A stretch of DNA of 64,000 bases from Stutzerimonas kunmingensis. Lineage in GTDB: Bacteria; Pseudomonadota; Gammaproteobacteria; Pseudomonadales; Pseudomonadaceae. The stretch lies in contig NZ_PISM01000018.1 of assembly GCF_002929225.1 (NCBI RefSeq), positions 62,001 to 126,000 on the forward strand, written 5' to 3'. The position numbers were made by a program, and so were the translations under genes. Positions 1 through 64,000 of this stretch are shown piece after piece. The notes under the pieces are model-generated. The model searched no databases, was not told the DNA's origin, and was given only the letters and a program-made list of their open reading frames with translations. How positions within the stretch are numbered: the stretch's first letter is position 1; each line of letters opens with the position of its first letter.

Positions 1-1
1 G

Positions 2-859
2 TTAGATCAGGTCGCGCTGGCCAAACGTGCAGAGGCACTTGGTTTTTCGGCGCTCTGGTTTCGCGACGTGCCGCTCAGGGACCCAAGCTTCGGCGATGTC
101 GGCCAGGTTTTCGACCCTTGGGTGTATCTGGGCTACATGGCAGCCCATACAACAAAAATCGCACTAGGCACCGCCTCCATCGCCCTTACTTTGCGTAATC
201 CCTTGCACACGGCAAAGGCCGCAGCGAGCATTGATCAGTTGAGCGGAGGTCGCTTGCTCCTGGGAGTAGCCTCTGGCGATCGTCCCGTGGAGTTTCCCGC
301 ATTCAGCGTTGATCCAGAACAGCGTGGCGAGACCTTTCAAGAAAACCTCAATGTGATACGCCAAGCCCATCGAACACACTTCGAGCCCATTCGCTGGAGT
401 CACGGCGAGTTACTGGGGGCCGATCTCGTTCCCAAACCTACGACTCGGGAAATACCGCTATTCGTAACCGGACACAGCCGCCAGCCGCTCGATTGGATCG
501 CGCGTGAAAGCCATGGATGGATCAACTATCCACGTCCGCCAAAAATGCAGCAACTCATCGTGGAAGATTGGCGACAGGAAACGGCTAAACAATGTGGCAC
601 TATCTACAAGCCGTTCTTGCAATCGCTGTATATCGACCTGGACGAACACCCATCCACGCCGCCCTCGCCTATCCATCTAGGATTCCGACTGGGACGTAAC
701 CACCTGCGGGCCTTGCTGGATACACTTCAGGAAATCGGTGTAGATCACGTCATCCTGAACCTCAAGTATGGTAAACGCCCCGCAGCAGAGGTTATCGAGG
801 AACTTGGCAAACATATCGTCCCGCAATTCGGCGCACAGGTGCCCGATAGTCCTACCTGA
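2..859 (+). CDS. Luciferase-like (LLM class) flavin oxidoreductase, 5' end outside window
   Basis: The frame is open to the left edge (Leu-Asp-Gln-Val at the first codons), so the start lies upstream; a GTG at 68 is internal. The visible 285 residues match the bacterial luciferase-like TIM-barrel family. Signs are an N-terminal helix ending in ALGFSALWFRD, the core ALGTASIALTLRNP, and DQLSGGRLLLGVASGDRP, which resembles the flavin-binding stretch of LLM oxidoreductases. I place it near the small-molecule LLM group typified by Bacillus BA3436 rather than true luciferases. The substrate is unknown; such enzymes use reduced FMN or F420, and FMN is the likely one in a pseudomonad. It is followed after 138 bp by an ArsR-like repressor on the same strand, which may control it or a neighbour. 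Family assignment is firm, function is not. Confidence 0.85.
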   Translation, partial: LDQVALAKRAEALGFSALWFRDVPLRDPSFGDVGQVFDPWVYLGYMAAHTTKIALGTASIALTLRNPLHTAKAAASIDQLSGGRLLLGVASGDRPVEFPAFSVDPEQRGETFQENLNVIRQAHRTHFEPIRWSHGELLGADLVPKPTTREIPLFVTGHSRQPLDWIARESHGWINYPRPPKMQQLIVEDWRQETAKQCGTIYKPFLQSLYIDLDEHPSTPPSPIHLGFRLGRNHLRALLDTLQEIGVDHVILNLKYGKRPAAEVIEELGKHIVPQFGAQVPDSPT

Positions 860-958
860 CAGGACAATAGGATTCCAGTCCAAACCAGCCCGTCATTGCG
901 ACGGGCTGGCGCGCAGAGATCATGGCGAAGCCTTCCAATTTGATGCGCGAATCAGGAA

Positions 959-972
959 GATATCTAGATATC
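959..972. promoter_or_regulatory. Perfect 14-bp palindrome, probable ArsR-type operator
   Basis: GATATCTAGATATC is a perfect palindrome ending 25 bp before the start of the ArsR-like gene at 998. Dimeric winged-helix repressors of this family usually bind such sites over their own promoter, so autoregulation is the simplest reading. No clear -35/-10 pair was identified. Confidence 0.5.
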
Positions 973-997
973 GAAAAAAACAGGTCTCAAAAAATTC

Positions 998-1303
998 ATG
1001 ATTATTGACGTCAACGAAGCCCTGAAAGCATTGGCGAACCCGACGCGCCTTGCCATCCTCAATTGGCTCAAGGATCCCAGGACAGTCTTTCCCGAGCAGG
1101 AAGTCGACCCAGAAACGGTAGGCGTGTGCGTCAGTATCATCCAAGAGCGCACGGGCCTCTCGCAGTCAACGACATCGCTTTATCTCGCAGCTCTACAGCG
1201 CGCGCAATTGGTGACATCGCAGCGGATCGGCCCCTGGACCTACTACAAACGCCACGATGAGAATATCGATGCCTTCTTCAAGGCGCTGCAAGAAAGAATC
1301 TAG
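998..1303 (+). CDS. ArsR-family winged-helix transcriptional regulator
   Basis: A 101-residue protein with the ArsR layout. It opens with NEALKALANPTRLAILNWL, the first helices of the fold, followed by the recognition region TGLSQSTTSLYLAALQRA and the wing around LVTSQRIGPWTYYKR. No Cys-Val-Cys metal motif of the ArsR/SmtB type is present; the single cysteine in GVCVSI is not paired, so metal sensing is unlikely and an organic or redox signal is more plausible. A perfect palindrome at 959-972 lies just upstream. The Shine-Dalgarno match is weak, with an A-rich leader before ATG 998. It follows the LLM oxidoreductase on the same strand, a common pairing of repressor and small redox enzyme. Confidence 0.85.
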   Translation: MIIDVNEALKALANPTRLAILNWLKDPRTVFPEQEVDPETVGVCVSIIQERTGLSQSTTSLYLAALQRAQLVTSQRIGPWTYYKRHDENIDAFFKALQERI

Positions 1304-1537
1304 GGCTGCACACCCTTGTATTTCTGACTGATTTCAGTCTTTGCCGATGTCAAAAACAGCAATGTGACCAAATAACGATCAGATCATCCGAAGCTTCGAG
1401 TGATCGAACAGCATTACCAGTGATGCGGTGCGCGGAAAAAACGCTCCTATAGCAAAACTGCCACTTGACAACGCTGAAACCAGGGGCTGTACACGCAAAA
1501 GACAGCACACTCCAGAGAGGGACGCGAAGCCCTTCAA

Positions 1538-2065
1538 GTGCTCTTCTACGGCCAACCTTCTTTAGGGGGCAGCCGCCACGGCGTCGACATCCCACGCCAG
1601 CCCCTGGCGCGTTGGGTGATCCAAAGTGGCGAGCAACTGCAACCGTTGCTCAACCTGATGCGCGACAAGCTGCTGGACTACCCCGTGTTGCACTGCGACG
1701 AAACGCGCTTGCAGGTGCTGCATGAACCGGGACGCGACCCCTCGGCACAATCCTGGATGTGGGTGCAAAGCGGTGGGCCGCCGGACAAGCCGGTGATCCT
1801 TTTCGACTACACAGCCAGCCGCGCGCAGGAGGTGCCGCTACGCCTGCTCGATGGCTACCGCGGCTACCTGATGACCGACGACTACGCCGGTTACAACGCC
1901 GTGGCTGCACGCGACGGCATCGAACGCCTGGGCTGCTGGGCGCATGCGCGACGCAAGTTCGTCGAAGCCCAAAAGGTGCAGCCCAAGGGCAAGACTGGGC
2001 GTGCCGACGTGGCGCTGAGCCTGATCAACAAGCTCTACGGCATCGAGCGTGACCTGAAGGACGCT
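1538..2065 (+). pseudogene. IS66-family transposase (TnpC) internal fragment
   Basis: About 175 residues of an IS66 transposase core are preserved, from RHGVDIPRQPLARWVI to LINKLYGIERDLKDA. They include LHCDETRLQVL (first catalytic Asp), MTDDYAGYNAV and CWAHARRKFVEA. Full TnpC proteins are around 500 residues. Here the N-terminal zinc-binding part is missing and the sequence stops being IS66-like near 2065, before the region that holds the last acidic residue. It then runs in frame into unrelated DNA upstream of a conjugative relaxase fragment, giving one long chimeric reading frame. No IS66 terminal repeats or partner genes tnpA/tnpB were seen, so the fragment is dead. The exact junction is approximate. 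Confidence 0.85.
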
Positions 2066-2242
2066 GACCATTCCATTCCAGCGGGTTCCCCATTGACGCT
2101 GGAGCCGCATCCCATTTCCCGCTATACCGAAGCGGTTAAAGGCCAAAGGGCCGAAACGGCAAGGGAATGGGGGTGCAAGGGGAAAGGCCCTACCTCGAAA
2201 AGGCGAAAAGGCATCCCGGCCGCCCCCCCAGAGGACACCCAC

Positions 2243-2572
2243 ATGCTCTCCCTGTTCCAGCGAAAACGGCCTCCGGTCACTGCACCATCACCAGCGCCCG
2301 CCACCGACCTCCCCAAAGGGCTGCTACGGCCCGAATCGGCCGCATCGCTGCTGGCGACACCGCGCCGACAGAAGCTGCTGGAACACATCTGGCAGCGCAC
2401 GTCGCTGTCGCGCCGGCAGTTCGCCACGCTGTACCGCACGCCGCTGGAGCGCTACGCCGAGCTGGTCCAGCAATTCCCCGCTTCCGAGAGCCATCATCAC
2501 GCTTACCCCGGCGGCATGCTGGATTGCATTCTGCTCAAGACGAATGCGGATGAACTTTCAAAACCGCTCTGA
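2243..2572 (+). pseudogene. N-terminal fragment of ICE relaxase TraI (MobH type, PFGI-1 class)
   Basis: From the ATG at 2243 the protein reads MLSLFQRKRPP, a proline/alanine linker, then LPKGLLRPESAASLL, RQKLLEHIWQRTSLSR, LERYAELVQQFPASES and HHHAYPGGMLD. This is the start of the MobH/TraI_2 relaxase of integrating conjugative elements of the PFGI-1/clc kind as I know them; complete proteins are about 600 residues or more. The similarity breaks off at GGMLD near 2525. The last 15 or so codons are foreign, ending at TGA 2572. The histidine cluster HHHAYPGG resembles the HD-type metal site of the family. The 170 bp before the ATG look like the native leader of the gene. It is a remnant of a lost conjugative element joined to IS66 DNA. 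Confidence 0.75.
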
Positions 2573-2645
2573 CCTCACCCATCTTCAACGCGTCGGATGA
2601 AGTGTCACCCGCACGCCTCCTTTTTTACCTTGATGAGAGGACTGA

Positions 2646-3212
2646 GTGACCACCATGAGTAATCAACTGGCAGGCAAAAAAGTACTATTCATCACCTCGA
2701 ATACGGGTATCGAGCGCGATGAGCTGGTGAAACCGCTTGAAACGCTTAAGGCGCATGGCGCCCTGGTCGCCCATGGCTCAAGTGACGGCGGCACTACCCA
2801 GACGTTCGTTCAGGACACTGAGAAAGATCGCACTGTCGAGTCTCAGGTTGCGCTGGCTGGGCTCGACGCTTCGGACTTTGATGCGCTTGTGATTCCAGGC
2901 GGAACGGTCAACGCCGACACGCTTCGACTGGATGAAAATGCCCAGCGCCTGGCCAAGGAGTTCGCCGAATCAGGCAAAGTAATCGCTGCGATTTGCCATG
3001 GGCCGTGGTTGCTAATCAACGCTGGGGTCATAGCTGGCAAGACCCTCACGTCTTACCCCAGCGTCAGGCTCGATCTGGAAAATGCCGGTGCTGCTGGTTG
3101 GATAGATGTTGAAGTAAAGCAATGCCAAGCCAATGGATGGACTTTGATCACTTCGCGTAACCCCAACGACATCCCCGTGTTCAACGACGCTATCGTAGCG
3201 GCGTTGAAGTAG
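2646..3212 (+). CDS. DJ-1/PfpI family protein (type 1 glutamine amidotransferase fold)
   Basis: A 188-residue protein of the DJ-1/PfpI superfamily. It has a Rossmann start KKVLFITSNTG, an acidic residue in SNTGIERDEL, VIPGG, and the nucleophile elbow AICHGPWLL with the active-site cysteine followed by histidine. It is closest to the PfpI/YhbO-like group, linked in the literature to protease, chaperone or deglycase activity in stress. Which activity applies cannot be told here. GAGAGG at 2635-2640 sits 5 bp from GTG 2646 and 14 bp from ATG 2655, so the GTG start is slightly favoured. It is a single-gene unit between two transposon remnants. The C-terminal part around SYPSVRLDLENAGA is typical. 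Confidence 0.88.
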   Translation: MTTMSNQLAGKKVLFITSNTGIERDELVKPLETLKAHGALVAHGSSDGGTTQTFVQDTEKDRTVESQVALAGLDASDFDALVIPGGTVNADTLRLDENAQRLAKEFAESGKVIAAICHGPWLLINAGVIAGKTLTSYPSVRLDLENAGAAGWIDVEVKQCQANGWTLITSRNPNDIPVFNDAIVAALK

Positions 3213-3320
3213 GGAGGCGCTGATAAGCCATACTCCAGCCGCGAGTCACAGGCCGGGTTCTGCCCGAAGCCTGGGCTCAAGGCATTTGGCACATGCTGTC
3301 AGTCGTCAGAGGCTTTTTTC

Positions 3321-3340
3321 GGCCCAGAGTGTGTAAAAAC
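3321..3340 (+). repeat. Left terminal inverted repeat of the IS1182-type element
   Basis: GGCCCAGAGTGTGTAAAAAC at 3321-3340 is the exact reverse complement of 4579-4598. Confidence 0.85.
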
Positions 3341-3390
3341 GCACCGGCAAAGCCTTGCTATGTCCGAGAATCTCAGCGCAAGGGACGCCC

Positions 3391-4438
3391 ATGAAACGGT
3401 TTATCCAGGGTGAACACCGAGGTCAAAGCACCTTACTTCCCGAAAGCCTCGACGACTACGTCAGTGATACCATCCGGTACGTGTGGTCGATGTCTTCGTC
3501 GACGAGCTCGACCTAGGCACGCTAGGTTTTGATGGCGTCATTCCAGCTGAAACCGGAAGACCGGCTTACCACCCTGCGATCCTGCTGAAGATCTATATCT
3601 ACGGCTATCTAAACCGCATTCAATCGAGCCGGCGTCTTGAGCGAGAAGCTCAGCGCAACGTCGAACTCATGTCGTTAACCGGGCGATTGATGCCCGACTT
3701 CAAGACCATCGCCAACTTCCGAAAAGACAACAGCAAAGCCATTCGCGGCGCCTGCCGCCAGTTCGTTTTGCTCTGCCAGCAGCTGGGACTTTTTAGCGAA
3801 AACCTAGTTGCCATCGACGGCAGTAAATTCAAGGCGGTGAACAACCGCGACCGGAATTTCACCAGCGCCGAACTGAAGCGGCGCATGGAAGAAATAGAGA
3901 CGAGCATCAGCCGTTACTTGGCATCGCTCGATGCGGCTGATCGACAGAATCCTAGCGCCTCCGCGCCAGACACTGCCAGCCTGGAAGACAAAATCGCCAA
4001 GCTCAAAGCGCAGATGAAAGAGCTTCAGGGGATCGAAACTCAGCTCAACGATTCCCCTGACAAACAGGTTTCGCTGACCGACCCAGATGCCCGTTCGATG
4101 ATGACGCGCGGCAGCGGAGTTCAAAGTGCCAGAGTTGCGCGCTGAAAACCCAGTGCACGCTAAGCACAAATCGTCGCGTAAGGCGCTGGGAAAATGAGGC
4201 TGTGCTGGAGGAAATGCAGCGCCGGTTAAACCAAGCACCAGAGATGATGAAGGTTCGAAAACGGACTGTTGAGCATCCCTTCGGGACGCTCAAGCAGTGG
4301 ATGGGCGCAACGCACTTCCTGACCCGAAAGCTGAACGGGGTGAGTGCAGAAATGAGCTTGAATGTGCTTGCCTATAATTTGAAGCGGGTGATGAAAATCA
4401 TGGGTACCGAAGGCTTATTGAAGGCGATGACGGCGTAA
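3391..4438 (+). pseudogene. IS1182-family transposase, frameshifted and internally deleted
   Basis: Translation from ATG 3391 gives MKRFIQGEHRGQ and then LPESLDDYVSDT, the normal start of this family. A frame change near 3470 moves the reading to VRVVDVFVDELDLG, AYHPAILLKIYIYGYLNR, LMPDFKTIANFRKDN and FVLLCQQLGLF. After SLTDPDARSMMTRGSG (about 4115) the central catalytic part is missing, and the DNA resumes out of frame at a cysteine/arginine-rich stretch. It continues from 4202 with EMMKVRKRTVEHPFGTLKQW and the C-terminal GVSAEMSLNVLAYNLKR. At least two lesions are present, so no active transposase is made. Same strand as the flanking DJ-1 gene. Confidence 0.85.
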
Positions 4439-4578
4439 AAGCCCCGGTTTTTACTGTCCCAAGAGGTACCACAGTGCTTTATAAGCGCTCTGACGCGCCA
4501 CCGGCGCTGATCGTGGCAAATGCTCGGGAAATCACTACGCCCAGGCGCAGTGGGCTGGGGCATACAAGATGTGAAAGT

Positions 4579-4598
4579 GTTTTTACACACTCTGGGCC
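4579..4598 (-). repeat. Right terminal inverted repeat of the IS1182-type element
   Basis: Exact reverse complement of 3321-3340. The pair marks the ends of the deleted element. Confidence 0.85.
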
Positions 4599-4629
4599 AA
4601 AAGCGGACGATTGCTGGCAGGTATTCAAG

Positions 4630-5544
4630 CTATGTCCCCAGGCCCTGGGGAAATAGCTTGGGGTTTGAGAAAGCCTGCTTAAGGTGGTCGTACACCAATC
4701 GCACCCGCTTCGATACAGGACCCTGCTGCGGGCGGTATATGAACAGATCCCATGGCGCTGGAGCGAGATCAGCCAAAACAGCAACCAGCTTTCCTGACCG
4801 CAGATGAGGCTCAGCCAGATAGGCAGGAATTTGGCCAAAACACATGCCTGCCAGGGTGGCTTCCAATTCCGTATCTGGATCATCACAGATAAGAGCTGGC
4901 TGCCTGGGCGTGAACGTTTGCCCGTCGGCAAATAGCCAAGGCCAAGGGCGGCCATTTTTCCGGTCGATCAGGACTGAAAGTGGCAGCTTAGCTAAGGCAT
5001 CCAAAGATTTAGGTGGTGTCTTTTGGCCTATGAGAGACGGGCACGCGACAACGTAAAACGGCACGGGAGCTAAGGCACGTGCAACGTAGCGCCGGTCGCG
5101 AATAACCCCCACCCTGATACCAATATCGATATGCGCCTCAACAGCATCAGTCATCTGATCTTCCAAGCGGAGATCGAATTGCAGGTCAGGATGTGCAGCG
5201 GCCAGGGGCTGAAGAAACGGTATCAGGAAGCGCCTGCCAATAGCATGTGGAGCCGTGATTCCCACCCTCCCTGACAGCTCAGGTTCCATCCTGTGCGACC
5301 GGAATAGCGTGTCGAAATGCTCCAGAGCTGATCTGGCATCTTTGGCGTAATCCTGACCGAAAGCAGTGATGCTCACCTGGCGGGTATTACGGTGAAACAG
5401 CGATTCGCCAAGCTCCGTTTCCAGGGCTTGAATGGCTCGGGTAACCCCTTGCGGGGAGATACCTAATCGGGTTGCCGCTTCGCGGAAGCTACCTGCCTCT
5501 GCTGCTGTGCAAAAAATCCTGACCATCTCCATGCGGTTAAGCAT
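4630..5544 (-). CDS. LysR-family transcriptional regulator
   Basis: A 304-residue LysR protein. The N-terminal winged helix is MVRIFCTAAEAGSFREAATR, then LGISPQGVTRAIQALETELG and LFHRNTRQVSITAFG. The substrate-binding part from about residue 90 begins LSGRVGITAPHAIGRRFLIP. The start ATG at 5544 follows a strong GAGAGG ribosome site 7 bp away. The gene is divergent from a short-chain dehydrogenase at 5689, and an inverted repeat TATTCC/GGAATA at 5560-5578 lies in the shared promoter. By the usual LysR logic it probably controls that dehydrogenase. The effector is unknown. Confidence 0.92.
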   Translation of the reverse strand: MLNRMEMVRIFCTAAEAGSFREAATRLGISPQGVTRAIQALETELGESLFHRNTRQVSITAFGQDYAKDARSALEHFDTLFRSHRMEPELSGRVGITAPHAIGRRFLIPFLQPLAAAHPDLQFDLRLEDQMTDAVEAHIDIGIRVGVIRDRRYVARALAPVPFYVVACPSLIGQKTPPKSLDALAKLPLSVLIDRKNGRPWPWLFADGQTFTPRQPALICDDPDTELEATLAGMCFGQIPAYLAEPHLRSGKLVAVLADLAPAPWDLFIYRPQQGPVSKRVRLVYDHLKQAFSNPKLFPQGLGT

Positions 5545-5559
5545 GTTGCCCCTCTCATT

Positions 5560-5578
5560 TATTCCATTTTCAGGAATA
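5560..5578. promoter_or_regulatory. Inverted repeat in the LysR/SDR divergent promoter
   Basis: TATTCC (5560-5565) and GGAATA (5573-5578) are perfect arms around a 7-bp spacer, 16 bp from the LysR start. Size and place fit a LysR recognition site, and the T...A ends fit the loose LysR-box pattern. Confidence 0.4.
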
Positions 5579-5688
5579 GCATAATCTAATCATTTCCATT
5601 TATTGAGATCAATCATGGGTCTAAAGTTTGCGCACTGCCAGGTTAACCAGCCATGGCGAAGTACAAACCCGCCGATGAGGTTCTCAGC

Positions 5689-6432
5689 ATGAGCAATAAC
5701 ATTTCTGGAAAAGTTGTCGTTATCACCGGTGCCAGTAGCGGCCTGGGTGAGGTTACTGCGCGCCACCTTGCTGCGCTTGGCGCTCGCGTAGTGCTGGCTG
5801 CACGTCGCAAAGATAAACTCGACGCACTGGTGGCTGAGCTGACCAATGCAGGTGGTCAGGCAATCGCGTATCAGACCGATGTTACCTCTCAGGAAGAGGT
5901 CAAAACGCTCATTCAAGGTGCCGTGGACACCTACGGTCGCATTGATGTACTGGTCAACAATGCCGGACTGATGGCGATTGCACCGCTCAGCGATGCTCGC
6001 ACTGACGAGTGGGATCGCATGATCGATATCAACATCAAGGGTCTGCTGTACGGAGTCGCGGCTGCATTGCCAGTCTTCCAGAAACAAAACAGTGGTCACT
6101 TCATCAACATCGCATCGGTTGCAGGCCTGAAGGTGTTCAGCCCAGGTGGCACCGTGTACAGCGGCACCAAGTTTGCTGTGCGGGCTATCTCCGAAGGACT
6201 GCGTCACGAAGTCGGTGGCAGCATCCGCACCACGACTATCGAACCGGGCGCCGTGGACTCCGAACTGAAATTCGGCAGCACCCACCAACAGAGCCGCGAT
6301 TTCGTGGTGGACTTCTACAAGCATGCAATTCCCGCCGAATCGGTCGCTCGAGCTATCGCCTTCGCAATTGAGCAGCCTGCTGACGTGGATATTAACGAGA
6401 TCGTTCTGCGCCCAACCGTGCAGGAGTTCTAA
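5689..6432 (+). CDS. Short-chain dehydrogenase/reductase (SDR, classical)
   Basis: The protein has 247 residues from ATG 5689, preferred because GAGG at 5677-5680 is 8 bp upstream; an in-frame ATG at 5653 lacks a ribosome site. Classical SDR features are visible: VVVITGASSGLGEVTARHLA (cofactor binding), VLAARRKDKLDAL, VLVNNAGLMA, the catalytic serine in NIASVAGLK, and YSGTK with catalytic Tyr and Lys. RR after the second beta-strand (AARRKD) suggests NADP(H) preference. It resembles the YdfG-like general SDR oxidoreductases common in Pseudomonas. The substrate is unknown. It is transcribed divergently from the LysR gene at 4630-5544, its likely regulator. A transposon remnant follows. Confidence 0.92.
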   Translation: MSNNISGKVVVITGASSGLGEVTARHLAALGARVVLAARRKDKLDALVAELTNAGGQAIAYQTDVTSQEEVKTLIQGAVDTYGRIDVLVNNAGLMAIAPLSDARTDEWDRMIDINIKGLLYGVAAALPVFQKQNSGHFINIASVAGLKVFSPGGTVYSGTKFAVRAISEGLRHEVGGSIRTTTIEPGAVDSELKFGSTHQQSRDFVVDFYKHAIPAESVARAIAFAIEQPADVDINEIVLRPTVQEF

Positions 6433-6627
6433 TGAGTTGAGGGCCTGTCTCTTCGGCGTCAGGCTCCGCTTATCTGGAGTAAAAAGCTGTGAGCAACGTA
6501 ACTGAATCGCTGTCGGGTGGTGGGCTGATGAAGGCCTTGCGCCTAGATAGCTAGGGAAACTCTGAAAAAGACCTCCTCCTTCTGGTGAAATACGTTGATC
6601 CCGCTGGCTGAGTATCCCAATAAGCAG

Positions 6628-7598
6628 ATGACCTTCGCCGACGCCGAGTACGCCGGCAAGCGCAAGCAAACTCGCAACGAGTTGTTCCTGATCGAGATGG
6701 ATCAGGTAGTGCCGTGGAAGGGCTTGATTGCCCTGATCGAGCCTCACTACCCCAAGGGAGAAGGAGGTCGCCCGTCCTATCCGTTGCTGGCGATGCTACG
6801 CGTGCATCTGCTGCAAACTGGTTCGGCTATAGCGATCCGGCGATGGAAGAAGCGTTGTCCGAAACGACCATCCTGCGCCAGTTTGCAGGCTTGAGCTTGG
6901 AACGTATCCCGGACGAAACCACTATCCTCAACTTCCGCCGCCTGCTGGAGAAGCACGAGTTGGCTGCTGGCAGCCTTGGCGTTATCAACGGCTATTTGGG
7001 CGATCGCGGGCTTTCGTTGCGCCAAGGCACTATCGTCGATGCCACGCTGATCCATGCGCCGAGCTCGACCAAGAATAAGGAAGGCAAACGCGATCCAGAA
7101 ATGCACCAGACCAAGAAAGGTAACCAGTATTACTTTGGTGCCAAGGCGCATATCGGCGTTGATGTTGAGTCAGGCCTAGTGCATCACGTTCACGTCACGG
7201 CGGCCAATGTTGCCGACGTTACCCAGGTCGACAAATTGCTGCACGGCGAGGAAAACATGGTAGCTGCAGATGCGGGATATACCGGTGTCGAGAAGCGCAG
7301 CGAGCATGAGGGCCGTCAGGTGATCTGGCAGATTGCGGCGCGACGCAGTACGTATGAGAAATATGGCAAGCGTAGCGTCCTGTACAAGGCACTGCGCCGT
7401 ATCGAGCGGGCCAAGGCGCAGACGCGATCAAAGGTGGAGCATCCGTTTCGGGTACTCAAGCGCCAGTTCGGTTACACCAAGGTGCGCTTTCGTGGCCTTG
7501 TTAAGAATGCGGCTCAGATGGTGACGCTGTTTGCGCTATCGAATCTGTGGATGGCTCGCCGACATTTACTGAGTAGCGCAGGAGAGGTGCGTCTGTAA
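6628..7598 (+). pseudogene. IS5-family transposase, one-base frameshift
   Basis: The protein begins MTFADAEYAGKRKQTR at ATG 6628 and runs to LRVHLLQ at about 6820. There one base seems lost, because Gln-Asn-Trp-Phe-Gly is expected but the frame changes. The second frame carries the rest: GYSDPAMEEALSETTILRQF, DETTILNFRRLLEKHEL, IVDATLIHAPSSTKNK, KKGNQYYFGAKAHIGVD, VAADAGYTGVEKR and KVEHPFRVLKRQFGYTKVRFRG. All three catalytic regions of the IS5 DDE fold remain, so only the single frameshift kills it, unless frameshifting occurs. A left-end candidate begins near 6553 (GGGAAACTCTGAAAAAGACC), but I found no matching right end. Confidence 0.85.
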
Positions 7599-7858
7599 TG
7601 TGGGTAATGGCCGCCGTGAGAGGCTTGCGGCGGCCAAAAGCGAGGAAATGAGCGGGCAATCTGGTCGATCCTGATCGAGGGGGCCTTTCAAAATCGGCGA
7701 AGACTGAAGTTGGCGGGCAATGCCGGGCTACTTCAGACCATCCCTAGCAAACCAGTTCAAATAACGTGGCGCAGTAGTTTTATCAGGTCCAAATGCGCCG
7801 TTTGGCCTGCGTCAGTTTCCCGGTGGTCTCCAGCCGTACATACACCAAACGCCTCTGG

Positions 7859-8821
7859 TCATCCACCGCGTCGCAACTCCCTGACACCCCGGCCCAACTT
7901 GCGGCGCAACAGGGCCCGCAGGGTCACCCCATCCGAGTACCCGACCTGTGCGGCGACCTGGTCGACGCTCGCGTTTCCGGTGCGCAAGAGATGGACGGCA
8001 TGCTCCACGCGCAGGTCCTGGAAATACGACAGCGGCGTCTTGCCCAAAACGCTTTGCAGCCGCCGCGCCAAGGTGCGCTCGCTTGTGCCCGCGGCGCAGG
8101 CCGCTTCGGCCAGCGAGAACCCCTTCGCGAGCCGACGTCTGGCCCAGCATTCGAAGCGCTCCACCATCGGGTCGGCATGCGCAAGGAGGTCGGGAATCAC
8201 GAACTCGGCTTGCGAACTGCGTGCCTCGACCAGCAGATAGCGTGCCACCAGGGCCGCCAGCGCCGGACTGCGCTCCCGGATGATGCGCAAGGCCAAGTCG
8301 ACGTGGGCCAAAGCGGCACCCGCGGTAGTGAAGCGTGTCGAGTTCACGATCATGCGTGACTCGTCCAGCGTGACGTTCGGATAGCGCTGCCGAAACATCG
8401 GCCCCAGCCACCATGACGTCGTCGCACGATGCCCATCAAGCAGGCCACTCTCTGCAAGCAAGAAACTACCGGAGCAAGCGGCACCAAGGTGCGCGCCAGC
8501 GGTGGACCACTGCTGTAGCGCCGCGACCGCATCGGGCACGTCGGGGCGTGTGAGCCGAGCCGAGAGCGTGTCAGGCATCTTGTCACCAAACGCGGGCACG
8601 AGCACGACGTCTGGTTCTGGCACACCACGCGCAGTGACCACGGGGACCGTCAAGCCTTGCGCAGTCCGGATGCGACGCCGCACGGCCACCAGCGTGATCT
8701 CGATGGGCGCGGGAGCCTGTGGCAGCGAGCCCGCCATTGCGTTGGCCAAGCCAAGGGTGTCAGTCAGGGCCGCAAGCCCCAGATCAAACACGCCATCACA
8801 AACAAGGATGTGGATTTTCAT
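7859..8821 (-). CDS. GlxA-like AraC-family regulator with DJ-1/PfpI sensor domain
   Basis: About 320 residues from ATG 8821 (MKIHILVCDGVFDLGL); an in-frame ATG at 8872 would add 17 atypical residues. Residues 1-180 form a DJ-1/PfpI-like domain, seen in VVLVPAFGDKMPDT and the elbow GAACSGSFLLAESGLLDG. Residues 210-315 form the AraC double helix-turn-helix: FSLAEAACAAGTSERTLAR, LGKTPLSYFQDLRVEHAV and VDQVAAQVGYSDGVTLRALL. This is the GlxA/FtrA regulator architecture. It is divergent from a small monooxygenase at 8939, and a near-perfect 20-bp palindrome at 8824-8843 abuts its start, which suggests autoregulation. The inducer is unknown. Confidence 0.9.
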   Translation of the reverse strand: MKIHILVCDGVFDLGLAALTDTLGLANAMAGSLPQAPAPIEITLVAVRRRIRTAQGLTVPVVTARGVPEPDVVLVPAFGDKMPDTLSARLTRPDVPDAVAALQQWSTAGAHLGAACSGSFLLAESGLLDGHRATTSWWLGPMFRQRYPNVTLDESRMIVNSTRFTTAGAALAHVDLALRIIRERSPALAALVARYLLVEARSSQAEFVIPDLLAHADPMVERFECWARRRLAKGFSLAEAACAAGTSERTLARRLQSVLGKTPLSYFQDLRVEHAVHLLRTGNASVDQVAAQVGYSDGVTLRALLRRKLGRGVRELRRGG

Positions 8822-8823
8822 GG

Positions 8824-8843
8824 CAACAATGATATCAATGTTG
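8824..8843. promoter_or_regulatory. Near-perfect 20-bp palindrome at the GlxA-like gene start
   Basis: CAACAATGATATCAATGTTG matches its own reverse complement except for one mismatched pair. It lies 2 bp upstream of the regulator start codon on the minus strand, so a protein bound here would block the leader of the gene. It is a candidate operator for the divergent regulator/monooxygenase pair. Confidence 0.45.
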
Positions 8844-8938
8844 TCATTATTGCCTATAGAGATGTCTATCATGAAGACTTAGGCTGCTGTCTCGTCGATC
8901 CCTTCACCCACTTTTCCATTTACCCCAAGGATTACAGC

Positions 8939-9241
8939 ATGACCAAGCTCGCCCTGTTTGTTCGCCTCGAAGCCAAACCCGGCCAGGAGGCTGCGCTTGC
9001 CGACTTCCTGGCCAGCGCACTGCCACTCGCCAACGCAGAGTCCGGCACCACTGCCTGGTTCGCATTGAAGTTTGGCCCTTCGACGTTCGGTGTGTTCGAT
9101 GCCTTTGCCGATGAGGCAGGTCGCCAAGCACATCTGAACGGCCAGATCGCCGCGGCCTTGATGGCCAACGCCGCGACCTTGCTCAGTTCTCCGCCCAATA
9201 TCGAGAAGGTCGAACTGCTTGCAGCCAAACTGCCTGCATGA
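8939..9241 (+). CDS. Putative quinol monooxygenase (antibiotic biosynthesis monooxygenase domain)
   Basis: A 100-residue single-domain protein of the ABM/YgiN type. It starts MTKLALFVRLEAKPGQEAAL, has a central NAESGTTAWFALKFGPSTFGVFDAF and ends ATLLSSPPNIEKVELLAA. These proteins form ferredoxin-like dimers and oxidise quinols or detoxify reactive aromatics without a bound cofactor. Start ATG 8939 has AAGG 8 bp upstream. It is divergent from the GlxA-like regulator, which probably controls it. Nothing else is coupled to it downstream. Confidence 0.85.
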   Translation: MTKLALFVRLEAKPGQEAALADFLASALPLANAESGTTAWFALKFGPSTFGVFDAFADEAGRQAHLNGQIAAALMANAATLLSSPPNIEKVELLAAKLPA

Positions 9242-9649
9242 CAACCCGGCCTTGACCCAATCAGGTCACGCTGCAGGATGGGGGTCACAAGCTCTACGCA
9301 GCGATCCCCCCCTCGATTGCACTTGCCCAGGGAGCTACTTTCCACAGCGATGGGGGGCAATATTGCAGCCAGAACTTCCAAGCTGCGTCAGCAAGCAGGG
9401 GCAACATCAGGGCTGGCTGTGATGTTCCGATTCGTCGGGTAGTTATCGAGAAGTACCGACTGTTTGCAACGTGTCGGTACCGAGAGCCGTCTGGGCGAGC
9501 CAGATTTCCGGCCAATCGAAAGTCCGCAGTCCGCAAGCGCGGACCGATAGAGCGGTTTGTTGAAAATCAACGACCTAGCATCGGGCCGTGCGGGCTAGTG
9601 AGGGTTTCTGGGGGTTCGTACGTAACGATTCGAACTCCTGCGGGGGCTC

Positions 9650-9671
9650 GGAGCCGGGGGGATTTGAATCC
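9650..9671 (-). repeat. Reversed copy of the ssrA-type attachment core
   Basis: The 22 bp here are the exact reverse complement of 14365-14386, which in turn ends like the 3' end of Pseudomonas tmRNA (CCCCCCGGCTCC). The terminal ACCA of the tmRNA is not continued here. Because the two copies are inverted relative to each other, they cannot be a simple left/right pair without an inversion. Confidence 0.65.
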
Positions 9672-9845
9672 AAAGACAAAAATACCCAGCTCAAATCAGC
9701 GTTTCAGGCACTTGGTCTCTGAAAACTGATTTGTAGGATTTCACTCAGCCGTTAAGCAATATAGGAACCTTGAGCCTTCCGTCAAGAGCGCAACCAAAAC
9801 GATTTCCAGTTTAAAGGCGCCGCGCGGTGCGGGAAGGATGTTCTG

Positions 9846-9874
9846 GGTTCAAATCCTCGATAGGGATTTGAACC
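9846..9874. repeat. Inverted pair of T-arm-like motifs
   Basis: GGTTCAAATCC (9846-9856) and GGATTTGAACC (9864-9874) are perfect inverted copies with a 7-bp spacer. GGTTCAAATCC is the conserved T-arm signature of tRNAs, the usual core of integrase attachment sites. No complete tRNA could be folded around either arm by eye. Confidence 0.55.
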
Positions 9875-9891
9875 GGCAGCTTGTTGGGGGC

Positions 9892-10395
9892 TCAGTTGAC
9901 CGAGCTGGCGGCCGAATTTAATCGTGCGTTTTCCTGCGTGGCTTCATTCAGCAGCTTATCCCACGAGTCAGGTGGATGTCCGCTTGCGAGCATTTTTCGA
10001 AACACCTTGTAGGCGTCATCGCTGCTCTCATAGGCACGCTTGGTGTCTTCGTCATTAACCCACGCCAAGATGATTACCTTGCTTGGGCCGTGGTACCGGA
10101 AGAACAGCCGATACTGCTGAAAAAACTTGGCACGGAACCAGTGCTTATGTTCCTCGCCCAATGTGCCACCTTGGCGGTATTCGGGCTTGCTCGGGTCTTG
10201 TGGGATAACGTCAAAAGCCAGCTTGGTGATGGCTGCCAGCCGCTTGGCTGCATTATTCTTGCGATAACCCACGGGGTCTTTTTGTTTTGAGAGCTCAACT
10301 TGCTGAATGAGGGTTTCGAGCTGATCCAGAAACAAGGGGTGCGCAAATACTGTCCAGCCATGAGCAACCAGTGGCTTACCTTGGTCTTGGCTCAT
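9892..10395 (-). CDS. yhaV: YhaV-family type II toxin (ribonuclease)
   Basis: A 167-residue protein matching the YhaV toxin, a RelE-fold ribonuclease. Its core EYRQGGTLGEEHKHWFRAKF, YRLFFRYHGPSKVIILAWVN and DAYKVFRKMLASGHPPDSW is the recognisable part, preceded by NNAAKRLAAITKLAFDVIP. In E. coli YhaV cleaves RNA and is neutralised by PrlF. Here the start codon overlaps the stop of prlF by 4 bp (ATGA at 10392-10395), so the two are translationally coupled, with the antitoxin first. All conserved blocks are present and length is normal, so the module is probably active. It lies right beside scar sequences of integration, in accessory DNA. Confidence 0.93.
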   Translation of the reverse strand: MSQDQGKPLVAHGWTVFAHPLFLDQLETLIQQVELSKQKDPVGYRKNNAAKRLAAITKLAFDVIPQDPSKPEYRQGGTLGEEHKHWFRAKFFQQYRLFFRYHGPSKVIILAWVNDEDTKRAYESSDDAYKVFRKMLASGHPPDSWDKLLNEATQENARLNSAASSVN

Positions 10396-10718
10396 TCATC
10401 GTCTGCCGACAGCGGGGCATCCAGATCTATATCGTTGCTATCGACCAGCGAATGAATGCGTGCCACGAGATCTGAATCTATGGCTCGCAGGTGCTGAGGG
10501 TTCGCTGCGATGTCATGTGCAAGAAAGCTGAGAAACTGGCCGATTGCCGGGTCATCCTCAGTGGGCTCAGCACGGCTCAGCACGACCTCACCGCTGGGGC
10601 GAATCGAGTAATGGATTTTGTCGCGCTTGTTTAGCTGAAGTGCGCGGCGAACCGTTTCTGGTACCGTCGTCTGATAGCGGTCGGTAAGGGTGGATTCGAC
10701 TTCAAGTGCTCTGGCCAT
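10392..10718 (-). CDS. prlF: PrlF/SohA-family antitoxin (AbrB-like)
   Basis: A 108-residue antitoxin. The N-terminal swapped-hairpin AbrB DNA-binding part reads ESTLTDRYQTTVPETVRRAL and GDKIHY-like RDKIHYSIRPSGEVVLSRAE. The C-terminal part, with DPAIGQFLSFLAHDIAANPQ and LRAIDSDLVARIHSLV, is the toxin-binding region of PrlF. GGAG lies 7 bp from ATG 10718. Two perfect palindromes of the same design at 10748-10771 and 10774-10789 lie 30-70 bp upstream, as expected for an autorepressed operon. Confidence 0.93.
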   Translation of the reverse strand: MARALEVESTLTDRYQTTVPETVRRALQLNKRDKIHYSIRPSGEVVLSRAEPTEDDPAIGQFLSFLAHDIAANPQHLRAIDSDLVARIHSLVDSNDIDLDAPLSADDE

Positions 10719-10747
10719 GACTTGCTCCGGCTCGTGTGAGTTGCTTC

Positions 10748-10789
10748 AAGGTAATGCGGATGCATTACCTTGTCAATGCGGTTGCATTG
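10748..10789. promoter_or_regulatory. Double palindromic operator of the prlF-yhaV operon
   Basis: Site 1 is AAGGTAATGC-GGAT-GCATTACCTT (10748-10771), with perfect 10-bp arms. Site 2 is CAATGC-GGTT-GCATTG (10774-10789), with perfect 6-bp arms. Both share AATGC-N4-GCATT, and the centres are 22 bp apart, about two helical turns. They sit upstream of prlF on the same face of the helix, which fits cooperative binding by the PrlF or PrlF-YhaV complex. Confidence 0.75.
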
Positions 10790-10819
10790 TCTGAGCTGAG
10801 GCGATAGTCGAGCAATGGG

Positions 10820-11264
10820 CTAGCTGAATACCATGCTCCAGTTGCGGGTAACCAGCGTCTTACATGCTTCTGAGGTGCCGCCAAAACATCTCCGAGATAC
10901 TGTCTGCATGTCGGCTTCAGTGATATAAGTGATGCTGTTCCCATCCTGGTCAATCAGCACACCCCCTGCGCCAATTAGCAGCGCATGACCTGCAGCCACA
11001 TCGTGTGCTGAAACCGGCACAAGCGATACGCCTGCATCCCCATCACCTGCTGAGACTCGTGCCAACCGATAGGCGATGCTGGGCATCGCCACAAAGCAAC
11101 CTGGTGAGCACAATTCAGAATTGATTTCGGGCTTGTTCGTTGCCGCAGTGCTGACCATAACTCTGCTGTCTTGATTCCATTCTTTTTGGCGAGTGTCGCT
11201 TTAATGGGGCTCCCATTGCGAAGCACACACGGTGCCCCTTTTGCCCATGCGACGCAGTCGGAAT
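10820..11264 (-). pseudogene. Inositol monophosphatase-family protein, truncated and frameshifted
   Basis: On the minus strand the C-terminal half carries PVSAHDVAAGHALLIGAGG and VLIDQDGNSITYITEADMQ, the last metal/substrate motif (normally WDxAAG) of the inositol-monophosphatase/CysQ superfamily. Upstream, DCVAWAKGAPCVLRNGSPIK belongs to the same protein but in another frame, with the change near 11160. The N-terminal half with the usual metal motifs is missing because the 5' end joins an insertion-sequence fragment near 11265. No function is expected. Confidence 0.6.
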
Positions 11265-11265
11265 C

Positions 11266-11640
11266 ACCAGTGATTGGGTACTTCATCCTCAAAGCCCAGT
11301 CGGCAGAACCAGCGATAGGCCAGGTTTAAGTGCACCTCTTCTCACGATCGCCGTTTGGAAAGGATGCCATAGCAGTAGCCGACGACCAGCATGCGCACCA
11401 TCAATTCCGGGTCAATCGAGGTGCGCCCGATGGGGCTATAGAAATCCGCCAGGTAGGCACGCAGATCGCTGAGATCCAGGCACTGGTCGATGCTGCGTAA
11501 GAGGTGTTGGGGCGGAACGTGGTCTTCCAGATTGAACGAGTAGAACAGGCACTGCTGTCCTCCTGGTAACTGTCCCATCATGCTGTTCGCCCCCGCGCTA
11601 GCTGACAGAGCAATTCTGCCAACAGCATGGGGGGAGCAGC
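11266..11640 (-). mobile_element. 5' fragment of an IS5/IS1182-type transposase gene
   Basis: The minus strand encodes MMGQLPGGQQCLFYSFNLED from ATG 11581, then HVPPQHLLRSIDQCLDLSDL, GRTSIDPELMVRMLVVGYCYGI. It reaches a stop at 11342 just before EEVHLNLAYRWFCRLGF continues in a neighbouring frame to about 11284. This is the N-terminal (DUF772-like) part of an IS5/IS1182 superfamily transposase; at most a quarter of the protein remains. AT-rich DNA with TTTTTCAACAGAATCGGCC near 11645-11663 may be the element end. The other end is lost at the junction with the phosphatase remnant. Confidence 0.75.
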
Positions 11641-11730
11641 TACTTTTTCAACAGAATCGGCCAATAGCGGTCATCAGGGCTGGCTTGAATCGGGGCCGAA
11701 GGATTACGCTCTCAGCCCCATAATTGCTGG

Positions 11731-12723
11731 TCAGACAGTTACCACGATCTTGCCGATCTGCTGATTGGCTTCAAGGAAACGATGGGCATCCTGGATGTCG
11801 CTAAGTGCGAATGTCTTTGCGATGATCGGGCGCAACGTACCGGACTTCAACCCTTGCAGAATAAAAGCCTTTGCTCTCTCTAGGGCTTCAAGGTCGGCCA
11901 CAATCTCTGCGTAGATATAGCCCTTCAAAGTCAGGCTTTTGCCCAGCACGGTAAACAGTGGGAATGGTGTCGGTTCAGAGCTAAGTGCGCCGTACTCCAG
12001 CAAAATTCCGCCCCGCGCCATGCTCTGCGTGAGAGGTTCAAAGGACGGCCCGCCTACAGGATCGAATACAACGCGAGCGCCTTGACCGGCAGTTATCGTC
12101 ATAACACGCTCGACGATATCCTCTTCATCGCTGACGATGACATGCGCAGCGCCTGCATCAAGTAGGGCTTGCTTCTTCGCGTGAGTTCGAGTGATCGCAA
12201 TCGATGTGGCGCCGACCATACGAGCCATTTGGAAGGCGGCTAAGCCAACACTGCTTGACGCGGCGGTAACGATGACAAAATCGCCCTGCCGTAGCTTCGC
12301 CTGTTCAATCAATGCCCCCCAGGCGGTGACGTACTGCATCCAAGACGCCGCAGCCTCTTCAAAGGACAAGTTCTCAGGGCTCTTTACCACCAGGTGGGCC
12401 GGTACATTGGCCAACTCGCCGTAGGTGCCCCAGCGAGCAATATCCAGAGGTGGGATCAGAGCGACCGAGTCACCAATCGTGATCTCGGTTACGTCGCTCC
12501 CAACTGCCGTTACGATGCCTGCGGCCTCGTAGCCTAAGCGGCTGGGGAACTCCGCTTCTTGTAGGTATGCGTGATTGCGGAACATCACTTCGGCTCGGTT
12601 CAAGCCAATGGCTTTAACACTAATTTGCACCTCGTTTGCTGCTGGTGCCGATACTTCCAGATCTTCCAGCTTCAGAACGCTGGCGTCACCGTATTCATGA
12701 ATTCTGACAATGCGTGCCATCAT
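11731..12723 (-). CDS. Zinc-independent quinone oxidoreductase (MDR superfamily)
   Basis: About 330 residues from ATG 12723 (MMARIVRIHEYGDASVLKLE). The upstream in-frame extension to 12777 is unlike the family. It is a medium-chain dehydrogenase/reductase: GroES-like N-terminus with IGLNRAEVMFRNHAY and GYEAAGIVTAVGSDV, then the Rossmann part VIVTAASSSVGLAAFQMA, and C-terminal GSLKPIIAKTF-like TLRPIIAKTFALSDI. The dinucleotide turn reads AASSSVG instead of the common GAAGGVG, a feature of one quinone-reductase subgroup. No catalytic or structural zinc ligands are seen. It is divergent from the LysR gene at 12861, which probably regulates it. The substrate may be a quinone or enone. Confidence 0.88.
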   Translation of the reverse strand: MMARIVRIHEYGDASVLKLEDLEVSAPAANEVQISVKAIGLNRAEVMFRNHAYLQEAEFPSRLGYEAAGIVTAVGSDVTEITIGDSVALIPPLDIARWGTYGELANVPAHLVVKSPENLSFEEAAASWMQYVTAWGALIEQAKLRQGDFVIVTAASSSVGLAAFQMARMVGATSIAITRTHAKKQALLDAGAAHVIVSDEEDIVERVMTITAGQGARVVFDPVGGPSFEPLTQSMARGGILLEYGALSSEPTPFPLFTVLGKSLTLKGYIYAEIVADLEALERAKAFILQGLKSGTLRPIIAKTFALSDIQDAHRFLEANQQIGKIVVTV

Positions 12724-12860
12724 AGATATCTCGTTTATCAATGGGCCTCGACGTACATCCGGAAGGTATCCGGGCACTCGAAAGGTGACGAAAATTTAGT
12801 CATTGGTTGGCGCTAGATAAAGGCCTACGATGGCGCATTACTAGAAACAGAGTGTTTATA

Positions 12861-13757
12861 ATGGATCGCCTGACCCAGATGGCCACGTTCGTCAAAACAG
12901 TTGAGCTGGGTTCATTCAGCGCCGCTGCGGACGACCTGAATCTGTCCCCTCAATTGGTAGGGAAACAGGTGAAAATGCTCGAACAACATCTGGGTGTTTC
13001 CCTGCTGCACCGGACTACGCGCAGGCAAAGCCTCACCGACTTCGGCAGGGCGTTCTACCCGCGAGCAAAACTGATCCTTGCAGACATGCAGTCTGCCGAG
13101 AACCTGGCCGCCCTCACTCGGGGCACACCAAGCGGCCGCCTTCGCATCAACGCGCCGGTCACGTTCGGAATTCGCACGCTTTCGCCACGCCTGCTGGAAT
13201 ACATGGTTCGGTATCCTCAGGTGTCTGTTGACCTAACGTTATCGAACGAACTGGTCGATATCGTTGATGATGGTTACGACGTGGTATTTCGCATCGGCGA
13301 GCTGGTGAGCAGTGGGTTGAAGGCAGTGCCACTGGAGCCCTATCAGATGGTTTTATGCGCTGCGCCGTCCTATCTTGCACGTCGCCCTCCCATCATCAAT
13401 CCGTGGGATCTACAGCAGCAGGAGTGTCTGGGGTTTACCTATTCTGATGGCCGCTCACACTGGAGCTTCGACAGCCCGGAGGGGCGTATAGATGTTCCTA
13501 TTACAAGCAAATTAACGATCAATCAAGGTGATCCACTGCTGGCAGCGGCTGTAGCTGGTCTAGGTGTGGTTCTACAGCCGATAGAGTTGGTTAGCGATGC
13601 ACTGCGCGATGGGACACTGGTGCGTCTGTTGCCGCAGTACCCCGTGCCGAATACCGCAATGCACATCCTCTATACCCCTGACCGAAGAATGACTCCAAAG
13701 CTGCGCAGCTTCTTGGAGTTTGCGCGTGAGGCTTTTGGGCAGCGAGGCCCTCTCTAA
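12861..13757 (+). CDS. LysR-family transcriptional regulator
   Basis: A 298-residue LysR protein starting MDRLTQMATFVKTVELGSFS at ATG 12861, then LNLSPQLVGKQVKMLEQHLG, LLHRTTRRQSLTDFG and the sensor start GRLRINAPVTFGIRTLSPRL. This sequence places it in the CrgA/AaeR-like subgroup that often controls adjacent quinone reductases. An ATG or GTG further upstream would add an atypical leader. It is divergent from the quinone oxidoreductase at 11731-12723 with 137 bp between. It ends next to a truncated gene at 13766, so this pair is the last intact unit of the left accessory block. Confidence 0.92.
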   Translation: MDRLTQMATFVKTVELGSFSAAADDLNLSPQLVGKQVKMLEQHLGVSLLHRTTRRQSLTDFGRAFYPRAKLILADMQSAENLAALTRGTPSGRLRINAPVTFGIRTLSPRLLEYMVRYPQVSVDLTLSNELVDIVDDGYDVVFRIGELVSSGLKAVPLEPYQMVLCAAPSYLARRPPIINPWDLQQQECLGFTYSDGRSHWSFDSPEGRIDVPITSKLTINQGDPLLAAAVAGLGVVLQPIELVSDALRDGTLVRLLPQYPVPNTAMHILYTPDRRMTPKLRSFLEFAREAFGQRGPL

Positions 13758-13765
13758 CGCACGAA

Positions 13766-14032
13766 AATCAATGTCTGCGCTATCCGGTATTCGTAAAGGA
13801 CGACGATTACCGTGGCTCACCGGATATGACCAAGCACCCCTTGCTGAGGAAGTACCTGCTGGAGCACTTCGCGGCGGAAGTCGAAGAACTGAAGGATGCC
13901 GTGTTCGTTGGCCTGGGGCCGCAGGTCCATAAGGTGCTGGACCGCCTGATCCAGGAGCGGGTGAATCGCCCCATCCATTTTCGCACCTCGCGATTGAAAC
14001 CTGGAATCACACCAGGCAATCCTGCTCCATGA
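13766..14032 (+). pseudogene. Gene fragment, possibly uracil-DNA-glycosylase superfamily
   Basis: The frame reads CLRYPVFVKDDDYRGSPDM and then KHPLLRKYLLEHFAAEVEEL, DAVFVGLGPQVHKVLDRL. It is open with no proper start and turns into unrelated sequence after LIQERVNRP, ending at 14032. VFVGLGPQVHKVL is reminiscent of the strand and helix before the product site in uracil-DNA glycosylase-like proteins, but I am not certain of this. Both ends are missing. It looks like the cut edge of a gene that was interrupted when an element was inserted or deleted near the attachment site at 14365. Confidence 0.4.
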
Positions 14033-14283
14033 ACCTCAAACCGCAGTCAAAATAAGACCGTAAATTGAGTTGAGGTGATTATGATCGGGTGCCAACGGGA
14101 ACACCTTAGAAACCCAAGACGCCTCCCTAGATCATTGGTAACTTCAAACTCAGGAGCGTTTGGCTTCAACGCAGCCTAAACCCAACCGACTGCGGGCAGC
14201 TCTACTCGCCAACGCACGCAAAGCCACTCTCACAGATAGGTGACTGCGATGCTTGACAAGGCTCGAAAGGTTCATATACTCGC

Positions 14284-14345
14284 GCTCACTGTGAGCAATC
14301 CAACAAATCAAGGTTTCTTGCATAATGCGCTGAAGCCTTGATTTG
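14284..14345. repeat. Two inverted repeats next to the attachment site
   Basis: GCTCAC-T-GTGAGC (14284-14296) and CAAATCAAGG (14304-14313) with CCTTGATTTG (14336-14345) are both perfect. They lie 20-80 bp left of the attachment core and may be arm sites of a recombinase or a terminator of the left element. Confidence 0.45.
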
Positions 14346-14364
14346 GCCGGGATATTGAAGTTTG

Positions 14365-14390
14365 GGATTCAAATCCCCCCGGCTCCACCA
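14365..14390 (+). other. Integrase attachment site: 3' end of tmRNA (ssrA) without the gene
   Basis: The last 23 bases up to ACCA (14368-14390) agree with the 3' end of Pseudomonas tmRNA as I remember it, TTCAAATCC to GGCTCCACCA. The upstream half of the T stem is not the native one, and no tmRNA body (tag region, resume codon) precedes it, so this is an att copy, not ssrA. A P4-type integrase begins 170 bp downstream in the same orientation, the classic arrangement for ssrA-targeting islands such as CP4-57 of E. coli. The left neighbour is a truncated gene. A reversed copy of the 22-bp core lies at 9650-9671. Confidence 0.75.
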
Positions 14391-14435
14391 AATGCAAGTT
14401 TCCACATGTTCCCACATGACTGGAAACACCCTTAG

Positions 14436-14461
14436 AAGCCCCGCCCAGTGCGGGGTTTCTT
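14436..14461 (+). terminator. Rho-independent terminator after the attachment site
   Basis: AAGCCCCGC-CCAGT-GCGGGGTTT followed by CTT. It is placed as the terminator behind a tmRNA or tRNA would be, and may have travelled with the att site. Confidence 0.65.
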
Positions 14462-14505
14462 GTATCTACACGTCCCCCAACGCACCCACACACCATTGCC
14501 CTTCG

Positions 14506-14553
14506 TGTATCCCTCTGTGTATCCTTTGAATAAATTTGAACCAAAGGGATACA
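14506..14553. promoter_or_regulatory. TGTATCC repeats in the integrase leader
   Basis: TGTATCCCTCTG (14506-14517) and TGTATCCTTTG (14518-14528) are adjacent direct repeats. CAAAGGGATACA (14542-14553) is an inverted third copy that overlaps the ribosome site of the integrase. This is a candidate binding array for the AlpA-like regulator or the integrase itself. Confidence 0.5.
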
Positions 14554-14556
14554 GGC

Positions 14557-15795
14557 ATGAAGCGTAGCGAGATCAAACGCCGCCCCCTGGCCGATACCGT
14601 ACTCGCCGGCCTGGAACCGGAAGCAAAGGAATACCGGGAGCTGGATGGCGACGGGCTGTATTTCCGCGTGAAGCCGGATGGCTCGAAGTCCTGGCAGCTG
14701 CGCTACAAGAAAACGGACGGCAAATGGTCATGGCTGGGGCTGGGCGGCTATGGCACTGGCGATCATCAACTGACTGGTGAACAGGCCCGCAGAAAAGCCC
14801 GTGAGCTACGAGACGGCACCTCTAAAGGTGGCAGCATCATGGCAACCAAGCGTGCCAAGAAAGCAGCTGAGCTTGAAGCCGCCAATAGCTCCTTTGAACA
14901 TTTGTCACGCGAGTGGCACGCAACCAAGTGCAAGACTTGGTCCGAAGGTACGGCAGTTCGCACCATCGGCGCGCTTGAGAAGCATGTATTCCCCGTGTTC
15001 GGCAAACGGGCTTACACCGGCATCTTGCCAATGGAGTGGATGGAGTTCCTGCGTGGCATGGAGCAGACCGGGATCATTGAGCAGACAAGCCGGGTACGTG
15101 GCATGTGCCGAGAGATATATGACCTAGCTCGCGTCACTGGCAGAGCGACGCACAACCCGCTCGAAGGGCTGCACAAATTTCTACTGACCAAACCGGTGGA
15201 GAATTTTGCCCACGTATCCCTTGAGGAACTGCCCGCTTTGCTCAGGGCCATTCGCTCCTACCCCCATGCACCCGATGTCCGCATAGGCCTGCAACTGCTG
15301 ACGATGCTCGCCTGCCGACCATCCGAGCTGCGTGAGGCACACTGGGCGGAGTTTGATCTCGATGCTGGCCTCTGGCTGATCCCCGCCGAGCGTATGAAGC
15401 GCCGCCGCGACCATCTAGTGCCACTGCCTACTCAAGCAGTCGCCCTCTTACGCGAGCTGCAAAACATCACCGGCAACTATTCGCTGCTGTTTCCAGGCCG
15501 AGGCAACACAACCAAGCCACGCAGTAATACCGTGTTCCTGATGGCTTTACGTCGCCTGGGCTACGAAGGCCGACAGACCGGCCACGGCTTTCGCCATCTG
15601 GCCAGTACCATCCTCAACGAAAACGGCTTCGACTCGCAGCACGTCGAGGCCCAGCTCTCCCACGTTAAGGAAGGGGTGCGGGGCGTCTATGACAAGAGTA
15701 CCTATCTGGAACAGCGCAAGGTAATGATGCAGTGGTATGCCGATCATATGGACAAGCTAGCTAGTGGCAACGTAGTGGAGCTCAAGCGAGCGTAA
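14557..15795 (+). CDS. P4-type tyrosine recombinase (island integrase)
   Basis: A 412-residue integrase from ATG 14557 (MKRSEIKRRPLADTVLAGLE), chosen because AAAGGG lies 8 bp upstream; the start at 14536 has none. It has an N-terminal DUF4102-type arm-binding domain with YRELDGDGLYFRVKPDGSKS and WLGLGGYG. The core-binding domain contains FEHLSREWHATKCKTW. The catalytic domain has the Arg in QLLTMLACRPSELREAHWAE, HGFRHLAST (His-x-x-Arg), LSHV and the nucleophile Tyr in YDKSTYLEQRKVMM. All key residues are present, so the enzyme is probably active. The gene sits 166 bp from an ssrA-type att site. Downstream genes to 17734 form the rest of the small island. Confidence 0.95.
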   Translation: MKRSEIKRRPLADTVLAGLEPEAKEYRELDGDGLYFRVKPDGSKSWQLRYKKTDGKWSWLGLGGYGTGDHQLTGEQARRKARELRDGTSKGGSIMATKRAKKAAELEAANSSFEHLSREWHATKCKTWSEGTAVRTIGALEKHVFPVFGKRAYTGILPMEWMEFLRGMEQTGIIEQTSRVRGMCREIYDLARVTGRATHNPLEGLHKFLLTKPVENFAHVSLEELPALLRAIRSYPHAPDVRIGLQLLTMLACRPSELREAHWAEFDLDAGLWLIPAERMKRRRDHLVPLPTQAVALLRELQNITGNYSLLFPGRGNTTKPRSNTVFLMALRRLGYEGRQTGHGFRHLASTILNENGFDSQHVEAQLSHVKEGVRGVYDKSTYLEQRKVMMQWYADHMDKLASGNVVELKRA

Positions 15796-15885
15796 CGGTT
15801 CAGCGGCTGGTCTAGGCCGTGTCTTAAAGCAGCCCACTCCTGTCCGCCAACGTATTCAGAGCAGGTAGACCCGAAGAGCAAAGAT

Positions 15886-16635
15886 ATGGAAAGGTTTTTC
15901 AACTCCATGGAGTACATAGATCTCGGTATGGCATGCCAGTGGTTATGCCAGCTGACCGAGGCTCCGCATCCTCTGCCCGACAGCGCACTTATGGAGTTGT
16001 GCGAGCGTTATTCGACACCTGTTTACATCGACTGCGCTACGCTCGAAGGCGTCATCGCGCCGAGAATTGGAACTAGATTTGTTATGCAGCAGGTCATCGG
16101 CATAGAGCATTGCCAAGTCGACTCCCCTGTCTGTGCCTACCAGGCATTTGAACCACATAAAAGCGGCGGGATCGACGTGACAGGGATGGCGGTCCTACTT
16201 TCGGAACGAGATGAATTAGAGCAATCGCACGTTCACTCCTGGACACTGACGAACCAAGAGGGCAGACCATTCCTTTTCAGGCCAGGCGATATAAAACGAT
16301 TGGCATCGTTCCTCAAGCCTGACCAGGACGGAAAAGCAGCTCAAAGCCAGGTTCAGACAGAAAAAATTTCTGCGCCGAGAAGCTCCATATCCGAAGACCG
16401 CTTGGTATTTATTCGTCAGTGGTTTAGAGAGCAGCAAGAGCACACAACTGGTCGGTTATCAGAGCAAAAAACGGGTTTGCCTGGAGCTAGAGATGCGTGC
16501 TGGCAGTGGCTTAAGCACTTAGGCATGACCATCCCAGGTCAAATCTTTCATGGTGCTCTGCAGAAAAATAGTGACAAGACCAAAGTATTCATCAGTGCGT
16601 GGAACCTATTTCGCAAAGAAAGGATTTCGCGCTAG
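15886..16635 (+). CDS. Island protein of unknown function
   Basis: A 249-residue protein (MERFFNSMEYIDLGMACQWL at the start) that I do not recognise. The first 150 residues resemble a small alpha/beta domain that begins with a helical DLGMACQWLCQLTEA stretch, as seen in accessory proteins carried by P4-like islands. The second half contains FIRQWFREQQEHTTGR, a charged linker and a final WQWLKHLGMTIPGQIFHGAL. No transmembrane segment or signal peptide is visible. Base composition is lower in GC than the chromosome. It lies between integrase and AlpA-like gene, the place where islands keep replication or regulatory genes, but no function can be assigned. Confidence 0.7.
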   Translation: MERFFNSMEYIDLGMACQWLCQLTEAPHPLPDSALMELCERYSTPVYIDCATLEGVIAPRIGTRFVMQQVIGIEHCQVDSPVCAYQAFEPHKSGGIDVTGMAVLLSERDELEQSHVHSWTLTNQEGRPFLFRPGDIKRLASFLKPDQDGKAAQSQVQTEKISAPRSSISEDRLVFIRQWFREQQEHTTGRLSEQKTGLPGARDACWQWLKHLGMTIPGQIFHGALQKNSDKTKVFISAWNLFRKERISR

Positions 16636-16677
16636 ACCCAGAAATTAGGTCTGGCGGTCTAGTAGATTCGGGTCTAG
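16632..16677. promoter_or_regulatory. GGTCTAG repeats upstream of the AlpA-like gene
   Basis: CTAGACCC (16632-16639) is inverted against GGGTCTAG (16670-16677). A further GGTCTAG lies at 16656-16662, 15 bp before the last copy. The array sits 47 bp before the AlpA-like start and overlaps the 3' end of the preceding gene by a few bases. Likely operator. Confidence 0.5.
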
Positions 16678-16723
16678 TCAGTCGTCCGAAAGTACGCCCC
16701 GTAACCCATACGGAGGCGCTCAG

Positions 16724-16948
16724 ATGCACCCTACCCACCCCACGATTGACCAAGCTCTCATTCCCCAGCCCGAAGTCTGCAAGGTCATCGGCCAGACCCG
16801 CTCCGGGCTGGACAAGCTGCGCAAAAAAGACCCGACGTTCCCGAAACCCATCAAATTCAGCGATACCCGTCAGGCTGCCGCCTACTATGTGATCGCCGAG
16901 CTGAACGCCTGGCTCGCTGACAAGATCAAGGAACGTGATGCGGAGTAA
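16724..16948 (+). CDS. AlpA-like DNA-binding regulator
   Basis: A 74-residue protein, IPQPEVCKVIGQTRSGLDKL followed by DPTFPKPIKFSDTRQAAAYY and IAELNAWLADKIKERD. This is the MerR-like winged fold of the AlpA/excisionase family, where a regulator activates the integrase or acts as excision factor in P4-type islands (AlpA of CP4-57 is the model, and it controls an ssrA-targeting integrase). The usual W/Y after FP is present in modified form (TFPKPIKF). The gene ends 38 bp before the next start. Repeats at 16632-16677 lie upstream. Confidence 0.85.
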   Translation: MHPTHPTIDQALIPQPEVCKVIGQTRSGLDKLRKKDPTFPKPIKFSDTRQAAAYYVIAELNAWLADKIKERDAE

Positions 16949-16984
16949 TCCGCGTTGCGTCTACAGATCAGAGCCTGAATAACT

Positions 16985-17734
16985 ATGACCTCTCGTGTTA
17001 GCCGGCTGCTTAGCCGCAAAGCCGAAGTCAGTATCGAGTTTGGCCGGCTCGTTGTGCGCCAGCTCAACGGGGAAGAAGTGGGCCAAGACTTTCTGAAAAA
17101 ATACTCGCCGATTCTCCTGCGCGAGATTCTGACCGCGTTAGAGATAGAAGCATACGAATACCGCAGCTACAAAACAGGTTATTACGGCAGGTCAAAGCAT
17201 GCAGGGATATCCCTACAATTCACCTCCGTCATAGCGGACGAAAGCACTTACACCATTTTCAACGTTGGCCTAACTCGCATTCGCAACACCAACAGCGGAA
17301 AGGCAGGTTCACCACTACCGAAGGGGCACTTCATTGTTACCGAACGTGGTGAGTTCTATAAGTTTTGGAAATTTACAGCACTCGCCATCCCCAAAAGCCT
17401 CACATCGTTTCACGACTACATGGGCAAACTCAAAGGCATGCTGTACACAGCAATCCTGACTGAAGACCGCGATGATGGCCGAATGGTTAAAGGTTCAATA
17501 AGACCGTTGTTCATCTCTGCTGACCTGGTTAGGAAAGCATTTTTGCCGGAAAACTCTCGGATAACAGCCGGATATGGACCGGATAACCTCCGGATAAAAA
17601 ACCCGGATAGGGATTTGGCTACAGGCCATGCGCTACGCGGCTTTCAGCCGAAATCAACTACGGGCGATCAATACTACGGTAAAGCGGTAATCAGGAAGAG
17701 CGATGACACGGGGCCTAGTGTCCCGAGCGGGTAG
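16985..17734 (+). CDS. Island protein of unknown function carrying internal iterons
   Basis: A 249-residue protein I do not recognise. It starts MTSRVSRLLSRKAEVSIEFG, has a tyrosine-rich part YEYRSYKTGYYGRSKHAGIS, then PKGHFIVTERGEFYKFWKF and FHDYMGKLKGMLYTAILTED. No signal peptide or membrane segment is visible. Its length, basic character and position after an AlpA-like regulator resemble initiators or accessory genes of small satellites, but that is inference only. The DNA at 17558-17609 carries five CGGATA repeats, four at exact 11-bp steps, which do not correspond to a repeated protein motif. They are therefore a DNA-level signal inside the gene. The end at 17734 is the last recognisable island gene. 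Confidence 0.7.
   Translation: MTSRVSRLLSRKAEVSIEFGRLVVRQLNGEEVGQDFLKKYSPILLREILTALEIEAYEYRSYKTGYYGRSKHAGISLQFTSVIADESTYTIFNVGLTRIRNTNSGKAGSPLPKGHFIVTERGEFYKFWKFTALAIPKSLTSFHDYMGKLKGMLYTAILTEDRDDGRMVKGSIRPLFISADLVRKAFLPENSRITAGYGPDNLRIKNPDRDLATGHALRGFQPKSTTGDQYYGKAVIRKSDDTGPSVPSG
17558..17609 (+). repeat. Five CGGATA iterons, four at exact 11-bp period
   Basis: Copies start at 17558, 17569, 17580, 17591 and 17604. Steps are 11, 11, 11 and 13 bp. The motif is preceded by C in the last four copies. The array is followed by A-rich DNA (17596-17602) and GATAGGGATTTGG. Period and direct orientation fit one protein per helical turn, as at iteron origins or cooperative operators. Confidence 0.85.
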
Positions 17735-17798
17735 TTCGTTTATTTAACAACATATCGATATACTGGCGCGACTCCAAAGCCACTGATTAATAACCCAC

Positions 17799-17948
17799 AT
17801 GGCCAAACCCGCCGCCTGCTTTGTCTTAACGCCGTCCGACAACGAGCTCTCCGCCAAGCCATTCAAATGGAACAAAACGGCTGAATCGATCATCAGCTCA
17901 GTCCACAAAGCTAAACTTGGCGCGATGAAAAATAGATTATTGAACTAA
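17799..17948 (+). pseudogene. 49-residue ORF, possible IS630-type transposase C-terminus
   Basis: ATG 17799 to TAA 17948 reads MAKPAACFVLTPSDNELSAK and then PFKWNKTAESIISSVHKAKLG. The pattern KPFKWNKTAESI resembles the C-terminal PFVWTKTADEIL block of IS630-type transposases, which would make this a remnant. It ends where the truncated receptor begins. The identification is weak. Confidence 0.35.
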
Positions 17949-17950
17949 CC

Positions 17951-19300
17951 GCTCAGGCCACTAGTGCCGCGAACGGCTATGACGACGAGCTTCGCTTCGA
18001 GCGCGAACAGATCGCCCTGACCCACACCGGCCGCCTCGGCTTCGGCACGCTGGATTCCAGCCTGATGCACAACACCACCGAAACCTTCGGCCGGACCATT
18101 CCCGGCACCATCGGTGCGCCGACCGCCGTACCCGGGGCAATCGGCGGCGACGATCGCGAGCTGGAAACCACCAACCTGGTCTTCGACACCAAGCTGGTTG
18201 CCCCGATCGGCGAATCGCACATCGCCACCGTAGGCGGCCAATGGTGGAAAGCCGAAATGACCGATGGCATCGCCCAGACGGAATTCGAGCAGAAGACCTG
18301 GGCACTGTTTGCCGAAGATGAGTGGCGCCTGCGCGATGATCTGGCCCTGACCCTGGGCGCCCGCTATGACGACCACGAGTCCTTTGGTGGACATGTCAGC
18401 CCGAGGGCTTACCTGGTCTGGAACACCACCGACAACTGGACCCTCAAGGGCGGCATCAGCAAGGGCTACAAGACGCCGGACCTGAACGACCTGCACGGCG
18501 GCATCAATGGCGTAACCGGCCAGGGCTCCATCATCACCATCGGCAACCCGGACCTGGACCCCGAAACGACCGCCAGTACCGAGATCGGTGCCTATTTCGA
18601 CAGCCTGACCGGCTTCAGCGCCAACGCCACGCTGTTCCACAACAAGTTCAAGGACAAGATCGCCAGCGGCGACCCGATCACCGATCCACTGTGCGCAGGC
18701 AACAACAACGGCACCTGCTCGCAGCAGATCAACGTCGACGAAGCGGTGACCCGTGGCCTGGAGCTGGCTGGCAGCTGGCAGTTCGCACCAGCCTGGAAAC
18801 TGAGCGCCAACTACACCTACACCGACAGCGAGCAGAAGAGTGGCGATAACCAGGGAGAGCCGCTGACCAACACGCCCGAACACCTGGCCAACGCCAAACT
18901 CGACTGGCAGACCACCGACCGTCTGGGCCTGTGGCTGAAGAGCGAGTACCGCGGTGAGCGCGCGCGCTTCACCTCCAGCTACGAGAATCTCGCTAACGCC
19001 AACGGCAGCTACTCCACCAGCCAGTCGATCTACGACACGCTGGGCAAGAACGCCAAGGCATACACGCTGTTTCACCTAGGCGGGTCGTATCGGGCTACGG
19101 AGAACCTGACGCTCAACGCGACGATCTACAACCTCTTCGACAAGGACTTCGTCGACGGCAAGGCCTACACCACCTATTCCAATGGCGGGAGCGCAAACGG
19201 CACGGCCTACGGCACCGACTACAGCCACTCCGGCGCCGCCACCACCGGTATCGTGGAAGAAGGCCGCCGCCTATGGCTGTCAGCCAACCTGACCTTCTGA
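17951..19300 (+). pseudogene. TonB-dependent siderophore receptor, N-terminally truncated
   Basis: About 445 residues of a TonB-dependent outer-membrane receptor beta-barrel remain, from YDDELRFEREQIALTHTGRL to the terminal EGRRLWLSANLTF with final Phe. Barrel strands such as WALFAEDEWRLRDDLALTLG, GARYDDHESFGGHVSPRAYL, ISKGYKTPDLNDLHGG and NPDLDPETTASTEIGAYFD are typical of FepA/CirA-like receptors. Signal peptide, TonB box and plug domain (about 200-250 residues) are absent because the reading frame starts in island-edge DNA. It ends with a strong terminator. It precedes the PepSY/DUF2271/DUF4198/reductase genes, so the intact receptor was probably their partner. Non-functional unless the missing part lies elsewhere. 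Confidence 0.85.
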
Positions 19301-19312
19301 CCTGAAGGCGAC

Positions 19313-19348
19313 ACAACAGAGCCGGGATCATCCCGGCTCTGTTGTTTC
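19313..19348 (+). terminator. Strong hairpin terminator after the receptor gene
   Basis: Perfect 15-bp arms (19313-19327 and 19331-19345, ACAACAGAGCCGGGA and its complement) with a 3-base loop, followed by TT. Confidence 0.85.
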
Positions 19349-19458
19349 TCGCCCATACGGATCATGAAAAACGCGAATGTATGCTGTTTGTAAATCTTTA
19401 GCATCGCCGCGTCAGTCGCCCTAGAATTCGCCCACCCTCCCATACGCCAAGGACCACC

Positions 19459-20052
19459 ATGCATATCTGGCTCGGCACTCTGCGCCAATGGCACTGGATC
19501 AGCTCCGCGCTGTGCCTGGTCGGCATGCTGCTGTTTGCGGTCACCGGCATCACGCTGAACCACGCCGGGCAGATCGAGAGCAAACCGCTGGTGGAAACCC
19601 GCGAAGGGCAGCTGCCCGAGCGGCTGCTCAACAGTCTGCAGGCCGACACTCCGGAGGACGGTCTGCCAGCTGACCTGCAGCGATGGCTGGAACAGACCCT
19701 GGACGTGCAGCTGGCCGGTCGCGAAGCCGAGTGGAGCGATGGCGAACTCTACGTCGCCCTGCCCCGTCCTGGCGGCGATGCCTGGCTGAGTCTGAGCCTG
19801 GAAAGCGGCGAGCTGGAATACGAGTCGACCGATCGCGGCTGGATCGCCTACTTCAACGACCTGCACAAGGGCCGTCACAGCGGCGAAGCCTGGAGCTGGT
19901 TCATCGATCTGTTCGCCGTTGCCTGTGTGGTGTTCAGCCTCACCGGCCTGCTGCTCCTGCAACGCCATGCCGGCAATCGCCCCGGCACCTGGCCACTGGT
20001 TGGCATGGGGCTGGTGATTCCGCTGCTACTGGCGCTGCTCTTCATTCATTAA
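19459..20052 (+). CDS. PepSY-associated transmembrane protein
   Basis: A 197-residue membrane protein. Residues 10-35 (WHWISSALCLVGMLLFAVTG) form the first membrane helix with ITLNHAG after it. Then comes a periplasmic PepSY-like part, DGELYVALPRPGGDAWLSLS and GWIAYFNDLHKGRHSGEAWS. Two further C-terminal helices are WFIDLFAVACVVFSLTGLLL and the last 20 residues. His residues in NHAG and DLHKGRH are the usual heme or metal ligands of the PepSY_TM (PiuB-like) family. Such proteins are iron-regulated and thought to reduce or move iron at the inner membrane. It is the first gene of a four-gene set, 9 bp before the DUF2271 gene. Confidence 0.88.
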   Translation: MHIWLGTLRQWHWISSALCLVGMLLFAVTGITLNHAGQIESKPLVETREGQLPERLLNSLQADTPEDGLPADLQRWLEQTLDVQLAGREAEWSDGELYVALPRPGGDAWLSLSLESGELEYESTDRGWIAYFNDLHKGRHSGEAWSWFIDLFAVACVVFSLTGLLLLQRHAGNRPGTWPLVGMGLVIPLLLALLFIH

Positions 20053-20061
20053 GGACTGCTC

Positions 20062-20571
20062 ATGCGTAAACGCCTGTTGTTCCCCCTCGCCCTGCTTAGC
20101 GCCCCGCTATACGCGGCGGACCTGCAGTTGGACGTGGAAATCCCCCGCCTGGATGTCGCCGAGTACCACCGCCCCTATGTCGCCATCTGGCTCGAGCGCC
20201 CGGACCAGAGCCACGTTGCCAATCTGGCGGTGTGGTACGACACCAAGCTCAAGGACAAGGAAGGTGAAAAGTGGCTAAAGGATCTGCGCCAGTGGTGGCG
20301 CCGGAGCGGCCGCAGCCTGGAAATGCCGGTTGATGGCGTCAGCGGCGCCACCCGTGCCGTGGGCAGCCACAGCCTGAAGTTTTCTGACCAGCAGGCGCCG
20401 TTCAAAACGCTGGAGACCGGCGAGTACCGCGTGGTGGTCGAAGCGGCCCGCGAGGTCGGCGGCCGCGAGCTGCTGCGCGTCCCATTCAGCTGGCCGCCCC
20501 AGCAGAACGCCGAACATCAAGCCCAGGGCAAGAGTGAGCTGGGCGCCATCAATCTCACGCTGACCCCATGA
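20062..20571 (+). CDS. DUF2271 periplasmic protein
   Basis: A 169-residue exported protein: MRKRLLFPLALLSAPLYAAD is a signal peptide with cleavage after AYA-like LYAA. The mature part has VEIPRLDVAEYHRPYVAIWL and WYDTKLKDKEGEKWLKDLRQ, then WWRRSGRSLEMPVDGVSGAT, the recognisable core of DUF2271. Family members are often next to PepSY and flavodoxin/FMN-binding genes, suggesting a role in periplasmic redox or iron handling, but no activity is established. Starts 9 bp after the PepSY gene; the stop overlaps a potential start of the next gene. Confidence 0.85.
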   Translation: MRKRLLFPLALLSAPLYAADLQLDVEIPRLDVAEYHRPYVAIWLERPDQSHVANLAVWYDTKLKDKEGEKWLKDLRQWWRRSGRSLEMPVDGVSGATRAVGSHSLKFSDQQAPFKTLETGEYRVVVEAAREVGGRELLRVPFSWPPQQNAEHQAQGKSELGAINLTLTP

Positions 20572-20585
20572 ACAGGAAGCACGCC

Positions 20586-21461
20586 ATGAAACCCGTCATC
20601 AAATGGACCGCCCTGGCCCTCGCCGTCTGCCTGCCGCTTTCGGCCCAGGCCCACCGCGCCTGGATGCTGCCTTCGGCCACCGTGCTCTCGGGTGAAGAGC
20701 CGTGGATCACCGTCGACGCCGCGGTTTCCAACGACCTGTTCTATTTCGAACACGTGCCGATGCGCCTCAAGGGTATCGGCGAGGCAGCCCAGGCGCCGGC
20801 AGGTGGCCCGCCCGGCATGCGCGGGCGGCCGGTTCCGGAGCTGCAGGTCATCGCCCCGGATGGCTCCAAGGTCGCGGTACAGAACGGCGCCATCGGCCGC
20901 TACCGCAGTACCTTCGATGTGCAGCTGAGCCAGAAGGGCACCTACAGGCTGGCGGTCGCCAACAACGGCCTGTTCGCCAGCTGGAAGGAAAACGGCCAGA
21001 TGCGCCGCTGGATGGGCACCCCGGAAAGCTTCACCAAGGACGTCCCGGCGAAGGCCGAAGGGCTCAAGGTCAGCCAGACCAGCAACCGCATGGAAGTGTT
21101 CGTCACCTCCGGCGCGCCATCCACCGAAGTGCTCGCACCGACCGGCCAGGGCCTGGAGCTCAAGCCCGTCACCCACCCCAACGACCTGTTCGCCGGCGAA
21201 GCGGCAGACTTCGTCTTCCTGCTCGACGGCAAGCCGGCCGCCGATGTCGAGATCAGCGTGATTCCGGGAGGCAACCGCTATCGCGACGAGCTCGGTGAGA
21301 TAAAGGCGAAAACCGACAAGGACGGCAAGGTGAGCATCACCTGGCCAGAAGCGGGCATGTACTGGCTGGAAGCCGAGCTGACCACCGACAAGGGCGTCAG
21401 CAAGCCGGCCACCGAGCGCCGCGCCAGCTACAGCGCAACCCTGGAAGTGCTGGCGCCCTGA
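20586..21461 (+). CDS. DUF4198 periplasmic protein
   Basis: A 291-residue exported protein. ATG 20586 (MKPVIKWTALALAVCLPLSA) has AGGAAG about 8 bp upstream; the alternative ATG at 20568 overlaps the previous stop but adds six residues before the signal peptide. After the signal (AQAH cleavage) the protein starts HRAWMLPSATVLSGEEPWIT, the typical DUF4198 (NikK-like) N-terminus with a first His that could bind metal. The C-terminal part YPHYRDEL-like RYRDELGEIKAKTDKDGKVS and WPEAGMYWLEAEL matches the family. It may act as a periplasmic metal-binding or delivery protein, as related NikK components do. Coupled to the neighbouring genes. Confidence 0.88.
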   Translation: MKPVIKWTALALAVCLPLSAQAHRAWMLPSATVLSGEEPWITVDAAVSNDLFYFEHVPMRLKGIGEAAQAPAGGPPGMRGRPVPELQVIAPDGSKVAVQNGAIGRYRSTFDVQLSQKGTYRLAVANNGLFASWKENGQMRRWMGTPESFTKDVPAKAEGLKVSQTSNRMEVFVTSGAPSTEVLAPTGQGLELKPVTHPNDLFAGEAADFVFLLDGKPAADVEISVIPGGNRYRDELGEIKAKTDKDGKVSITWPEAGMYWLEAELTTDKGVSKPATERRASYSATLEVLAP

Positions 21462-21531
21462 CGCCAGCCCGCTGCCTGAGCACTGACGCTCAGGCAGCGC
21501 GCTACCGCATTCCCCGCAACGAGTCCGCTTC

Positions 21532-23088
21532 TTGCCCAGACCTTTCCAATCCGTCCGGCGCCTGTCGCCGCTGCTCGGCTGTCTCGCGGTCGCTGCGCTG
21601 CTGCTGTGGTGGCAGCCGCCGCGAGCGATCAGCGCTGCCGTGGTCGTCCTCGTCTATCTGGCCGTGTCGCTGTATTGCTGGCGTGGACAGTTACCCCGCA
21701 AAGCAGCACCTACCGACGCGACCTCGGCGCTTGTGGTGACCTATGCCAGCCAGGGCGGGCAAGCCCGGCTCTATGCCGAGCGCAGTGCTGAGCAGCTTCG
21801 CGAAGCTGGCGTGAACGTGCAGCTGCTGCCGCTCAATGCGCTGGACCCGAACCACTGGGCGGCCCCGCGCATCCTGTTCGTCGTCAGCACCTACGGCGAA
21901 GGCGAGGCACCGGACAATGCGGCCCGCTTCGAGCAGCGGCTCGCCGCCGATGGCATTCATGCGCAATCGCTGGAATATGCCGTACTGGCCTTCGGTGATC
22001 GCCAGTACCGGGATTTCTGTGCGTTCGGCCGCCGCCTCGACGAGCGTCTGCGCCAGCTGGGGGGCTTGCCGTTGTTCGACCGGCTGGAAGCCGATCGCGG
22101 CGATCCTGGCGTGCTGCGTCACTGGCAACATCAACTGGCCCACCTGAGCGGCGACAGCAATTTCAGCGACTGGCTGCCGGCACCCTATCAAATCTGGCGC
22201 CTGACCGGCCGACACTGCCTCAACCCTGGCAGTTCCGGTGCGCCGGTACAACTGCTGACTCTTGCACCGCCGAGCGAACAGACATCATGGCGCGCAGGCG
22301 ATATCGTCGAGGTCGGCCCGCGCCACGCGCTCGCGCGCATCGAAGCCTTGCTACACGATGTGGGCCTCGACCCTCATGAATTGTTCGACGGCCAAAGCCT
22401 GGCCGCACAACTGTCCAGAAGGCATCTGCCCGCCACTGGCGACCTGCACGGCCTCGACGCCGAGGCGCTGCTGGCCTTGCGGCCGTTGCCACACCGCGAA
22501 TATTCCATCGCCTCGATACCGGCGGACGGCGCCGTGCAGCTGGTGGTACGCGAAGCCTTCCAGGCCGATGGCACTCCCGGACTCGGTTCCGGCTGGTTGT
22601 GCCGCTACGCGGCCATTGGCGAAGAGATCGATCTGCGCATCCGCAGCAATCCCGCATTCCACGGCCCGGACGCCGCCACACCACTCATCCTGATCGGCAA
22701 CGGCACGGGCATTGCCGGACTGCGTGCGCACCTGCGCGAACGTGCCACACATCAGGGCTCGCGCAACTGGCTGCTGTTCGGCGAGCGTAACGCGGCCCAC
22801 GACTTTCTCTTCAACGAAGAATTGGCACTGTGGCGTGAAAGCGGCCATCTGCAGCGGCTGGACCTGGCGTTCTCTCGCGACCAGCCGGAAAAGCGCTACG
22901 TGCAGCACGTCCTGCGGGATGCGGCCGACGAACTACGCTGCTGGGTCGCACAGGGCGCGGCGATCTATGTCTGCGGCAGCCTTGAGGGCATGGGCCAGGA
23001 GGTGCAGCAGATACTGCTAGGGCTGCTCGGCCAGGCGCGGCTGGAGCAGTTGAGCGACCAGGGACGCTATCGCCGCGACCTGTACTGA
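21532..23088 (+). CDS. Membrane-anchored flavodoxin/FAD reductase (sulfite reductase alpha-like)
   Basis: A 518-residue protein from a TTG start at 21532. Two membrane helices at residues 10-50 (LLGCLAVAALLLWWQPPRAI, VVVLVYLAVSLYCW) anchor it in the inner membrane. A flavodoxin domain follows, with LVVTYASQGGQARLYAERSA, VSTYGEGEAPDNAARF and YAVLAFGDRQYRDFCAFGRR. An FAD/NADPH reductase module comes next, with REYSIASIPADGAVQLVVRE, PLILIGNGTGIAGLRAHL and CGSLEGMGQEVQQIL. The order is that of CysJ-type diflavin reductases. With PepSY, DUF2271 and DUF4198 partners it plausibly moves electrons from NADPH toward periplasmic ferric siderophore or metal. Terminator after the gene at 23101. The TTG start is chosen for lack of a better one. 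Confidence 0.88.
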   Translation: MPRPFQSVRRLSPLLGCLAVAALLLWWQPPRAISAAVVVLVYLAVSLYCWRGQLPRKAAPTDATSALVVTYASQGGQARLYAERSAEQLREAGVNVQLLPLNALDPNHWAAPRILFVVSTYGEGEAPDNAARFEQRLAADGIHAQSLEYAVLAFGDRQYRDFCAFGRRLDERLRQLGGLPLFDRLEADRGDPGVLRHWQHQLAHLSGDSNFSDWLPAPYQIWRLTGRHCLNPGSSGAPVQLLTLAPPSEQTSWRAGDIVEVGPRHALARIEALLHDVGLDPHELFDGQSLAAQLSRRHLPATGDLHGLDAEALLALRPLPHREYSIASIPADGAVQLVVREAFQADGTPGLGSGWLCRYAAIGEEIDLRIRSNPAFHGPDAATPLILIGNGTGIAGLRAHLRERATHQGSRNWLLFGERNAAHDFLFNEELALWRESGHLQRLDLAFSRDQPEKRYVQHVLRDAADELRCWVAQGAAIYVCGSLEGMGQEVQQILLGLLGQARLEQLSDQGRYRRDLY

Positions 23089-23100
23089 CGCCTGGTTACG

Positions 23101-23133
23101 ACAAAGGCCGCTTCGAAGAGCGGCCTTTGTTCT
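23101..23133. terminator. Bidirectional terminator between reductase and piuA
   Basis: ACAAAGGCCGCT (23101-23112) and its perfect complement at 23119-23130 flank a 6-base loop. T-rich ends lie on both sides, serving converging genes. Confidence 0.8.
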
Positions 23134-23147
23134 TTCACGCCTGCGGA

Positions 23148-25406
23148 TCAGAAGTGGAAATTGGTGCTCAGCAATGCGGTCCGACCGGCTGCGACATGGG
23201 CGTAGTGGCTGCCGTAGACCTGATCGAAGTAGCGCTTGTCGGTCAGGTTCTGCACGTTCAGCTGCAAGTCCAGGTTCTTGTTCACGCGATAGGCCGCCAT
23301 GGCGTCGTAGCGCCAGTACTCAGGCACCTCGATGTTATTGGCCGCATCGCCGAAGCGGGAGTCGACATAGGTGGCGCCGCCACCGATGGTCAGGTCCTGG
23401 GTGAGGTTGTAGGTGTTCCAGAAGCTGAAGCTGTGCTTCGGCGTGCTGGGCACCTCATTGCCGTCATACAGGCCCTCGACGTAGATCGGGTTGGTCCGCG
23501 TGCCGATATTGGCGGCACCGGACTTGACCAGTTCGGCGTCCAGGTAGGTGTAGCTGGCGAACACCTGCCAGTTGCGGGTGAGTTGACCAGTGGCGCCCAG
23601 TTCCAGGCCATCGACCCGGGTTTCACCGATGCTTTCCTGGAAACCGCTGGCGTTGGTCACCCGCGCGTTGGTCTTCTCGGTGCGGAACAGCGCGGCGGTC
23701 AGGCCGAGACGCTCATCGAGGAAGTCCCACTTGGTGCCGATCTCGTAGTTGCGGTTGCGCTCCGGATCGAGAACCTGGTTGTTCACGTTGAGCGCATCGG
23801 AGCCTTCGCCGCCGGTCTCGCCGGACGGGTTGCTGGAGGTCGACCACGCCGCGTAGATGCTGCCATTGGGCAGCGGATTGAAGACCAGACCCAACTGGTA
23901 GTTCCAGAAGTGGCTCTTGTTCTCCGGCCGGGTGACGACACCGGCGGTGGAGACGGCCTTCTGCTCCGTTTCGTAGTCGTCGTAGCGCAGGCCCATGTTC
24001 AGCGACCACTGATCATTGAACTTCAGCGTATCGAAGACATAGGCCGCCAGCGTTTCGGTGTCGGTATCGGTCGTCGCCGCGCTGCGCGCGATGCTGCCGG
24101 TCCAGGCATCCTTGGAGCTCGGGTTGGACAGGCTGGTGCAGTCGCCCGAAGCCAGGTGCGCCGACGAACAGGTGTTGCCGCTGGTGCCCGGAGTGACCAC
24201 GTAGGGTCGGTTGTGCACGCCGACATCGCTGATTTCCACGCCGGTCACCAGGGTGTGCTCGATGCTGCCGGTGTCGAATCGCGCCGTCAGATCGGTCTGG
24301 TTGACCCAGCTCTGGGTATCGGAATTGCGGCTCTTGGCAGAGCGCGAAACCAGTCCATTGGGCACGTTGCCACGCGAGTCGTCCGGGTTGGTGACGATGT
24401 AGTCCAGGGCGGTGCGGGCGATACGCGTGGTGTTGGAGACGGTCAGGTTCTCGTTCAGGTCGTGCTCGAGCCGAATGGTGCCGGCATCCGTGGTGCTCTC
24501 GCGGAAGTCGCGGCTTTCAAGGCCGTAGAAGTTGTCGCGATCCACGCTCACTGGCTCGCGACCTGGATTGCCTGGCGTAGCCACGGTCAGCGGAATGCCG
24601 TAGTCCGGCATATCGTCTGTTTCCAGGTGGTAGTAAGACAGCGTCGCCCGGGTCGGCGTATCGAAGCCGAAGGTGATGGTCGGCGCCACGCCCCAACGAC
24701 TGACATCCACACCATCGCGGCCGGCGACGTTGGCCTCGTGCTTCATCAGGTTCAGACGGCCGGCGACGTTGTCACCGAGCACGCGGTTGACGTCCAGCGT
24801 GTAGCGGCGCGTCTGGTCCGAGCCGAGGGTGACGCTGGCATCGCCGAAGTCGCGTTGCTTGGCGGTCTTGCTGATCAGGTTGAGGCTGCCGCCCGTGGAG
24901 CCGGCACCGGTGTAGGCTGAGCCCGGCCCCTTGCTCACTTCGATGCTCTCGACGTTGAAGATCTCGCGGGTTTGCGAGCCAACGTCACGCAGGCCGTCGA
25001 TGAAGGTGTCGCTCTCGGCGTTGAAGCCGCGGATGATCGGCCGGTCGCCCGCCGGATTTCCGCCCTCGCCCGCACCGAAGGTGATGCCGGAAGTGGTGCG
25101 CAACGCATCGACCAACGTCAGCGAACCGGTGTCGCGAATCACCTGGTCGGTGATCACGGTGACCGACTTCGGTGTTTCGCGCAGCGGTGCCGTGTATTTC
25201 TTCGAGGCGGATGTATCGGCCTTGTAGGCCTGTTCCTGCTCACCGATTACCGTCACTTCATCGAGCGCAACCGGCGCTTCGCTGGGCGATGACGCTGCAG
25301 GCACGACCTGAGCCATGGAGGGAGCGGAGAAAGCGGTAAGGGCGACACCGATAGCCGAAGCCAACACGCGAGGTGGCTGGGCCAGTTCTAGAGACTGACG
25401 CGACAT
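23148..25406 (-). CDS. piuA: TonB-dependent catecholate siderophore receptor (PiuA/Fiu-like)
   Basis: A 752-residue receptor with signal peptide (residues 1-32, ending SAPSMAQ). A TonB-box-like VTVIGEQE follows, and a plug domain with TPKSVTVITDQVIRDTGSLT, VDALRTTSGITFGAGEGGNP, IRGFNAESDTFIDGLRDVGS and VSKGPGSAYTGAGSTGGSLN. The barrel runs to the terminal AALLSTNFHF-like TALLSTNFHF. Length and sequence agree with PiuA/Fiu-type receptors, which import monomeric catechol siderophores and are known entry routes for siderophore-conjugated antibiotics. It is divergent from piuC, the usual partner. The shared 139-bp region carries three CATTCTG repeats at 10-bp steps. Expression is expected to be iron-repressed; a clear Fur box was not visible. 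Confidence 0.93.
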   Translation of the reverse strand: MSRQSLELAQPPRVLASAIGVALTAFSAPSMAQVVPAASSPSEAPVALDEVTVIGEQEQAYKADTSASKKYTAPLRETPKSVTVITDQVIRDTGSLTLVDALRTTSGITFGAGEGGNPAGDRPIIRGFNAESDTFIDGLRDVGSQTREIFNVESIEVSKGPGSAYTGAGSTGGSLNLISKTAKQRDFGDASVTLGSDQTRRYTLDVNRVLGDNVAGRLNLMKHEANVAGRDGVDVSRWGVAPTITFGFDTPTRATLSYYHLETDDMPDYGIPLTVATPGNPGREPVSVDRDNFYGLESRDFRESTTDAGTIRLEHDLNENLTVSNTTRIARTALDYIVTNPDDSRGNVPNGLVSRSAKSRNSDTQSWVNQTDLTARFDTGSIEHTLVTGVEISDVGVHNRPYVVTPGTSGNTCSSAHLASGDCTSLSNPSSKDAWTGSIARSAATTDTDTETLAAYVFDTLKFNDQWSLNMGLRYDDYETEQKAVSTAGVVTRPENKSHFWNYQLGLVFNPLPNGSIYAAWSTSSNPSGETGGEGSDALNVNNQVLDPERNRNYEIGTKWDFLDERLGLTAALFRTEKTNARVTNASGFQESIGETRVDGLELGATGQLTRNWQVFASYTYLDAELVKSGAANIGTRTNPIYVEGLYDGNEVPSTPKHSFSFWNTYNLTQDLTIGGGATYVDSRFGDAANNIEVPEYWRYDAMAAYRVNKNLDLQLNVQNLTDKRYFDQVYGSHYAHVAAGRTALLSTNFHF

Positions 25407-25462
25407 GTAATGCGGATCCTTGGAAGTTGATGCAACTGCGAATTGCTATTATTAGCAGGTGG

Positions 25463-25489
25463 CATTCTGATACATTCTGTCGCATTCTG
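25463..25489 (+). promoter_or_regulatory. Three CATTCTG repeats with 10-bp period between piuA and piuC
   Basis: CATTCTG occurs at 25463-25469, 25473-25479 and 25483-25489, exactly 10 bp apart. It lies 57 bp from the piuA start and 57 bp from piuC. On the piuA strand the motif is CAGAATG. Exact phasing suggests binding on one face of DNA by an activator such as an OmpR-type response regulator, or overlap with a Fur region. Confidence 0.6.
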
Positions 25490-25545
25490 AAACACCTAAA
25501 TGCAAACTAATATCATTCGCCAATTCCACATCCTGTCGGTGATCC

Positions 25546-26226
25546 ATGCTCCTACGCATTGCCAATGTGTTTTCCCGTGAAGAAACCGACCGTATTCGCT
25601 CCGCGCTGGAACAGGCCGACTGGCAGGACGGTCGGGTCACGGCCGGCTATCAGTCGGCCAAGGCCAAATACAATCTGCAGCTGGCGGAAGACGACCCATT
25701 CGCCCGCGAGATTGCCGAAGCCATGCTGCAACGGCTCTGGCAGCATCCGCAGTTCATGTCTGCCGCGCTGCCGAGCAAGGTCTTTCCGCCCCTGTTCAAC
25801 TGCTACACGGCCGGCGGCGAGTTTGGCTATCACATCGACAATGCGGTGCGTCAGGTACGCAACAGCGCCGAACGCGTGCGCACCGACCTGTCCGCCACCC
25901 TGTTCTTCACCGATCCCGACGAGTACGACGGCGGCGAACTGGTGATCCACGACACCTACGGCACGCAGCGGGTGAAGTTCGCTGCCGGCGACATGGTGCT
26001 CTACCCCAGCACCAGCCTGCACAAGGTCGAGCCGGTCACCCGCGGCGCACGGCTGGCTTCGTTCTTCTGGATTCAGAGCCTGGTGCGCGAGGATGCGCAG
26101 CGCACGCTGCTCTACGAGATGGACCAGGCCATCCAGCAGCTGACCGCCGATGTGCCGGAGCACCCATCCCTGGTGCAACTGACCGGCACCTATCACAACC
26201 TGCTGCGCCGCTGGGTCGAGGTCTGA
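25546..26226 (+). CDS. piuC: Fe(II)/2-oxoglutarate-dependent dioxygenase PiuC (PKHD-type)
   Basis: A 226-residue hydroxylase of the YbiX/PiuC family. Metal ligands are seen in [15 protein letters not shown] (His-x-Asp) and in [20 protein letters not shown] (second His, and Arg for 2-oxoglutarate). The N-terminus [20 protein letters not shown] and [16 protein letters not shown] is typical. PiuC homologues are iron-regulated and always next to catechol receptors; their substrate is not settled, with hydroxylation of siderophore or of the receptor discussed. Here it is divergent from piuA and its stop overlaps the start of the Sel1-repeat gene. Confidence 0.93.
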
Positions 26227-26984
26227 TGCCTCATCTTCTGCGCCGTGAGGAAGCCCTCGACAGCGACCAGCTGGGCAAGCTGGCCGAGGAGCCGCACCGA
26301 GCCGCACGCCTGGTCCTCGCGGCCGCCGCGACCGGGGAAATCGAAGCGCAGGCGCTGCTCGGGCAAATCCTGCTGGAGGGCCGCGGCATCCAGGCCGATC
26401 CCGAACTGGCCCTGACCTGGTTCGACATCGCCGCCGGCCACGGCCACGCCATGGCCTGCAACATGGCCGGACGCTGCCACGAGCTTGGCTGGGGCTGCCC
26501 GGCCAATCCCGCACGCGCCGCCGAGCGGTACCGGCGCGCGGCAGACATGGGGTTGGACTGGGGCATGTACAACCTGGCCAATCTGCTCGCCACCGGTCGC
26601 GGTGTTTCACAGGATGAAGTCGCGGCCTATCGCCTATACCGCCAGGCCGCCGAGCTGGGCCACGCCAAGTCGATGAACCTGACCGGACGCTGCCTGGAAG
26701 AAGGCCGCGGTGTGTCGCGCGACGTGTCAGCGGCGCACAGCTGGTATCGACGTTCCGCGGAGGCTGGCGACTTTCGCGGCCAGTTCAGCCATGCCGCCGT
26801 GCTGCTCACCCAGCAGCAATGGGACGCCGCCCGGCATTGGCTGGACCGCGCGCTTGAGGTTGGCCACCTGAAGTTCGTCGAGACCGCGCTGGCCAGCCTG
26901 CAGGCCGCCGCATTGCCTCAGATCGTCGATATCGTCGAGGCCTACGCGCGGCGACGCGACGAGCTACGCGCCGGGTTGCGGTGA
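26226..26984 (+). CDS. Sel1-repeat (TPR-like) protein coupled to piuC
   Basis: A 252-residue protein with about four Sel1 repeats between residues 35 and 190. Repeat signatures are AQALLGQILLEGRGIQADPE, ACNMAGRCHELGWGCPANPA, GMYNLANLLATGRGVSQDEV and KSMNLTGRCLEEGRGVSRDV. Such repeats mediate protein-protein contacts. It has no signal peptide. ATG 26226 overlaps the piuC stop by one base (TGATG), so it is translated from the same message, as in related pseudomonads. A role with PiuC in iron metabolism is likely from context only. A terminator shared with speC follows at 27003. Confidence 0.88.
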   Translation: MPHLLRREEALDSDQLGKLAEEPHRAARLVLAAAATGEIEAQALLGQILLEGRGIQADPELALTWFDIAAGHGHAMACNMAGRCHELGWGCPANPARAAERYRRAADMGLDWGMYNLANLLATGRGVSQDEVAAYRLYRQAAELGHAKSMNLTGRCLEEGRGVSRDVSAAHSWYRRSAEAGDFRGQFSHAAVLLTQQQWDAARHWLDRALEVGHLKFVETALASLQAAALPQIVDIVEAYARRRDELRAGLR

Positions 26985-27002
26985 ACGAAGCACAGAAACG
27001 AA

Positions 27003-27028
27003 AACGCCCCGCAATGCGGGGCGTTCGT
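27003..27028. terminator. Bidirectional terminator between the Sel1 gene and speC
   Basis: AACGCCCCGCA and TGCGGGGCGTT form a perfect stem with flanking A- and T-tracts. It serves converging genes. Confidence 0.8.
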
Positions 27029-27042
27029 TCATCGTCTACGGC

Positions 27043-28206
27043 TTAGATGTAGTAAGCCTTCAGCGGCGGGAAGCCGTTGAATTCGACGGCGCTGTAGCTG
27101 GTGGTGTAGGCACCGGTGGACAGCCAGTACAGGCGGTCGCCGATGGCCAGGTTAAGCGGCAGGCCGTACTTGTAGTTCTCGTACATGATGTCGGCGCTGT
27201 CGCAGGTCGGACCGGCGATCACCACTTCCTCGACTTCGCCCTTCTTCTCGGCATAGATCGGGAACTTGATCGACTCGTCCATGGTTTCGATCAAACCGCT
27301 GAACTTGCCCACGTCGACATACACCCAGCGCTCGACCGCGGTACGCGACTTGCGTGCCACCAGCACCACTTCACTGACGAGGATGCCGGCGTTGGCGATC
27401 AGCGAGCGACCCGGCTCGAGGATGATTTCCGGCAACTCGTCGCCGAAGTCTTCCTTGAGGAAGCGGATGATTTCCTCGGCGTAGGTTTCAAGGCTGTTGG
27501 TGCGGGTGATGTAGTTGGCGGGGAAACCGCCACCCATGTTGATCATCTTCAGCTCGATGCCGTCTTCTTCCTTCAGACGCTCGAAGATCACCTTGACCTT
27601 GGCGATGGCGGCGTCCCATACGGAAATGTCGCGCTGCTGCGAACCGACATGGAAGGAAATGCCGTAGGGCTCCAACTTCAGCTGACGCGCGAGGATCAAG
27701 AGATCCATGGCCATGTCGGTCTGGCAGCCGAACTTGCGCGACAGCGGCCAGTCCGCAGTGGTAGAGCCTTCGGTGAGGATGCGTACATAGACTTTCGAAC
27801 CCGGCGCGGCCTTGGCGATGTTGCGCAGGTCGGCTTCCGAGTCGGTGGCGAACATGCGCACACCCTTGTCGTAGAAGTAGCGGATGTCCTTGGCTTTCTT
27901 GATGGTGTTGCCGTAGCTGATGCGCTCCGGGCCAACGCCGCGGGACATTACTTTGTCCAGCTCATAGATCGAGGCGATATCGAAGCTCGAACCCTTGTCG
28001 CGCAGCAGATCGATGATCTCGACCGCCGGGTTGGCCTTGACGGCGTAGTACACGCTGGCGAATTCGAAACCGGCGCGCAGGTCGTCATAGGCCTTGCTGA
28101 TGGTTTCGGTGTCGATCACCACGAAGGGGGTTTCGTGCTGGTCGGCAAATGCCTTCATCTTCTGGAAGGTGGCGCGAGGGTAATAGTCTTCGATCTTGAC
28201 CGTCAT
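27043..28206 (-). CDS. speC: Ornithine/lysine decarboxylase, type III PLP-dependent fold
   Basis: A 387-residue alanine-racemase-type decarboxylase. ASVYYAVKANPAVEI holds the lysine that binds PLP. FHVGSQQRD and NMGGGFPANY lie in the barrel, ILEPGRSLIANAGILVSEV provides the PLP-phosphate and substrate contacts, and GPTCDSADIMYENYKYGLPL contains the catalytic cysteine and the substrate-binding aspartate at the dimer interface. It matches the SpeC of Pseudomonas (eukaryotic-type ornithine decarboxylase), which makes putrescine. Close relatives act on lysine as well, so specificity is not certain. Together with speA (47461) it supplies polyamines by two routes. Confidence 0.93.
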   Translation of the reverse strand: MTVKIEDYYPRATFQKMKAFADQHETPFVVIDTETISKAYDDLRAGFEFASVYYAVKANPAVEIIDLLRDKGSSFDIASIYELDKVMSRGVGPERISYGNTIKKAKDIRYFYDKGVRMFATDSEADLRNIAKAAPGSKVYVRILTEGSTTADWPLSRKFGCQTDMAMDLLILARQLKLEPYGISFHVGSQQRDISVWDAAIAKVKVIFERLKEEDGIELKMINMGGGFPANYITRTNSLETYAEEIIRFLKEDFGDELPEIILEPGRSLIANAGILVSEVVLVARKSRTAVERWVYVDVGKFSGLIETMDESIKFPIYAEKKGEVEEVVIAGPTCDSADIMYENYKYGLPLNLAIGDRLYWLSTGAYTTSYSAVEFNGFPPLKAYYI

Positions 28207-28612
28207 GCGTGGGACTCCAAAAAACGGGAAACAAAAGTCGGATGAGGGATGGAGGGCATCAGCCCTGACAAGAACGCCTGATCAGTTTCCCCACTTGGTT
28301 CGCCTACTTCCCAAGGCATGTCGCCGAGTATCACGGAGGATCTCTCGTCGTCAGTACTTGAGCCGGATGGATCGTTGCCAGCATGGACGTTCGGGCGCGA
28401 ACTTTAGGACCAAGGGGGGGCATAGATCAATCAAAAAAACGTCCCGAAGGTGCATCCGTTTCGAGTTGTTGTCGATTCAAAACAAAGCGTCATGGAAACT
28501 GCACAAATCGGCGATTTCCGCAGCCGTGCGGGCCGCAGCGAAATCCATTTGCCGCTATAATCGCCGCCTTTTTTGACAGACCGACTACTCGTCGACGGGT
28601 TCCTTAATTCCG
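28207..28612. other. Intergenic region between speC and prfC
   Basis: About 400 bp between divergent genes hold no convincing coding region. CTATAATC at 28555-28562 resembles a -10 box for prfC, about 50 bp before its ATG. No riboswitch or repeat was recognised. Confidence 0.5.
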
Positions 28613-30196
<1,584 letters not shown>

Positions 30197-30319
30197 CCCA
30201 AGAATGCGCCTGCTGCGGGGTACAGCAGGCGTAGTTGATTCTGCGTATTACTGCCGCTGCGCTCATTTAGATGCGCTCTCGCATGGAAGCGAGAGGCTGC
30301 CTTTTCACAAGGACCGTGA

Positions 30320-30727
30320 ATGCCCACCGAACGCGCCTCCCCCGAACAACGCCAGTTCGCCAGATACCTGCGATACCAACTCACCGATTGCGAGCGTCTG
30401 CTGTGGCGCCAGTTGCGCAATCGCGGCTTAGCCGGATTCAAATTTCGCCGACAGCATCCGTGCCCGCCCTATGTCCTGGATTTCTACTGTGCAGAATTGC
30501 GACTTGTAGTTGAACTCGATGGCGGTCAGCACTTCGACGAAGCTGGCCTGGCGAAAGACCGTTTGCGCACGGCCTACCTGCAGCACCACGGGCTGGAGGT
30601 TCTACGCTTCAGCAATCTGGATGTGATACGGAATTTAGAGGGTGTTCTGACTGAAATCTTGAGCTGGATTGAGCCCCGTACCCCTCACCGCAACCCTCTC
30701 CCCAATGGGGAGAGGGAGCTGGATTGA
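30320..30727 (+). CDS. DUF559 (endonuclease-fold) protein with repeat-derived tail
   Basis: A 135-residue protein of the DUF559 family, with a Vsr/restriction-endonuclease-like fold. The core reads QRQFARYLRYQLTDCERLLW, FKFRRQHPCPPYVLDFYCAE, LRLVVELDGGQHFDEAGLAK (acidic and QH active-site-like residues) and GLEVLRFSNLDVIRNLEGVL. Biochemical function is unknown. Family members are often placed near GC-rich palindromic repeats. Here the last 15 codons, PHRNPLPNGERELD, are encoded by the first palindrome of the downstream array (CTCTCCCCAATGGGGAGAG), so the gene end and the repeat are one sequence. Start ATG 30320 is the only reasonable one. Confidence 0.85.
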   Translation: MPTERASPEQRQFARYLRYQLTDCERLLWRQLRNRGLAGFKFRRQHPCPPYVLDFYCAELRLVVELDGGQHFDEAGLAKDRLRTAYLQHHGLEVLRFSNLDVIRNLEGVLTEILSWIEPRTPHRNPLPNGERELD

Positions 30728-31430
30728 GGCAGCCGGATCACTTGTGCTCATGCCGTGCAGAGCAAGCGAGGGGAGTGAGCGTGGGCTGTGTCCATCCAGC
30801 AGTTGCAACCACCACCAGCACGCTCTCACCCCAGCACCCAATCCCCGCATTACCGATACACCGGCCTGAATCCGAGTCCTGACTGGAATCTTGCACCGGA
30901 TCGAGGCCCGCGCCCCTAACCCCAAACACTCTCCCAAAGGGGAGAGGGGGCTGGATTGAGGCAGCCGGATCACTTGCTCATGCAGACCGTGCAGAGCAAG
31001 CGAGGGGAGTGAGCGCAGGCTGTGCCCATCAAGCAGTTGCAACCACCACCAGCACGCTCTCACCCCAGCACCCAATCTCCGCATTACCGATACACCGGAC
31101 TGAATCCGAGTCCTGACTGAAAGCTCGCACCGAATCGAGGCCCGCGCCCCTCACCCCAACCCTCTCCCCAACGGGGAAGAGGGAGCTGGATTGAGGAAGC
31201 CGGATCACTTGTGCTCATGCAGACCGCGCAGAGTAAGCGAGGGGAGTGAGCGCGGGCTGTGCCCATCAGGCAGTTGCAACAAACACCAGCACGCTCTCAC
31301 CCCAGCACCCAATCCGCGCATTACCGATACACCGGCCTGAATCCGAGTCCTGACTGAAATCTTGCACCGGATCGAGGCCCGCGCCCCAACCATCTCCCCA
31401 AAGGGGAGAGGGGGCCTGAATGAAGCCACC
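30647..31430. repeat. Tandem array of about 234-bp units seeded by the DUF559 gene end
   Basis: Units begin with TGACTGAAATCTTG-like sequence at 30647, 30880, 31114 and 31351, giving periods of 233, 234 and 237 bp. There are three full units and a short fourth. The first unit starts inside the DUF559 gene. Each holds a palindrome (CTCTCCCC...GGGGAGAG), a GGATCACTTG segment and a GTTGCAACCACCACCAG segment. Later units differ by scattered changes and small indels, so the copies are not very recent. No open reading frame is conserved through the array. Confidence 0.9.
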
Positions 31431-31845
31431 GAACCCTTTGTGATCGGCCCGACACGCATTAAAGCGCATCGCCCTACACCCGGAACGAAAAACCGCGCGG
31501 TCTAGTCCCCTCTCCCCTTCGGGGAGAGGGCTAGGGTGAGGGGCTGGCGGCCACGACTAGCGTCGCAACTAAAACCCACACAGCCCGTTTCACCTACTCC
31601 TCAAGGGACCACGCGATCAATAAACCGCCCAGATTGGTACCGAGCAAGCCATGCCGGCCTGGCTCGAAGACCGCCCACCCAATCCTCTCCACAACGACGA
31701 GAGAGGGCCTGATTGAAGCCACCGAACATCCGCAACTAGCGGGCACATCATGCGTTTCGCCCTGCACCGGATCGGCAACCCAACCCGGTCAAGTCCCCTC
31801 TCCCCTCCGGGGAGAGGGCTAGGGTGAGGGGCTGGTGGCTATGTC
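31395..31845. repeat. REP-like palindromes downstream of the array
   Basis: Two near-identical hairpin units at 31507-31543 and 31795-31831 (CCCCTCTCCCC, loop, GGGGAGAGGGCTAGGG and GAGGGG). A related pair, CCTGAATGAAGCCACCGAAC and CCTGATTGAAGCCACCGAAC, lies near 31414 and 31708. The segment repeats at about 290 bp. They resemble the palindromic elements common in pseudomonads. The region to 31884 has no gene. Confidence 0.7.
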
Positions 31846-31884
31846 GAGCGCTGCAGTCGACGTCGCCACCTGCCCCCGCCTCAC

Positions 31885-34278
31885 CTACTCCTCAAGGGTC
31901 CACGCGATCAAGGAATCCCCCAGCTTGGTGCCGAACGAGCCATGCCCGCCGGCCATCTGCACCACGTACTGCTTGCCGGTCTTCTCGGACACGTAGGTCA
32001 TCGGAGTCGCCTGGCCACCGGCAGGCAGGCGGCCCTTCCACAATTCCTTGCCGTTCTGCAGATCGTAGGCGCGCAGATAGTAATCCAGCGTTCCGCTCAT
32101 AAAGGCCACTCCGCCGGCGGTGACGATCGGCCCGCCCAGTGCAGGCGTACCCACCGGGAAGGGAATGCCCAAGGGCGCACTGTCGCGGCTGGTGCCGTTC
32201 TTGTGCATCCAGACCTTCTTCATGCTGCGCAGGTCCAGCGCGGTGACGAAGCCCCATGGCGGCGTCTGGCACGGCAGGCCGACGACCGACATGAACGGCT
32301 CCAGCCGCACCATGTACGGCGCACCCAGGTTGGGCTGCAGGCCGGTCTCGCCGCCACCGGTACGTTCATCGGGGTCGACCTCGCTGCGCTTGACCATGGT
32401 CGAGATGAAGGCCAGGTAATTCGGCGCGCCGAACAACAGCTGCCGGCTCGGATCGACCGCCACCGATGGCCAGTTGAAAGTACCCACGTTACCCGGATAG
32501 ATCAGCGAGCCCTGCTCCGACGGCGGCGTGAAGTCGCCGTCGTAACGCAGCTTGCGGAACTGGATGCGGCACATCATCTGGTCCAGCGGCGTGCCGCCCC
32601 ACATGTCGCGCTCGCGCAGCGGCTCTTGCGGGGCGTAGCTGACGGCCGATGCGGGTTGGGTCGGCGCGGTGAACTCGCCATAGTCAGTGCCTTGGGGCAC
32701 GGGCATCTCTTCCACCGGCACGATCGGCTCGCCGGTACGGCGGTCGAGGATGTACAGATCGCCACGCTTGGTCGGCTGGATGATGGCAGGCACCTGACCT
32801 TGCGGCCCTTCGATATCCACCAGCGTCGGCTGCGATGGCAGGTCGCGGTCCCAGAGGTCATGGTGCACAGTCTGGAATTCCCAGCGCACCTGGCCGGTCG
32901 CCAGGTCCAGCGCCACCAGGGTGTCGGTGAAACGCTCGGACTCCGGCGTGCGCGGCTGCGCCCACTGGTCCGGGGTCTGGTTGCCGGTGGGGATGTAGAC
33001 CAGCCCCAGCGACTCGTCGGCAGTGGCGATGGTCCAGGAGTTCGGCGTGCTGCGCACGTAGGTTTCGCCGGGAGGCAAGGGCTCTGTGGCGTCCGGGTTA
33101 CCCGGGTCGAAATTCCATACCAGCTCGCCGCTGCGCACGTCGTAGGCGCGAATCACGCCGCCGGGTGAATCCACCGCGCCGTTGTCGGTGATCGAGCCGC
33201 CGACGATGACCAGCTTTTCGGTCACCACCGGTGGTGAAGTCGGCAGGTAAACGCCCAAAGCGTCCTCACCGAGTCCAGCCTTCAGATCCACCACGCCGGC
33301 ATTGCCGAAGTCCTCGCAGGGCTTGCCGTCCTCGACATCCAGCGCGACCAGAGTGCCGTCGTTGGTCGGCAAAAACAGCCTCCGCGCGCAACGCGCTACG
33401 GGCTGGTCGGACGGCGCCGTCGCTGCGGGCCCGTAGGCGTTGGCGTCATGGAAGGCCAGGCCACGGCAGGTCATGTGCTGGTAGTACTCGGCATCGCGGT
33501 TGATGCTCGGGTCGAAGCGCCAGCGCTCCTCACCGCTGTCGGCATCGACGGCGATGGCGATGCTGTGCGGCGTGCAGATGAACAGATTGTCGCCAACCTT
33601 CAACGGCGTCACCTGATAGGTGATCTCGCCGGGGTCACCCTCGCCGGAAAGGTCACCGGTGTGGAACTCCCAGGCCTTTTTCAACTTGCCGACGTTGTCC
33701 GGCGTGATCAGATCGGCCGTCGAGTAACGATCGCCGCGGTCGGAGCCGCCGTAGGCTTTCCATTCGCTGGCAACCCGACCGGCCTGCCCTTCGGGATTCG
33801 AGCCCTGCATCTGCGCGTCGCTGAATTCACCCGTGATCGAGTGGTAATCCTGGGTCAGCGAGTACCCCGCGATCAGCGCGCCGGCCAGCAGCCCCAAGCC
33901 GAGCAACCCACTGGCGCCATCACGCCAGACCAGTCGGCCGCCCACGTAACGATTGATGAACGGCAGAATCAGCCAGAGCCCGAGGATGCACCAGAGGTCG
34001 ATTCGCGGCGCCAGCTGCCACCAGTCGAAGCTGACTTCGTACAGCGTCCACGCCAAAGTCGCCAGCAGTAGCACCGCGTAGAGCCAGATCGCAGCGCGGC
34101 GTCGAGCGAACAACAGCCCGGCCACGCCCAGCAGTCCGATGCCGGCCAGCAGGTAGTACCAGGAGCCACCCAGCATTGCGAGGTAGCCGCCACCGACCGC
34201 CATCAGCGCTCCCAGCAGCAGAACCACCACGGCGGTCAGGGTGATGCGCATGGGCCGCGGCCCGTAATCGATACTCAT
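31885..34278 (-). CDS. gcd: Membrane-bound PQQ-dependent glucose dehydrogenase
   Basis: A 797-residue enzyme from ATG 34278 (MSIDYGPRPMRITLTAVVVL), preferred over 34296 because GGAGAG lies 6 bp upstream. The first 140 residues hold about five membrane helices. The rest is the periplasmic eight-bladed propeller that binds PQQ and calcium, with LITPDNVGKLKKAWEFHTGD, EERWRFDPSINRDAEYYQHM, VYLPTSPPVVTEKLVIVGGS, LVYIPTGNQTPDQW, VHHDLWDRDLPSQPTLVDI and FPVGTPALGGPIVTAGGVAF. It oxidises glucose to gluconolactone outside the cytoplasm and feeds electrons to ubiquinone. The length is normal for the glucose/quinate/shikimate dehydrogenase family; glucose is the likeliest substrate but not proven. A terminator separates it from the fructose operon. 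Confidence 0.93.
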   Translation of the reverse strand: MSIDYGPRPMRITLTAVVVLLLGALMAVGGGYLAMLGGSWYYLLAGIGLLGVAGLLFARRRAAIWLYAVLLLATLAWTLYEVSFDWWQLAPRIDLWCILGLWLILPFINRYVGGRLVWRDGASGLLGLGLLAGALIAGYSLTQDYHSITGEFSDAQMQGSNPEGQAGRVASEWKAYGGSDRGDRYSTADLITPDNVGKLKKAWEFHTGDLSGEGDPGEITYQVTPLKVGDNLFICTPHSIAIAVDADSGEERWRFDPSINRDAEYYQHMTCRGLAFHDANAYGPAATAPSDQPVARCARRLFLPTNDGTLVALDVEDGKPCEDFGNAGVVDLKAGLGEDALGVYLPTSPPVVTEKLVIVGGSITDNGAVDSPGGVIRAYDVRSGELVWNFDPGNPDATEPLPPGETYVRSTPNSWTIATADESLGLVYIPTGNQTPDQWAQPRTPESERFTDTLVALDLATGQVRWEFQTVHHDLWDRDLPSQPTLVDIEGPQGQVPAIIQPTKRGDLYILDRRTGEPIVPVEEMPVPQGTDYGEFTAPTQPASAVSYAPQEPLRERDMWGGTPLDQMMCRIQFRKLRYDGDFTPPSEQGSLIYPGNVGTFNWPSVAVDPSRQLLFGAPNYLAFISTMVKRSEVDPDERTGGGETGLQPNLGAPYMVRLEPFMSVVGLPCQTPPWGFVTALDLRSMKKVWMHKNGTSRDSAPLGIPFPVGTPALGGPIVTAGGVAFMSGTLDYYLRAYDLQNGKELWKGRLPAGGQATPMTYVSEKTGKQYVVQMAGGHGSFGTKLGDSLIAWTLEE

Positions 34279-34320
34279 GCAACGCTCTCCAGCCAATTCA
34301 TCTTCAAAACAAAAAGCAAA

Positions 34321-34359
34321 AAGCTGGCGAAACTTTCTGACACAAAGTCTCGCCAGCTT
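34321..34359 (-). terminator. Terminator of the fructose operon
   Basis: AAGCTGGCGA (34321-34330) and TCGCCAGCTT (34350-34359), with an inner ACTTT/AAAGT stem. T-rich DNA follows on the minus strand, after fruA. Confidence 0.8.
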
Positions 34360-34407
34360 GTAGTGGATACGATAGGCGGGGCTTTAGTTCAGCCGTTTGG
34401 CGACCGC

Positions 34408-36144
34408 TTACGCCGTCGCCCCGACACTGAGCGGCTGCGTTTCAGGCCGCTTGATTACTGCGTAGATCACCCCGGTTACCAAGCTGCCGGCGAGGATTGC
34501 AGCCAGATACAACAGCGCGTGATTGATGGCGTTGGGGATCAGCAGCACGAACAGCCCGCCATGGGGCGCCAGCAGCTTTGCGCCGAAGGCCATGGACAGC
34601 GCGCCGGTCAGCGCACCACCGGCGATGCTGGCCGGGATCACCCGCAATGGGTCTTTCGCAGCGAACGGAATCGCGCCTTCGGAAATGAAGCAGCAGCCCA
34701 GCACCAGCGCGGCCTTGCCAGCTTCGCGCTCGGTCTGGGCGAACTTGCGTCGGGCGATCAGCGTGGCGATGCCCATGCCGATTGGCGGCACCATCCCCGC
34801 CGCCATGGTTGCGGCCATCGGCGCGTAACTCTGGGACGCGAGCAGCCCGACGGAGAAAGCATAAGCGGCCTTGTTCACCGGTCCGCCGAGGTCGACGCAC
34901 ATCATGGTGCCGAGCAGCAGACCGAGCAGGATGGCGTTGGAGGTGCCCATGGTGTCGAGGAATTCGGTGAGCCCGGCGAGCATCTTCGCCACCGGCGTGC
35001 CGACCACGTAAATCATCACCAGGCCGGTAACCAGGCTCGCCAGCAACGGAATGATCAGGATCGGCTTGAGCGATTCGATACTCGCTGGCAAGGGAATCCA
35101 GCGGCTGACCGCCTTGGCCGCGTAACCGGCGACGAAGCCGGCAATGATGCCGCCGATAAAGCCCGCCCCCAGCGTGCCAGCCAGCAGCCCACCGATCATC
35201 CCCGGCGCCAGTCCTGGGCGATCAGCGATGGAATAAGCGATGTATCCCGCCAGCAGCGGCACCATAAGCTGGAAGGCCGTTTCGCCACCGATCTTCATCA
35301 GCGCGGCGGCCAGCGTGCCCTCCTCCTTGAACGCCTCGATGCCGAAGACGAACGACAGTGCGATCAGCAAACCGCCCGCCACCACCATCGGCAGCATGTA
35401 GGACACGCCGGTCAGCAGGTGCTTGTAGACGCCAGCCTTCTCGCCCTTCTGTTCACCACTTGCGCTGGCAGCGGCGCCTCCAGCGAGCGCCGAGCCTTCT
35501 TCCAGCGCGCGATCCAGGGTCGCATCGGGTTGTTTGAGGGCCACGCCGGTGCCGCAGCGAAATACGCGCTTGCCGGCGAAACGGGTGACATCCACCTCGA
35601 TATCCGCAGCCAGCAGCACCACGTCGGCCTCTTCGATGGCCTGGGCTTCGAGCACATTGCGCGCCCCCACCGAGCCGCGGGTTTCAACCTGCAGGTCGTA
35701 ACCCTTGCGGATCGCCGCCTGCTGCAGGGCTTCAGCCGCCATGAAGGTGTGTGCGACGCCGGTCGGACAGGCGGTGATGGCGACAAGTTTGGGCTTGCCG
35801 CTGGTATGCGCCGCATCCGCTTCGTCGGCCTGCTGCAGCTCGCTGGCGGTGTCCGCGGCACTGCGCAGGAAGGCTTCCGGGTCGAGCAGCGCCTCGGATG
35901 GAGTGGACTGGGCGACGCGCTTGCCGACGAAGCGTTGCAGCGACAGCGGCCCGGTTTTCACCACCACCACCAGATCGGCATTGGCGATCTGCGCGGGCGT
36001 CAGCGGCGAACCGATGGCCTTGGGATCGTGGACTTCCACGGCGGTCGACCAGCCCAGACGATGGGCAGCCGCTTCGAGCAGCCGTGAAGTCAGCACGCTG
36101 GTGACCATTCCGTTGGGGCAGGCCGTGACGATGAGAAGATTCAT
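34408..36144 (-). CDS. fruA: PTS fructose-specific transporter IIBC
   Basis: A 578-residue permease. It has an N-terminal degenerate IIB domain (LLIVTACPNGMVTSVLTSRL), then the active IIB domain KLVAITACPTGVAHTFMAAE, whose cysteine is phosphorylated. From residue 235 the IIC membrane domain follows with TGVSYMLPMVVAGGLLIALS, GLAPGMIGGLLAGTLGAGFI and CVDLGGPVNKAAYAFSVGLL. It imports fructose as fructose-1-phosphate. It is last in the operon fruB-fruK-fruA with 20 bp after fruK. Regulation is expected through Cra (site at 40072). Confidence 0.97.
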   Translation of the reverse strand: MNLLIVTACPNGMVTSVLTSRLLEAAAHRLGWSTAVEVHDPKAIGSPLTPAQIANADLVVVVKTGPLSLQRFVGKRVAQSTPSEALLDPEAFLRSAADTASELQQADEADAAHTSGKPKLVAITACPTGVAHTFMAAEALQQAAIRKGYDLQVETRGSVGARNVLEAQAIEEADVVLLAADIEVDVTRFAGKRVFRCGTGVALKQPDATLDRALEEGSALAGGAAASASGEQKGEKAGVYKHLLTGVSYMLPMVVAGGLLIALSFVFGIEAFKEEGTLAAALMKIGGETAFQLMVPLLAGYIAYSIADRPGLAPGMIGGLLAGTLGAGFIGGIIAGFVAGYAAKAVSRWIPLPASIESLKPILIIPLLASLVTGLVMIYVVGTPVAKMLAGLTEFLDTMGTSNAILLGLLLGTMMCVDLGGPVNKAAYAFSVGLLASQSYAPMAATMAAGMVPPIGMGIATLIARRKFAQTEREAGKAALVLGCCFISEGAIPFAAKDPLRVIPASIAGGALTGALSMAFGAKLLAPHGGLFVLLIPNAINHALLYLAAILAGSLVTGVIYAVIKRPETQPLSVGATA

Positions 36145-36164
36145 TCCTTCACCTCTTGTTCGAA

Positions 36165-37103
36165 TTATTGGCTGAGCGACTGCAGGCGCACCGCAGCTTC
36201 AAGCTCGGCGAGTCCAGCCGTGTCGGTGATGCCGAACCCAACCTGCCCGACCGCCTGCGCGGCGATGGCCGTGGCCTGTGTGAGGGTGCGCTCTGCCGGC
36301 CAGCCTTCCAGCAAACCGTGAAGCATCCCGGCAAGCAGCGAGTCGCCTGCACCGACGGTGCTGACGACCCGAACCCTGGGCGGATTTGCATGCAGTGCCG
36401 CGCCTGATGAAAACCAGCTGACACCGTCAGCGCCCTGCGAAACCACCACATGCTCGATGCCTTCGGTTTGCAGCCGCCGCGCTTCGGCCAGCAGCGCCGA
36501 AGAGCCGGTGAGATCAACGCCTCGGGCTTCGGCCAGCTCTTCCTCGTTGGGCTTGATCAACCAGGGCGTGGCGGCCAGCCCGTCACGCAACGCGGCACCA
36601 CTGGTGTCCAGCGCCACCCGCACGCCGAGACTCTTGAGCGTCTGCAAGAGCTGGACGAACCACTGACTGTCGATGCCACGCGGCAAGCTGCCGGCGACGA
36701 CCACGAGGTCATGAGCAGGCGCCAGCCGCTGGAGGCGCGTCAGCAGCTCCGTGCAGTGCGCCTCGCTCACCGTCAGCCCTGGGCCGTTGATGTCGGTGAC
36801 CTGCCCGTCCGCTTCGGCGAGTTTGATGTTGCTGCGGGTATCGCCCGGCACGCGGACGAATTCGTCGGCAAACCCACGCGTGACGAACAACTGCTCGAAG
36901 GCCTGCGGATTGCCCTCGCCGAGAAAGCCGGTGACGGTCAGCTGATGACCGAGATCGGCCAGCACCTGCGCGACGTTGAGCCCCTTGCCGGCGGCGTGCA
37001 CCTGCAGGCTTTCGCTGCGATTGACCTGGCCCAGGCGCAGCGCGGGCAGCTGCACGGTCAGGTCCAGGGCCGGGTTAAGGGTGACAGTGAGAACGCGGGC
37101 CAT
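36165..37103 (-). CDS. fruK: 1-phosphofructokinase
   Basis: A 312-residue PfkB-family sugar kinase that turns fructose-1-phosphate into fructose-1,6-bisphosphate. Visible motifs are TLNPALDLTVQLPALRLGQV, HAAGKGLNVAQVLADLGHQL, IKPNEEELAEARGV, and the catalytic signature VVSTVGAGDSLLAGMLHGLL with the catalytic Asp. Start ATG 37103 overlaps the fruB stop by one base (TGATG), showing translational coupling. Confidence 0.96.
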   Translation of the reverse strand: MARVLTVTLNPALDLTVQLPALRLGQVNRSESLQVHAAGKGLNVAQVLADLGHQLTVTGFLGEGNPQAFEQLFVTRGFADEFVRVPGDTRSNIKLAEADGQVTDINGPGLTVSEAHCTELLTRLQRLAPAHDLVVVAGSLPRGIDSQWFVQLLQTLKSLGVRVALDTSGAALRDGLAATPWLIKPNEEELAEARGVDLTGSSALLAEARRLQTEGIEHVVVSQGADGVSWFSSGAALHANPPRVRVVSTVGAGDSLLAGMLHGLLEGWPAERTLTQATAIAAQAVGQVGFGITDTAGLAELEAAVRLQSLSQ

Positions 37104-39979
37104 CAGCAGTGCTCCCCGACGAAGGCGCGAACTTCATGGGCGCCAGGCAACATCAGGGCTTGCTGAGCCAACCTCTGGCACGCGGCGAGATCCAGTTCGC
37201 GAACGCGCGCCTTCACCAAGGCGATGCTGCGCGCCGACACGCTCAGCTCATCCACGCCCAGGCCCACCAGCATCGGCACCGCCAGCGCATCGGCAGCCAG
37301 CTCACCACAGACGCCGACCCACTTGCCGTGGGCATGGGCGGCCTCGACCGTCATGCCGATCAGGCGCAAAACCGCCGGATGCAAGCCGTCGGCCTGGCCC
37401 GAGAGCGTCGGATGGCCGCGATCAATGGCCAGGGTGTACTGGGTCAGGTCGTTGGTGCCGATACTGAAGAAGTCGACTTCCTGCGCCAGCACCGGCGCGA
37501 TCAGCGCTGCGGACGGGATCTCGATCATGATGCCGACCTGCAGGTCAGCTACCGGCAGCTCAACGCACAGGCGGTCGACCATGGCTTTGGCGGTGCGCCA
37601 CTCGTCAATATTGCCGACCATGGGGAACATGATCCGCAACGGGCGGCCATCGGCCGAAGCGAGCAAGGCACGCAGCTGGGTCTCGAGGATGTCCGGGCGT
37701 TGCAAACTCAGGCGAATGCCGCGCACGCCCAGAAACGGGTTTTCCTCGGCCGGCATCGGCCAGTACGGCAGCGGCTTGTCACCACCGACATCCAGCGTGC
37801 GCACCACCAGCGGACGCCCTTGGAGGGCTTCCAGCACGCGGCGGTACTCGGCTTCCTGAGTCGCCTGATCCGGCGCCTGGGAATGGTTCATGAACACCAG
37901 CTCGGTACGCAGCAGGCCGATGCCTTCGGCGCCCATCGCCACCGCTTCCGGGGTCTCGCCGGCAGCGCCGATGTTGGCAGCGATCTCTACCGGATGGCCG
38001 TCACGGGTGATGGCCGGCTCCAGGCGACGCTCATTTGCCAGGCGCTTGCGCTCCTCGCGGGTGGCGCGCTCGTTGCGGGCCTGGTCCAGCTGCGCATCGG
38101 TTGGGGCGACCAGCAGTTCACCGCGCTCGCCGTCAAGCAGCAGCAAGGTGTTTGGCGCTAGCCCAAGCACACCCGGCCCAGCACCGACTATCGCCGGAAT
38201 GCCCAGCGCGCGGGCGATGATGGCGCTGTGCGAAGTGGCGCCGCCGCCAGCGGTAAGAATGCCTGCGACCCGCTGGGCATTGAGCGTGGCGACGTCCGAA
38301 GGCGCCACCTCGTCCATCACCAGGATGTAGGGCTCATCTGGGGCCTGATCGGCTTCCACACCAGTCAGGCAGGCCAGCACGCGACGCCCGACGTCACGCA
38401 AATCGGCCGCACGTTCGGCCAGCAGCTTGTCGTGGAGCGCCTCCTGCTGCTGCGCCGCAGTTTCGATTTCCTCCATCCAGGCCGCTTCGGCGCTCAGTCC
38501 CTTTTGCAGCCGAACCTGCACCTCCTCGCGCAACGCTGGGTCCTTGAGCATGGCCTGATGGGTGGTGAAGATGTCGCGGATGCTGGCGACCTGACTCTCA
38601 TCGATCAGCGTGCCGATCTCCGCATGGACCTTGTCCAGCGCCGCATCCAGCCGCTGCAGTTCGATCACCGGAGACTCGCCGCGCTTGGGGTAGTCGATCA
38701 CCTGCGGCTTGCGTACCAGGACCGGACCGATGGCGATGCCGGGCGCGGCGGCGATGCCGATGACCTGCTCGCCGGCCCGCAAGACGGGCACGTCCTGGGC
38801 TGCCTCATTCAGTTGCACGGCCCGCTGCTCCGCCGGCGCCCCGCCGGCCGGCAGCGGCTCGATTTCCTCGCCCAGCCCTTCCTCCACCGCGCGGACCAGC
38901 GCCGGCAACGCATCGTCGGCGATCGAGGGCTCGGCGATGAACTCCAGCACCTGGCCGCGATGCGAACCCATCGCCAGCAGCTTGCTCAGGCTCTTGGCCG
39001 ACACGCCCGCGCTCTGGCTACCAGCCAGACGCACTCGGATCTCGCCGGCGAAGGCCTGTGCGACCTCGGTCAGCACCTTTGCCGGACGCGCATGCAAGCC
39101 ATGGGCGTTGGCGAGCGGCACCTGGGCACTCGGCCAGTCTGCCGGCACTTCGCCGCCCAGGGCTTCGAGCACTGTGCGACTGGACGTCGCCTGGCTCAGC
39201 TCCTGCCCGCGGCCTTCGATCAGCAGATTGCACAGGCGCTCGAGCATCGCCCGATGCGCTTCGCCCAGGCTGGCCAGCACGAAAAGCCCGTTGAGCGGCT
39301 GCCCCTGATGCTCGAGATTCGAAGCTGGCGTGACGAAGGCGAGACCAGGACGCTGCACCGCCTGCTCGCTACTCAGCCACCAGAGGCCATCCCCCAGCGG
39401 CAGCGCCTGGCCAAGCGGCAGACTGGCGTTGAAACCCGGCTCCACGCACTGCGCGCGCTTGAGCAGCTTGACGCCCTGCCAGGCCAGCTCGTCGAAATCA
39501 TCCGCAGCGACACCCAGCGAGACCAGCTCGCAATCCAGCGCTAGCGCCTGTGGCGCACCCTGCAGCAGGTCGATGATGGCTTCCGGACTTTCGGCTTTCT
39601 GCAGCGCCTCGCTCAGATCGCCTTCACCCAATGCTCGGGTCAGCAGCTGTAGCAGGCGCAGGTGTTCGTCGGAACGCGCAGCGATACCGATGGCCAGATA
39701 CACCAGCTGGCCGTTGCCCCAGTCGACGCCGGCCGGAAAATGCAGCAGCCGCACACCGGTGGTGAACACCTGATCACGGGTTTCCGGCGTGCCATGGGGA
39801 ATCGCAAGGCCCTGACCGAGAAAGGTCGAGCCCTGCGCTTCACGCGCACGCAGCCCGTCCAGATAACCCGGCGCGACCAGCCCGTCGGCGACCAGAACTT
39901 CACCCAGCAGGGCCAGCGCCGCTAGCTTGTCCGCCGCGGCCTGATGCATGTGGATGTGCTGTGCATTCAACTCAAGCAT
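37103..39979 (-). CDS. fruB: Fructose PTS multiphosphoryl protein (IIA-HPr-EI)
   Basis: A 958-residue fusion typical of Pseudomonas. Residues 1-145 form the IIA domain with the phosphoryl His in GLAIPHGTPETRDQV. Residues 285-370 form HPr with ANAHGLHARPAKVL. The rest is enzyme I with swivelling His in GGATSHSAIIARALGIPAIV, plus YWPMPAEENPFLGVRGIRLS, and a C-terminal PEP site with DFFSIGTNDLTQYTLAIDRG. It phosphorylates FruA using PEP. First gene of the operon, divergent from fruR with about 180 bp between. Confidence 0.97.
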   Translation of the reverse strand: MLELNAQHIHMHQAAADKLAALALLGEVLVADGLVAPGYLDGLRAREAQGSTFLGQGLAIPHGTPETRDQVFTTGVRLLHFPAGVDWGNGQLVYLAIGIAARSDEHLRLLQLLTRALGEGDLSEALQKAESPEAIIDLLQGAPQALALDCELVSLGVAADDFDELAWQGVKLLKRAQCVEPGFNASLPLGQALPLGDGLWWLSSEQAVQRPGLAFVTPASNLEHQGQPLNGLFVLASLGEAHRAMLERLCNLLIEGRGQELSQATSSRTVLEALGGEVPADWPSAQVPLANAHGLHARPAKVLTEVAQAFAGEIRVRLAGSQSAGVSAKSLSKLLAMGSHRGQVLEFIAEPSIADDALPALVRAVEEGLGEEIEPLPAGGAPAEQRAVQLNEAAQDVPVLRAGEQVIGIAAAPGIAIGPVLVRKPQVIDYPKRGESPVIELQRLDAALDKVHAEIGTLIDESQVASIRDIFTTHQAMLKDPALREEVQVRLQKGLSAEAAWMEEIETAAQQQEALHDKLLAERAADLRDVGRRVLACLTGVEADQAPDEPYILVMDEVAPSDVATLNAQRVAGILTAGGGATSHSAIIARALGIPAIVGAGPGVLGLAPNTLLLLDGERGELLVAPTDAQLDQARNERATREERKRLANERRLEPAITRDGHPVEIAANIGAAGETPEAVAMGAEGIGLLRTELVFMNHSQAPDQATQEAEYRRVLEALQGRPLVVRTLDVGGDKPLPYWPMPAEENPFLGVRGIRLSLQRPDILETQLRALLASADGRPLRIMFPMVGNIDEWRTAKAMVDRLCVELPVADLQVGIMIEIPSAALIAPVLAQEVDFFSIGTNDLTQYTLAIDRGHPTLSGQADGLHPAVLRLIGMTVEAAHAHGKWVGVCGELAADALAVPMLVGLGVDELSVSARSIALVKARVRELDLAACQRLAQQALMLPGAHEVRAFVGEHC

Positions 39980-40071
39980 GGAGAACTCCTGCGGGGCTCG
40001 CGATTGTTGTGGCCGACGGTCGCGCCGGCCTTGCCCGAATCCTGGGCTGGCGCTTCAGACCGAAACAGTGC

Positions 40072-40083
40072 TGAAACGTTTCA
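40072..40083. promoter_or_regulatory. Cra/FruR operator in the fruB-fruR divergent promoter
   Basis: TGAAACGTTTCA is a perfect palindrome and differs by one base from the Cra site described for the P. putida fruB promoter (TTAAACGTTTCA, from memory). It lies 93 bp upstream of fruB and 77 bp before fruR. Confidence 0.75.
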
Positions 40084-40159
40084 CCTAAAGCTGGCACATT
40101 ACGCAATATTGGGTAATTCTAGAAGCCCGAGTTCATACCACCCGTCTCAGGACCCTCTG

Positions 40160-41149
40160 TTGAAACTGACCGACATCGCCCGCCTCGCCAACGTTTCGGT
40201 AACCACCGCCAGCTATGTGCTCAATGGCAAGGCCGCGCAGCGCCGTATCAGCGCGGCCACGGTCGAACGGGTGATGGCCGTGGCCGAACAGCAGGGCTTT
40301 CAGCTCGACCAGCAGGCGGCTGGCCTGCGTCGAGGGCAGTCGCGCACCCTCGGCTTCATCGTTCCGGATCTGGAAAACCCCAGCTACGCGCGTCTGGCCA
40401 AACTGCTCGAGCAGCGCGCGCGGCAGCGCGGCTACCAGCTGCTGATCGCCGGCACCGACGACGAGCCGGACACCGAGCGCCAGGTCATCCAGCTGCTGCG
40501 CTCGCGCCGCTGCGATGCGCTGATCGTCGCCAGCTGCCTACCGGCCGACGACCAGAGCTATCGCAAGGTGCAGGCGGCTGGCACGCCGGTGATCGCCCTC
40601 GACCGTGCGCTGGACGCCGAGCACTTCTGCTCGGTGGTCAGCGATGATTGTGAAGCGGCCGCCCTGCTTACCCGCTCGCTGGCAGTTCCGGCCGCCGCCC
40701 ATATCGCCCTGATCAGCGCACGCCCGGCATTGCCCATCAGTCAGCAGCGCGAGGAAGGTTTCCGCCAGGCACTGTCGCAGCACAGCGGTCAGGTCAGCAT
40801 CCTGCAGGCCGAACAGTTCAGCCGTGCGTGCGGCCGTGAACAGATGCTCGCCCTGCTCGACCGCGGCCCGCTGCCCGATGCGCTGATCACCACCGCCTAC
40901 GTCTTGCTCGAAGGCGTCTTCGATGCGCTGCGCGAGCGGAACCTGCTGTGGCCAGAGCAGCTGCGGCTGGCGACCTTTGGTGACGCGCAGTTGCTGGATT
41001 TCCTGCCGATCCGGGTCAATGCGATTTCCCAGCAGCACCAGCAGATCGCCGAGCAAACCCTGGAACAGGCAATCCGCGCCATCGAGCAGGGCGATTACCG
41101 TCCCGGCGTGATCGCCATCGAGCGTGAGCTGAAAGTGCGGCGTCTCTGA
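40160..41149 (+). CDS. fruR: Catabolite repressor/activator (fructose operon regulator)
   Basis: A LacI-type regulator of 329 residues from TTG 40160 (LKLTDIARLANVSVTTASYV), with AGGA 8 bp upstream; no ATG is available at this position. The N-terminal helix-turn-helix and hinge are LTDIARLANVSVTTASYVLN and ISAATVERVMAVAEQQGF. The effector domain contains LGFIVPDLENPSYARLAKLL, CDALIVASCLPADDQSYRKV and VIALDRALDAEHFCSVVSDD. In P. putida the homologue (Cra) responds to fructose-1-phosphate and represses fruBKA. The palindrome at 40072 is the expected site. Confidence 0.93.
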   Translation: MKLTDIARLANVSVTTASYVLNGKAAQRRISAATVERVMAVAEQQGFQLDQQAAGLRRGQSRTLGFIVPDLENPSYARLAKLLEQRARQRGYQLLIAGTDDEPDTERQVIQLLRSRRCDALIVASCLPADDQSYRKVQAAGTPVIALDRALDAEHFCSVVSDDCEAAALLTRSLAVPAAAHIALISARPALPISQQREEGFRQALSQHSGQVSILQAEQFSRACGREQMLALLDRGPLPDALITTAYVLLEGVFDALRERNLLWPEQLRLATFGDAQLLDFLPIRVNAISQQHQQIAEQTLEQAIRAIEQGDYRPGVIAIERELKVRRL

Positions 41150-41217
41150 TCCGCCCCTTGCGGGCGCTGCCGCGCTGGCGGAAGCTTGTCGTCTTTCGAA
41201 CACGCCCACCCTCCCAG

Positions 41218-41523
41218 ATGAACATCGAACAGATCACCCAACGCCTGCACGCCATCCGCGATCAGAACGACTGGCAGCGCTTTCACAGCCCCAAGAATCT
41301 CGCCATGGCCGCCAGCGTGGAAATGGCCGAACTGGTGGAAATCTTCCAGTGGCAGACCGAGGACGAGTCGCGTCGGCTGCCGCTCGACAAGCTCGAACAT
41401 GCCGGGCAGGAAGTCGGCGACATCCTCATGTACCTGCTCTTGATGTGCAGCGAGCTGGGCATCGACATGGAACAGGCACTGCTGGCCAAGTTGGCCGACA
41501 ACGAGCGGCGGTTCGCCCGATGA
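41218..41523 (+). CDS. MazG-like nucleotide pyrophosphohydrolase
   Basis: A 101-residue all-alpha NTP pyrophosphohydrolase (MazG/RS21-C6-like). Metal-binding EExxE-type clusters are seen in FHSPKNLAMAASVEMAELVE and GQEVGDILMYLLLMCSELG. Such proteins hydrolyse non-canonical dNTPs, dCTP-type substrates in the iMazG/RS21-C6 group; the substrate here is unknown. ATG 41218 is used because the N-terminus MNIEQITQRLHAIRDQNDW aligns with the family. Its stop overlaps the cmoM start by 4 bp (ATGA), suggesting coupling. Confidence 0.88.
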   Translation: MNIEQITQRLHAIRDQNDWQRFHSPKNLAMAASVEMAELVEIFQWQTEDESRRLPLDKLEHAGQEVGDILMYLLLMCSELGIDMEQALLAKLADNERRFAR

Positions 41524-42269
41524 GCGACCGGCATTTCGACGAGCTGGCGACGCGCTTCGCCGAGAAGATCTACGGCGGCGCCAAGGGTGCGATCCGCCTT
41601 GCCGTGCTGCAGGCCGACCTGACGGAAGCCCTGCCGCAACGGCCACTGCGGGTGCTGGATATCGGCGCCGGCCTAGGCCATATGAGTCTGTGGCTGGCCC
41701 AGCAGGGCCATGATGTGACCCTGGCAGAACCGGCAGAGCCGATGCTGGAAGGCGCGCGCAAACAGTTTGCCGCAGCCGGCCAGCAGGCAACCTTCATTCA
41801 GGCGCCCTGGCAGACAGTCGAAAGCGAGGTCGAGGGCCGTTTCGATCTGGTGATCTGCCACGCGGTGCTGGAATGGCTGGCCGAGCCCCAGGCGATCCTG
41901 CCGGCGCTGCATCGCCTAACATCGGCCGATGGCTGGCTATCGCTGGCCTTCTACAACCGCGACGCGCTGATCTACCGCAACCTGCTCAAGGGCCATTTCA
42001 AGAAACTGCGCAGCCAGACCTATGCCGGCGAGCGCCAGAGCCTGACGCCTCAGCAGCCGCTGGACCCACGCGAGCTGGCGGCGCAACTCGCACCGCACTG
42101 GCAGGTCGAAACAACCAGTGGCGTGCGCGTATTCCATGACTACATGCCCGCCGATTTCCAGGCCCGCACCGAGCCTGCCGAACTGATCGAGATGGAACTG
42201 GCCTACCGCCGCCATCCACAATTTGCCGGTCTCGGGCGCTACCTGCACTGGATGTGTCGGCCGCTCTGA
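41520..42269 (+). CDS. cmoM: tRNA 5-carboxymethoxyuridine methyltransferase CmoM
   Basis: A 249-residue SAM methyltransferase from ATG 41520 (MSDRHFDELATRFAEKIYGG). SAM-binding motifs are LRVLDIGAGLGHMSLWLAQQ and FDLVICHAVLEWLAEPQAIL. Similarity to E. coli CmoM is strong, including FYNRDALIYRNLLKGHF and GVRVFHDYM near the C-terminus. It methylates cmo5U34 in tRNAs to give mcmo5U. It overlaps the MazG-like gene by 4 bp. Confidence 0.93.
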   Translation: MSDRHFDELATRFAEKIYGGAKGAIRLAVLQADLTEALPQRPLRVLDIGAGLGHMSLWLAQQGHDVTLAEPAEPMLEGARKQFAAAGQQATFIQAPWQTVESEVEGRFDLVICHAVLEWLAEPQAILPALHRLTSADGWLSLAFYNRDALIYRNLLKGHFKKLRSQTYAGERQSLTPQQPLDPRELAAQLAPHWQVETTSGVRVFHDYMPADFQARTEPAELIEMELAYRRHPQFAGLGRYLHWMCRPL

Positions 42270-42287
42270 GCCGACCGGGAGGTACCG

Positions 42288-42896
42288 ATGTCGATCCGCG
42301 CCATGCTGCCGGTGCTCTGCCTGGGCCTTGCAGCCTGCCAGAGCCAGAACCCCTATACCGACGAATCCGCGCCGATTCCTCCGGCGCCACCGATCGAGCA
42401 GATCCAGTCACCGATCTATCCGGCGGCGCCAAGGGACTTTTCCAGCTACCAGAACTGGAGCTGGCAAGCACCACCGGCCGGCACCGCGTCGATCACCGGC
42501 GAGGAGCTGCAGGAAATGGTCGCCGGCGCGCTCGATCAACTCGGCTTGCGCCCTGCGCAGGCCGAGCGCAAGGGCGAGCTGTTGATCAGCGCCCGCGCCA
42601 GCAAGGAGACCCGCATTCGGCAGACTTACGATGATTACGGCCCGCATGTCGGCGTAGGCCGCTACGGTGGCGGCTACGGATACGGCTCAGGTTATGGCGT
42701 GGGGACGAGCGTACCCATCGTGCGCAACTACGAGGAAGAGGTGCTCTCGGTGCGTATCGAGATGTTCGACGCGGCTTCCGGCCAATCGATCTGGAGCAAT
42801 CGCGCCGAAGCACGTAGCGGCGGCAGCCGCGCCAAGCAGCAGGATGCGCTGCGCGAGGCGGTGCAGCGGGCGCTGGCGGACTACCCGCCGCGCTGA
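42288..42896 (+). CDS. DUF4136 lipoprotein (first of two paralogues)
   Basis: A 202-residue lipoprotein: MSIRAMLPVLCLGLAACQSQ has a clear lipobox (LAAC, cysteine 16). The mature part has the DUF4136 start RDFSSYQNWSWQAPP and ends EARSGGSRAKQQDALREAVQ. Two features distinguish it from its paralogue at 42969: a proline-rich linker after the lipid anchor and a glycine/tyrosine stretch (GRYGGGYGYGSGYGVG). The function is unknown. It is separated from cmoM by 18 bp and may be in the same transcript. Confidence 0.88.
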   Translation: MSIRAMLPVLCLGLAACQSQNPYTDESAPIPPAPPIEQIQSPIYPAAPRDFSSYQNWSWQAPPAGTASITGEELQEMVAGALDQLGLRPAQAERKGELLISARASKETRIRQTYDDYGPHVGVGRYGGGYGYGSGYGVGTSVPIVRNYEEEVLSVRIEMFDAASGQSIWSNRAEARSGGSRAKQQDALREAVQRALADYPPR

Positions 42897-42968
42897 GCGT
42901 GACGGCGATGCAGACTCAGCACCGCGCCGAGGCCTAGACTGAACAGATTCCACCCCCGGAGAACGATC

Positions 42969-43526
42969 ATGTTGCGCTGCCTGTTGCTGATACCTCTGCT
43001 CTTCGCGCTAGCCGCCTGCCAGGGCCCGCAGGTGCAGCGCGATTTCGATCCGACGCGGGATTTTTCGGCCTATCGGGCCTGGGGCTGGCATGAACCGGCG
43101 CTGCAGTACCGGCCTGACGATCCACGAATCAAAAGCGACCTCACCGAACAACGCATCCGCGCGGCGATCGCCGAACAGCTCGATCAGCAGGGACTGCGTC
43201 CCGCCACGGCCGGCAAAGCGGCGGACCTCAAGGTGCAGGCCTGGTACATCGTCGACCAGCGTACCCAGCAGTACACGACCACCTCCGGCGCCTGGGGCAA
43301 TCCCTGGTACGGCTACTGGGGTGGGCCGATGTTCACCGACACCCGCACCATCGACTACCAGGTCGGCACGCTGCAGATCGACCTGTATGACGCCGCTGAC
43401 GGCAAACTGGTCTGGCGCGGCAGCGCCGAGCAGACCCTGAGCAACCGCCAAGGCACCCCCGAGCAACGCGCCGGCAGCATGCGCGAGCTGGTGACACGGG
43501 TGCTGTCGCAATACCCGCCGCGCTGA
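42969..43526 (+). CDS. DUF4136 lipoprotein (second paralogue)
   Basis: A 185-residue lipoprotein with lipobox LAAC (MLRCLLLIPLLFALAACQGP). The mature protein begins VQRDFDPTRDFSAYRAWGWH, has QQGLRPATAGKAADLKVQAW and AQ..YTTTSGAWGNPWYGYW, and ends LVTRVLSQYPPR. The terminal YPPR is shared with the upstream paralogue. Tandem duplication followed by divergence is the simplest origin. It carries an AGA-rich leader and ATG 42969. Envelope location, role unknown. Confidence 0.88.
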   Translation: MLRCLLLIPLLFALAACQGPQVQRDFDPTRDFSAYRAWGWHEPALQYRPDDPRIKSDLTEQRIRAAIAEQLDQQGLRPATAGKAADLKVQAWYIVDQRTQQYTTTSGAWGNPWYGYWGGPMFTDTRTIDYQVGTLQIDLYDAADGKLVWRGSAEQTLSNRQGTPEQRAGSMRELVTRVLSQYPPR

Positions 43527-43611
43527 GCCAAGCGCAGCGAACCGCTGTCCCGCTATGGCGAGTCGTATCCCGGCTCGCCATACTGTCGCGCCCTGATTCC
43601 GGAGATCCGAA

Positions 43612-44061
43612 ATGCCTGCCGTTGCCTGGTGGTTACTCACCCTTCCGTTCATTGCCGGCGCGATGCTGCCCCTGCAGGCCGGAATCAACGGCCAGGTCGC
43701 GCGTCACCTCGGCAACGTGATGGGCGCGGCACTGCTTTCGTTTACCGTGGGAACACTGGCGCTGTTCGTCATCGTGGCAGTCCAGCGCGATATCCCGGCG
43801 TTGCAGACGCTGAAGGGCCTGCACTGGTGGCACTGGTGTGGTGGGCTGCTGGGGGCCTTTTTCATCGCCACGGCCGCCTTCGCCGCACCGCGCACGGGAG
43901 CGTTGCTGTTCATGGCGCTATTGCTGGCCGGCCAGCTGTTCGTCGCCTTGCTGCTGGATCACTTCGGCTGGGCCGGCTTTCGCCAGTCCAGCATCAGCTT
44001 CGGCAAGGTCTCCGGTCTGCTGCTGATCTTCGCCGGCGTCTGGCTGATCCAGCGCGGCTAG
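43612..44061 (+). CDS. DMT-family (YdcZ-type) membrane protein
   Basis: A 149-residue protein with about five membrane helices: WWLLTLPFIAGAMLPLQAGI, LGNVMGAALLSFTVGTLALF, WWHWCGGLLGAFFIATAAFA, GALLFMALLLAGQLFVALLL and the last LLLIFAGVWLIQRG. The half-size layout and start MPAVAWWLL match the YdcZ family of EamA-like transporters, which are thought to work as dimers. The substrate is unknown. The gene stands alone, 85 bp after the second lipoprotein. Confidence 0.88.
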   Translation: MPAVAWWLLTLPFIAGAMLPLQAGINGQVARHLGNVMGAALLSFTVGTLALFVIVAVQRDIPALQTLKGLHWWHWCGGLLGAFFIATAAFAAPRTGALLFMALLLAGQLFVALLLDHFGWAGFRQSSISFGKVSGLLLIFAGVWLIQRG

Positions 44062-44078
44062 CAGGTGCGCGGCGGGCG

Positions 44079-45011
44079 TCACTCGTGCTCGAAGGCGTAG
44101 AACAGGTTGGGCTCGCTGACCAGATAGAGATTGCCCTGTGCATCGAAGGTCATCCCTTCGGCCTGCGGCACGCTGCGCTCGAGTCCGGCAAACCCGCTCC
44201 AGAGCGAGCGGAAGCTGACCAGCTCGCCCTCGGCATCGAGTTCCAGCATCATCTTCGCCTCGTCGCTGAGCAGCACCAGATGGCCGGTACGCTCGTCGAA
44301 GTGCACCGAGGACAGATCACTGGCCATGTCCAGCTTCTCGATCCAGGCCTCACGGTCGATGATCTTGATGTCCATGCCACCTGCCAGACTGCGCTTGATG
44401 CCCTGGATCTCGTAGAGCTTGCGCGGTGAATGCTCCTTGACCACGAACAGGCGATCACCGGCGCGGTCGTACCCGACGCCCTCGAAACCGGTATTGTCCG
44501 CGTCGTTTAGGGCCAGGGTAATGGAGCGGGCATCGGTACGCTGCAGCGGACCGGCAATCCTGGGAACCTGCACGATCACCAGCGACTGCTTACGCTCCTC
44601 GGTCAACACCAGCAGGTCATCACCCAGATAGGTCACGCCCTCTACGTCCTGGAACCCGCGCAGCGGGTAGCGCGCGAGGAAGCCGCCATCCTTGTCCAGC
44701 GCCAGCAGCTCTTCGGGGTTATTGACGACGCCCCAGAAATGATCGCGGCGTTCGTCATAGGTCAACCCGGAAAGATTGTCTTCCACTGTGGCCACCTGCA
44801 GCGCGTCGATCTTCACCCGGTATTCGGGTAGCCAGAGGCTGTGCCTTTCCCAGCTGCTTTCATGCCAGGTGGTTTTCAGCGTATAGAACAGCCGCTCGTC
44901 CAGATGAGTGGCGGTGACAACGTAGAGCAGGCCGAAAAAGACGCAGCCATAGGCCCAGGCCGGGCGCAGTGTCTTGATTCGTTCCAGGCGCGCTCTGGCA
45001 ATGGCCAGCAT
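44079..45011 (-). CDS. SdiA-regulated domain protein, membrane-anchored beta-propeller
   Basis: A 310-residue protein from ATG 45011 (MLAIARARLERIKTLRPAWA); the long upstream extension in frame is not protein-like. One membrane helix (WAYGCVFFGLLYVVTATH) comes at residues 19-36. The periplasmic part has repeats of a propeller: NLSGLTYDERRDHFWGVVNN, EGVTYLGDDLLVLTEERKQS, FEGVGYDRAGDRLFVVKEHS and SSVHFDERTGHLVLLSDEA. It matches the SdiA-regulated (YjiK-like) family; biochemical role unknown. Confidence 0.88.
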   Translation of the reverse strand: MLAIARARLERIKTLRPAWAYGCVFFGLLYVVTATHLDERLFYTLKTTWHESSWERHSLWLPEYRVKIDALQVATVEDNLSGLTYDERRDHFWGVVNNPEELLALDKDGGFLARYPLRGFQDVEGVTYLGDDLLVLTEERKQSLVIVQVPRIAGPLQRTDARSITLALNDADNTGFEGVGYDRAGDRLFVVKEHSPRKLYEIQGIKRSLAGGMDIKIIDREAWIEKLDMASDLSSVHFDERTGHLVLLSDEAKMMLELDAEGELVSFRSLWSGFAGLERSVPQAEGMTFDAQGNLYLVSEPNLFYAFEHE

Positions 45012-45240
45012 CGTTGGTCTTCTCGTGCTGGGAATGGTAGGCAGGCTGCCTGGCGCTTGTTGCAGTTGCATGAAGGTCGGGAACGCATGATGCGCTAAGG
45101 ACTCACAGCGACATTCCGACCGCCTCCTGCCCTGGTGGTTCCAGCGCAGCGCGGCCGTTCGGAACTCTCGGGCGCACTCGAGAGCCCAATGCCCAGAGCC
45201 GTGCTTGGGCACCGCAATCGAACGTTCAGGAGAGTGAGAC

Positions 45241-45534
45241 ATGCGGGTAGAAGGATTCTTCGAATGGCTGGGACAGGCGCTGGGCGCGGTCATACGTTTC
45301 ATCGTCGAGGCGCTGGGCGACTTCTTCGGCCTGTTTGCCAGGGCCGGACACAATTTCCTCGAGGGGTTGTCGCGTACGCTGGGCATGGACCACTCTCTGA
45401 TCAGCCTGGTAGCACTGGCGATCGGCCTGCTGTTGCTGGTTGCGGCGGTCCGCGCGTTCTTTCGCGGCTCGATCATCGGCGGGCTGATCTGGCTGTTCCT
45501 CGGGCTGTGGCTGCTGAGCTGGTTGATTCACTGA
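45241..45534 (+). CDS. Small membrane protein of unknown function
   Basis: A 97-residue protein (MRVEGFFEWLGQALGAVIRF) with an amphipathic N-terminal half and two hydrophobic segments near the C-terminus, SLISLVALAIGLLLLVAAVR and LIWLFLGLWLLSWLIH. AGGAGAG lies 7 bp upstream of ATG 45241, which supports expression. No family was recognised. Confidence 0.75.
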   Translation: MRVEGFFEWLGQALGAVIRFIVEALGDFFGLFARAGHNFLEGLSRTLGMDHSLISLVALAIGLLLLVAAVRAFFRGSIIGGLIWLFLGLWLLSWLIH

Positions 45535-45610
45535 CGCGCAGCCTAAAGCTCGGACTTTCCCTCTTTCATTGCATGCCACGTATAGTGCCGGGCCGTCCCG
45601 GAGGCCCGTA

Positions 45611-46984
45611 ATGTCCAGCATGCTTGCCGCCTGGCGCCACGCCCCAACCCACAGCAAGGTGTGGGCGCTGGCGGCGCCGATGATCCTGTCGAACCTATCC
45701 GTTCCGCTGGTCGCACTGGTGGACAGCAGCGTGATCGGCCATCTGCCGCACGCGCATCAGCTGGGCGCAGTGGCGGTCGGCGGTAGCCTGTATACGCTGC
45801 TGGTGTGGGTGATGGGCTTTCTGCGCATGGGCACGACGGGCTTCGCCGCCCAGGCCGCTGGTCGCAACGACGGCGGCGCCCTGCGCCAGATCCTCCTGCA
45901 GGGGCTGCTGCTGGCCCTGGGTTTCGCGCTGTTGCTCGGGGTGCTCGGCGTGCCGCTGAAAGGCGCGGCCCTGCAGCTCATGCAGCCCTCGGCCGAACTG
46001 GACGAACTCACCCGTGATTATTTCCACACGCGGCTGTTCGGCCTGCCCGCGGCGCTGGCCAGCTATGCGCTGATCGGCTGGTTCCTCGGCACGCAGAATG
46101 CGCGCGCGCCACTGGCCATCCTGCTGACCACCAATCTGATCAACGTGGCGCTGGACCTGTGGTTCGTGCTCGGCCTCGACTGGGGCGTGACCGGCGCCGC
46201 ACGCGCCTCGGTGATCGCCGAATGGAGCGGCGCGCTGCTCGGCCTGGCGCTCACCCGCAAGGCGCTGGCCCGCTATCCCGGTCGAGTCGATACCCGCGCG
46301 CTGCGCCGCTGGTTGAGCTGGCGGCCGCTGATGGCGGTCAACCGCGACATCTTCCTGCGCTCCCTGGCGCTGCAACTGGTGTTCTTCCTGGTGACTGTCC
46401 AGGGCACCCGGCTAGGCGATGCGACGGTCGCCGCCAATGCGCTGTTGCTCAATGGTCTGCTGCTGACCGCCCACGCCCTCGATGGATTGGCTCATGCCGT
46501 GGAAGCCTTGGCCGGACATGCCATCGGTGCCCGCAACCGCGACGCACTGCAGCGAGTGATGGTGGTCGCCGGGGGCTGGTCGTTGCTGGCCAGCGTCGCC
46601 TTCGGCTTGTTCTTCCTGCTTGGCGGCCATCTATTTATCCAGCTGCAGACCGACATTCCCGAGGTCCGCGCGACCGCGCTGATCTACCTGCCCTATCTGG
46701 CGGCGTTGCCGCTGATTGCGGTCTGGAGCTATCTGCTCGACGGGTTGTTCATCGGTGCAACCCGCGCGCGGGAGATGCGCAACAGCATGCTCCTGGCGGT
46801 AGGCCTGACGCTGCCACTGGGCTGGCTGCTGCAAGGGCTTGGCAATCACGGCTTGTGGCTGGCGTTTCTGAGCTTCATGCTGATGCGCGGCGTCTGCCTG
46901 GGCGTGCTCGCTCAGCGCCTGCAGCGCCGCGGAGCCTGGTTTAACATGGGCGCGCCGAGCACCACACACTCCGAAGGACACTGA
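45611..46984 (+). CDS. MATE-family efflux transporter (DinF-like)
   Basis: A 457-residue transporter with about 12 membrane helices. It starts at ATG 45611 (MSSMLAAWRHAPTHSKVWAL) with GGAGG about 7 bp upstream. MATE signatures are VWALAAPMILSNLSVPLVAL, GQ/VDSSVIGHLPHAHQLGAV, TTGFAAQAAGRNDGGALRQ and AVEALAGHAIGARNRDALQ. It is most like DinF/NorM-type exporters, which expel cationic drugs in exchange for Na+ or H+. The following DUF2214 gene starts 2 bp after its stop. Confidence 0.92.
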   Translation: MSSMLAAWRHAPTHSKVWALAAPMILSNLSVPLVALVDSSVIGHLPHAHQLGAVAVGGSLYTLLVWVMGFLRMGTTGFAAQAAGRNDGGALRQILLQGLLLALGFALLLGVLGVPLKGAALQLMQPSAELDELTRDYFHTRLFGLPAALASYALIGWFLGTQNARAPLAILLTTNLINVALDLWFVLGLDWGVTGAARASVIAEWSGALLGLALTRKALARYPGRVDTRALRRWLSWRPLMAVNRDIFLRSLALQLVFFLVTVQGTRLGDATVAANALLLNGLLLTAHALDGLAHAVEALAGHAIGARNRDALQRVMVVAGGWSLLASVAFGLFFLLGGHLFIQLQTDIPEVRATALIYLPYLAALPLIAVWSYLLDGLFIGATRAREMRNSMLLAVGLTLPLGWLLQGLGNHGLWLAFLSFMLMRGVCLGVLAQRLQRRGAWFNMGAPSTTHSEGH

Positions 46985-46986
46985 AC

Positions 46987-47445
46987 ATGGCCTACGCCAT
47001 CGCCGCCTACCTGCATTTTCTGGCGATATTCCTGCTCTTTGCCCTGCTGCTGCTGGAGCACCAGCTGTTCCGTCAGCCGCTGACGCTGGAGCGAGCGCGC
47101 AGCCTGTTCCGTATCGACATCGCCTTCGGTATCACCGCGGCGGCGGTACTGGCCAGCGGAGCGGCCCGGACCATCCTCTATGGCAAAGGCCTGGACTACT
47201 ACCTGAAGAACAGCCTGTTCCACGCCAAGATCGGCCTGTTCGTGGTGGTCGCGGTGCTCTCCATCTATCCGACCCTGACGTTTCTACGCTGGCGCCCGGC
47301 CTTGTCCGCAGGCCAGGCACCGATCATCTCGGACAGCAGCGCCAGGTGGGTCAAGCTGACCATCCGCCTGGAGCTGCTGCTACTCCTGCTGATCCCCTTG
47401 CTGGCGTCGCTGATGTCACGGGGCTTTGGCGTAATGCCCGGCTGA
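46987..47445 (+). CDS. DUF2214 membrane protein
   Basis: A 152-residue protein with four membrane helices: AIAAYLHFLAIFLLFALLLL, IDIAFGITAAAVLASGAART, FHAKIGLFVVVAVLSIYPTL and LELLLLLLIPLLASLMSRGF. This is the DUF2214 layout. The function is unknown. It starts 2 bp after the MATE gene, so they are probably co-transcribed. A terminator overlaps its stop. Confidence 0.85.
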   Translation: MAYAIAAYLHFLAIFLLFALLLLEHQLFRQPLTLERARSLFRIDIAFGITAAAVLASGAARTILYGKGLDYYLKNSLFHAKIGLFVVVAVLSIYPTLTFLRWRPALSAGQAPIISDSSARWVKLTIRLELLLLLLIPLLASLMSRGFGVMPG

Positions 47446-47453
47446 CGCCGGGC
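47436..47453. terminator. Terminator between DUF2214 and speA
   Basis: GCCCGGC-TGAC-GCCGGGC, overlapping the DUF2214 stop. It serves converging genes. Confidence 0.65.
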
Positions 47454-47460
47454 TCGCGGC

Positions 47461-49377
47461 TCAAGGCGTCAGATAGGACGACCGCGTCAGCCCCAGACGC
47501 AACGCGTCGATGTATTGGGTGCGCTCCTTGGCGCTCAGCTTGGCGCTGGCAACCTTGTCGCGGTAGTAGGTCATCAGCTCCTCGGGCGACAGGTGCACGT
47601 AGCGCAGCATGTCCTCGATGGTGTCGTGGGTCTCGATGCCGGCGTGGTAGTAGCTGCCGTCCTCACGCTGATAGACGTTCACCGAGTCGGTGTCGCCAAA
47701 CAGGTTGTGCATGTCGCCAAGGATTTCCTGGTACGCGCCGACCAGGAACACGCCAAGGAAATACTCTTCCCCCGCCTGAATCTCGTGCACCGGCATGCTG
47801 TTCTCGATGCTCTGCTCGTCGACGTAATGCCTGATCTTGCCGTCCGAGTCACAAGTCAGGTCCTGCAGCACCGCGCGACGCACCGGCTCTTCGGTCAAGC
47901 GCTGCAACGGCACGATAGGCAGAATCTGGTCGATGGCCCAGGTATCGGGCAGGCTCTGGAATACCGAGAAGTTGCAGATGTACTTGTCCGCCAGTTTGTC
48001 GTTCAACTCGTCGAGCACCGCGCGATGGGAGCGCTGGCGGGCCTTGAGCTGGTTGTACAGGCGACGGCAGATGGCGTAATAGCTCTGCTCGGCCAGTGCC
48101 TTCTGCGCCAGCGTCAGCTTGCCGGAGGCGTACTGCGCGCTGGACTCGCTCATGTAGTGGGTAGCGCGCCAGTAGGTCTCGGTGACCATTTCCGGGTCGG
48201 TCGGTCCGAGCAGGTCGGCCAGCGACTGCACGATCTCCGGCAGTTCGTCGTAGTTGTCGATCACCGGCAGCTCATCGTTGTGCCGCTCGACGTCGGTGAC
48301 CTGCATGACCAACACCGCATGGTGCGCGGTCATCGCCCGCCCGCTTTCGGAGAAGATGTTCGGGTGCGGCAGCCCCTGTGCCTCGCAGAACTCCTTGAGC
48401 ATGCCGACCACGGTACCGGCGTATTCGTCGATGTCGTAGTTGATCGAGCTGGCATTGCGCGAGTGGGTGCCGTCGTAGTCGACCCCCAGTCCGCCGCCCA
48501 CATCGATGTAATCCACCGGCAGGTTCAACGCCCGTAGCTCGGCGTAGTAACGAATCGCCTCACGGAAGCCCTGACGATAGTCGGCCAGATTGGCGATCTG
48601 CGAACCCATGTGGAAGTGCAGCAAGCGAATGCCCTGGTCCATTTCTGCGGCGCGGAAGCGTTCGATCACCGAGAGCAGCTGCGCCGCGGACAAGCCGAAC
48701 TTCGACCGCTCGCCACCGGTATCGGCCCACTTCGACGATGCCAGCGACGACAGCCGCACACGCAGACCGACCTGCGGGGTCAGCTTGAGCTCGTTGGCCT
48801 CCTCGATCACCAGCCCGACCTCGGACTCCTTCTCGATGACGATGAACACGTTGTGGCCGAGCTTCTGGCCCATCAGTGCGAGGCGGATGAACTCGCGGTC
48901 CTTGTAGCCATTGCAGACGATGGTGCCGCCCTTCGGCGCCAGCGCCAGCACAGCCATCAGCTCCGGCTTGGAACCCGCCTCCAGGCCGATGGAAACGTTC
49001 TGCGTGGCGATGATGTTCTCCACCACCGCTTCCTGCTGGTTGACCTTGATCGGGTACAACGCGGTGTACTTGCCGGCGTACTCCATGCGCTCGATGTTGG
49101 CATCGAAGGCACCGGTCAGACGCCGTACGCGGTCCTGCAGGATGCCGGGGAAACGCACCAGCAACGGCAGTGACAGCCCCGCCTCGCGTAATTGCTCGAT
49201 CAGGCCGTTGAACTCGATCGGCTCGCCGCTCGGCCCTTGCGGGCGCACTTCGACATTGCCCTGGTCGTTGATTGCGAAATACCCAGCGCCCCAGTGGCGG
49301 ATACCGTAGATGCTGCGGCTGTCGGCAGCGGTCCACTGGCTACCGTCGTCTTTACGTGTGCGTCGTACAGGCATCAA
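47461..49377 (-). CDS. speA: Biosynthetic arginine decarboxylase
   Basis: A 638-residue PLP enzyme making agmatine from arginine, the first step of the agmatine route to putrescine. Visible are [18 protein letters not shown] (PLP lysine), [52 protein letters not shown] and [19 protein letters not shown], and a C-terminal [20 protein letters not shown] with the active-site region. Length fits SpeA of pseudomonads. The gene stands alone, 119 bp from the SUI1-family gene on the same strand. Confidence 0.96.
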
Positions 49378-49496
49378 GGCCTCCCGGAAGAAATTGAGTG
49401 TTTCGCAGCGAGCAGAACCGCGCGGCGAAGGCTATGCGGCTTCGACAGCCGATATGCGGAAAATGGTGAAAATCGGTGGAGGTGTCACATCGGTGC

Positions 49497-49868
49497 TCAG
49501 CCACCGGACTTCTTGGCCTTGAAGCCACGTTTGCTCAGCTCGTCGATCAGCAGCTGAACGTGATCGCCCTGAATCTCGATGACTCCATCCTTCAGCGCAC
49601 CACCCGTGCCGCAGCGACGTTTCAGCGCGCTGGCAAGTTCCTTGAGATCGGTCTCGGGCAAGGGAACGCCACTGATGGTCGTCACCGTCTTGCCGCCTCG
49701 GCCCTTACTCTCGCGGCGCACCCGTGCAATGCCGTCGCCTTCGGGCACAACGCTTTGTTTGCAGATGCAACTACCCAGCGGTTGACTGCACTCGGGACAA
49801 TGCCGACCGGCATCGGTGGAATAGACCAGCCCGCTCAGGCCGGCCAGGGAAGTGGTTTTCTTCGCCAC
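49497..49868 (-). CDS. SUI1-family translation factor (YciH-like)
   Basis: A 123-residue protein from a GTG start at 49868 (MAKKTTSLAGLSGLVYSTDA); longer in-frame starts give a leader not seen in the family. A small cysteine cluster HCPECSQPLGSCICK lies in the first half. The SUI1 core is KTVTTISGVPLPETDLKELA, SALKRRCGTGGALKDGVIEI and HVQLLIDELSKRGFKAKKSG. These match bacterial YciH, a homologue of eukaryotic eIF1. Its exact role in bacteria is debated. Confidence 0.92.
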   Translation of the reverse strand: MAKKTTSLAGLSGLVYSTDAGRHCPECSQPLGSCICKQSVVPEGDGIARVRRESKGRGGKTVTTISGVPLPETDLKELASALKRRCGTGGALKDGVIEIQGDHVQLLIDELSKRGFKAKKSGG

Positions 49869-50016
49869 ACAAACCTCACTCGCCAATCTGGCTCTGCCTG
49901 GCAGAGCCGAAGTGCCGGCTAATTTACCAGCAATGCGAGTTGGTAGCAGAACAGAGTCCGGGCGACGCATATGAAACCCGGACTGCTCGTGAAACCGAAG
50001 TACCGCGAAGGGCCGA

Positions 50017-51126
50017 TCAGCTCTTCTGATCGGCGATACGCCCGGCCGGTGCATAGGGCGATGGATCCACGATCGGCGCCTGCCCAAGCATCAGATCGAC
50101 AAGCAGCTGACAGGACGCCGGTGCCAGCACCAACCCGTTGCGGAAGTGCCCGCAGTTCAGCCACAGCCCGTCGAAACCGCCCACCTGTCCTATATAAGGC
50201 ACGCCGTCCGGCGAACCGGGTCGCAGGCCTGCCCAGTGCTTGACCACTTGCGCGTCGGCCAGCGCGGGCAACAGCTCGATCGCTGTTGCCCTCAGGCTTT
50301 CCAGCGCGTCTTCGGTCGGCGTCTTGTCGAAGCCGACATCTTCCAGCGTGCTGCCGACCAGGATATGGCCGTCGCGCCGTGGAATCGCATAGCGCCGTTT
50401 GGCCAGCACCATGCTCGGCAGGAAGTCCTCGGCGCACTTGAATAGAATCATCTGCCCCTTCATCGGCTTGACCGGAATCTCCAGCCCCAGCGTCGCCAGC
50501 AGCTGTGCGCTCCAGGCGCCCGCAGCCACTACAACCTGATCCGCTCGCATCTCGCCCTGCGCTGTCTGCACGCCCACGATACGCGTACCGTCGCGGAGGA
50601 AACCCTCGACCGCGCACTGCTCGATCACAGTCACATTCGGCAGCTGCCGCAGCGCTTCGCGCAAGGCGCGCAACAGACGAGGATTGCGAATGTTGGCAAC
50701 ACCCTCCATGTAGACGACGCGCTCGTAACCCTCACCCAGCGAAGGCACTGTCTGGCGCACGGTCTCCATCGACACCGACGTCAGCGGCCGGCCATAACGC
50801 TCAGCCCAACTCAGCGCTTCCGCCTCGTCATGTAGATCCAGCCAGTAAAGGCCGGTGACATGCACCTCGGGGTCCACCCCCGTCTCTTCCAGAAGCCGCT
50901 CGCCAAGCTGTGGATAGAAATCCTGCGACCAATGCGCCAGCGCCGTGACCGCCGGGCTGTAGCGCCACGGATAAAGCGGCGAAACGATCCCGCCGCCGGC
51001 CCAGGAAGCTTCGCGACCAACATCGCCCGACTCTAGCAGCAACACCGACGTGCCTGCCTGAGCCAGGCGATAGGCTGACAACAACCCGATGACACCGCCA
51101 CCGACAACGATCACTTCTTGATTCAC
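50017..51126 (-). CDS. thiO: Glycine oxidase ThiO
   Basis: A 369-residue FAD enzyme from GTG 51126 (MNQEVIVVGGGVIGLLSAYR); an ATG at 51138 would add four residues but overlaps the ribosome site GGAG, which suits the GTG. The FAD dinucleotide motif VGGGVIGLLSAYRLAQAG and EASWAGGGIVSPLYPWRY are typical, with GMIL-like KPMKGQMILFK and HWAGLRPGSPDGVPYIGQV near the end. ThiO oxidises glycine to iminoglycine for the thiazole ring of thiamine. It lies divergent from the minor-pilin operon, the same neighbourhood as in P. aeruginosa. Confidence 0.95.
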   Translation of the reverse strand: MNQEVIVVGGGVIGLLSAYRLAQAGTSVLLLESGDVGREASWAGGGIVSPLYPWRYSPAVTALAHWSQDFYPQLGERLLEETGVDPEVHVTGLYWLDLHDEAEALSWAERYGRPLTSVSMETVRQTVPSLGEGYERVVYMEGVANIRNPRLLRALREALRQLPNVTVIEQCAVEGFLRDGTRIVGVQTAQGEMRADQVVVAAGAWSAQLLATLGLEIPVKPMKGQMILFKCAEDFLPSMVLAKRRYAIPRRDGHILVGSTLEDVGFDKTPTEDALESLRATAIELLPALADAQVVKHWAGLRPGSPDGVPYIGQVGGFDGLWLNCGHFRNGLVLAPASCQLLVDLMLGQAPIVDPSPYAPAGRIADQKS

Positions 51127-51278
51127 ATGCCTCTCCAACCATCTGGTTCACATTTCTGCCCGTCCGCACTTGGACTGACGGGCAGGCTGCTTTAAAAGAG
51201 CGTCGTGTATCTCGCGAACGCCAATACACAAAAAGCAGCCAGGACGGCTGAGCATCATACGTGCAAAGGAACCGCACT

Positions 51279-51785
51279 ATGGCGAACCGAAATCAAGGCT
51301 TCACATTAATAGACGTAGTTATCACCGTATCAGTTCTTGCCGTTATTTCCGCCATAGCGATGTCGGCAATCAACGACTTTATTGAACGTAGCCGCCAGCA
51401 GGCCCTGCTTTCCCAACTTCAAGACACTATCCAGAACGCGCGTGCCACAGCGGTACTTCGACGCCAGACTGTTGTTCTATGTGGTACCCGAAATATGGAC
51501 ACTTGCAGCAACGACTGGCGCGATGGCTGGCTGACCAAGCTGGAAACAACAGGACAGAAACTCGCGCTAACGCAACTAACTGGCGCCAAAGAGCTGCGCT
51601 GGATTGGTTTCGGTAATCAGCAAATTCGGTTCTACGAAAACGGCACCAGCCCTTGGAGCAATGGCCGCTTCTATCAGTGCTATAAACAGCGTATCGCGTG
51701 GCAACTCATACTCAGCCGCCAGGGTCGACTGCGCCAAGGCACTGCGGAGGAGAATGAAAGCAAAGCCGCCCTGTGTACCCCCTGA
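51279..51785 (+). CDS. fimT: GspH/FimT-type minor pilin with Asp at position 5
   Basis: A 168-residue prepilin from ATG 51279, with AAAGGA 8 bp upstream. The cleavage region is MANRNQG then FTLIDVVITVSVLAVISAIA, so residue 5 of the mature protein is Asp where most type IV pilins have Glu. The remaining domain has a GspH-like pattern with QTVVLCGTRNMDTCSNDWRD and GRFYQCYKQRIAWQLILS, and two cysteine pairs. I assign it to FimT by position and size. P. aeruginosa FimT binds DNA during uptake; this is not tested for the present protein. It is followed by 172 bp without genes and then a second GspH-like gene. Confidence 0.75.
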   Translation: MANRNQGFTLIDVVITVSVLAVISAIAMSAINDFIERSRQQALLSQLQDTIQNARATAVLRRQTVVLCGTRNMDTCSNDWRDGWLTKLETTGQKLALTQLTGAKELRWIGFGNQQIRFYENGTSPWSNGRFYQCYKQRIAWQLILSRQGRLRQGTAEENESKAALCTP

Positions 51786-51957
51786 TATACACCGGCAGAC
51801 ATCAAAGCATGGCGTCGATCACGCCGAAGCTCGCGCACAAGCCTGATAATCGTGCCGACAGCCGGTCATCCCGACAAACGTACCGGCTATCCCGGCATAA
51901 CGGACAAAGCGTCCGGGCCGAATCATTATCCGCTCAAGAAACTAAGTGGAGCGCACC

Positions 51958-52449
51958 ATGTCACCTCGTCGCGACATGCAAGGATTCACCTTGATTGAAG
52001 CCATGATCGTACTCGTCCTGCTAGCGCTAATCGCCGGGTTGGCCATGCCCAGCCTCACCCGCATGACAGCCATCCACCAGGTAGAGGCTCAGGCACAGAC
52101 TCTTCACAGCCTGCTGCAATTCGCTCGTTCCGAGGCGGTGGTACATCGGACTTCCATCAGCCTGAGCAACAACGCCGATGACTGGCTGGTGACCCACGTA
52201 GAAGACAACCGGGTACTGCGCCAGGAAACCATCAATCCGGATCAGGCTGCCATCACTAGCACCCTGGCAGCACCGATCACGCTGACCTATCGAGCCAACG
52301 GCACAGCCGACGCCGCAGACTTCATTGTCTGTCGCAACGACGAAGCAGAGTTCGCCTACCTGATCTCGGTACAACGCAGCGGCAACGCCCGCCTGCTGCC
52401 ACGCGGAAAGGATGCATCAGGACAAGATCTGCAGGACTGCACGCCATGA
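51958..52449 (+). CDS. fimU: GspH/FimU-type minor pilin
   Basis: A 163-residue prepilin from ATG 51958 with GGAG 6 bp upstream. The N-terminus is MSPRRDMQG then FTLIEAMIVLVLLALIAGLA with the normal Glu5. The rest has a GspH-like layout, ending IVCRNDEAEFAYLISVQRSG and a C-terminal cysteine. By position before pilV and by size it is probably FimU, part of the initiation complex for pilus assembly. Its stop overlaps the pilV start by 4 bp. Confidence 0.82.
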   Translation: MSPRRDMQGFTLIEAMIVLVLLALIAGLAMPSLTRMTAIHQVEAQAQTLHSLLQFARSEAVVHRTSISLSNNADDWLVTHVEDNRVLRQETINPDQAAITSTLAAPITLTYRANGTADAADFIVCRNDEAEFAYLISVQRSGNARLLPRGKDASGQDLQDCTP

Positions 52450-52982
52450 AAAGAGATACCAAAAACCGAGGATTCACCCTGATCGAGGTACTGGTCACCC
52501 TCGTTCTGCTGACCATAGGCATGCTGGCACTCGTTGCTATGCAGAGTCGCGGCATCCAGTTCACCGCAGACTCCGTCGCACGCAACAACGCCATCATGCT
52601 GGCCAACGAGATGATGGAAACGATGCGTGCCAATCCGACAGCCCGTGATGCCTATCTTTTCGAAGCGCTGCCGGCAGATGACAGCTGTGAGGACGAAGAA
52701 GACGTCGAGGCCAGCGACGTGGCCAATCAGATGGCCTGCTGGGGTGAGAAGGCGCGCACGCTGTTGCCGGGTACAACTGGCGACGGCGGAGAGGCACAAG
52801 CCGTGCGTAACAACTTTTACACCTGCCGCTCCAAGCAGCTCGACGCCTGCGACGCAGGCGATGGCTCGGCCGTGGAGATTCAGGTCGCCTGGCGCTCCGT
52901 CGGAGAACGCTGTCGTGACGGGGATGGCGCAGGCGACGACGATCCCTTCATCTGCACCCTGCGCCTGCGCGGAGAACTTTGA
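52446..52982 (+). CDS. pilV: Type IV pilus minor pilin PilV
   Basis: A 178-residue protein: MKRDTKNRG then FTLIEVLVTLVLLTIGMLAL is the prepilin signal. The N-terminal region continues RGIQFTADSVARNNAIMLAN, as in PilV. It has a cysteine-rich middle and a C-terminal GDDDPFICTLRLRG. It forms the priming minor-pilin complex with PilW, PilX and PilY1. ATGA overlap with fimU and close spacing to pilW show an operon. Confidence 0.92.
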   Translation: MKRDTKNRGFTLIEVLVTLVLLTIGMLALVAMQSRGIQFTADSVARNNAIMLANEMMETMRANPTARDAYLFEALPADDSCEDEEDVEASDVANQMACWGEKARTLLPGTTGDGGEAQAVRNNFYTCRSKQLDACDAGDGSAVEIQVAWRSVGERCRDGDGAGDDDPFICTLRLRGEL

Positions 52983-52984
52983 TC

Positions 52985-53713
52985 ATGCACAAGCAAAACG
53001 GAATTTCCATCATCGAGATGATGGTGGCGCTGGTGATCAGCAGCATCCTGACAATCGGCATTACGCAGGTCTATGTCAAGAACCGTGAAAACGTGCTGTT
53101 CCAGCAAAGCCAAGGACAGAACATCGAAAACGCACGCTTCTCCATTCTTCTTCTGGAGCAGACGCTGGCGAAGGCAGGCTACCGTCGCACACCTGACCAG
53201 ACCATGGCGACAGCCTTCCCCAAGAAGCCAATTGACGGCTGTGGAGTAATGGAAGCAGGTCAGGTCACCAAACGCCTCAGCGACACAGCGTTCTGCATCC
53301 GCTACCAGCCCGCATTCCCTGACGCCCGCGACTGCGCCGGCAACAACATCGACGATATTCCCGACAAGGCGTATGTATCTGCAGAACCGGTCTCGGAGAA
53401 GTTCGAACTTACCAACGGCGAACTGACCTGCAATGGCGCCGAGATTGCCACCGGAATCACCGACCTCAAGTTCGTGTATGGCGTCAACGGCAATGAGGAA
53501 AAACGCATCAGTCGATATGCCTCCACCCCCTCCGAAGACGACAACATCCGCGCAGTGAAACTTTCCATTCTGACAGCCAGTGCAAACAACATCACTCAGG
53601 ATGCTGAGAGCAAGGCCTATGAACTCTGGTTTAACAAAGAGCCTGAAGACGAAGACAAGCGTCTCTATACCATGCTTTCAAGCAGCACCAGCATGAGGAA
53701 CCTGCTGCCATGA
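52985..53713 (+). CDS. pilW: Type IV pilus minor pilin PilW
   Basis: A 242-residue protein from ATG 52985, with GGAG 10 bp upstream (a TTG at 52979 is the alternative). Prepilin signal MHKQNG then ISIIEMMVALVISSILTIGI. It continues with NVLFQQSQGQNIENARFSIL, the PilW pattern. It partners with PilV, PilX and PilY1. It starts just after the pilV stop and its stop overlaps pilX by 4 bp. Confidence 0.92.
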   Translation: MHKQNGISIIEMMVALVISSILTIGITQVYVKNRENVLFQQSQGQNIENARFSILLLEQTLAKAGYRRTPDQTMATAFPKKPIDGCGVMEAGQVTKRLSDTAFCIRYQPAFPDARDCAGNNIDDIPDKAYVSAEPVSEKFELTNGELTCNGAEIATGITDLKFVYGVNGNEEKRISRYASTPSEDDNIRAVKLSILTASANNITQDAESKAYELWFNKEPEDEDKRLYTMLSSSTSMRNLLP

Positions 53714-54270
53714 TCCGTACCGTCCACTCGCCAAGCCGGCGGCAACAACAAGGCGTTACCCTGCTGGTCGCCTTGGTTTTTCTACTGATCATCACGGTGC
53801 TCGCCATTGCTAATATGCGTGAGGTAGGCCTCGAATCCCGAATTACCGGCAACATGATCGAGCAGAAGCGCCTGCTGAACACGGCAGAAGCAGCCACCCG
53901 AGACGGCGAGCGCCGCACCCTCCTAAACGGCCCCCACGAGCCGACAAGCGATTGCAACAGTCTCACCCCCAAGAAACGCTGCCTTCTCGTAGGAGACAAT
54001 AAATACAGTCTGGAAAGCACAAAAGGGGCCCAGGTTTATTCTCCCGACGACGATACCAAAGTTGCAGGTGACGCAACTTGGTATGCCAAAACCGCCCCCG
54101 GCGGGGAGACCCAAGGCCAAACCGAAAACCCCGAGTACGGTAACATGCTACTTGGCTTCGGAGTTTTTCGTTACGAAATCAATGGCATGGCTAGTTACAA
54201 CGAAATTAATAACGCCGTCCGCTCAACTGTCGCTCTCAACGCCAAAGGAAGAATCGAGCAAGCCGAGTAA
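53710..54270 (+). CDS. pilX: Type IV pilus minor pilin PilX
   Basis: A 186-residue protein with QQQG then VTLLVALVFLLIITVLAIAN as the hydrophobic helix; Glu5 is replaced by the LVALV sequence, as in the family. The following NMREVGLESRITGNMIEQKR and LNTAEAATRDGERRTLL is the PilX N-terminal domain signature. ATGA overlap with pilW. It precedes pilY1 by 32 bp. Confidence 0.9.
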   Translation: MIRTVHSPSRRQQQGVTLLVALVFLLIITVLAIANMREVGLESRITGNMIEQKRLLNTAEAATRDGERRTLLNGPHEPTSDCNSLTPKKRCLLVGDNKYSLESTKGAQVYSPDDDTKVAGDATWYAKTAPGGETQGQTENPEYGNMLLGFGVFRYEINGMASYNEINNAVRSTVALNAKGRIEQAE

Positions 54271-54302
54271 GGCTCGCTCGAGTTTCCACACAGGGAATAG
54301 CC

Positions 54303-57300
54303 ATGATCACACATGATTTCTATACAAGAAGTGTTTTGAGCACACTAGGATTTCTAGTTTTTTTTGCCGGAAGCCTGAATGCCAGTGCAGCGGCGTTCAG
54401 CGTCAGCCAAAAACCATTGATGCTGACCGAAACCGTACCGCCAAACATGCTGTTGACGCTGGACGACTCTGGCAGTATGCGTTGGGCTTTTGCGCCAGAT
54501 GAAAAGTCTGGCGCTCGCAGGACTCGTCGGGCCAAATCCACCGCGTTTAATCCGATGTATTACAACCCAGAGGTCACTTATGTGGCGCCCAAGATGTTTG
54601 ACGCGTCCGGTGTAGAACAGGAGCTTTCCACAAGCTTCACTGCTGCGTTACACAACGGATTCAACAGCGCCCGAGGTAGCGTAGACCTTTCCAATGACTA
54701 CAAAGTGCATTGGACATACGACCCTAATGCCAATGCGCCAACTACCTACGGTTATAGCAGCACCACCCCCCGGTTAGCCGAGAACCCTTCCAGTGACTTC
54801 TCATGCTATGTCACCAATCTAAACAAAGGTCAGGAAAAAAAATGTACAACGGACAGCGGAAAAGAGCTTTTTATACGCCGCAATAACTCTGGCACAGGCT
54901 GTACCGTCACGACGACAGGTTGGAGCAATGGCAGCTGCACCAGCGACAACGGCCGTTACACAGGCACTTGGGAGCAAACTGGAGTCCCCGCTTACTACTA
55001 CGTTTATGACTCCAGCAAGAAGCTTAACTGCTCAACAACAGACGATGACTGCTACACTTTAAAGTTTGTCACAGTTTCAGAACAGCAAAACTTCGCCAAC
55101 TGGTATTCGTTCTACCGTAACCGGGCGCTCGCCACGATTTCCGCAACGGCACTGGCCTTCTACGATCTCTCCACAGAAGTACGCCTGAGCTGGCAAGGCC
55201 TTGGCAACTGCAAAAGCTTTACGAGCACTGATAGCAACGGCAATTGCGGCAATAATGCATTCAAGAACTATTCAAGTGAGCATAAAGGCCAGCTCTACAC
55301 ATGGCTGCGCAATATCGAGTTCGACCAGAGCACCTATTTGCCTGCTGCCATGCGGCGCGCTGGTGACTTCTACGGCACAGCAAGAGCTTGGGAGAAAAAC
55401 CCCGGAGGCAGTGGTAACACCACTGAGAACACATATGCCTGCCGCCCCAGCTATCACGTAATGATGACTGACGGCCTATGGAACCAAGCCGTCAACGCGC
55501 CAAGCAGCTTCCTTCACGACAATACAACCTTCAAGCTTCCTGATGGTCAGGAGTACAAAAGGCAAAGTCCTTTCAACGACACAAACAGCGACAACTACAC
55601 ACTCGCCGACTTGGCCATGCACTATTGGGCCACGGATCTGCGGCCGACCCTACCAAACGAAGTCAGCCCCTATATCCATACAAAGGATAATGACCCCAGT
55701 AAACAGTACTGGGACCCTCGCAACGACCCTGCTAATTGGCAGCGCATGGTCAACTTCATGATGGGCCTTGGCTTAACCGAAGCACTGGATAACCCCAAAC
55801 TTCCTTGGGAGGGCGCAACCCACTCAGGCACAGGTTATCAGGCATTGCTCAACGGAGAGATGTGGCCCAAAGCCAGCTCTGCGGGAACTAAGAGCAATGT
55901 CTACGACCTCTGGCATGCCGCCCTTAACTCCCGTGGAGAGTTCTTCAGTGTCGATAGTCCCGAAGCCATGGTGAAGGCTTTCAAGGAAATCCTGAACCGC
56001 ATCGAGGATCGCACCGCCACAGCCGCACGACCAGCCGTATCGGCGTCGTTCGTAGCAGATAGTGATGGCGGCAAGCTGAAAAATAACGTCTACGCCACGC
56101 AGTTCTCAAGTGACGACTGGAGCGGTGAACTAAGCAAGACTCAGCTCGTCGGCGGGCAAATCAAGACGCTATGGAGCACCAAGACTGCCAACCAGGGGAT
56201 CAATCCCTCGACACGCAACGTCATGATGGCCGCGCCCGACGCGGTGGCAGATAACAGGCTGGTGTCTTTTAACTGGGGCAACCTGGGCGACCTTCAAGAT
56301 TTGCTGGACGTGAACCCTGAAAGCCTTGTAGGTGCCAAGGACGGACGCGGTGAAGAGCGGGTGGGCTACATCCGCGGCGACCGCGGGCTTGAAGGCGACA
56401 GCGAAACGAGCTTCCGCCGCCGCAACAGCGATACCGTGATCGGCGACATTATCAACTCCAGTCCAGTCATCGTGGGTACGCCGGCCTATCTGGCTTATCT
56501 GGCCGACGCCATCGAGGCACCTGACAGGGGAGCCTACAAGAGTTACTCTGACTTCCGCGAAGCACACCGCAAGCGCGTTATCAATCCGGATACAGGCACC
56601 GTAGTATCTGGCAGCCGCAAGGAAATGATCTACGTCGGCGGGAACGACGGCATGCTGCATGGGTTCAACGCGGATACAGGAAAGGAAGAGTTCGCCTTCA
56701 TTCCCACCGAAGTAATCAAGAATCTATACCGCCTTACAGGCAAGAACTACAGCGGTGGCGAACACCACTATTTCGTAGATGGTTCCCCCATTGTCCGCGA
56801 CGTCTACCTGAGCGACGACCTGGGCTGGCGCACCGTGCTGATTGGCACTCTACGTGCCGGAGGCAAGGCCCTGTTCGCGCTCGACGTCACAGATCCCGAC
56901 AACATCGAACTGCTTTGGGAGTTCGACTCTACGACTGACGAAGATCTGGGCTACTCGTTCGCACAGCCGGAAATTGTACGCCTGCATACCGGCGAGTGGG
57001 CAGTCCTGCAGGGCAATGGCTACGACAGCGCCAATGACAAAGCAGCGCTGCTTATCATCGACATAGCAAACGGCGATTTAATCAAGAAAATCACCGTTCC
57101 GGATGTCATTGAAGAAGACATCACACTGCCCAATGGTCTCTCCAGCGTCCGGGGCGCCGACAATAACGGCGACGGGCTTGTGGACTATGCCTACGCTGGA
57201 GACCTACAGGGAAATGTCTGGCGTTTCGATTTGGTAAAGCCAACGAACTCATCTGAGTTCGTAACACAAGATGGGCAGACAATCAGCGATCCCTTCAATC

Positions 57301-58202
57301 GACGCCTCCCCGACATCAAATCCATCACACATGATGATTTCAAACTGGCGTACGGCGGCAACCCCTTGTTTACAGCGAAGGACGGAGCCACTGAAGACCG
57401 CCAAGCCATCACCATACAACCTTCTCTTGTACGTCACCCGAGCAGTCATGGCTATCTGGTACTGGTCGGAACCGGAAAATACTTCGAACACAGCGACGCC
57501 AATGTCGATACCAGTCGAGCCATGACGCTTTATGGCATTTGGGATCGTAAAACCAAGCGCCAGCTTACCGACGCCTATACGCTTCGCGCAGGCGACCGCA
57601 ACCGCTTAGTAGCCCAGTCGTTCACTTCGCAAAACAACAGTGTTCAGTACACCAATGACGAAAACCAAGTGCTATCCACGCGCGACATTCGCCTGCTGAG
57701 CAGCGAGCCTCCGGAGTGGTACAAGGCTACGGAAGACTTCGAAGCCAACCCCGACTACGATAACCCCTTGCACAACGACAACAATGTGCAGAAATGGGGC
57801 TGGTCACTGGATATGGCCGTCGGTAACAAGCTGGAAGGCGAGATGATCATCAACAACATGACCGTTAGCGGCTCCATCCTGTTCCTCAGCAGCCTGACAC
57901 CCAACCAAGACCCCTGCCAGGCCGGAGCGGACACTTGGCTATACGCCGTTGACGCCTATTCAGGTGGCCGTACACGCTTCAATGTTATCGACCTGAATGC
58001 AGACCAAATTGTGGACACAAACGACGAATACAAAAGCGATGTCGTTTCAGGCATGCGTTTCCCAGCCCTTGGAGGCTTTACGCTGGCACCCGGCAACCTT
58101 GTCTTCGGCAGTGACGGTGCATACGATCCGACCACGATCGGCGATGACCCCAATACCAGCGGCCGCCAGAGCTGGCATATCATCCCGGAGAAATACCAAT
58201 GA
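54303..58202 (+). CDS. pilY1: Pilus tip adhesin/assembly factor PilY1
   Basis: A 1299-residue protein. A signal peptide ends about residue 35 (SLNASAAA). The N-terminal part begins [20 protein letters not shown], a MIDAS-like DxSxS, and continues to [17 protein letters not shown]; a von Willebrand A-like domain covers about residues 40-530. The C-terminal part from about 610 is the PilC/PilY1 beta-propeller with [40 protein letters not shown] and a calcium-binding loop [19 protein letters not shown]. PilY1 sits at the pilus tip, promotes extension and surface sensing. GC content looks lower in the first third than around it. ATG 54303 follows AGGGAA. Confidence 0.95.
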
Positions 58203-58672
58203 GCAAGGCTTATCAGAATGGATTCACACTGATCGAACTGATGATGGCGGTAGCGATCATAGGTATCGTCGCCGCCATTGCGATCCCGAACTACATGGAC
58301 TACATGGATCGCAGCAAGCGCTCTATCGGCATGGCTCTATTACAGGAACTGGCTGCACTTCAGGAGCGACGCTATGCACAAAATGGCGCTTATATCACCA
58401 GCAATAGTGATCTTGACAAACTGGTAGGTAGCTCTAAACGCCTAGACGGATCAGGCGCTACTCGACGAGTTGTATCGGAGAACCTTTATTATCAAGTTTC
58501 CGTTTCCAGCGTTGCAGACGACGGCGGTTACACACTGACAGCGGCTCCGGGCCCAGCATTCAACGATCCTGCCTGCGGCGACCTCACCCTCAATGCAGTA
58601 GGCGCCAAAGGTCGCGTCCTTAGCGATCCTCCGCCATCTAAGCCAAAGACTGTAGACCAATGCTGGAAATAA
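58199..58672 (+). CDS. pilE: Type IV minor pilin PilE
   Basis: A 157-residue pilin: MSKAYQNG then [20 protein letters not shown] with Glu5, and [20 protein letters not shown] following. Then comes [16 protein letters not shown], the usual PilE/ComP-like part, and a C-terminal disulphide pair ([13 protein letters not shown] to QCWK). It overlaps the pilY1 stop by 4 bp; no pilY2 gene lies between them, unlike in P. aeruginosa. A terminator is shared with ispH. Confidence 0.93.
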
Positions 58673-58686
58673 AACAGCGAAACGAA

Positions 58687-58713
58687 AAACCGGCCTAAAT
58701 CGGTCGGTTTCTT
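58687..58713. terminator. Terminator between pilE and ispH
   Basis: AAACCG (58687-58692) pairs with CGGTTT (58705-58710), extended by GCC/GGT. A- and T-tracts lie on either side. It serves converging genes. Confidence 0.65.
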
Positions 58714-58720
58714 TGATCGC

Positions 58721-59665
58721 TTAAACCTGCCTGACCCGCAACTCCTTCGGCATGGAGAACGTCACGTTCTCCGGCCGCCCTTCCAACTCATTCATGTCAG
58801 CGGCGCCCCACTCCTTCAGCTGCTCGATTACCCCACGCACCAGCACCTCAGGTGCCGATGCGCCGGCGGTGATGCCGATGCGCTCGACGCTCTCGAACCA
58901 TTCTCGCTTGAGGTCCTCGGCGCCGTCGATCAGATAGGCTGGGGTGTTCATGCGCTCTGCCAGCTCACGCAGACGGTTCGAATTTGAGCTGTTGGGGCTA
59001 CCGACCACCAGTACCACGTCGCATTCATCGGCCAGTTGCTTCACCGCATCCTGGCGATTCTGTGTGGCGTAGCAGATGTCGTCCTTGCGTGGACCGCCGA
59101 TGCTCGGGTACTTGCGGCGCAGCGCGTCGATGACGCGACTGGTGTCATCCATGGACAACGTGGTCTGGGTGACGAACGCCAGGGCCTCGGGGTTGCGCAC
59201 CTGCAGCTGGGCAACATCCTCTTCATCCTCGACCAGGTAGATCGCGCCGCCATTGCGCGCGTCGTACTGCCCCATGGTCCCTTCGACTTCCGGGTGGCCC
59301 TGGTGGCCGATGAGGATGCATTCGCGCCCTTCACGACTGTACTTGGCCACTTCCAGATGCACCTTGGTCACCAGCGGACAGGTGGCGTCGAACACCTTCA
59401 GGCCGCGTTTCTCGGCTTCCTGTCGAACGGCCTGCGAAACGCCATGGGCGCTGAAGATGACGATGACGTCGTCCGGCACCTGGTCCAGCTCTTCGACGAA
59501 GACCGCCCCACGCGCACGCAGGTCTTCGACCACGAACTTGTTGTGCACCACTTCATGCCGCACATAGATCGGCGGCCCGAAAACTTCCAGGGCCCGGTTG
59601 ACGATTTCGATGGCGCGATCTACACCCGCGCAGAAGCCGCGAGGATTGGCGAGTTTGATTTGCAT
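58721..59665 (-). CDS. ispH: 4-hydroxy-3-methylbut-2-enyl diphosphate reductase
   Basis: A 314-residue iron-sulfur enzyme making IPP and DMAPP in the last step of the MEP pathway. The start is ATG 59665 ([20 protein letters not shown]); the upstream in-frame extension is unlike the family. The three cluster cysteines are seen in [30 protein letters not shown] and [14 protein letters not shown]. The catalytic Glu region is in [16 protein letters not shown]-terminal [19 protein letters not shown] is intact. It is last in the ribF-ileS-lspA-fkpB-ispH set, the usual Pseudomonas order. Confidence 0.97.
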
Positions 59666-59787
59666 GGTGAGTCTCGGCACGCGAAGGCTTGAGGACGGAT
59701 GAGTGTAACGCGATACGGCACGGGCGTTCTCTGACACCCTGTATCGGCCAGCGGGAGGGCAGTAATCCCCCGGCTGGCCAGCTCCAG

Positions 59788-60225
59788 CTACGCCGGCTTG
59801 ACCTCAATGATCTCGACCTCGAAAGTCAGGGTCTTGCCAGCCAATGGATGATTGAAGTCTACGGTGACCTGACTCTCGTCGAACGCCTTCACCACACCCG
59901 GCAGCTCGGTACGCGCCGCATCCTGAAAGCTGACCATCAACCCTTCGGAAAGCTCCATCCCGGCGAACTGGTTGCGCGGCATGATCTGCACATTCTGCGG
60001 GTTGACCTGGCCGAAGCCCTGCTCCGGAGCAATCTGCAGGGTGCGCTTGTCACCGGCCTTCAGCCCGTAGAGCTGCTGCTCAAAGCCTGGCAGCAGGTTG
60101 CCATCACCTACCTTGAAGGTTGCTGGCTTCTTGTCGAACGTGCTGTCGACCAGCTCGCCCGTTTCCAGGCCAAGCGCGAAATGCAGGGTGACTTCCTTGT
60201 CCGGCCCAATGCGCTGTTCAGTCAT
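59788..60225 (-). CDS. fkpB: FKBP-type peptidyl-prolyl isomerase FkpB
   Basis: A 145-residue SlpA/FkpB-type isomerase. The start is ATG 60225 ([20 protein letters not shown]). FKBP parts are [40 protein letters not shown] and the insert-in-flap region with [15 protein letters not shown], ending [18 protein letters not shown]. It helps fold proteins in the cytoplasm. Its start overlaps the lspA 3' end by 8 bp. Confidence 0.95.
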
Positions 60226-60721
60226 GTGCAGCTTCTCCGGTCTTGTTGCCCTTGAACATGTCCAGCGCCAGCATGACGGCACCGACGGTGATGGCGCTAT
60301 CAGCGATATTGAACGCGGGGAAATACCAGCGGTTCTGCCAATGCACCAGAATGAAATCGACCACATGGCCTAACACCACGCGATCGTAGAGATTGCCCAG
60401 CGCGCCGCCCAACACCAGCGCCAACGCTACTGCCAGCCAGGTTTCGTTTGCTTTCAGCCGCTTCAGCCAGACCACCAGCACGACACTGACGCCAACTGCG
60501 ATCACCGCAAACAGCCAACGCTGCCAGCCGCCATGATCGGCAAGGAAGCTGAACGCCGCCCCCGTGTTGTAGGCCAGCGTCCAGGCGAAGTAGCCCGGAA
60601 TCACGTCGACCTTCTGGTACAGGCTGAAGTTGGCCTCAAAGTAGTGTTTGGTCGCCTGATCGAAGGCGATCACCAGCACACTGAGCCACAGCCAGGCGAG
60701 CCGACCGAAACGCGCACTCAT
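60218..60721 (-). CDS. lspA: Lipoprotein signal peptidase
   Basis: A 167-residue membrane aspartyl protease with four helices. The two catalytic aspartates lie in LGHVVDFILVHW and FNIADSAITVGAVML; FDQATKHYFEA and NTGAAFSFLADHGGWQRW are conserved. It cleaves the signal peptides of lipidated prolipoproteins, such as the two DUF4136 proteins here. It follows ileS by 36 bp and overlaps fkpB by 8 bp. Confidence 0.97.
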   Translation of the reverse strand: MSARFGRLAWLWLSVLVIAFDQATKHYFEANFSLYQKVDVIPGYFAWTLAYNTGAAFSFLADHGGWQRWLFAVIAVGVSVVLVVWLKRLKANETWLAVALALVLGGALGNLYDRVVLGHVVDFILVHWQNRWYFPAFNIADSAITVGAVMLALDMFKGNKTGEAAHD

Positions 60722-60757
60722 TGCACAGCCTCCGGCTCGCTGATCGTCCGGCGCACA

Positions 60758-63589
60758 TCACGCATAGTGACGAACCTCACCAGCACCTTCGATATTCTCC
60801 ACACAGCGACCGCAGATGTCCGGATGCTCGGCATGCGTGCCAACGTCCGGCAGATGGTGCCAGCAACGACCGCACTTGCTATGTCCGGTCTTGCGGACCA
60901 CCAGCTTGAGGCCGGCCAGCTCGCTCTCCACGGCCTCGGCTGGGGCCTGAGCCAGTGGTGCGATATCTACGGCAGAGGTGATCAGCACGAAGCGCAGCTC
61001 GTTGCCCAGCTTGGCCAACTCCGCAGCCAACGCGCCTTCTGCATACAGCGTGACTTCCGCCTGCAGATTGCCGCCAATGGTCTTGGCCGCACGCTGGTTT
61101 TCCAGCTCCTTGTTCACCGCGGTCTTGACCGCCATGACCTTGTCCCAGAAAGCGCGATCCAGCTCGGCGTCCTGTGGTAGCGCGGTCAGGCCCGTGTAAT
61201 AGGTATTGAGCATCACCGATTCGTTGCGCTCGCCCGGCAGGTACTGCCAGATTTCCTCGGCGGTGAAGGCCAGGATCGGCGCGATCCAGCGCACCAGCGC
61301 CTCGGCGATGTGATACAGCGCGGTCTGGCAGGAGCGACGCGGCAGGCTGTCCGCACCAGTGGTGTATTGGCGGTCCTTGATGATGTCCAGATAGAAGCCG
61401 CCCAACTCCTGCACGCAGAAGTTGTGTACTTTGGAATAGACGTTCCAGAAACGGTACTGCTCGTAGGCTTCCTCGATTTCGCGCTGCAGCAGCAGCGCAC
61501 GATCGATGGCCCAGCGGTCCAGGGCGATCAGCTGGTCGTTCGGCACCAGGTGCTGCGCCGGATCGAAGCCATCGAGGTTGGAAAGCAGGAAACGCGCGGT
61601 ATTGCGGATACGCCGGTAAGCATCGGCGCTGCGCTGCAGGATCTGCTTGGAGACGGCCATCTCGCCGGAATAGTCGGTCGCCGAGACCCACAGACGCAGG
61701 ATGTCGGCGCCCATGCTGTCGGTGATTTCCTGCGGCGCGATGACGTTGCCGAGGGACTTGGACATCTTGCGGCCGTTCTCGTCCACGGTGAAACCGTGGG
61801 TCAGCAGGCCCTTATAGGGCGCGTGGCCGTCGATGGCCGCACCGGTCAGCAGCGAGGAGTGGAACCAGCCGCGATGCTGGTCGGAGCCTTCCAGATAGAG
61901 ATCGGCACGCGGGCCGCTTTCGTGACCCATGGGGTGCGAGCCGCGCATCACATGCCAGTGGGTGGTGCCGGAATCGAACCAGACATCGAGGGTGTCGGTG
62001 ATCTTCTCGTACTGCGCCGCCTCGTCGCCGAGCAACTCGGCTGCGTCGAGCTTCGACCAGGCCTCGATACCGCCCTGCTCCACACGCTGCGCCACGGCTT
62101 CCATCAGCTCGACGGTACGCGGGTGCAGCTCGCCGCTTTCCTTGTGCAGGAAGAACGGGATCGGCACGCCCCAGGTGCGCTGGCGCGAGATGCACCAATC
62201 CGGGCGCCCGGCGATCATGCCGTGCAGACGCGCCTGGCCCCAGGCCGGGACGAACTGGGTCTGCTCGATGGCGTCCAGCGCGCGACGGCGCAGCGAGCTG
62301 CCGTCGTGGGCGACCTTGTCCATGCCGACGAACCACTGGGCGGTGGCGCGGTAGATCAGTGGTGTCTTGTGCCGCCAGCAGTGCATGTAGCTGTGCTGGA
62401 TGGCTTCGTGCTTGAGCAGCGCGCCGACTTCACGCAGTTTCTCGACGATGGCCGGGTTGGCCTTCCAGATGAACTGGCCGCCGAAGAACGGCAGGTCCGG
62501 GACGTAGACGCCGTGGCTCTGCACCGGACTGAGAATGTCGTCGTTCTCCATGCCGTAGTGCTTGCAGGTACGGAAGTCGTCCTCGCCATAGGCCGGCGAG
62601 GAGTGGACGATGCCGGTGCCGGCGCCGGTTTCCACGTACTCGGCCAGGTACACCGGCGAGAAGCGCTCGTAGAAGGGATGGCGGAAGCGGATCAGCTCCA
62701 GCGCCTTGCCTTCGCAACGGGCAATGATCCGGCCTTCGAGGCCGTAGCGTTGCAGGCTGGACTCGACCAGTTCCTCGGCCAGCACCAGCAGCCGATCGCC
62801 GGTGTCGACCAGCGCGTAGATGAAATCGGGGTGGACGTTGAGCGCCTGGTTGGCCGGAATGGTCCAGGGCGTAGTGGTCCAGATGACGATACTGGTCGGC
62901 TTGGACAGGCTGGCGACACCGAAGGCGGTCGCGAGCTTGTCGGCATCCTCGACGGCGAAAGCCACGTCGATGGCATCGGATTTCTTGTCCTGGTATTCGA
63001 CTTCCGCTTCGGCCAGGGCCGAGCCGCAGTCGAAGCACCAGTTCACCGGCTTCAGGCCCTTGAAGACGAAGCCGCCCTCGACCATCTTCGCCAGGGCGCG
63101 GATCTCGCCGGCTTCGTTGGTGAAATCCATGGTTTTGTAGGGGTTGTCCCAATCGCCGAGCACGCCGAGACGGATGAAGTCGGCCTTCTGCCCTTCGATC
63201 TGCTCGGCGGCGTAAGCGCGGCAGCGTTCGCGGGTCAGGTCCGCCGGCTGGTTCTTGCCGAAGGTGGTTTCGACCTTGTGCTCGATGGGCAGGCCGTGGC
63301 AGTCCCAGCCCGGCACATAGGGCGCATCGAAGCCGGCCAGGGTGCGCGAACGGACGATCATGTCCTTGATCACCTTGTTCACCGCGTGGCCGATGTGGAT
63401 GTTGCCGTTGGCGTACGGCGGGCCGTCATGCAGGACGAATTTCGGGCGACCTTCGCCGATCTGCCGCAGCTTCCGGTACAGGTCAATGCTGTTCCAGCGC
63501 TGCAGAATCTCCGGCTCGCGCTGTGGCAGACCGGCCTTCATCGGAAATGCCGTGGACGGCAGATTGAGGGTCGCTTTGTAATCGGTCAT
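60758..63589 (-). CDS. ileS: Isoleucyl-tRNA synthetase
   Basis: A 943-residue class I synthetase. The HIGH signature appears in [22 protein letters not shown] in [19 protein letters not shown], the CP1 editing domain with [15 protein letters not shown], and a C-terminal zinc site [17 protein letters not shown] plus [10 protein letters not shown]. Length agrees with the bacterial type. ATG 63589 lies 1 bp after the ribF stop, with AGGA as ribosome site, showing strong coupling. Confidence 0.98.
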
Positions 63590-63590
63590 T

Positions 63591-64000
63591 TCAGTCCTGA
63601 CTCGTCATGAGGGGTGAAGCCCGCCAGTAATCGCGGGCAGCGGCGATGTCGGCATCGATCGCCGTCTTGAGTGCCTCCAGCGAGGCGAAACGCTGCTCGT
63701 CGCGCAGCTTGCGATGGAAGGTGACCTGCACCAGACGCCCATACAGGTCGCCCTGATAATCGAGCAGATGCACTTCCAAGTGTGGTTTACCGTCACTTTC
63801 GACCGTGGGTCGCATGCCGATGTTGGCGACACCGGCAAGCGACTTGTCGTCCAGATCGAGACTGACCAGAAACACGCCACTCAGCGGCGTGTTGCGGCGT
63901 TTGAGCTGCACATTGGCAGTTGGCGCGCCGAGCTGGCGGCCCAGTTTCTGCCCGTGCATGACCCGGCCAGTGATACCGAACGGTCTGCCGAGCAGTGCTT
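63591..64000 (-). CDS. ribF: Bifunctional riboflavin kinase/FAD synthetase, C-terminal part
   Basis: The last 136 or so residues of RibF. The frame runs to the window edge without a start, reading [20 protein letters not shown] and [25 protein letters not shown] is the flavokinase nucleotide motif and [20 protein letters not shown] the substrate region, with [20 protein letters not shown] after it. The N-terminal FAD synthetase part lies outside. It is the first visible gene of the ribF-ileS-lspA-fkpB-ispH group. Confidence 0.96.

Follow-up and report, generated by a model that had tools for sequence, protein, structure and literature searches.

In phage lambda, the iterons lie inside the gene of the initiator, O, behind the codons for its DNA-binding domain. 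A related arrangement is described for the RepA-ori pair of PLE in Vibrio cholerae, where, according to passages of PMC8263062 and PMC7145576, the initiator's DNA-binding domain covaries with the origin iterons, the remainder of the protein stays conserved, and modules have been exchanged. Islands that carry hardly more than an integrase, AlpA and defense cargo are often found without a known replication module. Here, we describe gene X, a candidate for such a module, in which a single gene would be both initiator and origin.

The array in gene X and its island

The window we analyzed is a 64,000-nucleotide stretch of Stutzerimonas kunmingensis DNA, in which gene X, the proposed initiator, occupies positions 16985 to 17734 of the + strand (249 codons in the window). 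An earlier note on this DNA had reported five copies of CGGATA within 52 bp, four of them at 11-bp steps, and this was confirmed, with + strand copies at 17558, 17569, 17580, 17591, and 17604 and gaps of 11, 11, 11, and 13, the fifth copy thus lying 13 bp further on. The count of five held for the exact copies but not for the complete array, which has six 8-bp units (17546–17610, + strand, in the 3' part of X) starting at 17546, 17557, 17568, 17579, 17590, and 17603, with gaps of 11, 11, 11, 11, and 13; the first unit, CCGGAAAA (17546–17553), is degenerate and lies 11 bp upstream of the CGGATA copies. In 200 first-order Markov simulations of the 64-kb window, no 52-bp stretch held more than two CGGATA, and TRF described the array as 3.6 copies of period 11. 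The exact three-copy CGGATA pattern occurs at a single place in the window's genome (two overlapping matches), and a control pattern occurs nowhere. As a further control, we kept the protein and shuffled the same codons among synonymous sites; the six-unit score of window X was 0.842, the best permuted version scored 0.758, and none of 1000 reached the window's score. An A-rich stretch, AAAAAA at 17596 to 17601, adjoins the array; it had been counted as part of the pattern, a claim we dropped because relatives do not conserve it.

The label of an ssrA-type island, given earlier, fits this locus. A 14-bp tmRNA-end sequence, CCCCGGCTCCACCA, is present at 14377 to 14390 (+) on the attachment-site side of the island, as a position match; the same sequence is the direct repeat of tmRNA islands in passages of PMC12595487, and the intact tmRNA gene is found on a different contig (G000:C1). 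Behind it on the + strand come a tyrosine integrase (14536–15795; Pfam Phage_integrase, E 2e-20, with Phage_int_M and Arm-DNA-bind_3), a 249-aa protein with no Pfam match at E<=1 (15886–16635), to which ORFs of 249 and 253 aa in the corresponding position of L006 and G258 are similar, and an AlpA-like small DNA-binding protein (16724–16948). The last matches PHROG 66, excisionase/regulator, at E 0.0019 and Pfam Phage_AlpA at E 0.055, below that model's cut-off. No Rfam match at E<=1 was found within 13500 to 18500, and the window's island showed no capsid or packaging gene. At other places of this genome, G000:C13:197071-198279 is 66% alike over the integrase region and G000:C6:430627-430824 is 74% alike over the alpA region, and these stretches are perhaps parts of further islands.

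The same setting recurs in relatives. In a pattern search of the 20 loci whose upstream sequence extends to 2.5 kb or more, 19 had an ORF with integrase motifs within 3.2 kb upstream of X; the sole miss was G115, which has no integrase within the stretch read. An AlpA-like motif was found, also by pattern search, in 11 of 33 loci, 12 of the 33 having only 1.5 kb of upstream sequence, and wherever the AlpA-like gene was found, X stood directly behind it. In five tmRNA islands that we measured, the array lies ∼2.8 to 3.2 kb from the tmRNA-end att sequence. The cargo behind X differs: type I restriction (R) and McrBC in L006 (PGZJ01000019.1, a metagenome-assembled gammaproteobacterium whose X and coordinates are identical to those of G230 and which we treat as one genome with it); capsid, protease, portal, TerL, and connector in L106; capsid, protease, and tape measure protein in L107; and other cargo elsewhere. 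Among the proteins scanned from L104, L106, and L107, a subset of their genes, Pfam recognized no primase, helicase, or helicase-loader. The gene behind X in L104 (3413–4321, +), also found behind X in L103, encodes 303 aa with a weak match to HTH_23/sigma-region-4.

Relatives of X, their arrays and a second DNA block

A search with window X matched 4 of 56 genus genomes, and a four-row profile found X in 17 of 398 family genomes (5 of 19 genera) and in 12 of 390 order genomes (7 of 142 genera), the window's own genome counted each time; these proportions of carriers come from genome samples, and the group as a whole is probably Pseudomonas-like. A model of the array plus the block described below gave strong matches in 17 of 398 family genomes, exactly the 17 with X, and six more weak matches (18–21 bits, E about 0.001–0.009). 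Searching viral contigs with the X of L104, which is identical to the X of G173, yielded four loci (L104–L107). Two of these are contigs from a scan for the 11-11-13 signature, which hit three viral contigs, two of them with X homologues, and was the only informative signature. CGGATA triplets as a general phage motif were rejected: 17 viral-contig stretches carried them at 11 bp, compared with 23 for the reversed pattern, so that the viral triplets reflect chance or unrelated repeats. Viral-contig searches with window X and with A1 gave no relative, tblastn with window X or L104 X found no homologue in phage or plasmid records, and the array DNA gave two short, weak matches in phage records.

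We scored the array in 32 of 33 frames (17 family genes, 11 order, 4 viral; G664 was left out), among which the near-duplicates are win/G230/G048, G147/G172, G173/L104/L105, G362/G265, and G560a/b. An array with gaps of 11, 11, 11, 11, and 13 at the same place beat 20 codon-permuted versions in 31 of 32 frames, the exception being G463, a distant relative without a detectable array. The last gap of 13 was the best among 10 to 15 in 29 of 32 frames (not in G463, G115, or G149; in the latter two a gap of 14 fits slightly better), and in a free scan of periods 8 to 23 the period 11 was the best in 27 of 29 frames (neither in G463 nor in the contig-end fragment G664). The letters of the core vary by lineage, and the units within an array change as a set. 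The core is CCGGATAA in L006, the window, and G035; CCGGACAA in G362, G265, G173, G377, and others; CCAGATAA in G098; CCCGACAA in G709 and G676; CCCGATAA in G592; CCGGGTAA in G412 and G756; GGGCACAA in L106 and L107; and GGGGAAAA-like in G115 and G149. Individual units stray from the consensus in many genes, for example in G258, G639, and G453.

Homologues had been expected to show the same iterons at the same place; place and spacing are kept, whereas the core letters differ by lineage. Conserved protein with scrambled repeats, the outcome that the earlier note had named as speaking against it, is the opposite of what the relatives show, and its statement that the repeats act as DNA rather than as a protein repeat is supported by relatives that keep the spacing while the letters change in concert. 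Many of the core changes are nonsynonymous (PDN-RI-GY in the window vs PDN-RT-GQ in G362), which suggests that the DNA takes the lead and the protein adapts. The tail amino acids of X change along with the DNA core, and, if the array is an origin, this would be a clear case of a protein sequence bent to carry one.

A second conserved DNA block (AACTACGGG...ACTACGGTAAAGCGGTAATCAGG; 17656–17695, +) lies 110 bp from the first unit. Across relatives it reads AACTACGTG or a close variant at that same distance, which is 111 bp in the frame-broken G048. When searched with a degenerate pattern, 29 of 31 arrays had the block at +110/111; in the other two, G306 and G130, GACTACG occupies that position. 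Most relatives continue with a second ACTACGG-like word and GGTAA words, and G115 and G149 keep the same block DNA in a different reading frame. Mean A+T peaks at the block, at 0.61 for +120..+150 compared with 0.42 to 0.53 in the other 30-bp bins (24 genes); with the best 30-bp bin averaging 0.61 over these 24 genes, there is no clear sign of a strongly A+T-rich unwinding element near the array.

Some related elements carry replication genes or only part of X. The 16 kb, satellite-sized P. aeruginosa record vB_Pae_U1 (PP003913.1, L136) shares an integrase (69% identical to L104), a reverse-strand gene (45%, L107), and AlpA/Cox (53%, L107) with X elements, and in X's region it has an annotated "replication protein O" (155 aa) and "DNA primase". 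This supports the replication link proposed earlier for the host gene, since here replication genes stand in place of X. At about 4160 to 4290, vB_Pae_U1 has four copies of GGTACAGAAACTGTACC (one with one mismatch) that begin within the last part of the O gene and extend into the gene after it; these may be another in-gene iteron origin. In the two islands of G560 (L131 8981–9412, −; and L132), the first part of X is missing; an upstream gene 42% identical to the vB_Pae_U1 O protein is followed by four GGCCGCCACACGG repeats, and 3' of these X's array, block, and tail remain, a predicted composite origin. Finally, the tailed-phage-like contig L101 (IMGVR_UViG_3300025896_000166) has four iterons and the second block at 5131 to 5255 (−) without X's first part; this array may be a relic, a captured origin, or a decoy.

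The proposed reading part of X and the probable role of the array

We compared distances between iteron profiles with distances between parts of X in 25 of the 33 frames, leaving out G592 and G649 (short N terminus), G463 (no array), G664 (contig end), and G147, L104, G560a, and G560b (duplicates or without the N terminus). The correlation was 0.61 (n = 25) for X residues 121 to 185, and it was weak for residues 1 to 95 (0.27) and 209 to 248 (0.29), although the latter are coded as near the array as 121 to 185. Given residues 1 to 95, the partial r of 121 to 185 was 0.60 (p 0.0002; the reverse was −0.24), and given 209 to 248 it was 0.56 (p 0.0002; reverse −0.10). The value given residues 1 to 95 was 0.58 (p 0.0002, n = 21) without four near-duplicates and 0.37 (p 0.003, n = 17) when the four G-type cores were removed as well, leaving C-type cores only. 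Since the array adjoins the reading part, the covariation could partly reflect linkage. With CCGGA- and CCCGA-type cores, the second helix of this part is mostly FHDYMG or FHDCMG; it is FHK/FYK with GGGCACAA, FHR with GGGGAAAA, and F[GS]D with CCGGGTAA.

G265 and L107 are 97% identical over X residues 1 to 95 and 57% over 96 to 190, and their cores are CCGGACAA and GGGCACAA, respectively. Per 30 nt, the identity of the two genes is 0.77 to 1.0 before nt 390, 0.47 to 0.60 from 390 to 600, 0.73 at 600, and then 0.77 to 0.93; G362, which is close to G265, gave a similar course against L107 (0.63–1.0, 0.47–0.60, 0.70–0.97). To judge from these alignments, the reading part and the array differ together between like flanks in a cassette swap, the one clean case we have. 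L105 and L106 also differ in their cores (CCGGACAA vs GGGCACAA), but their genes diverge over a longer stretch from nt 180; their integrases are 96% identical. Likewise, the AlpA proteins of G230, G035, G258, and G098 are 83 to 93% identical, with three different cores among them, and the integrases of three of these are 89 to 91% identical despite differing cores. By these comparisons, the core follows X residues about 121 to 185 and not the rest of X, AlpA, or the integrase. The earlier suggestion that the host gene encodes the protein that binds the array thereby becomes likely.

The protein matches no known initiator family in Pfam, NCBIfam, PDB, or PHROG. Window X has no Pfam match at E<=1, RepA_N included, no NCBIfam or PDB sequence match, and a best PHROG E of 0.12; X of L104 and L107 has no Pfam match at E<=0.01, RepA_N again included; and no PHROG replication-O match was obtained for X of the window, L104, or L106. 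Structure models of X are weak (pLDDT 62; 39 in a second run). In the pLDDT 62 model, helices 123 to 131 and 142 to 147 form a helix-turn-helix-like pair, and, from the covariation and this moderate model, we propose codons 121 to 190 (17345–17554, +) as an HTH-like specificity part; the region encoded by the array is predicted to be disordered. Foldseek gave a best E of 0.16 against PDB and 1e-3 against BFVD. The best VIA-align match was PrgE (Z 6.9), listed with a DNA-bound structure, followed by rows that we take to be OB-fold proteins; as a lead only, this model hints at an OB-like fold rather than a classical winged-helix, and the lack of other matching folds carries no weight. A DEWLADY-like C-terminal tail is present in 29 of 33 frames, the misses being the cut window copy, G048 and G649 (broken or short), and G037, whose KEWLADF escapes the pattern.

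The window copy is cut: its X departs from L006 at 17719, directly after CTAG, and its frame leaves the relatives after about codon 245, so that the conserved C-terminal tail is absent. Similar inverted ends (TGTCCCGAGCGGGTAGTTC / TGGCCTGAGCGGTTAGTTC) with CTAG on both sides mark the insertion-sequence ends at 17719 to 17964. The segment to 17960 consists of two end pieces that meet at 17839/17840, with CTAG again after 17960, and both pieces occur apart elsewhere in the genome, three of the places being the contig ends C9, C14, and C15. The end of contig C15 carries the right-hand piece and, after it, the remaining part of X together with restriction cargo that is 93% identical to L006. From the inverted ends, the separate end pieces, and the remainder of X at C15, an insertion sequence probably entered X, and the left half of X was probably joined to a TonB-receptor fragment through rearrangement or an assembly join; this join is not part of the origin. 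The idea of an island able to copy itself therefore probably does not carry over to the window's own copy, which, with X cut at the join, is probably unable to start replication by itself, that is, dead or dependent on help in trans.

We consider it probable, at roughly three in four, that X is the replication initiator of an integrative island or phage satellite and that the array within its gene serves as its iteron origin. The integrase and AlpA would excise the island, as excision has been demonstrated for other AlpA satellites such as PICMI (in a passage of PMC10803314). X would then use residues about 121 to 185 to bind the six iterons, which follow one another at close to a helical turn, a contact we infer from the covariation and the cassette swap. 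The bound array would act on the second block at its fixed distance, which, as the most A+T-rich DNA nearby, is likely a melting or second binding site, and the unstructured tail of X, ending in a conserved [DE]EWLxxY-like peptide, would recruit host or helper replication enzymes. The origin would sit directly behind the codons for X's DNA-reading part, and with reader and sites adjacent in one gene, one recombination of ∼230 bp could change both. We lean, by a small margin over even odds, to the fuller proposal that X is an undescribed initiator family, without an island primase or helicase, with its specificity domain and origin in one such ∼230 bp cassette.

An autoregulatory role, in which X would occupy the array within its gene so as to repress or time its own transcription or that of the cargo and have no part in replication, is an unlikely alternative: the covariation with residues 121 to 185 marks a reader-site pair without specifying its purpose, and a place directly behind the AlpA-like gene, where that gene was found, is regulator-like. 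The array, however, is separated from the start of X by more than 500 bp of coding sequence, and mechanical ORF calling puts a convergent frame first behind X in 7 of 14 loci, so that no promoter follows for the array there. Nor does autoregulation explain why a second block is conserved at a set distance or why vB_Pae_U1 has replication genes. Helically phased excisionase sites occur in phages, and the one-turn spacing would suit a cooperative excisionase filament, with AlpA-like and Int genes nearby; we nevertheless regard it as highly improbable that the array serves excision by binding the AlpA-like excisionase or integrase arm domains. AlpA (83–93%) and Int (89–91%) are nearly constant across islands with differing cores, L105 and L106 share 96% of Int with CCGGACAA in one and GGGCACAA in the other, and the array lies about 2.8 to 3.2 kb from att in the five islands rather than beside it.

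Of comparably low probability, if marginally less remote, is that the array is an incompatibility or helper-recognition site, bound or cut for example by a helper-phage factor, and not a replication start. According to a passage of PMC8263062, the origin iterons of PLE satellites are also recognized by a phage nuclease, and L101 has four units plus the second block but lacks the first part of X; that contig, however, is a single one and may be a relic, and helper recognition leaves the covariation with X unexplained. Least credible of all is that protein evolution produced the array as a by-product, through repeated codons in a low-complexity disordered tail (PDN/RI/GY). The region is predicted to be disordered, and disordered tails can hold repeats, but the period of 11 is out of frame, the units co-change between lineages with nonsynonymous changes included, and relatives that read the second block in another frame still keep it. 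As 31 of 32 genes beat their codon-permuted versions, these controls already refute it, as far as sequence can.

If reader and origin do form one cassette, a single recombination would make a new matched initiator-origin pair, which could free an island at once from incompatibility or from attack aimed at its origin. The natural core changes would provide a ready code of about 65 residues against an 8-bp site, which makes the specificity of the reader directly testable, and the motif of six units at 11, 11, 11, 11, and 13 with the block at +110 could be used to find more such elements.

Comparison with known systems

We found no description of X or its proposed in-gene origin in the open-licence literature searched, and, as far as searched, the protein family and the in-gene cassette appear to be new. 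Among the closest known islands are the Pseudomonas tmRNA islands I23/I44/I55, which, in passages of PMC12595487, share the 14-bp tmRNA repeat, an IntY-like integrase, and AlpA with the window, and carry defense cargo as X islands do (type I restriction and McrBC in L006). In I23/I44/I55, unlike in X islands, AlpA stands at the 3' end with YqaJ/RadC genes, and the word "iteron" is absent from the main text of that paper.

PICI and cf-PICI, as described in parts of PMC6092414 and PMC10111431, resemble X islands in their int - alpA - replication gene - ori order, small size, iterons beside the rep gene, and, in some, capsid genes. The window's island matches PICI/cf-PICI in having an integrase and AlpA-type regulator upstream of the proposed replication gene, and L106 and L107 match cf-PICI in having capsid and packaging genes. 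According to the same parts of these papers, the PICI ori lies 3' of the pri/rep gene and has two iteron sets flanking an A+T-rich region; in X islands, by contrast, the array is coding sequence, and no primase was recognized among the proteins scanned. vB_Pae_U1 has a related integrase, reverse-strand gene, and AlpA/Cox, carries repeats at the 3' terminus of the O gene, and differs from X elements in having replication protein O and primase in place of X.

By analogy, the general kind, an initiator-origin pair that is in-gene or covarying, is already known from lambda O and from PLE RepA-ori. Like lambda O-type initiators, X has an iteron array inside its own coding sequence; lambda O has longer, palindromic iterons, whereas X has 8-bp cores at 11/13 bp, no Pfam match, and no helicase-loader recognized among the satellite proteins scanned. 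With PLE RepA-ori, as presented in passages of PMC8263062 and PMC7145576, X shares a reading domain that covaries with the iterons and modules that are swapped; in PLE, however, the ori is intergenic and RepA is a RepA_N protein, whereas X is a different protein and its origin would lie in the gene, with reader and site forming one continuous cassette.
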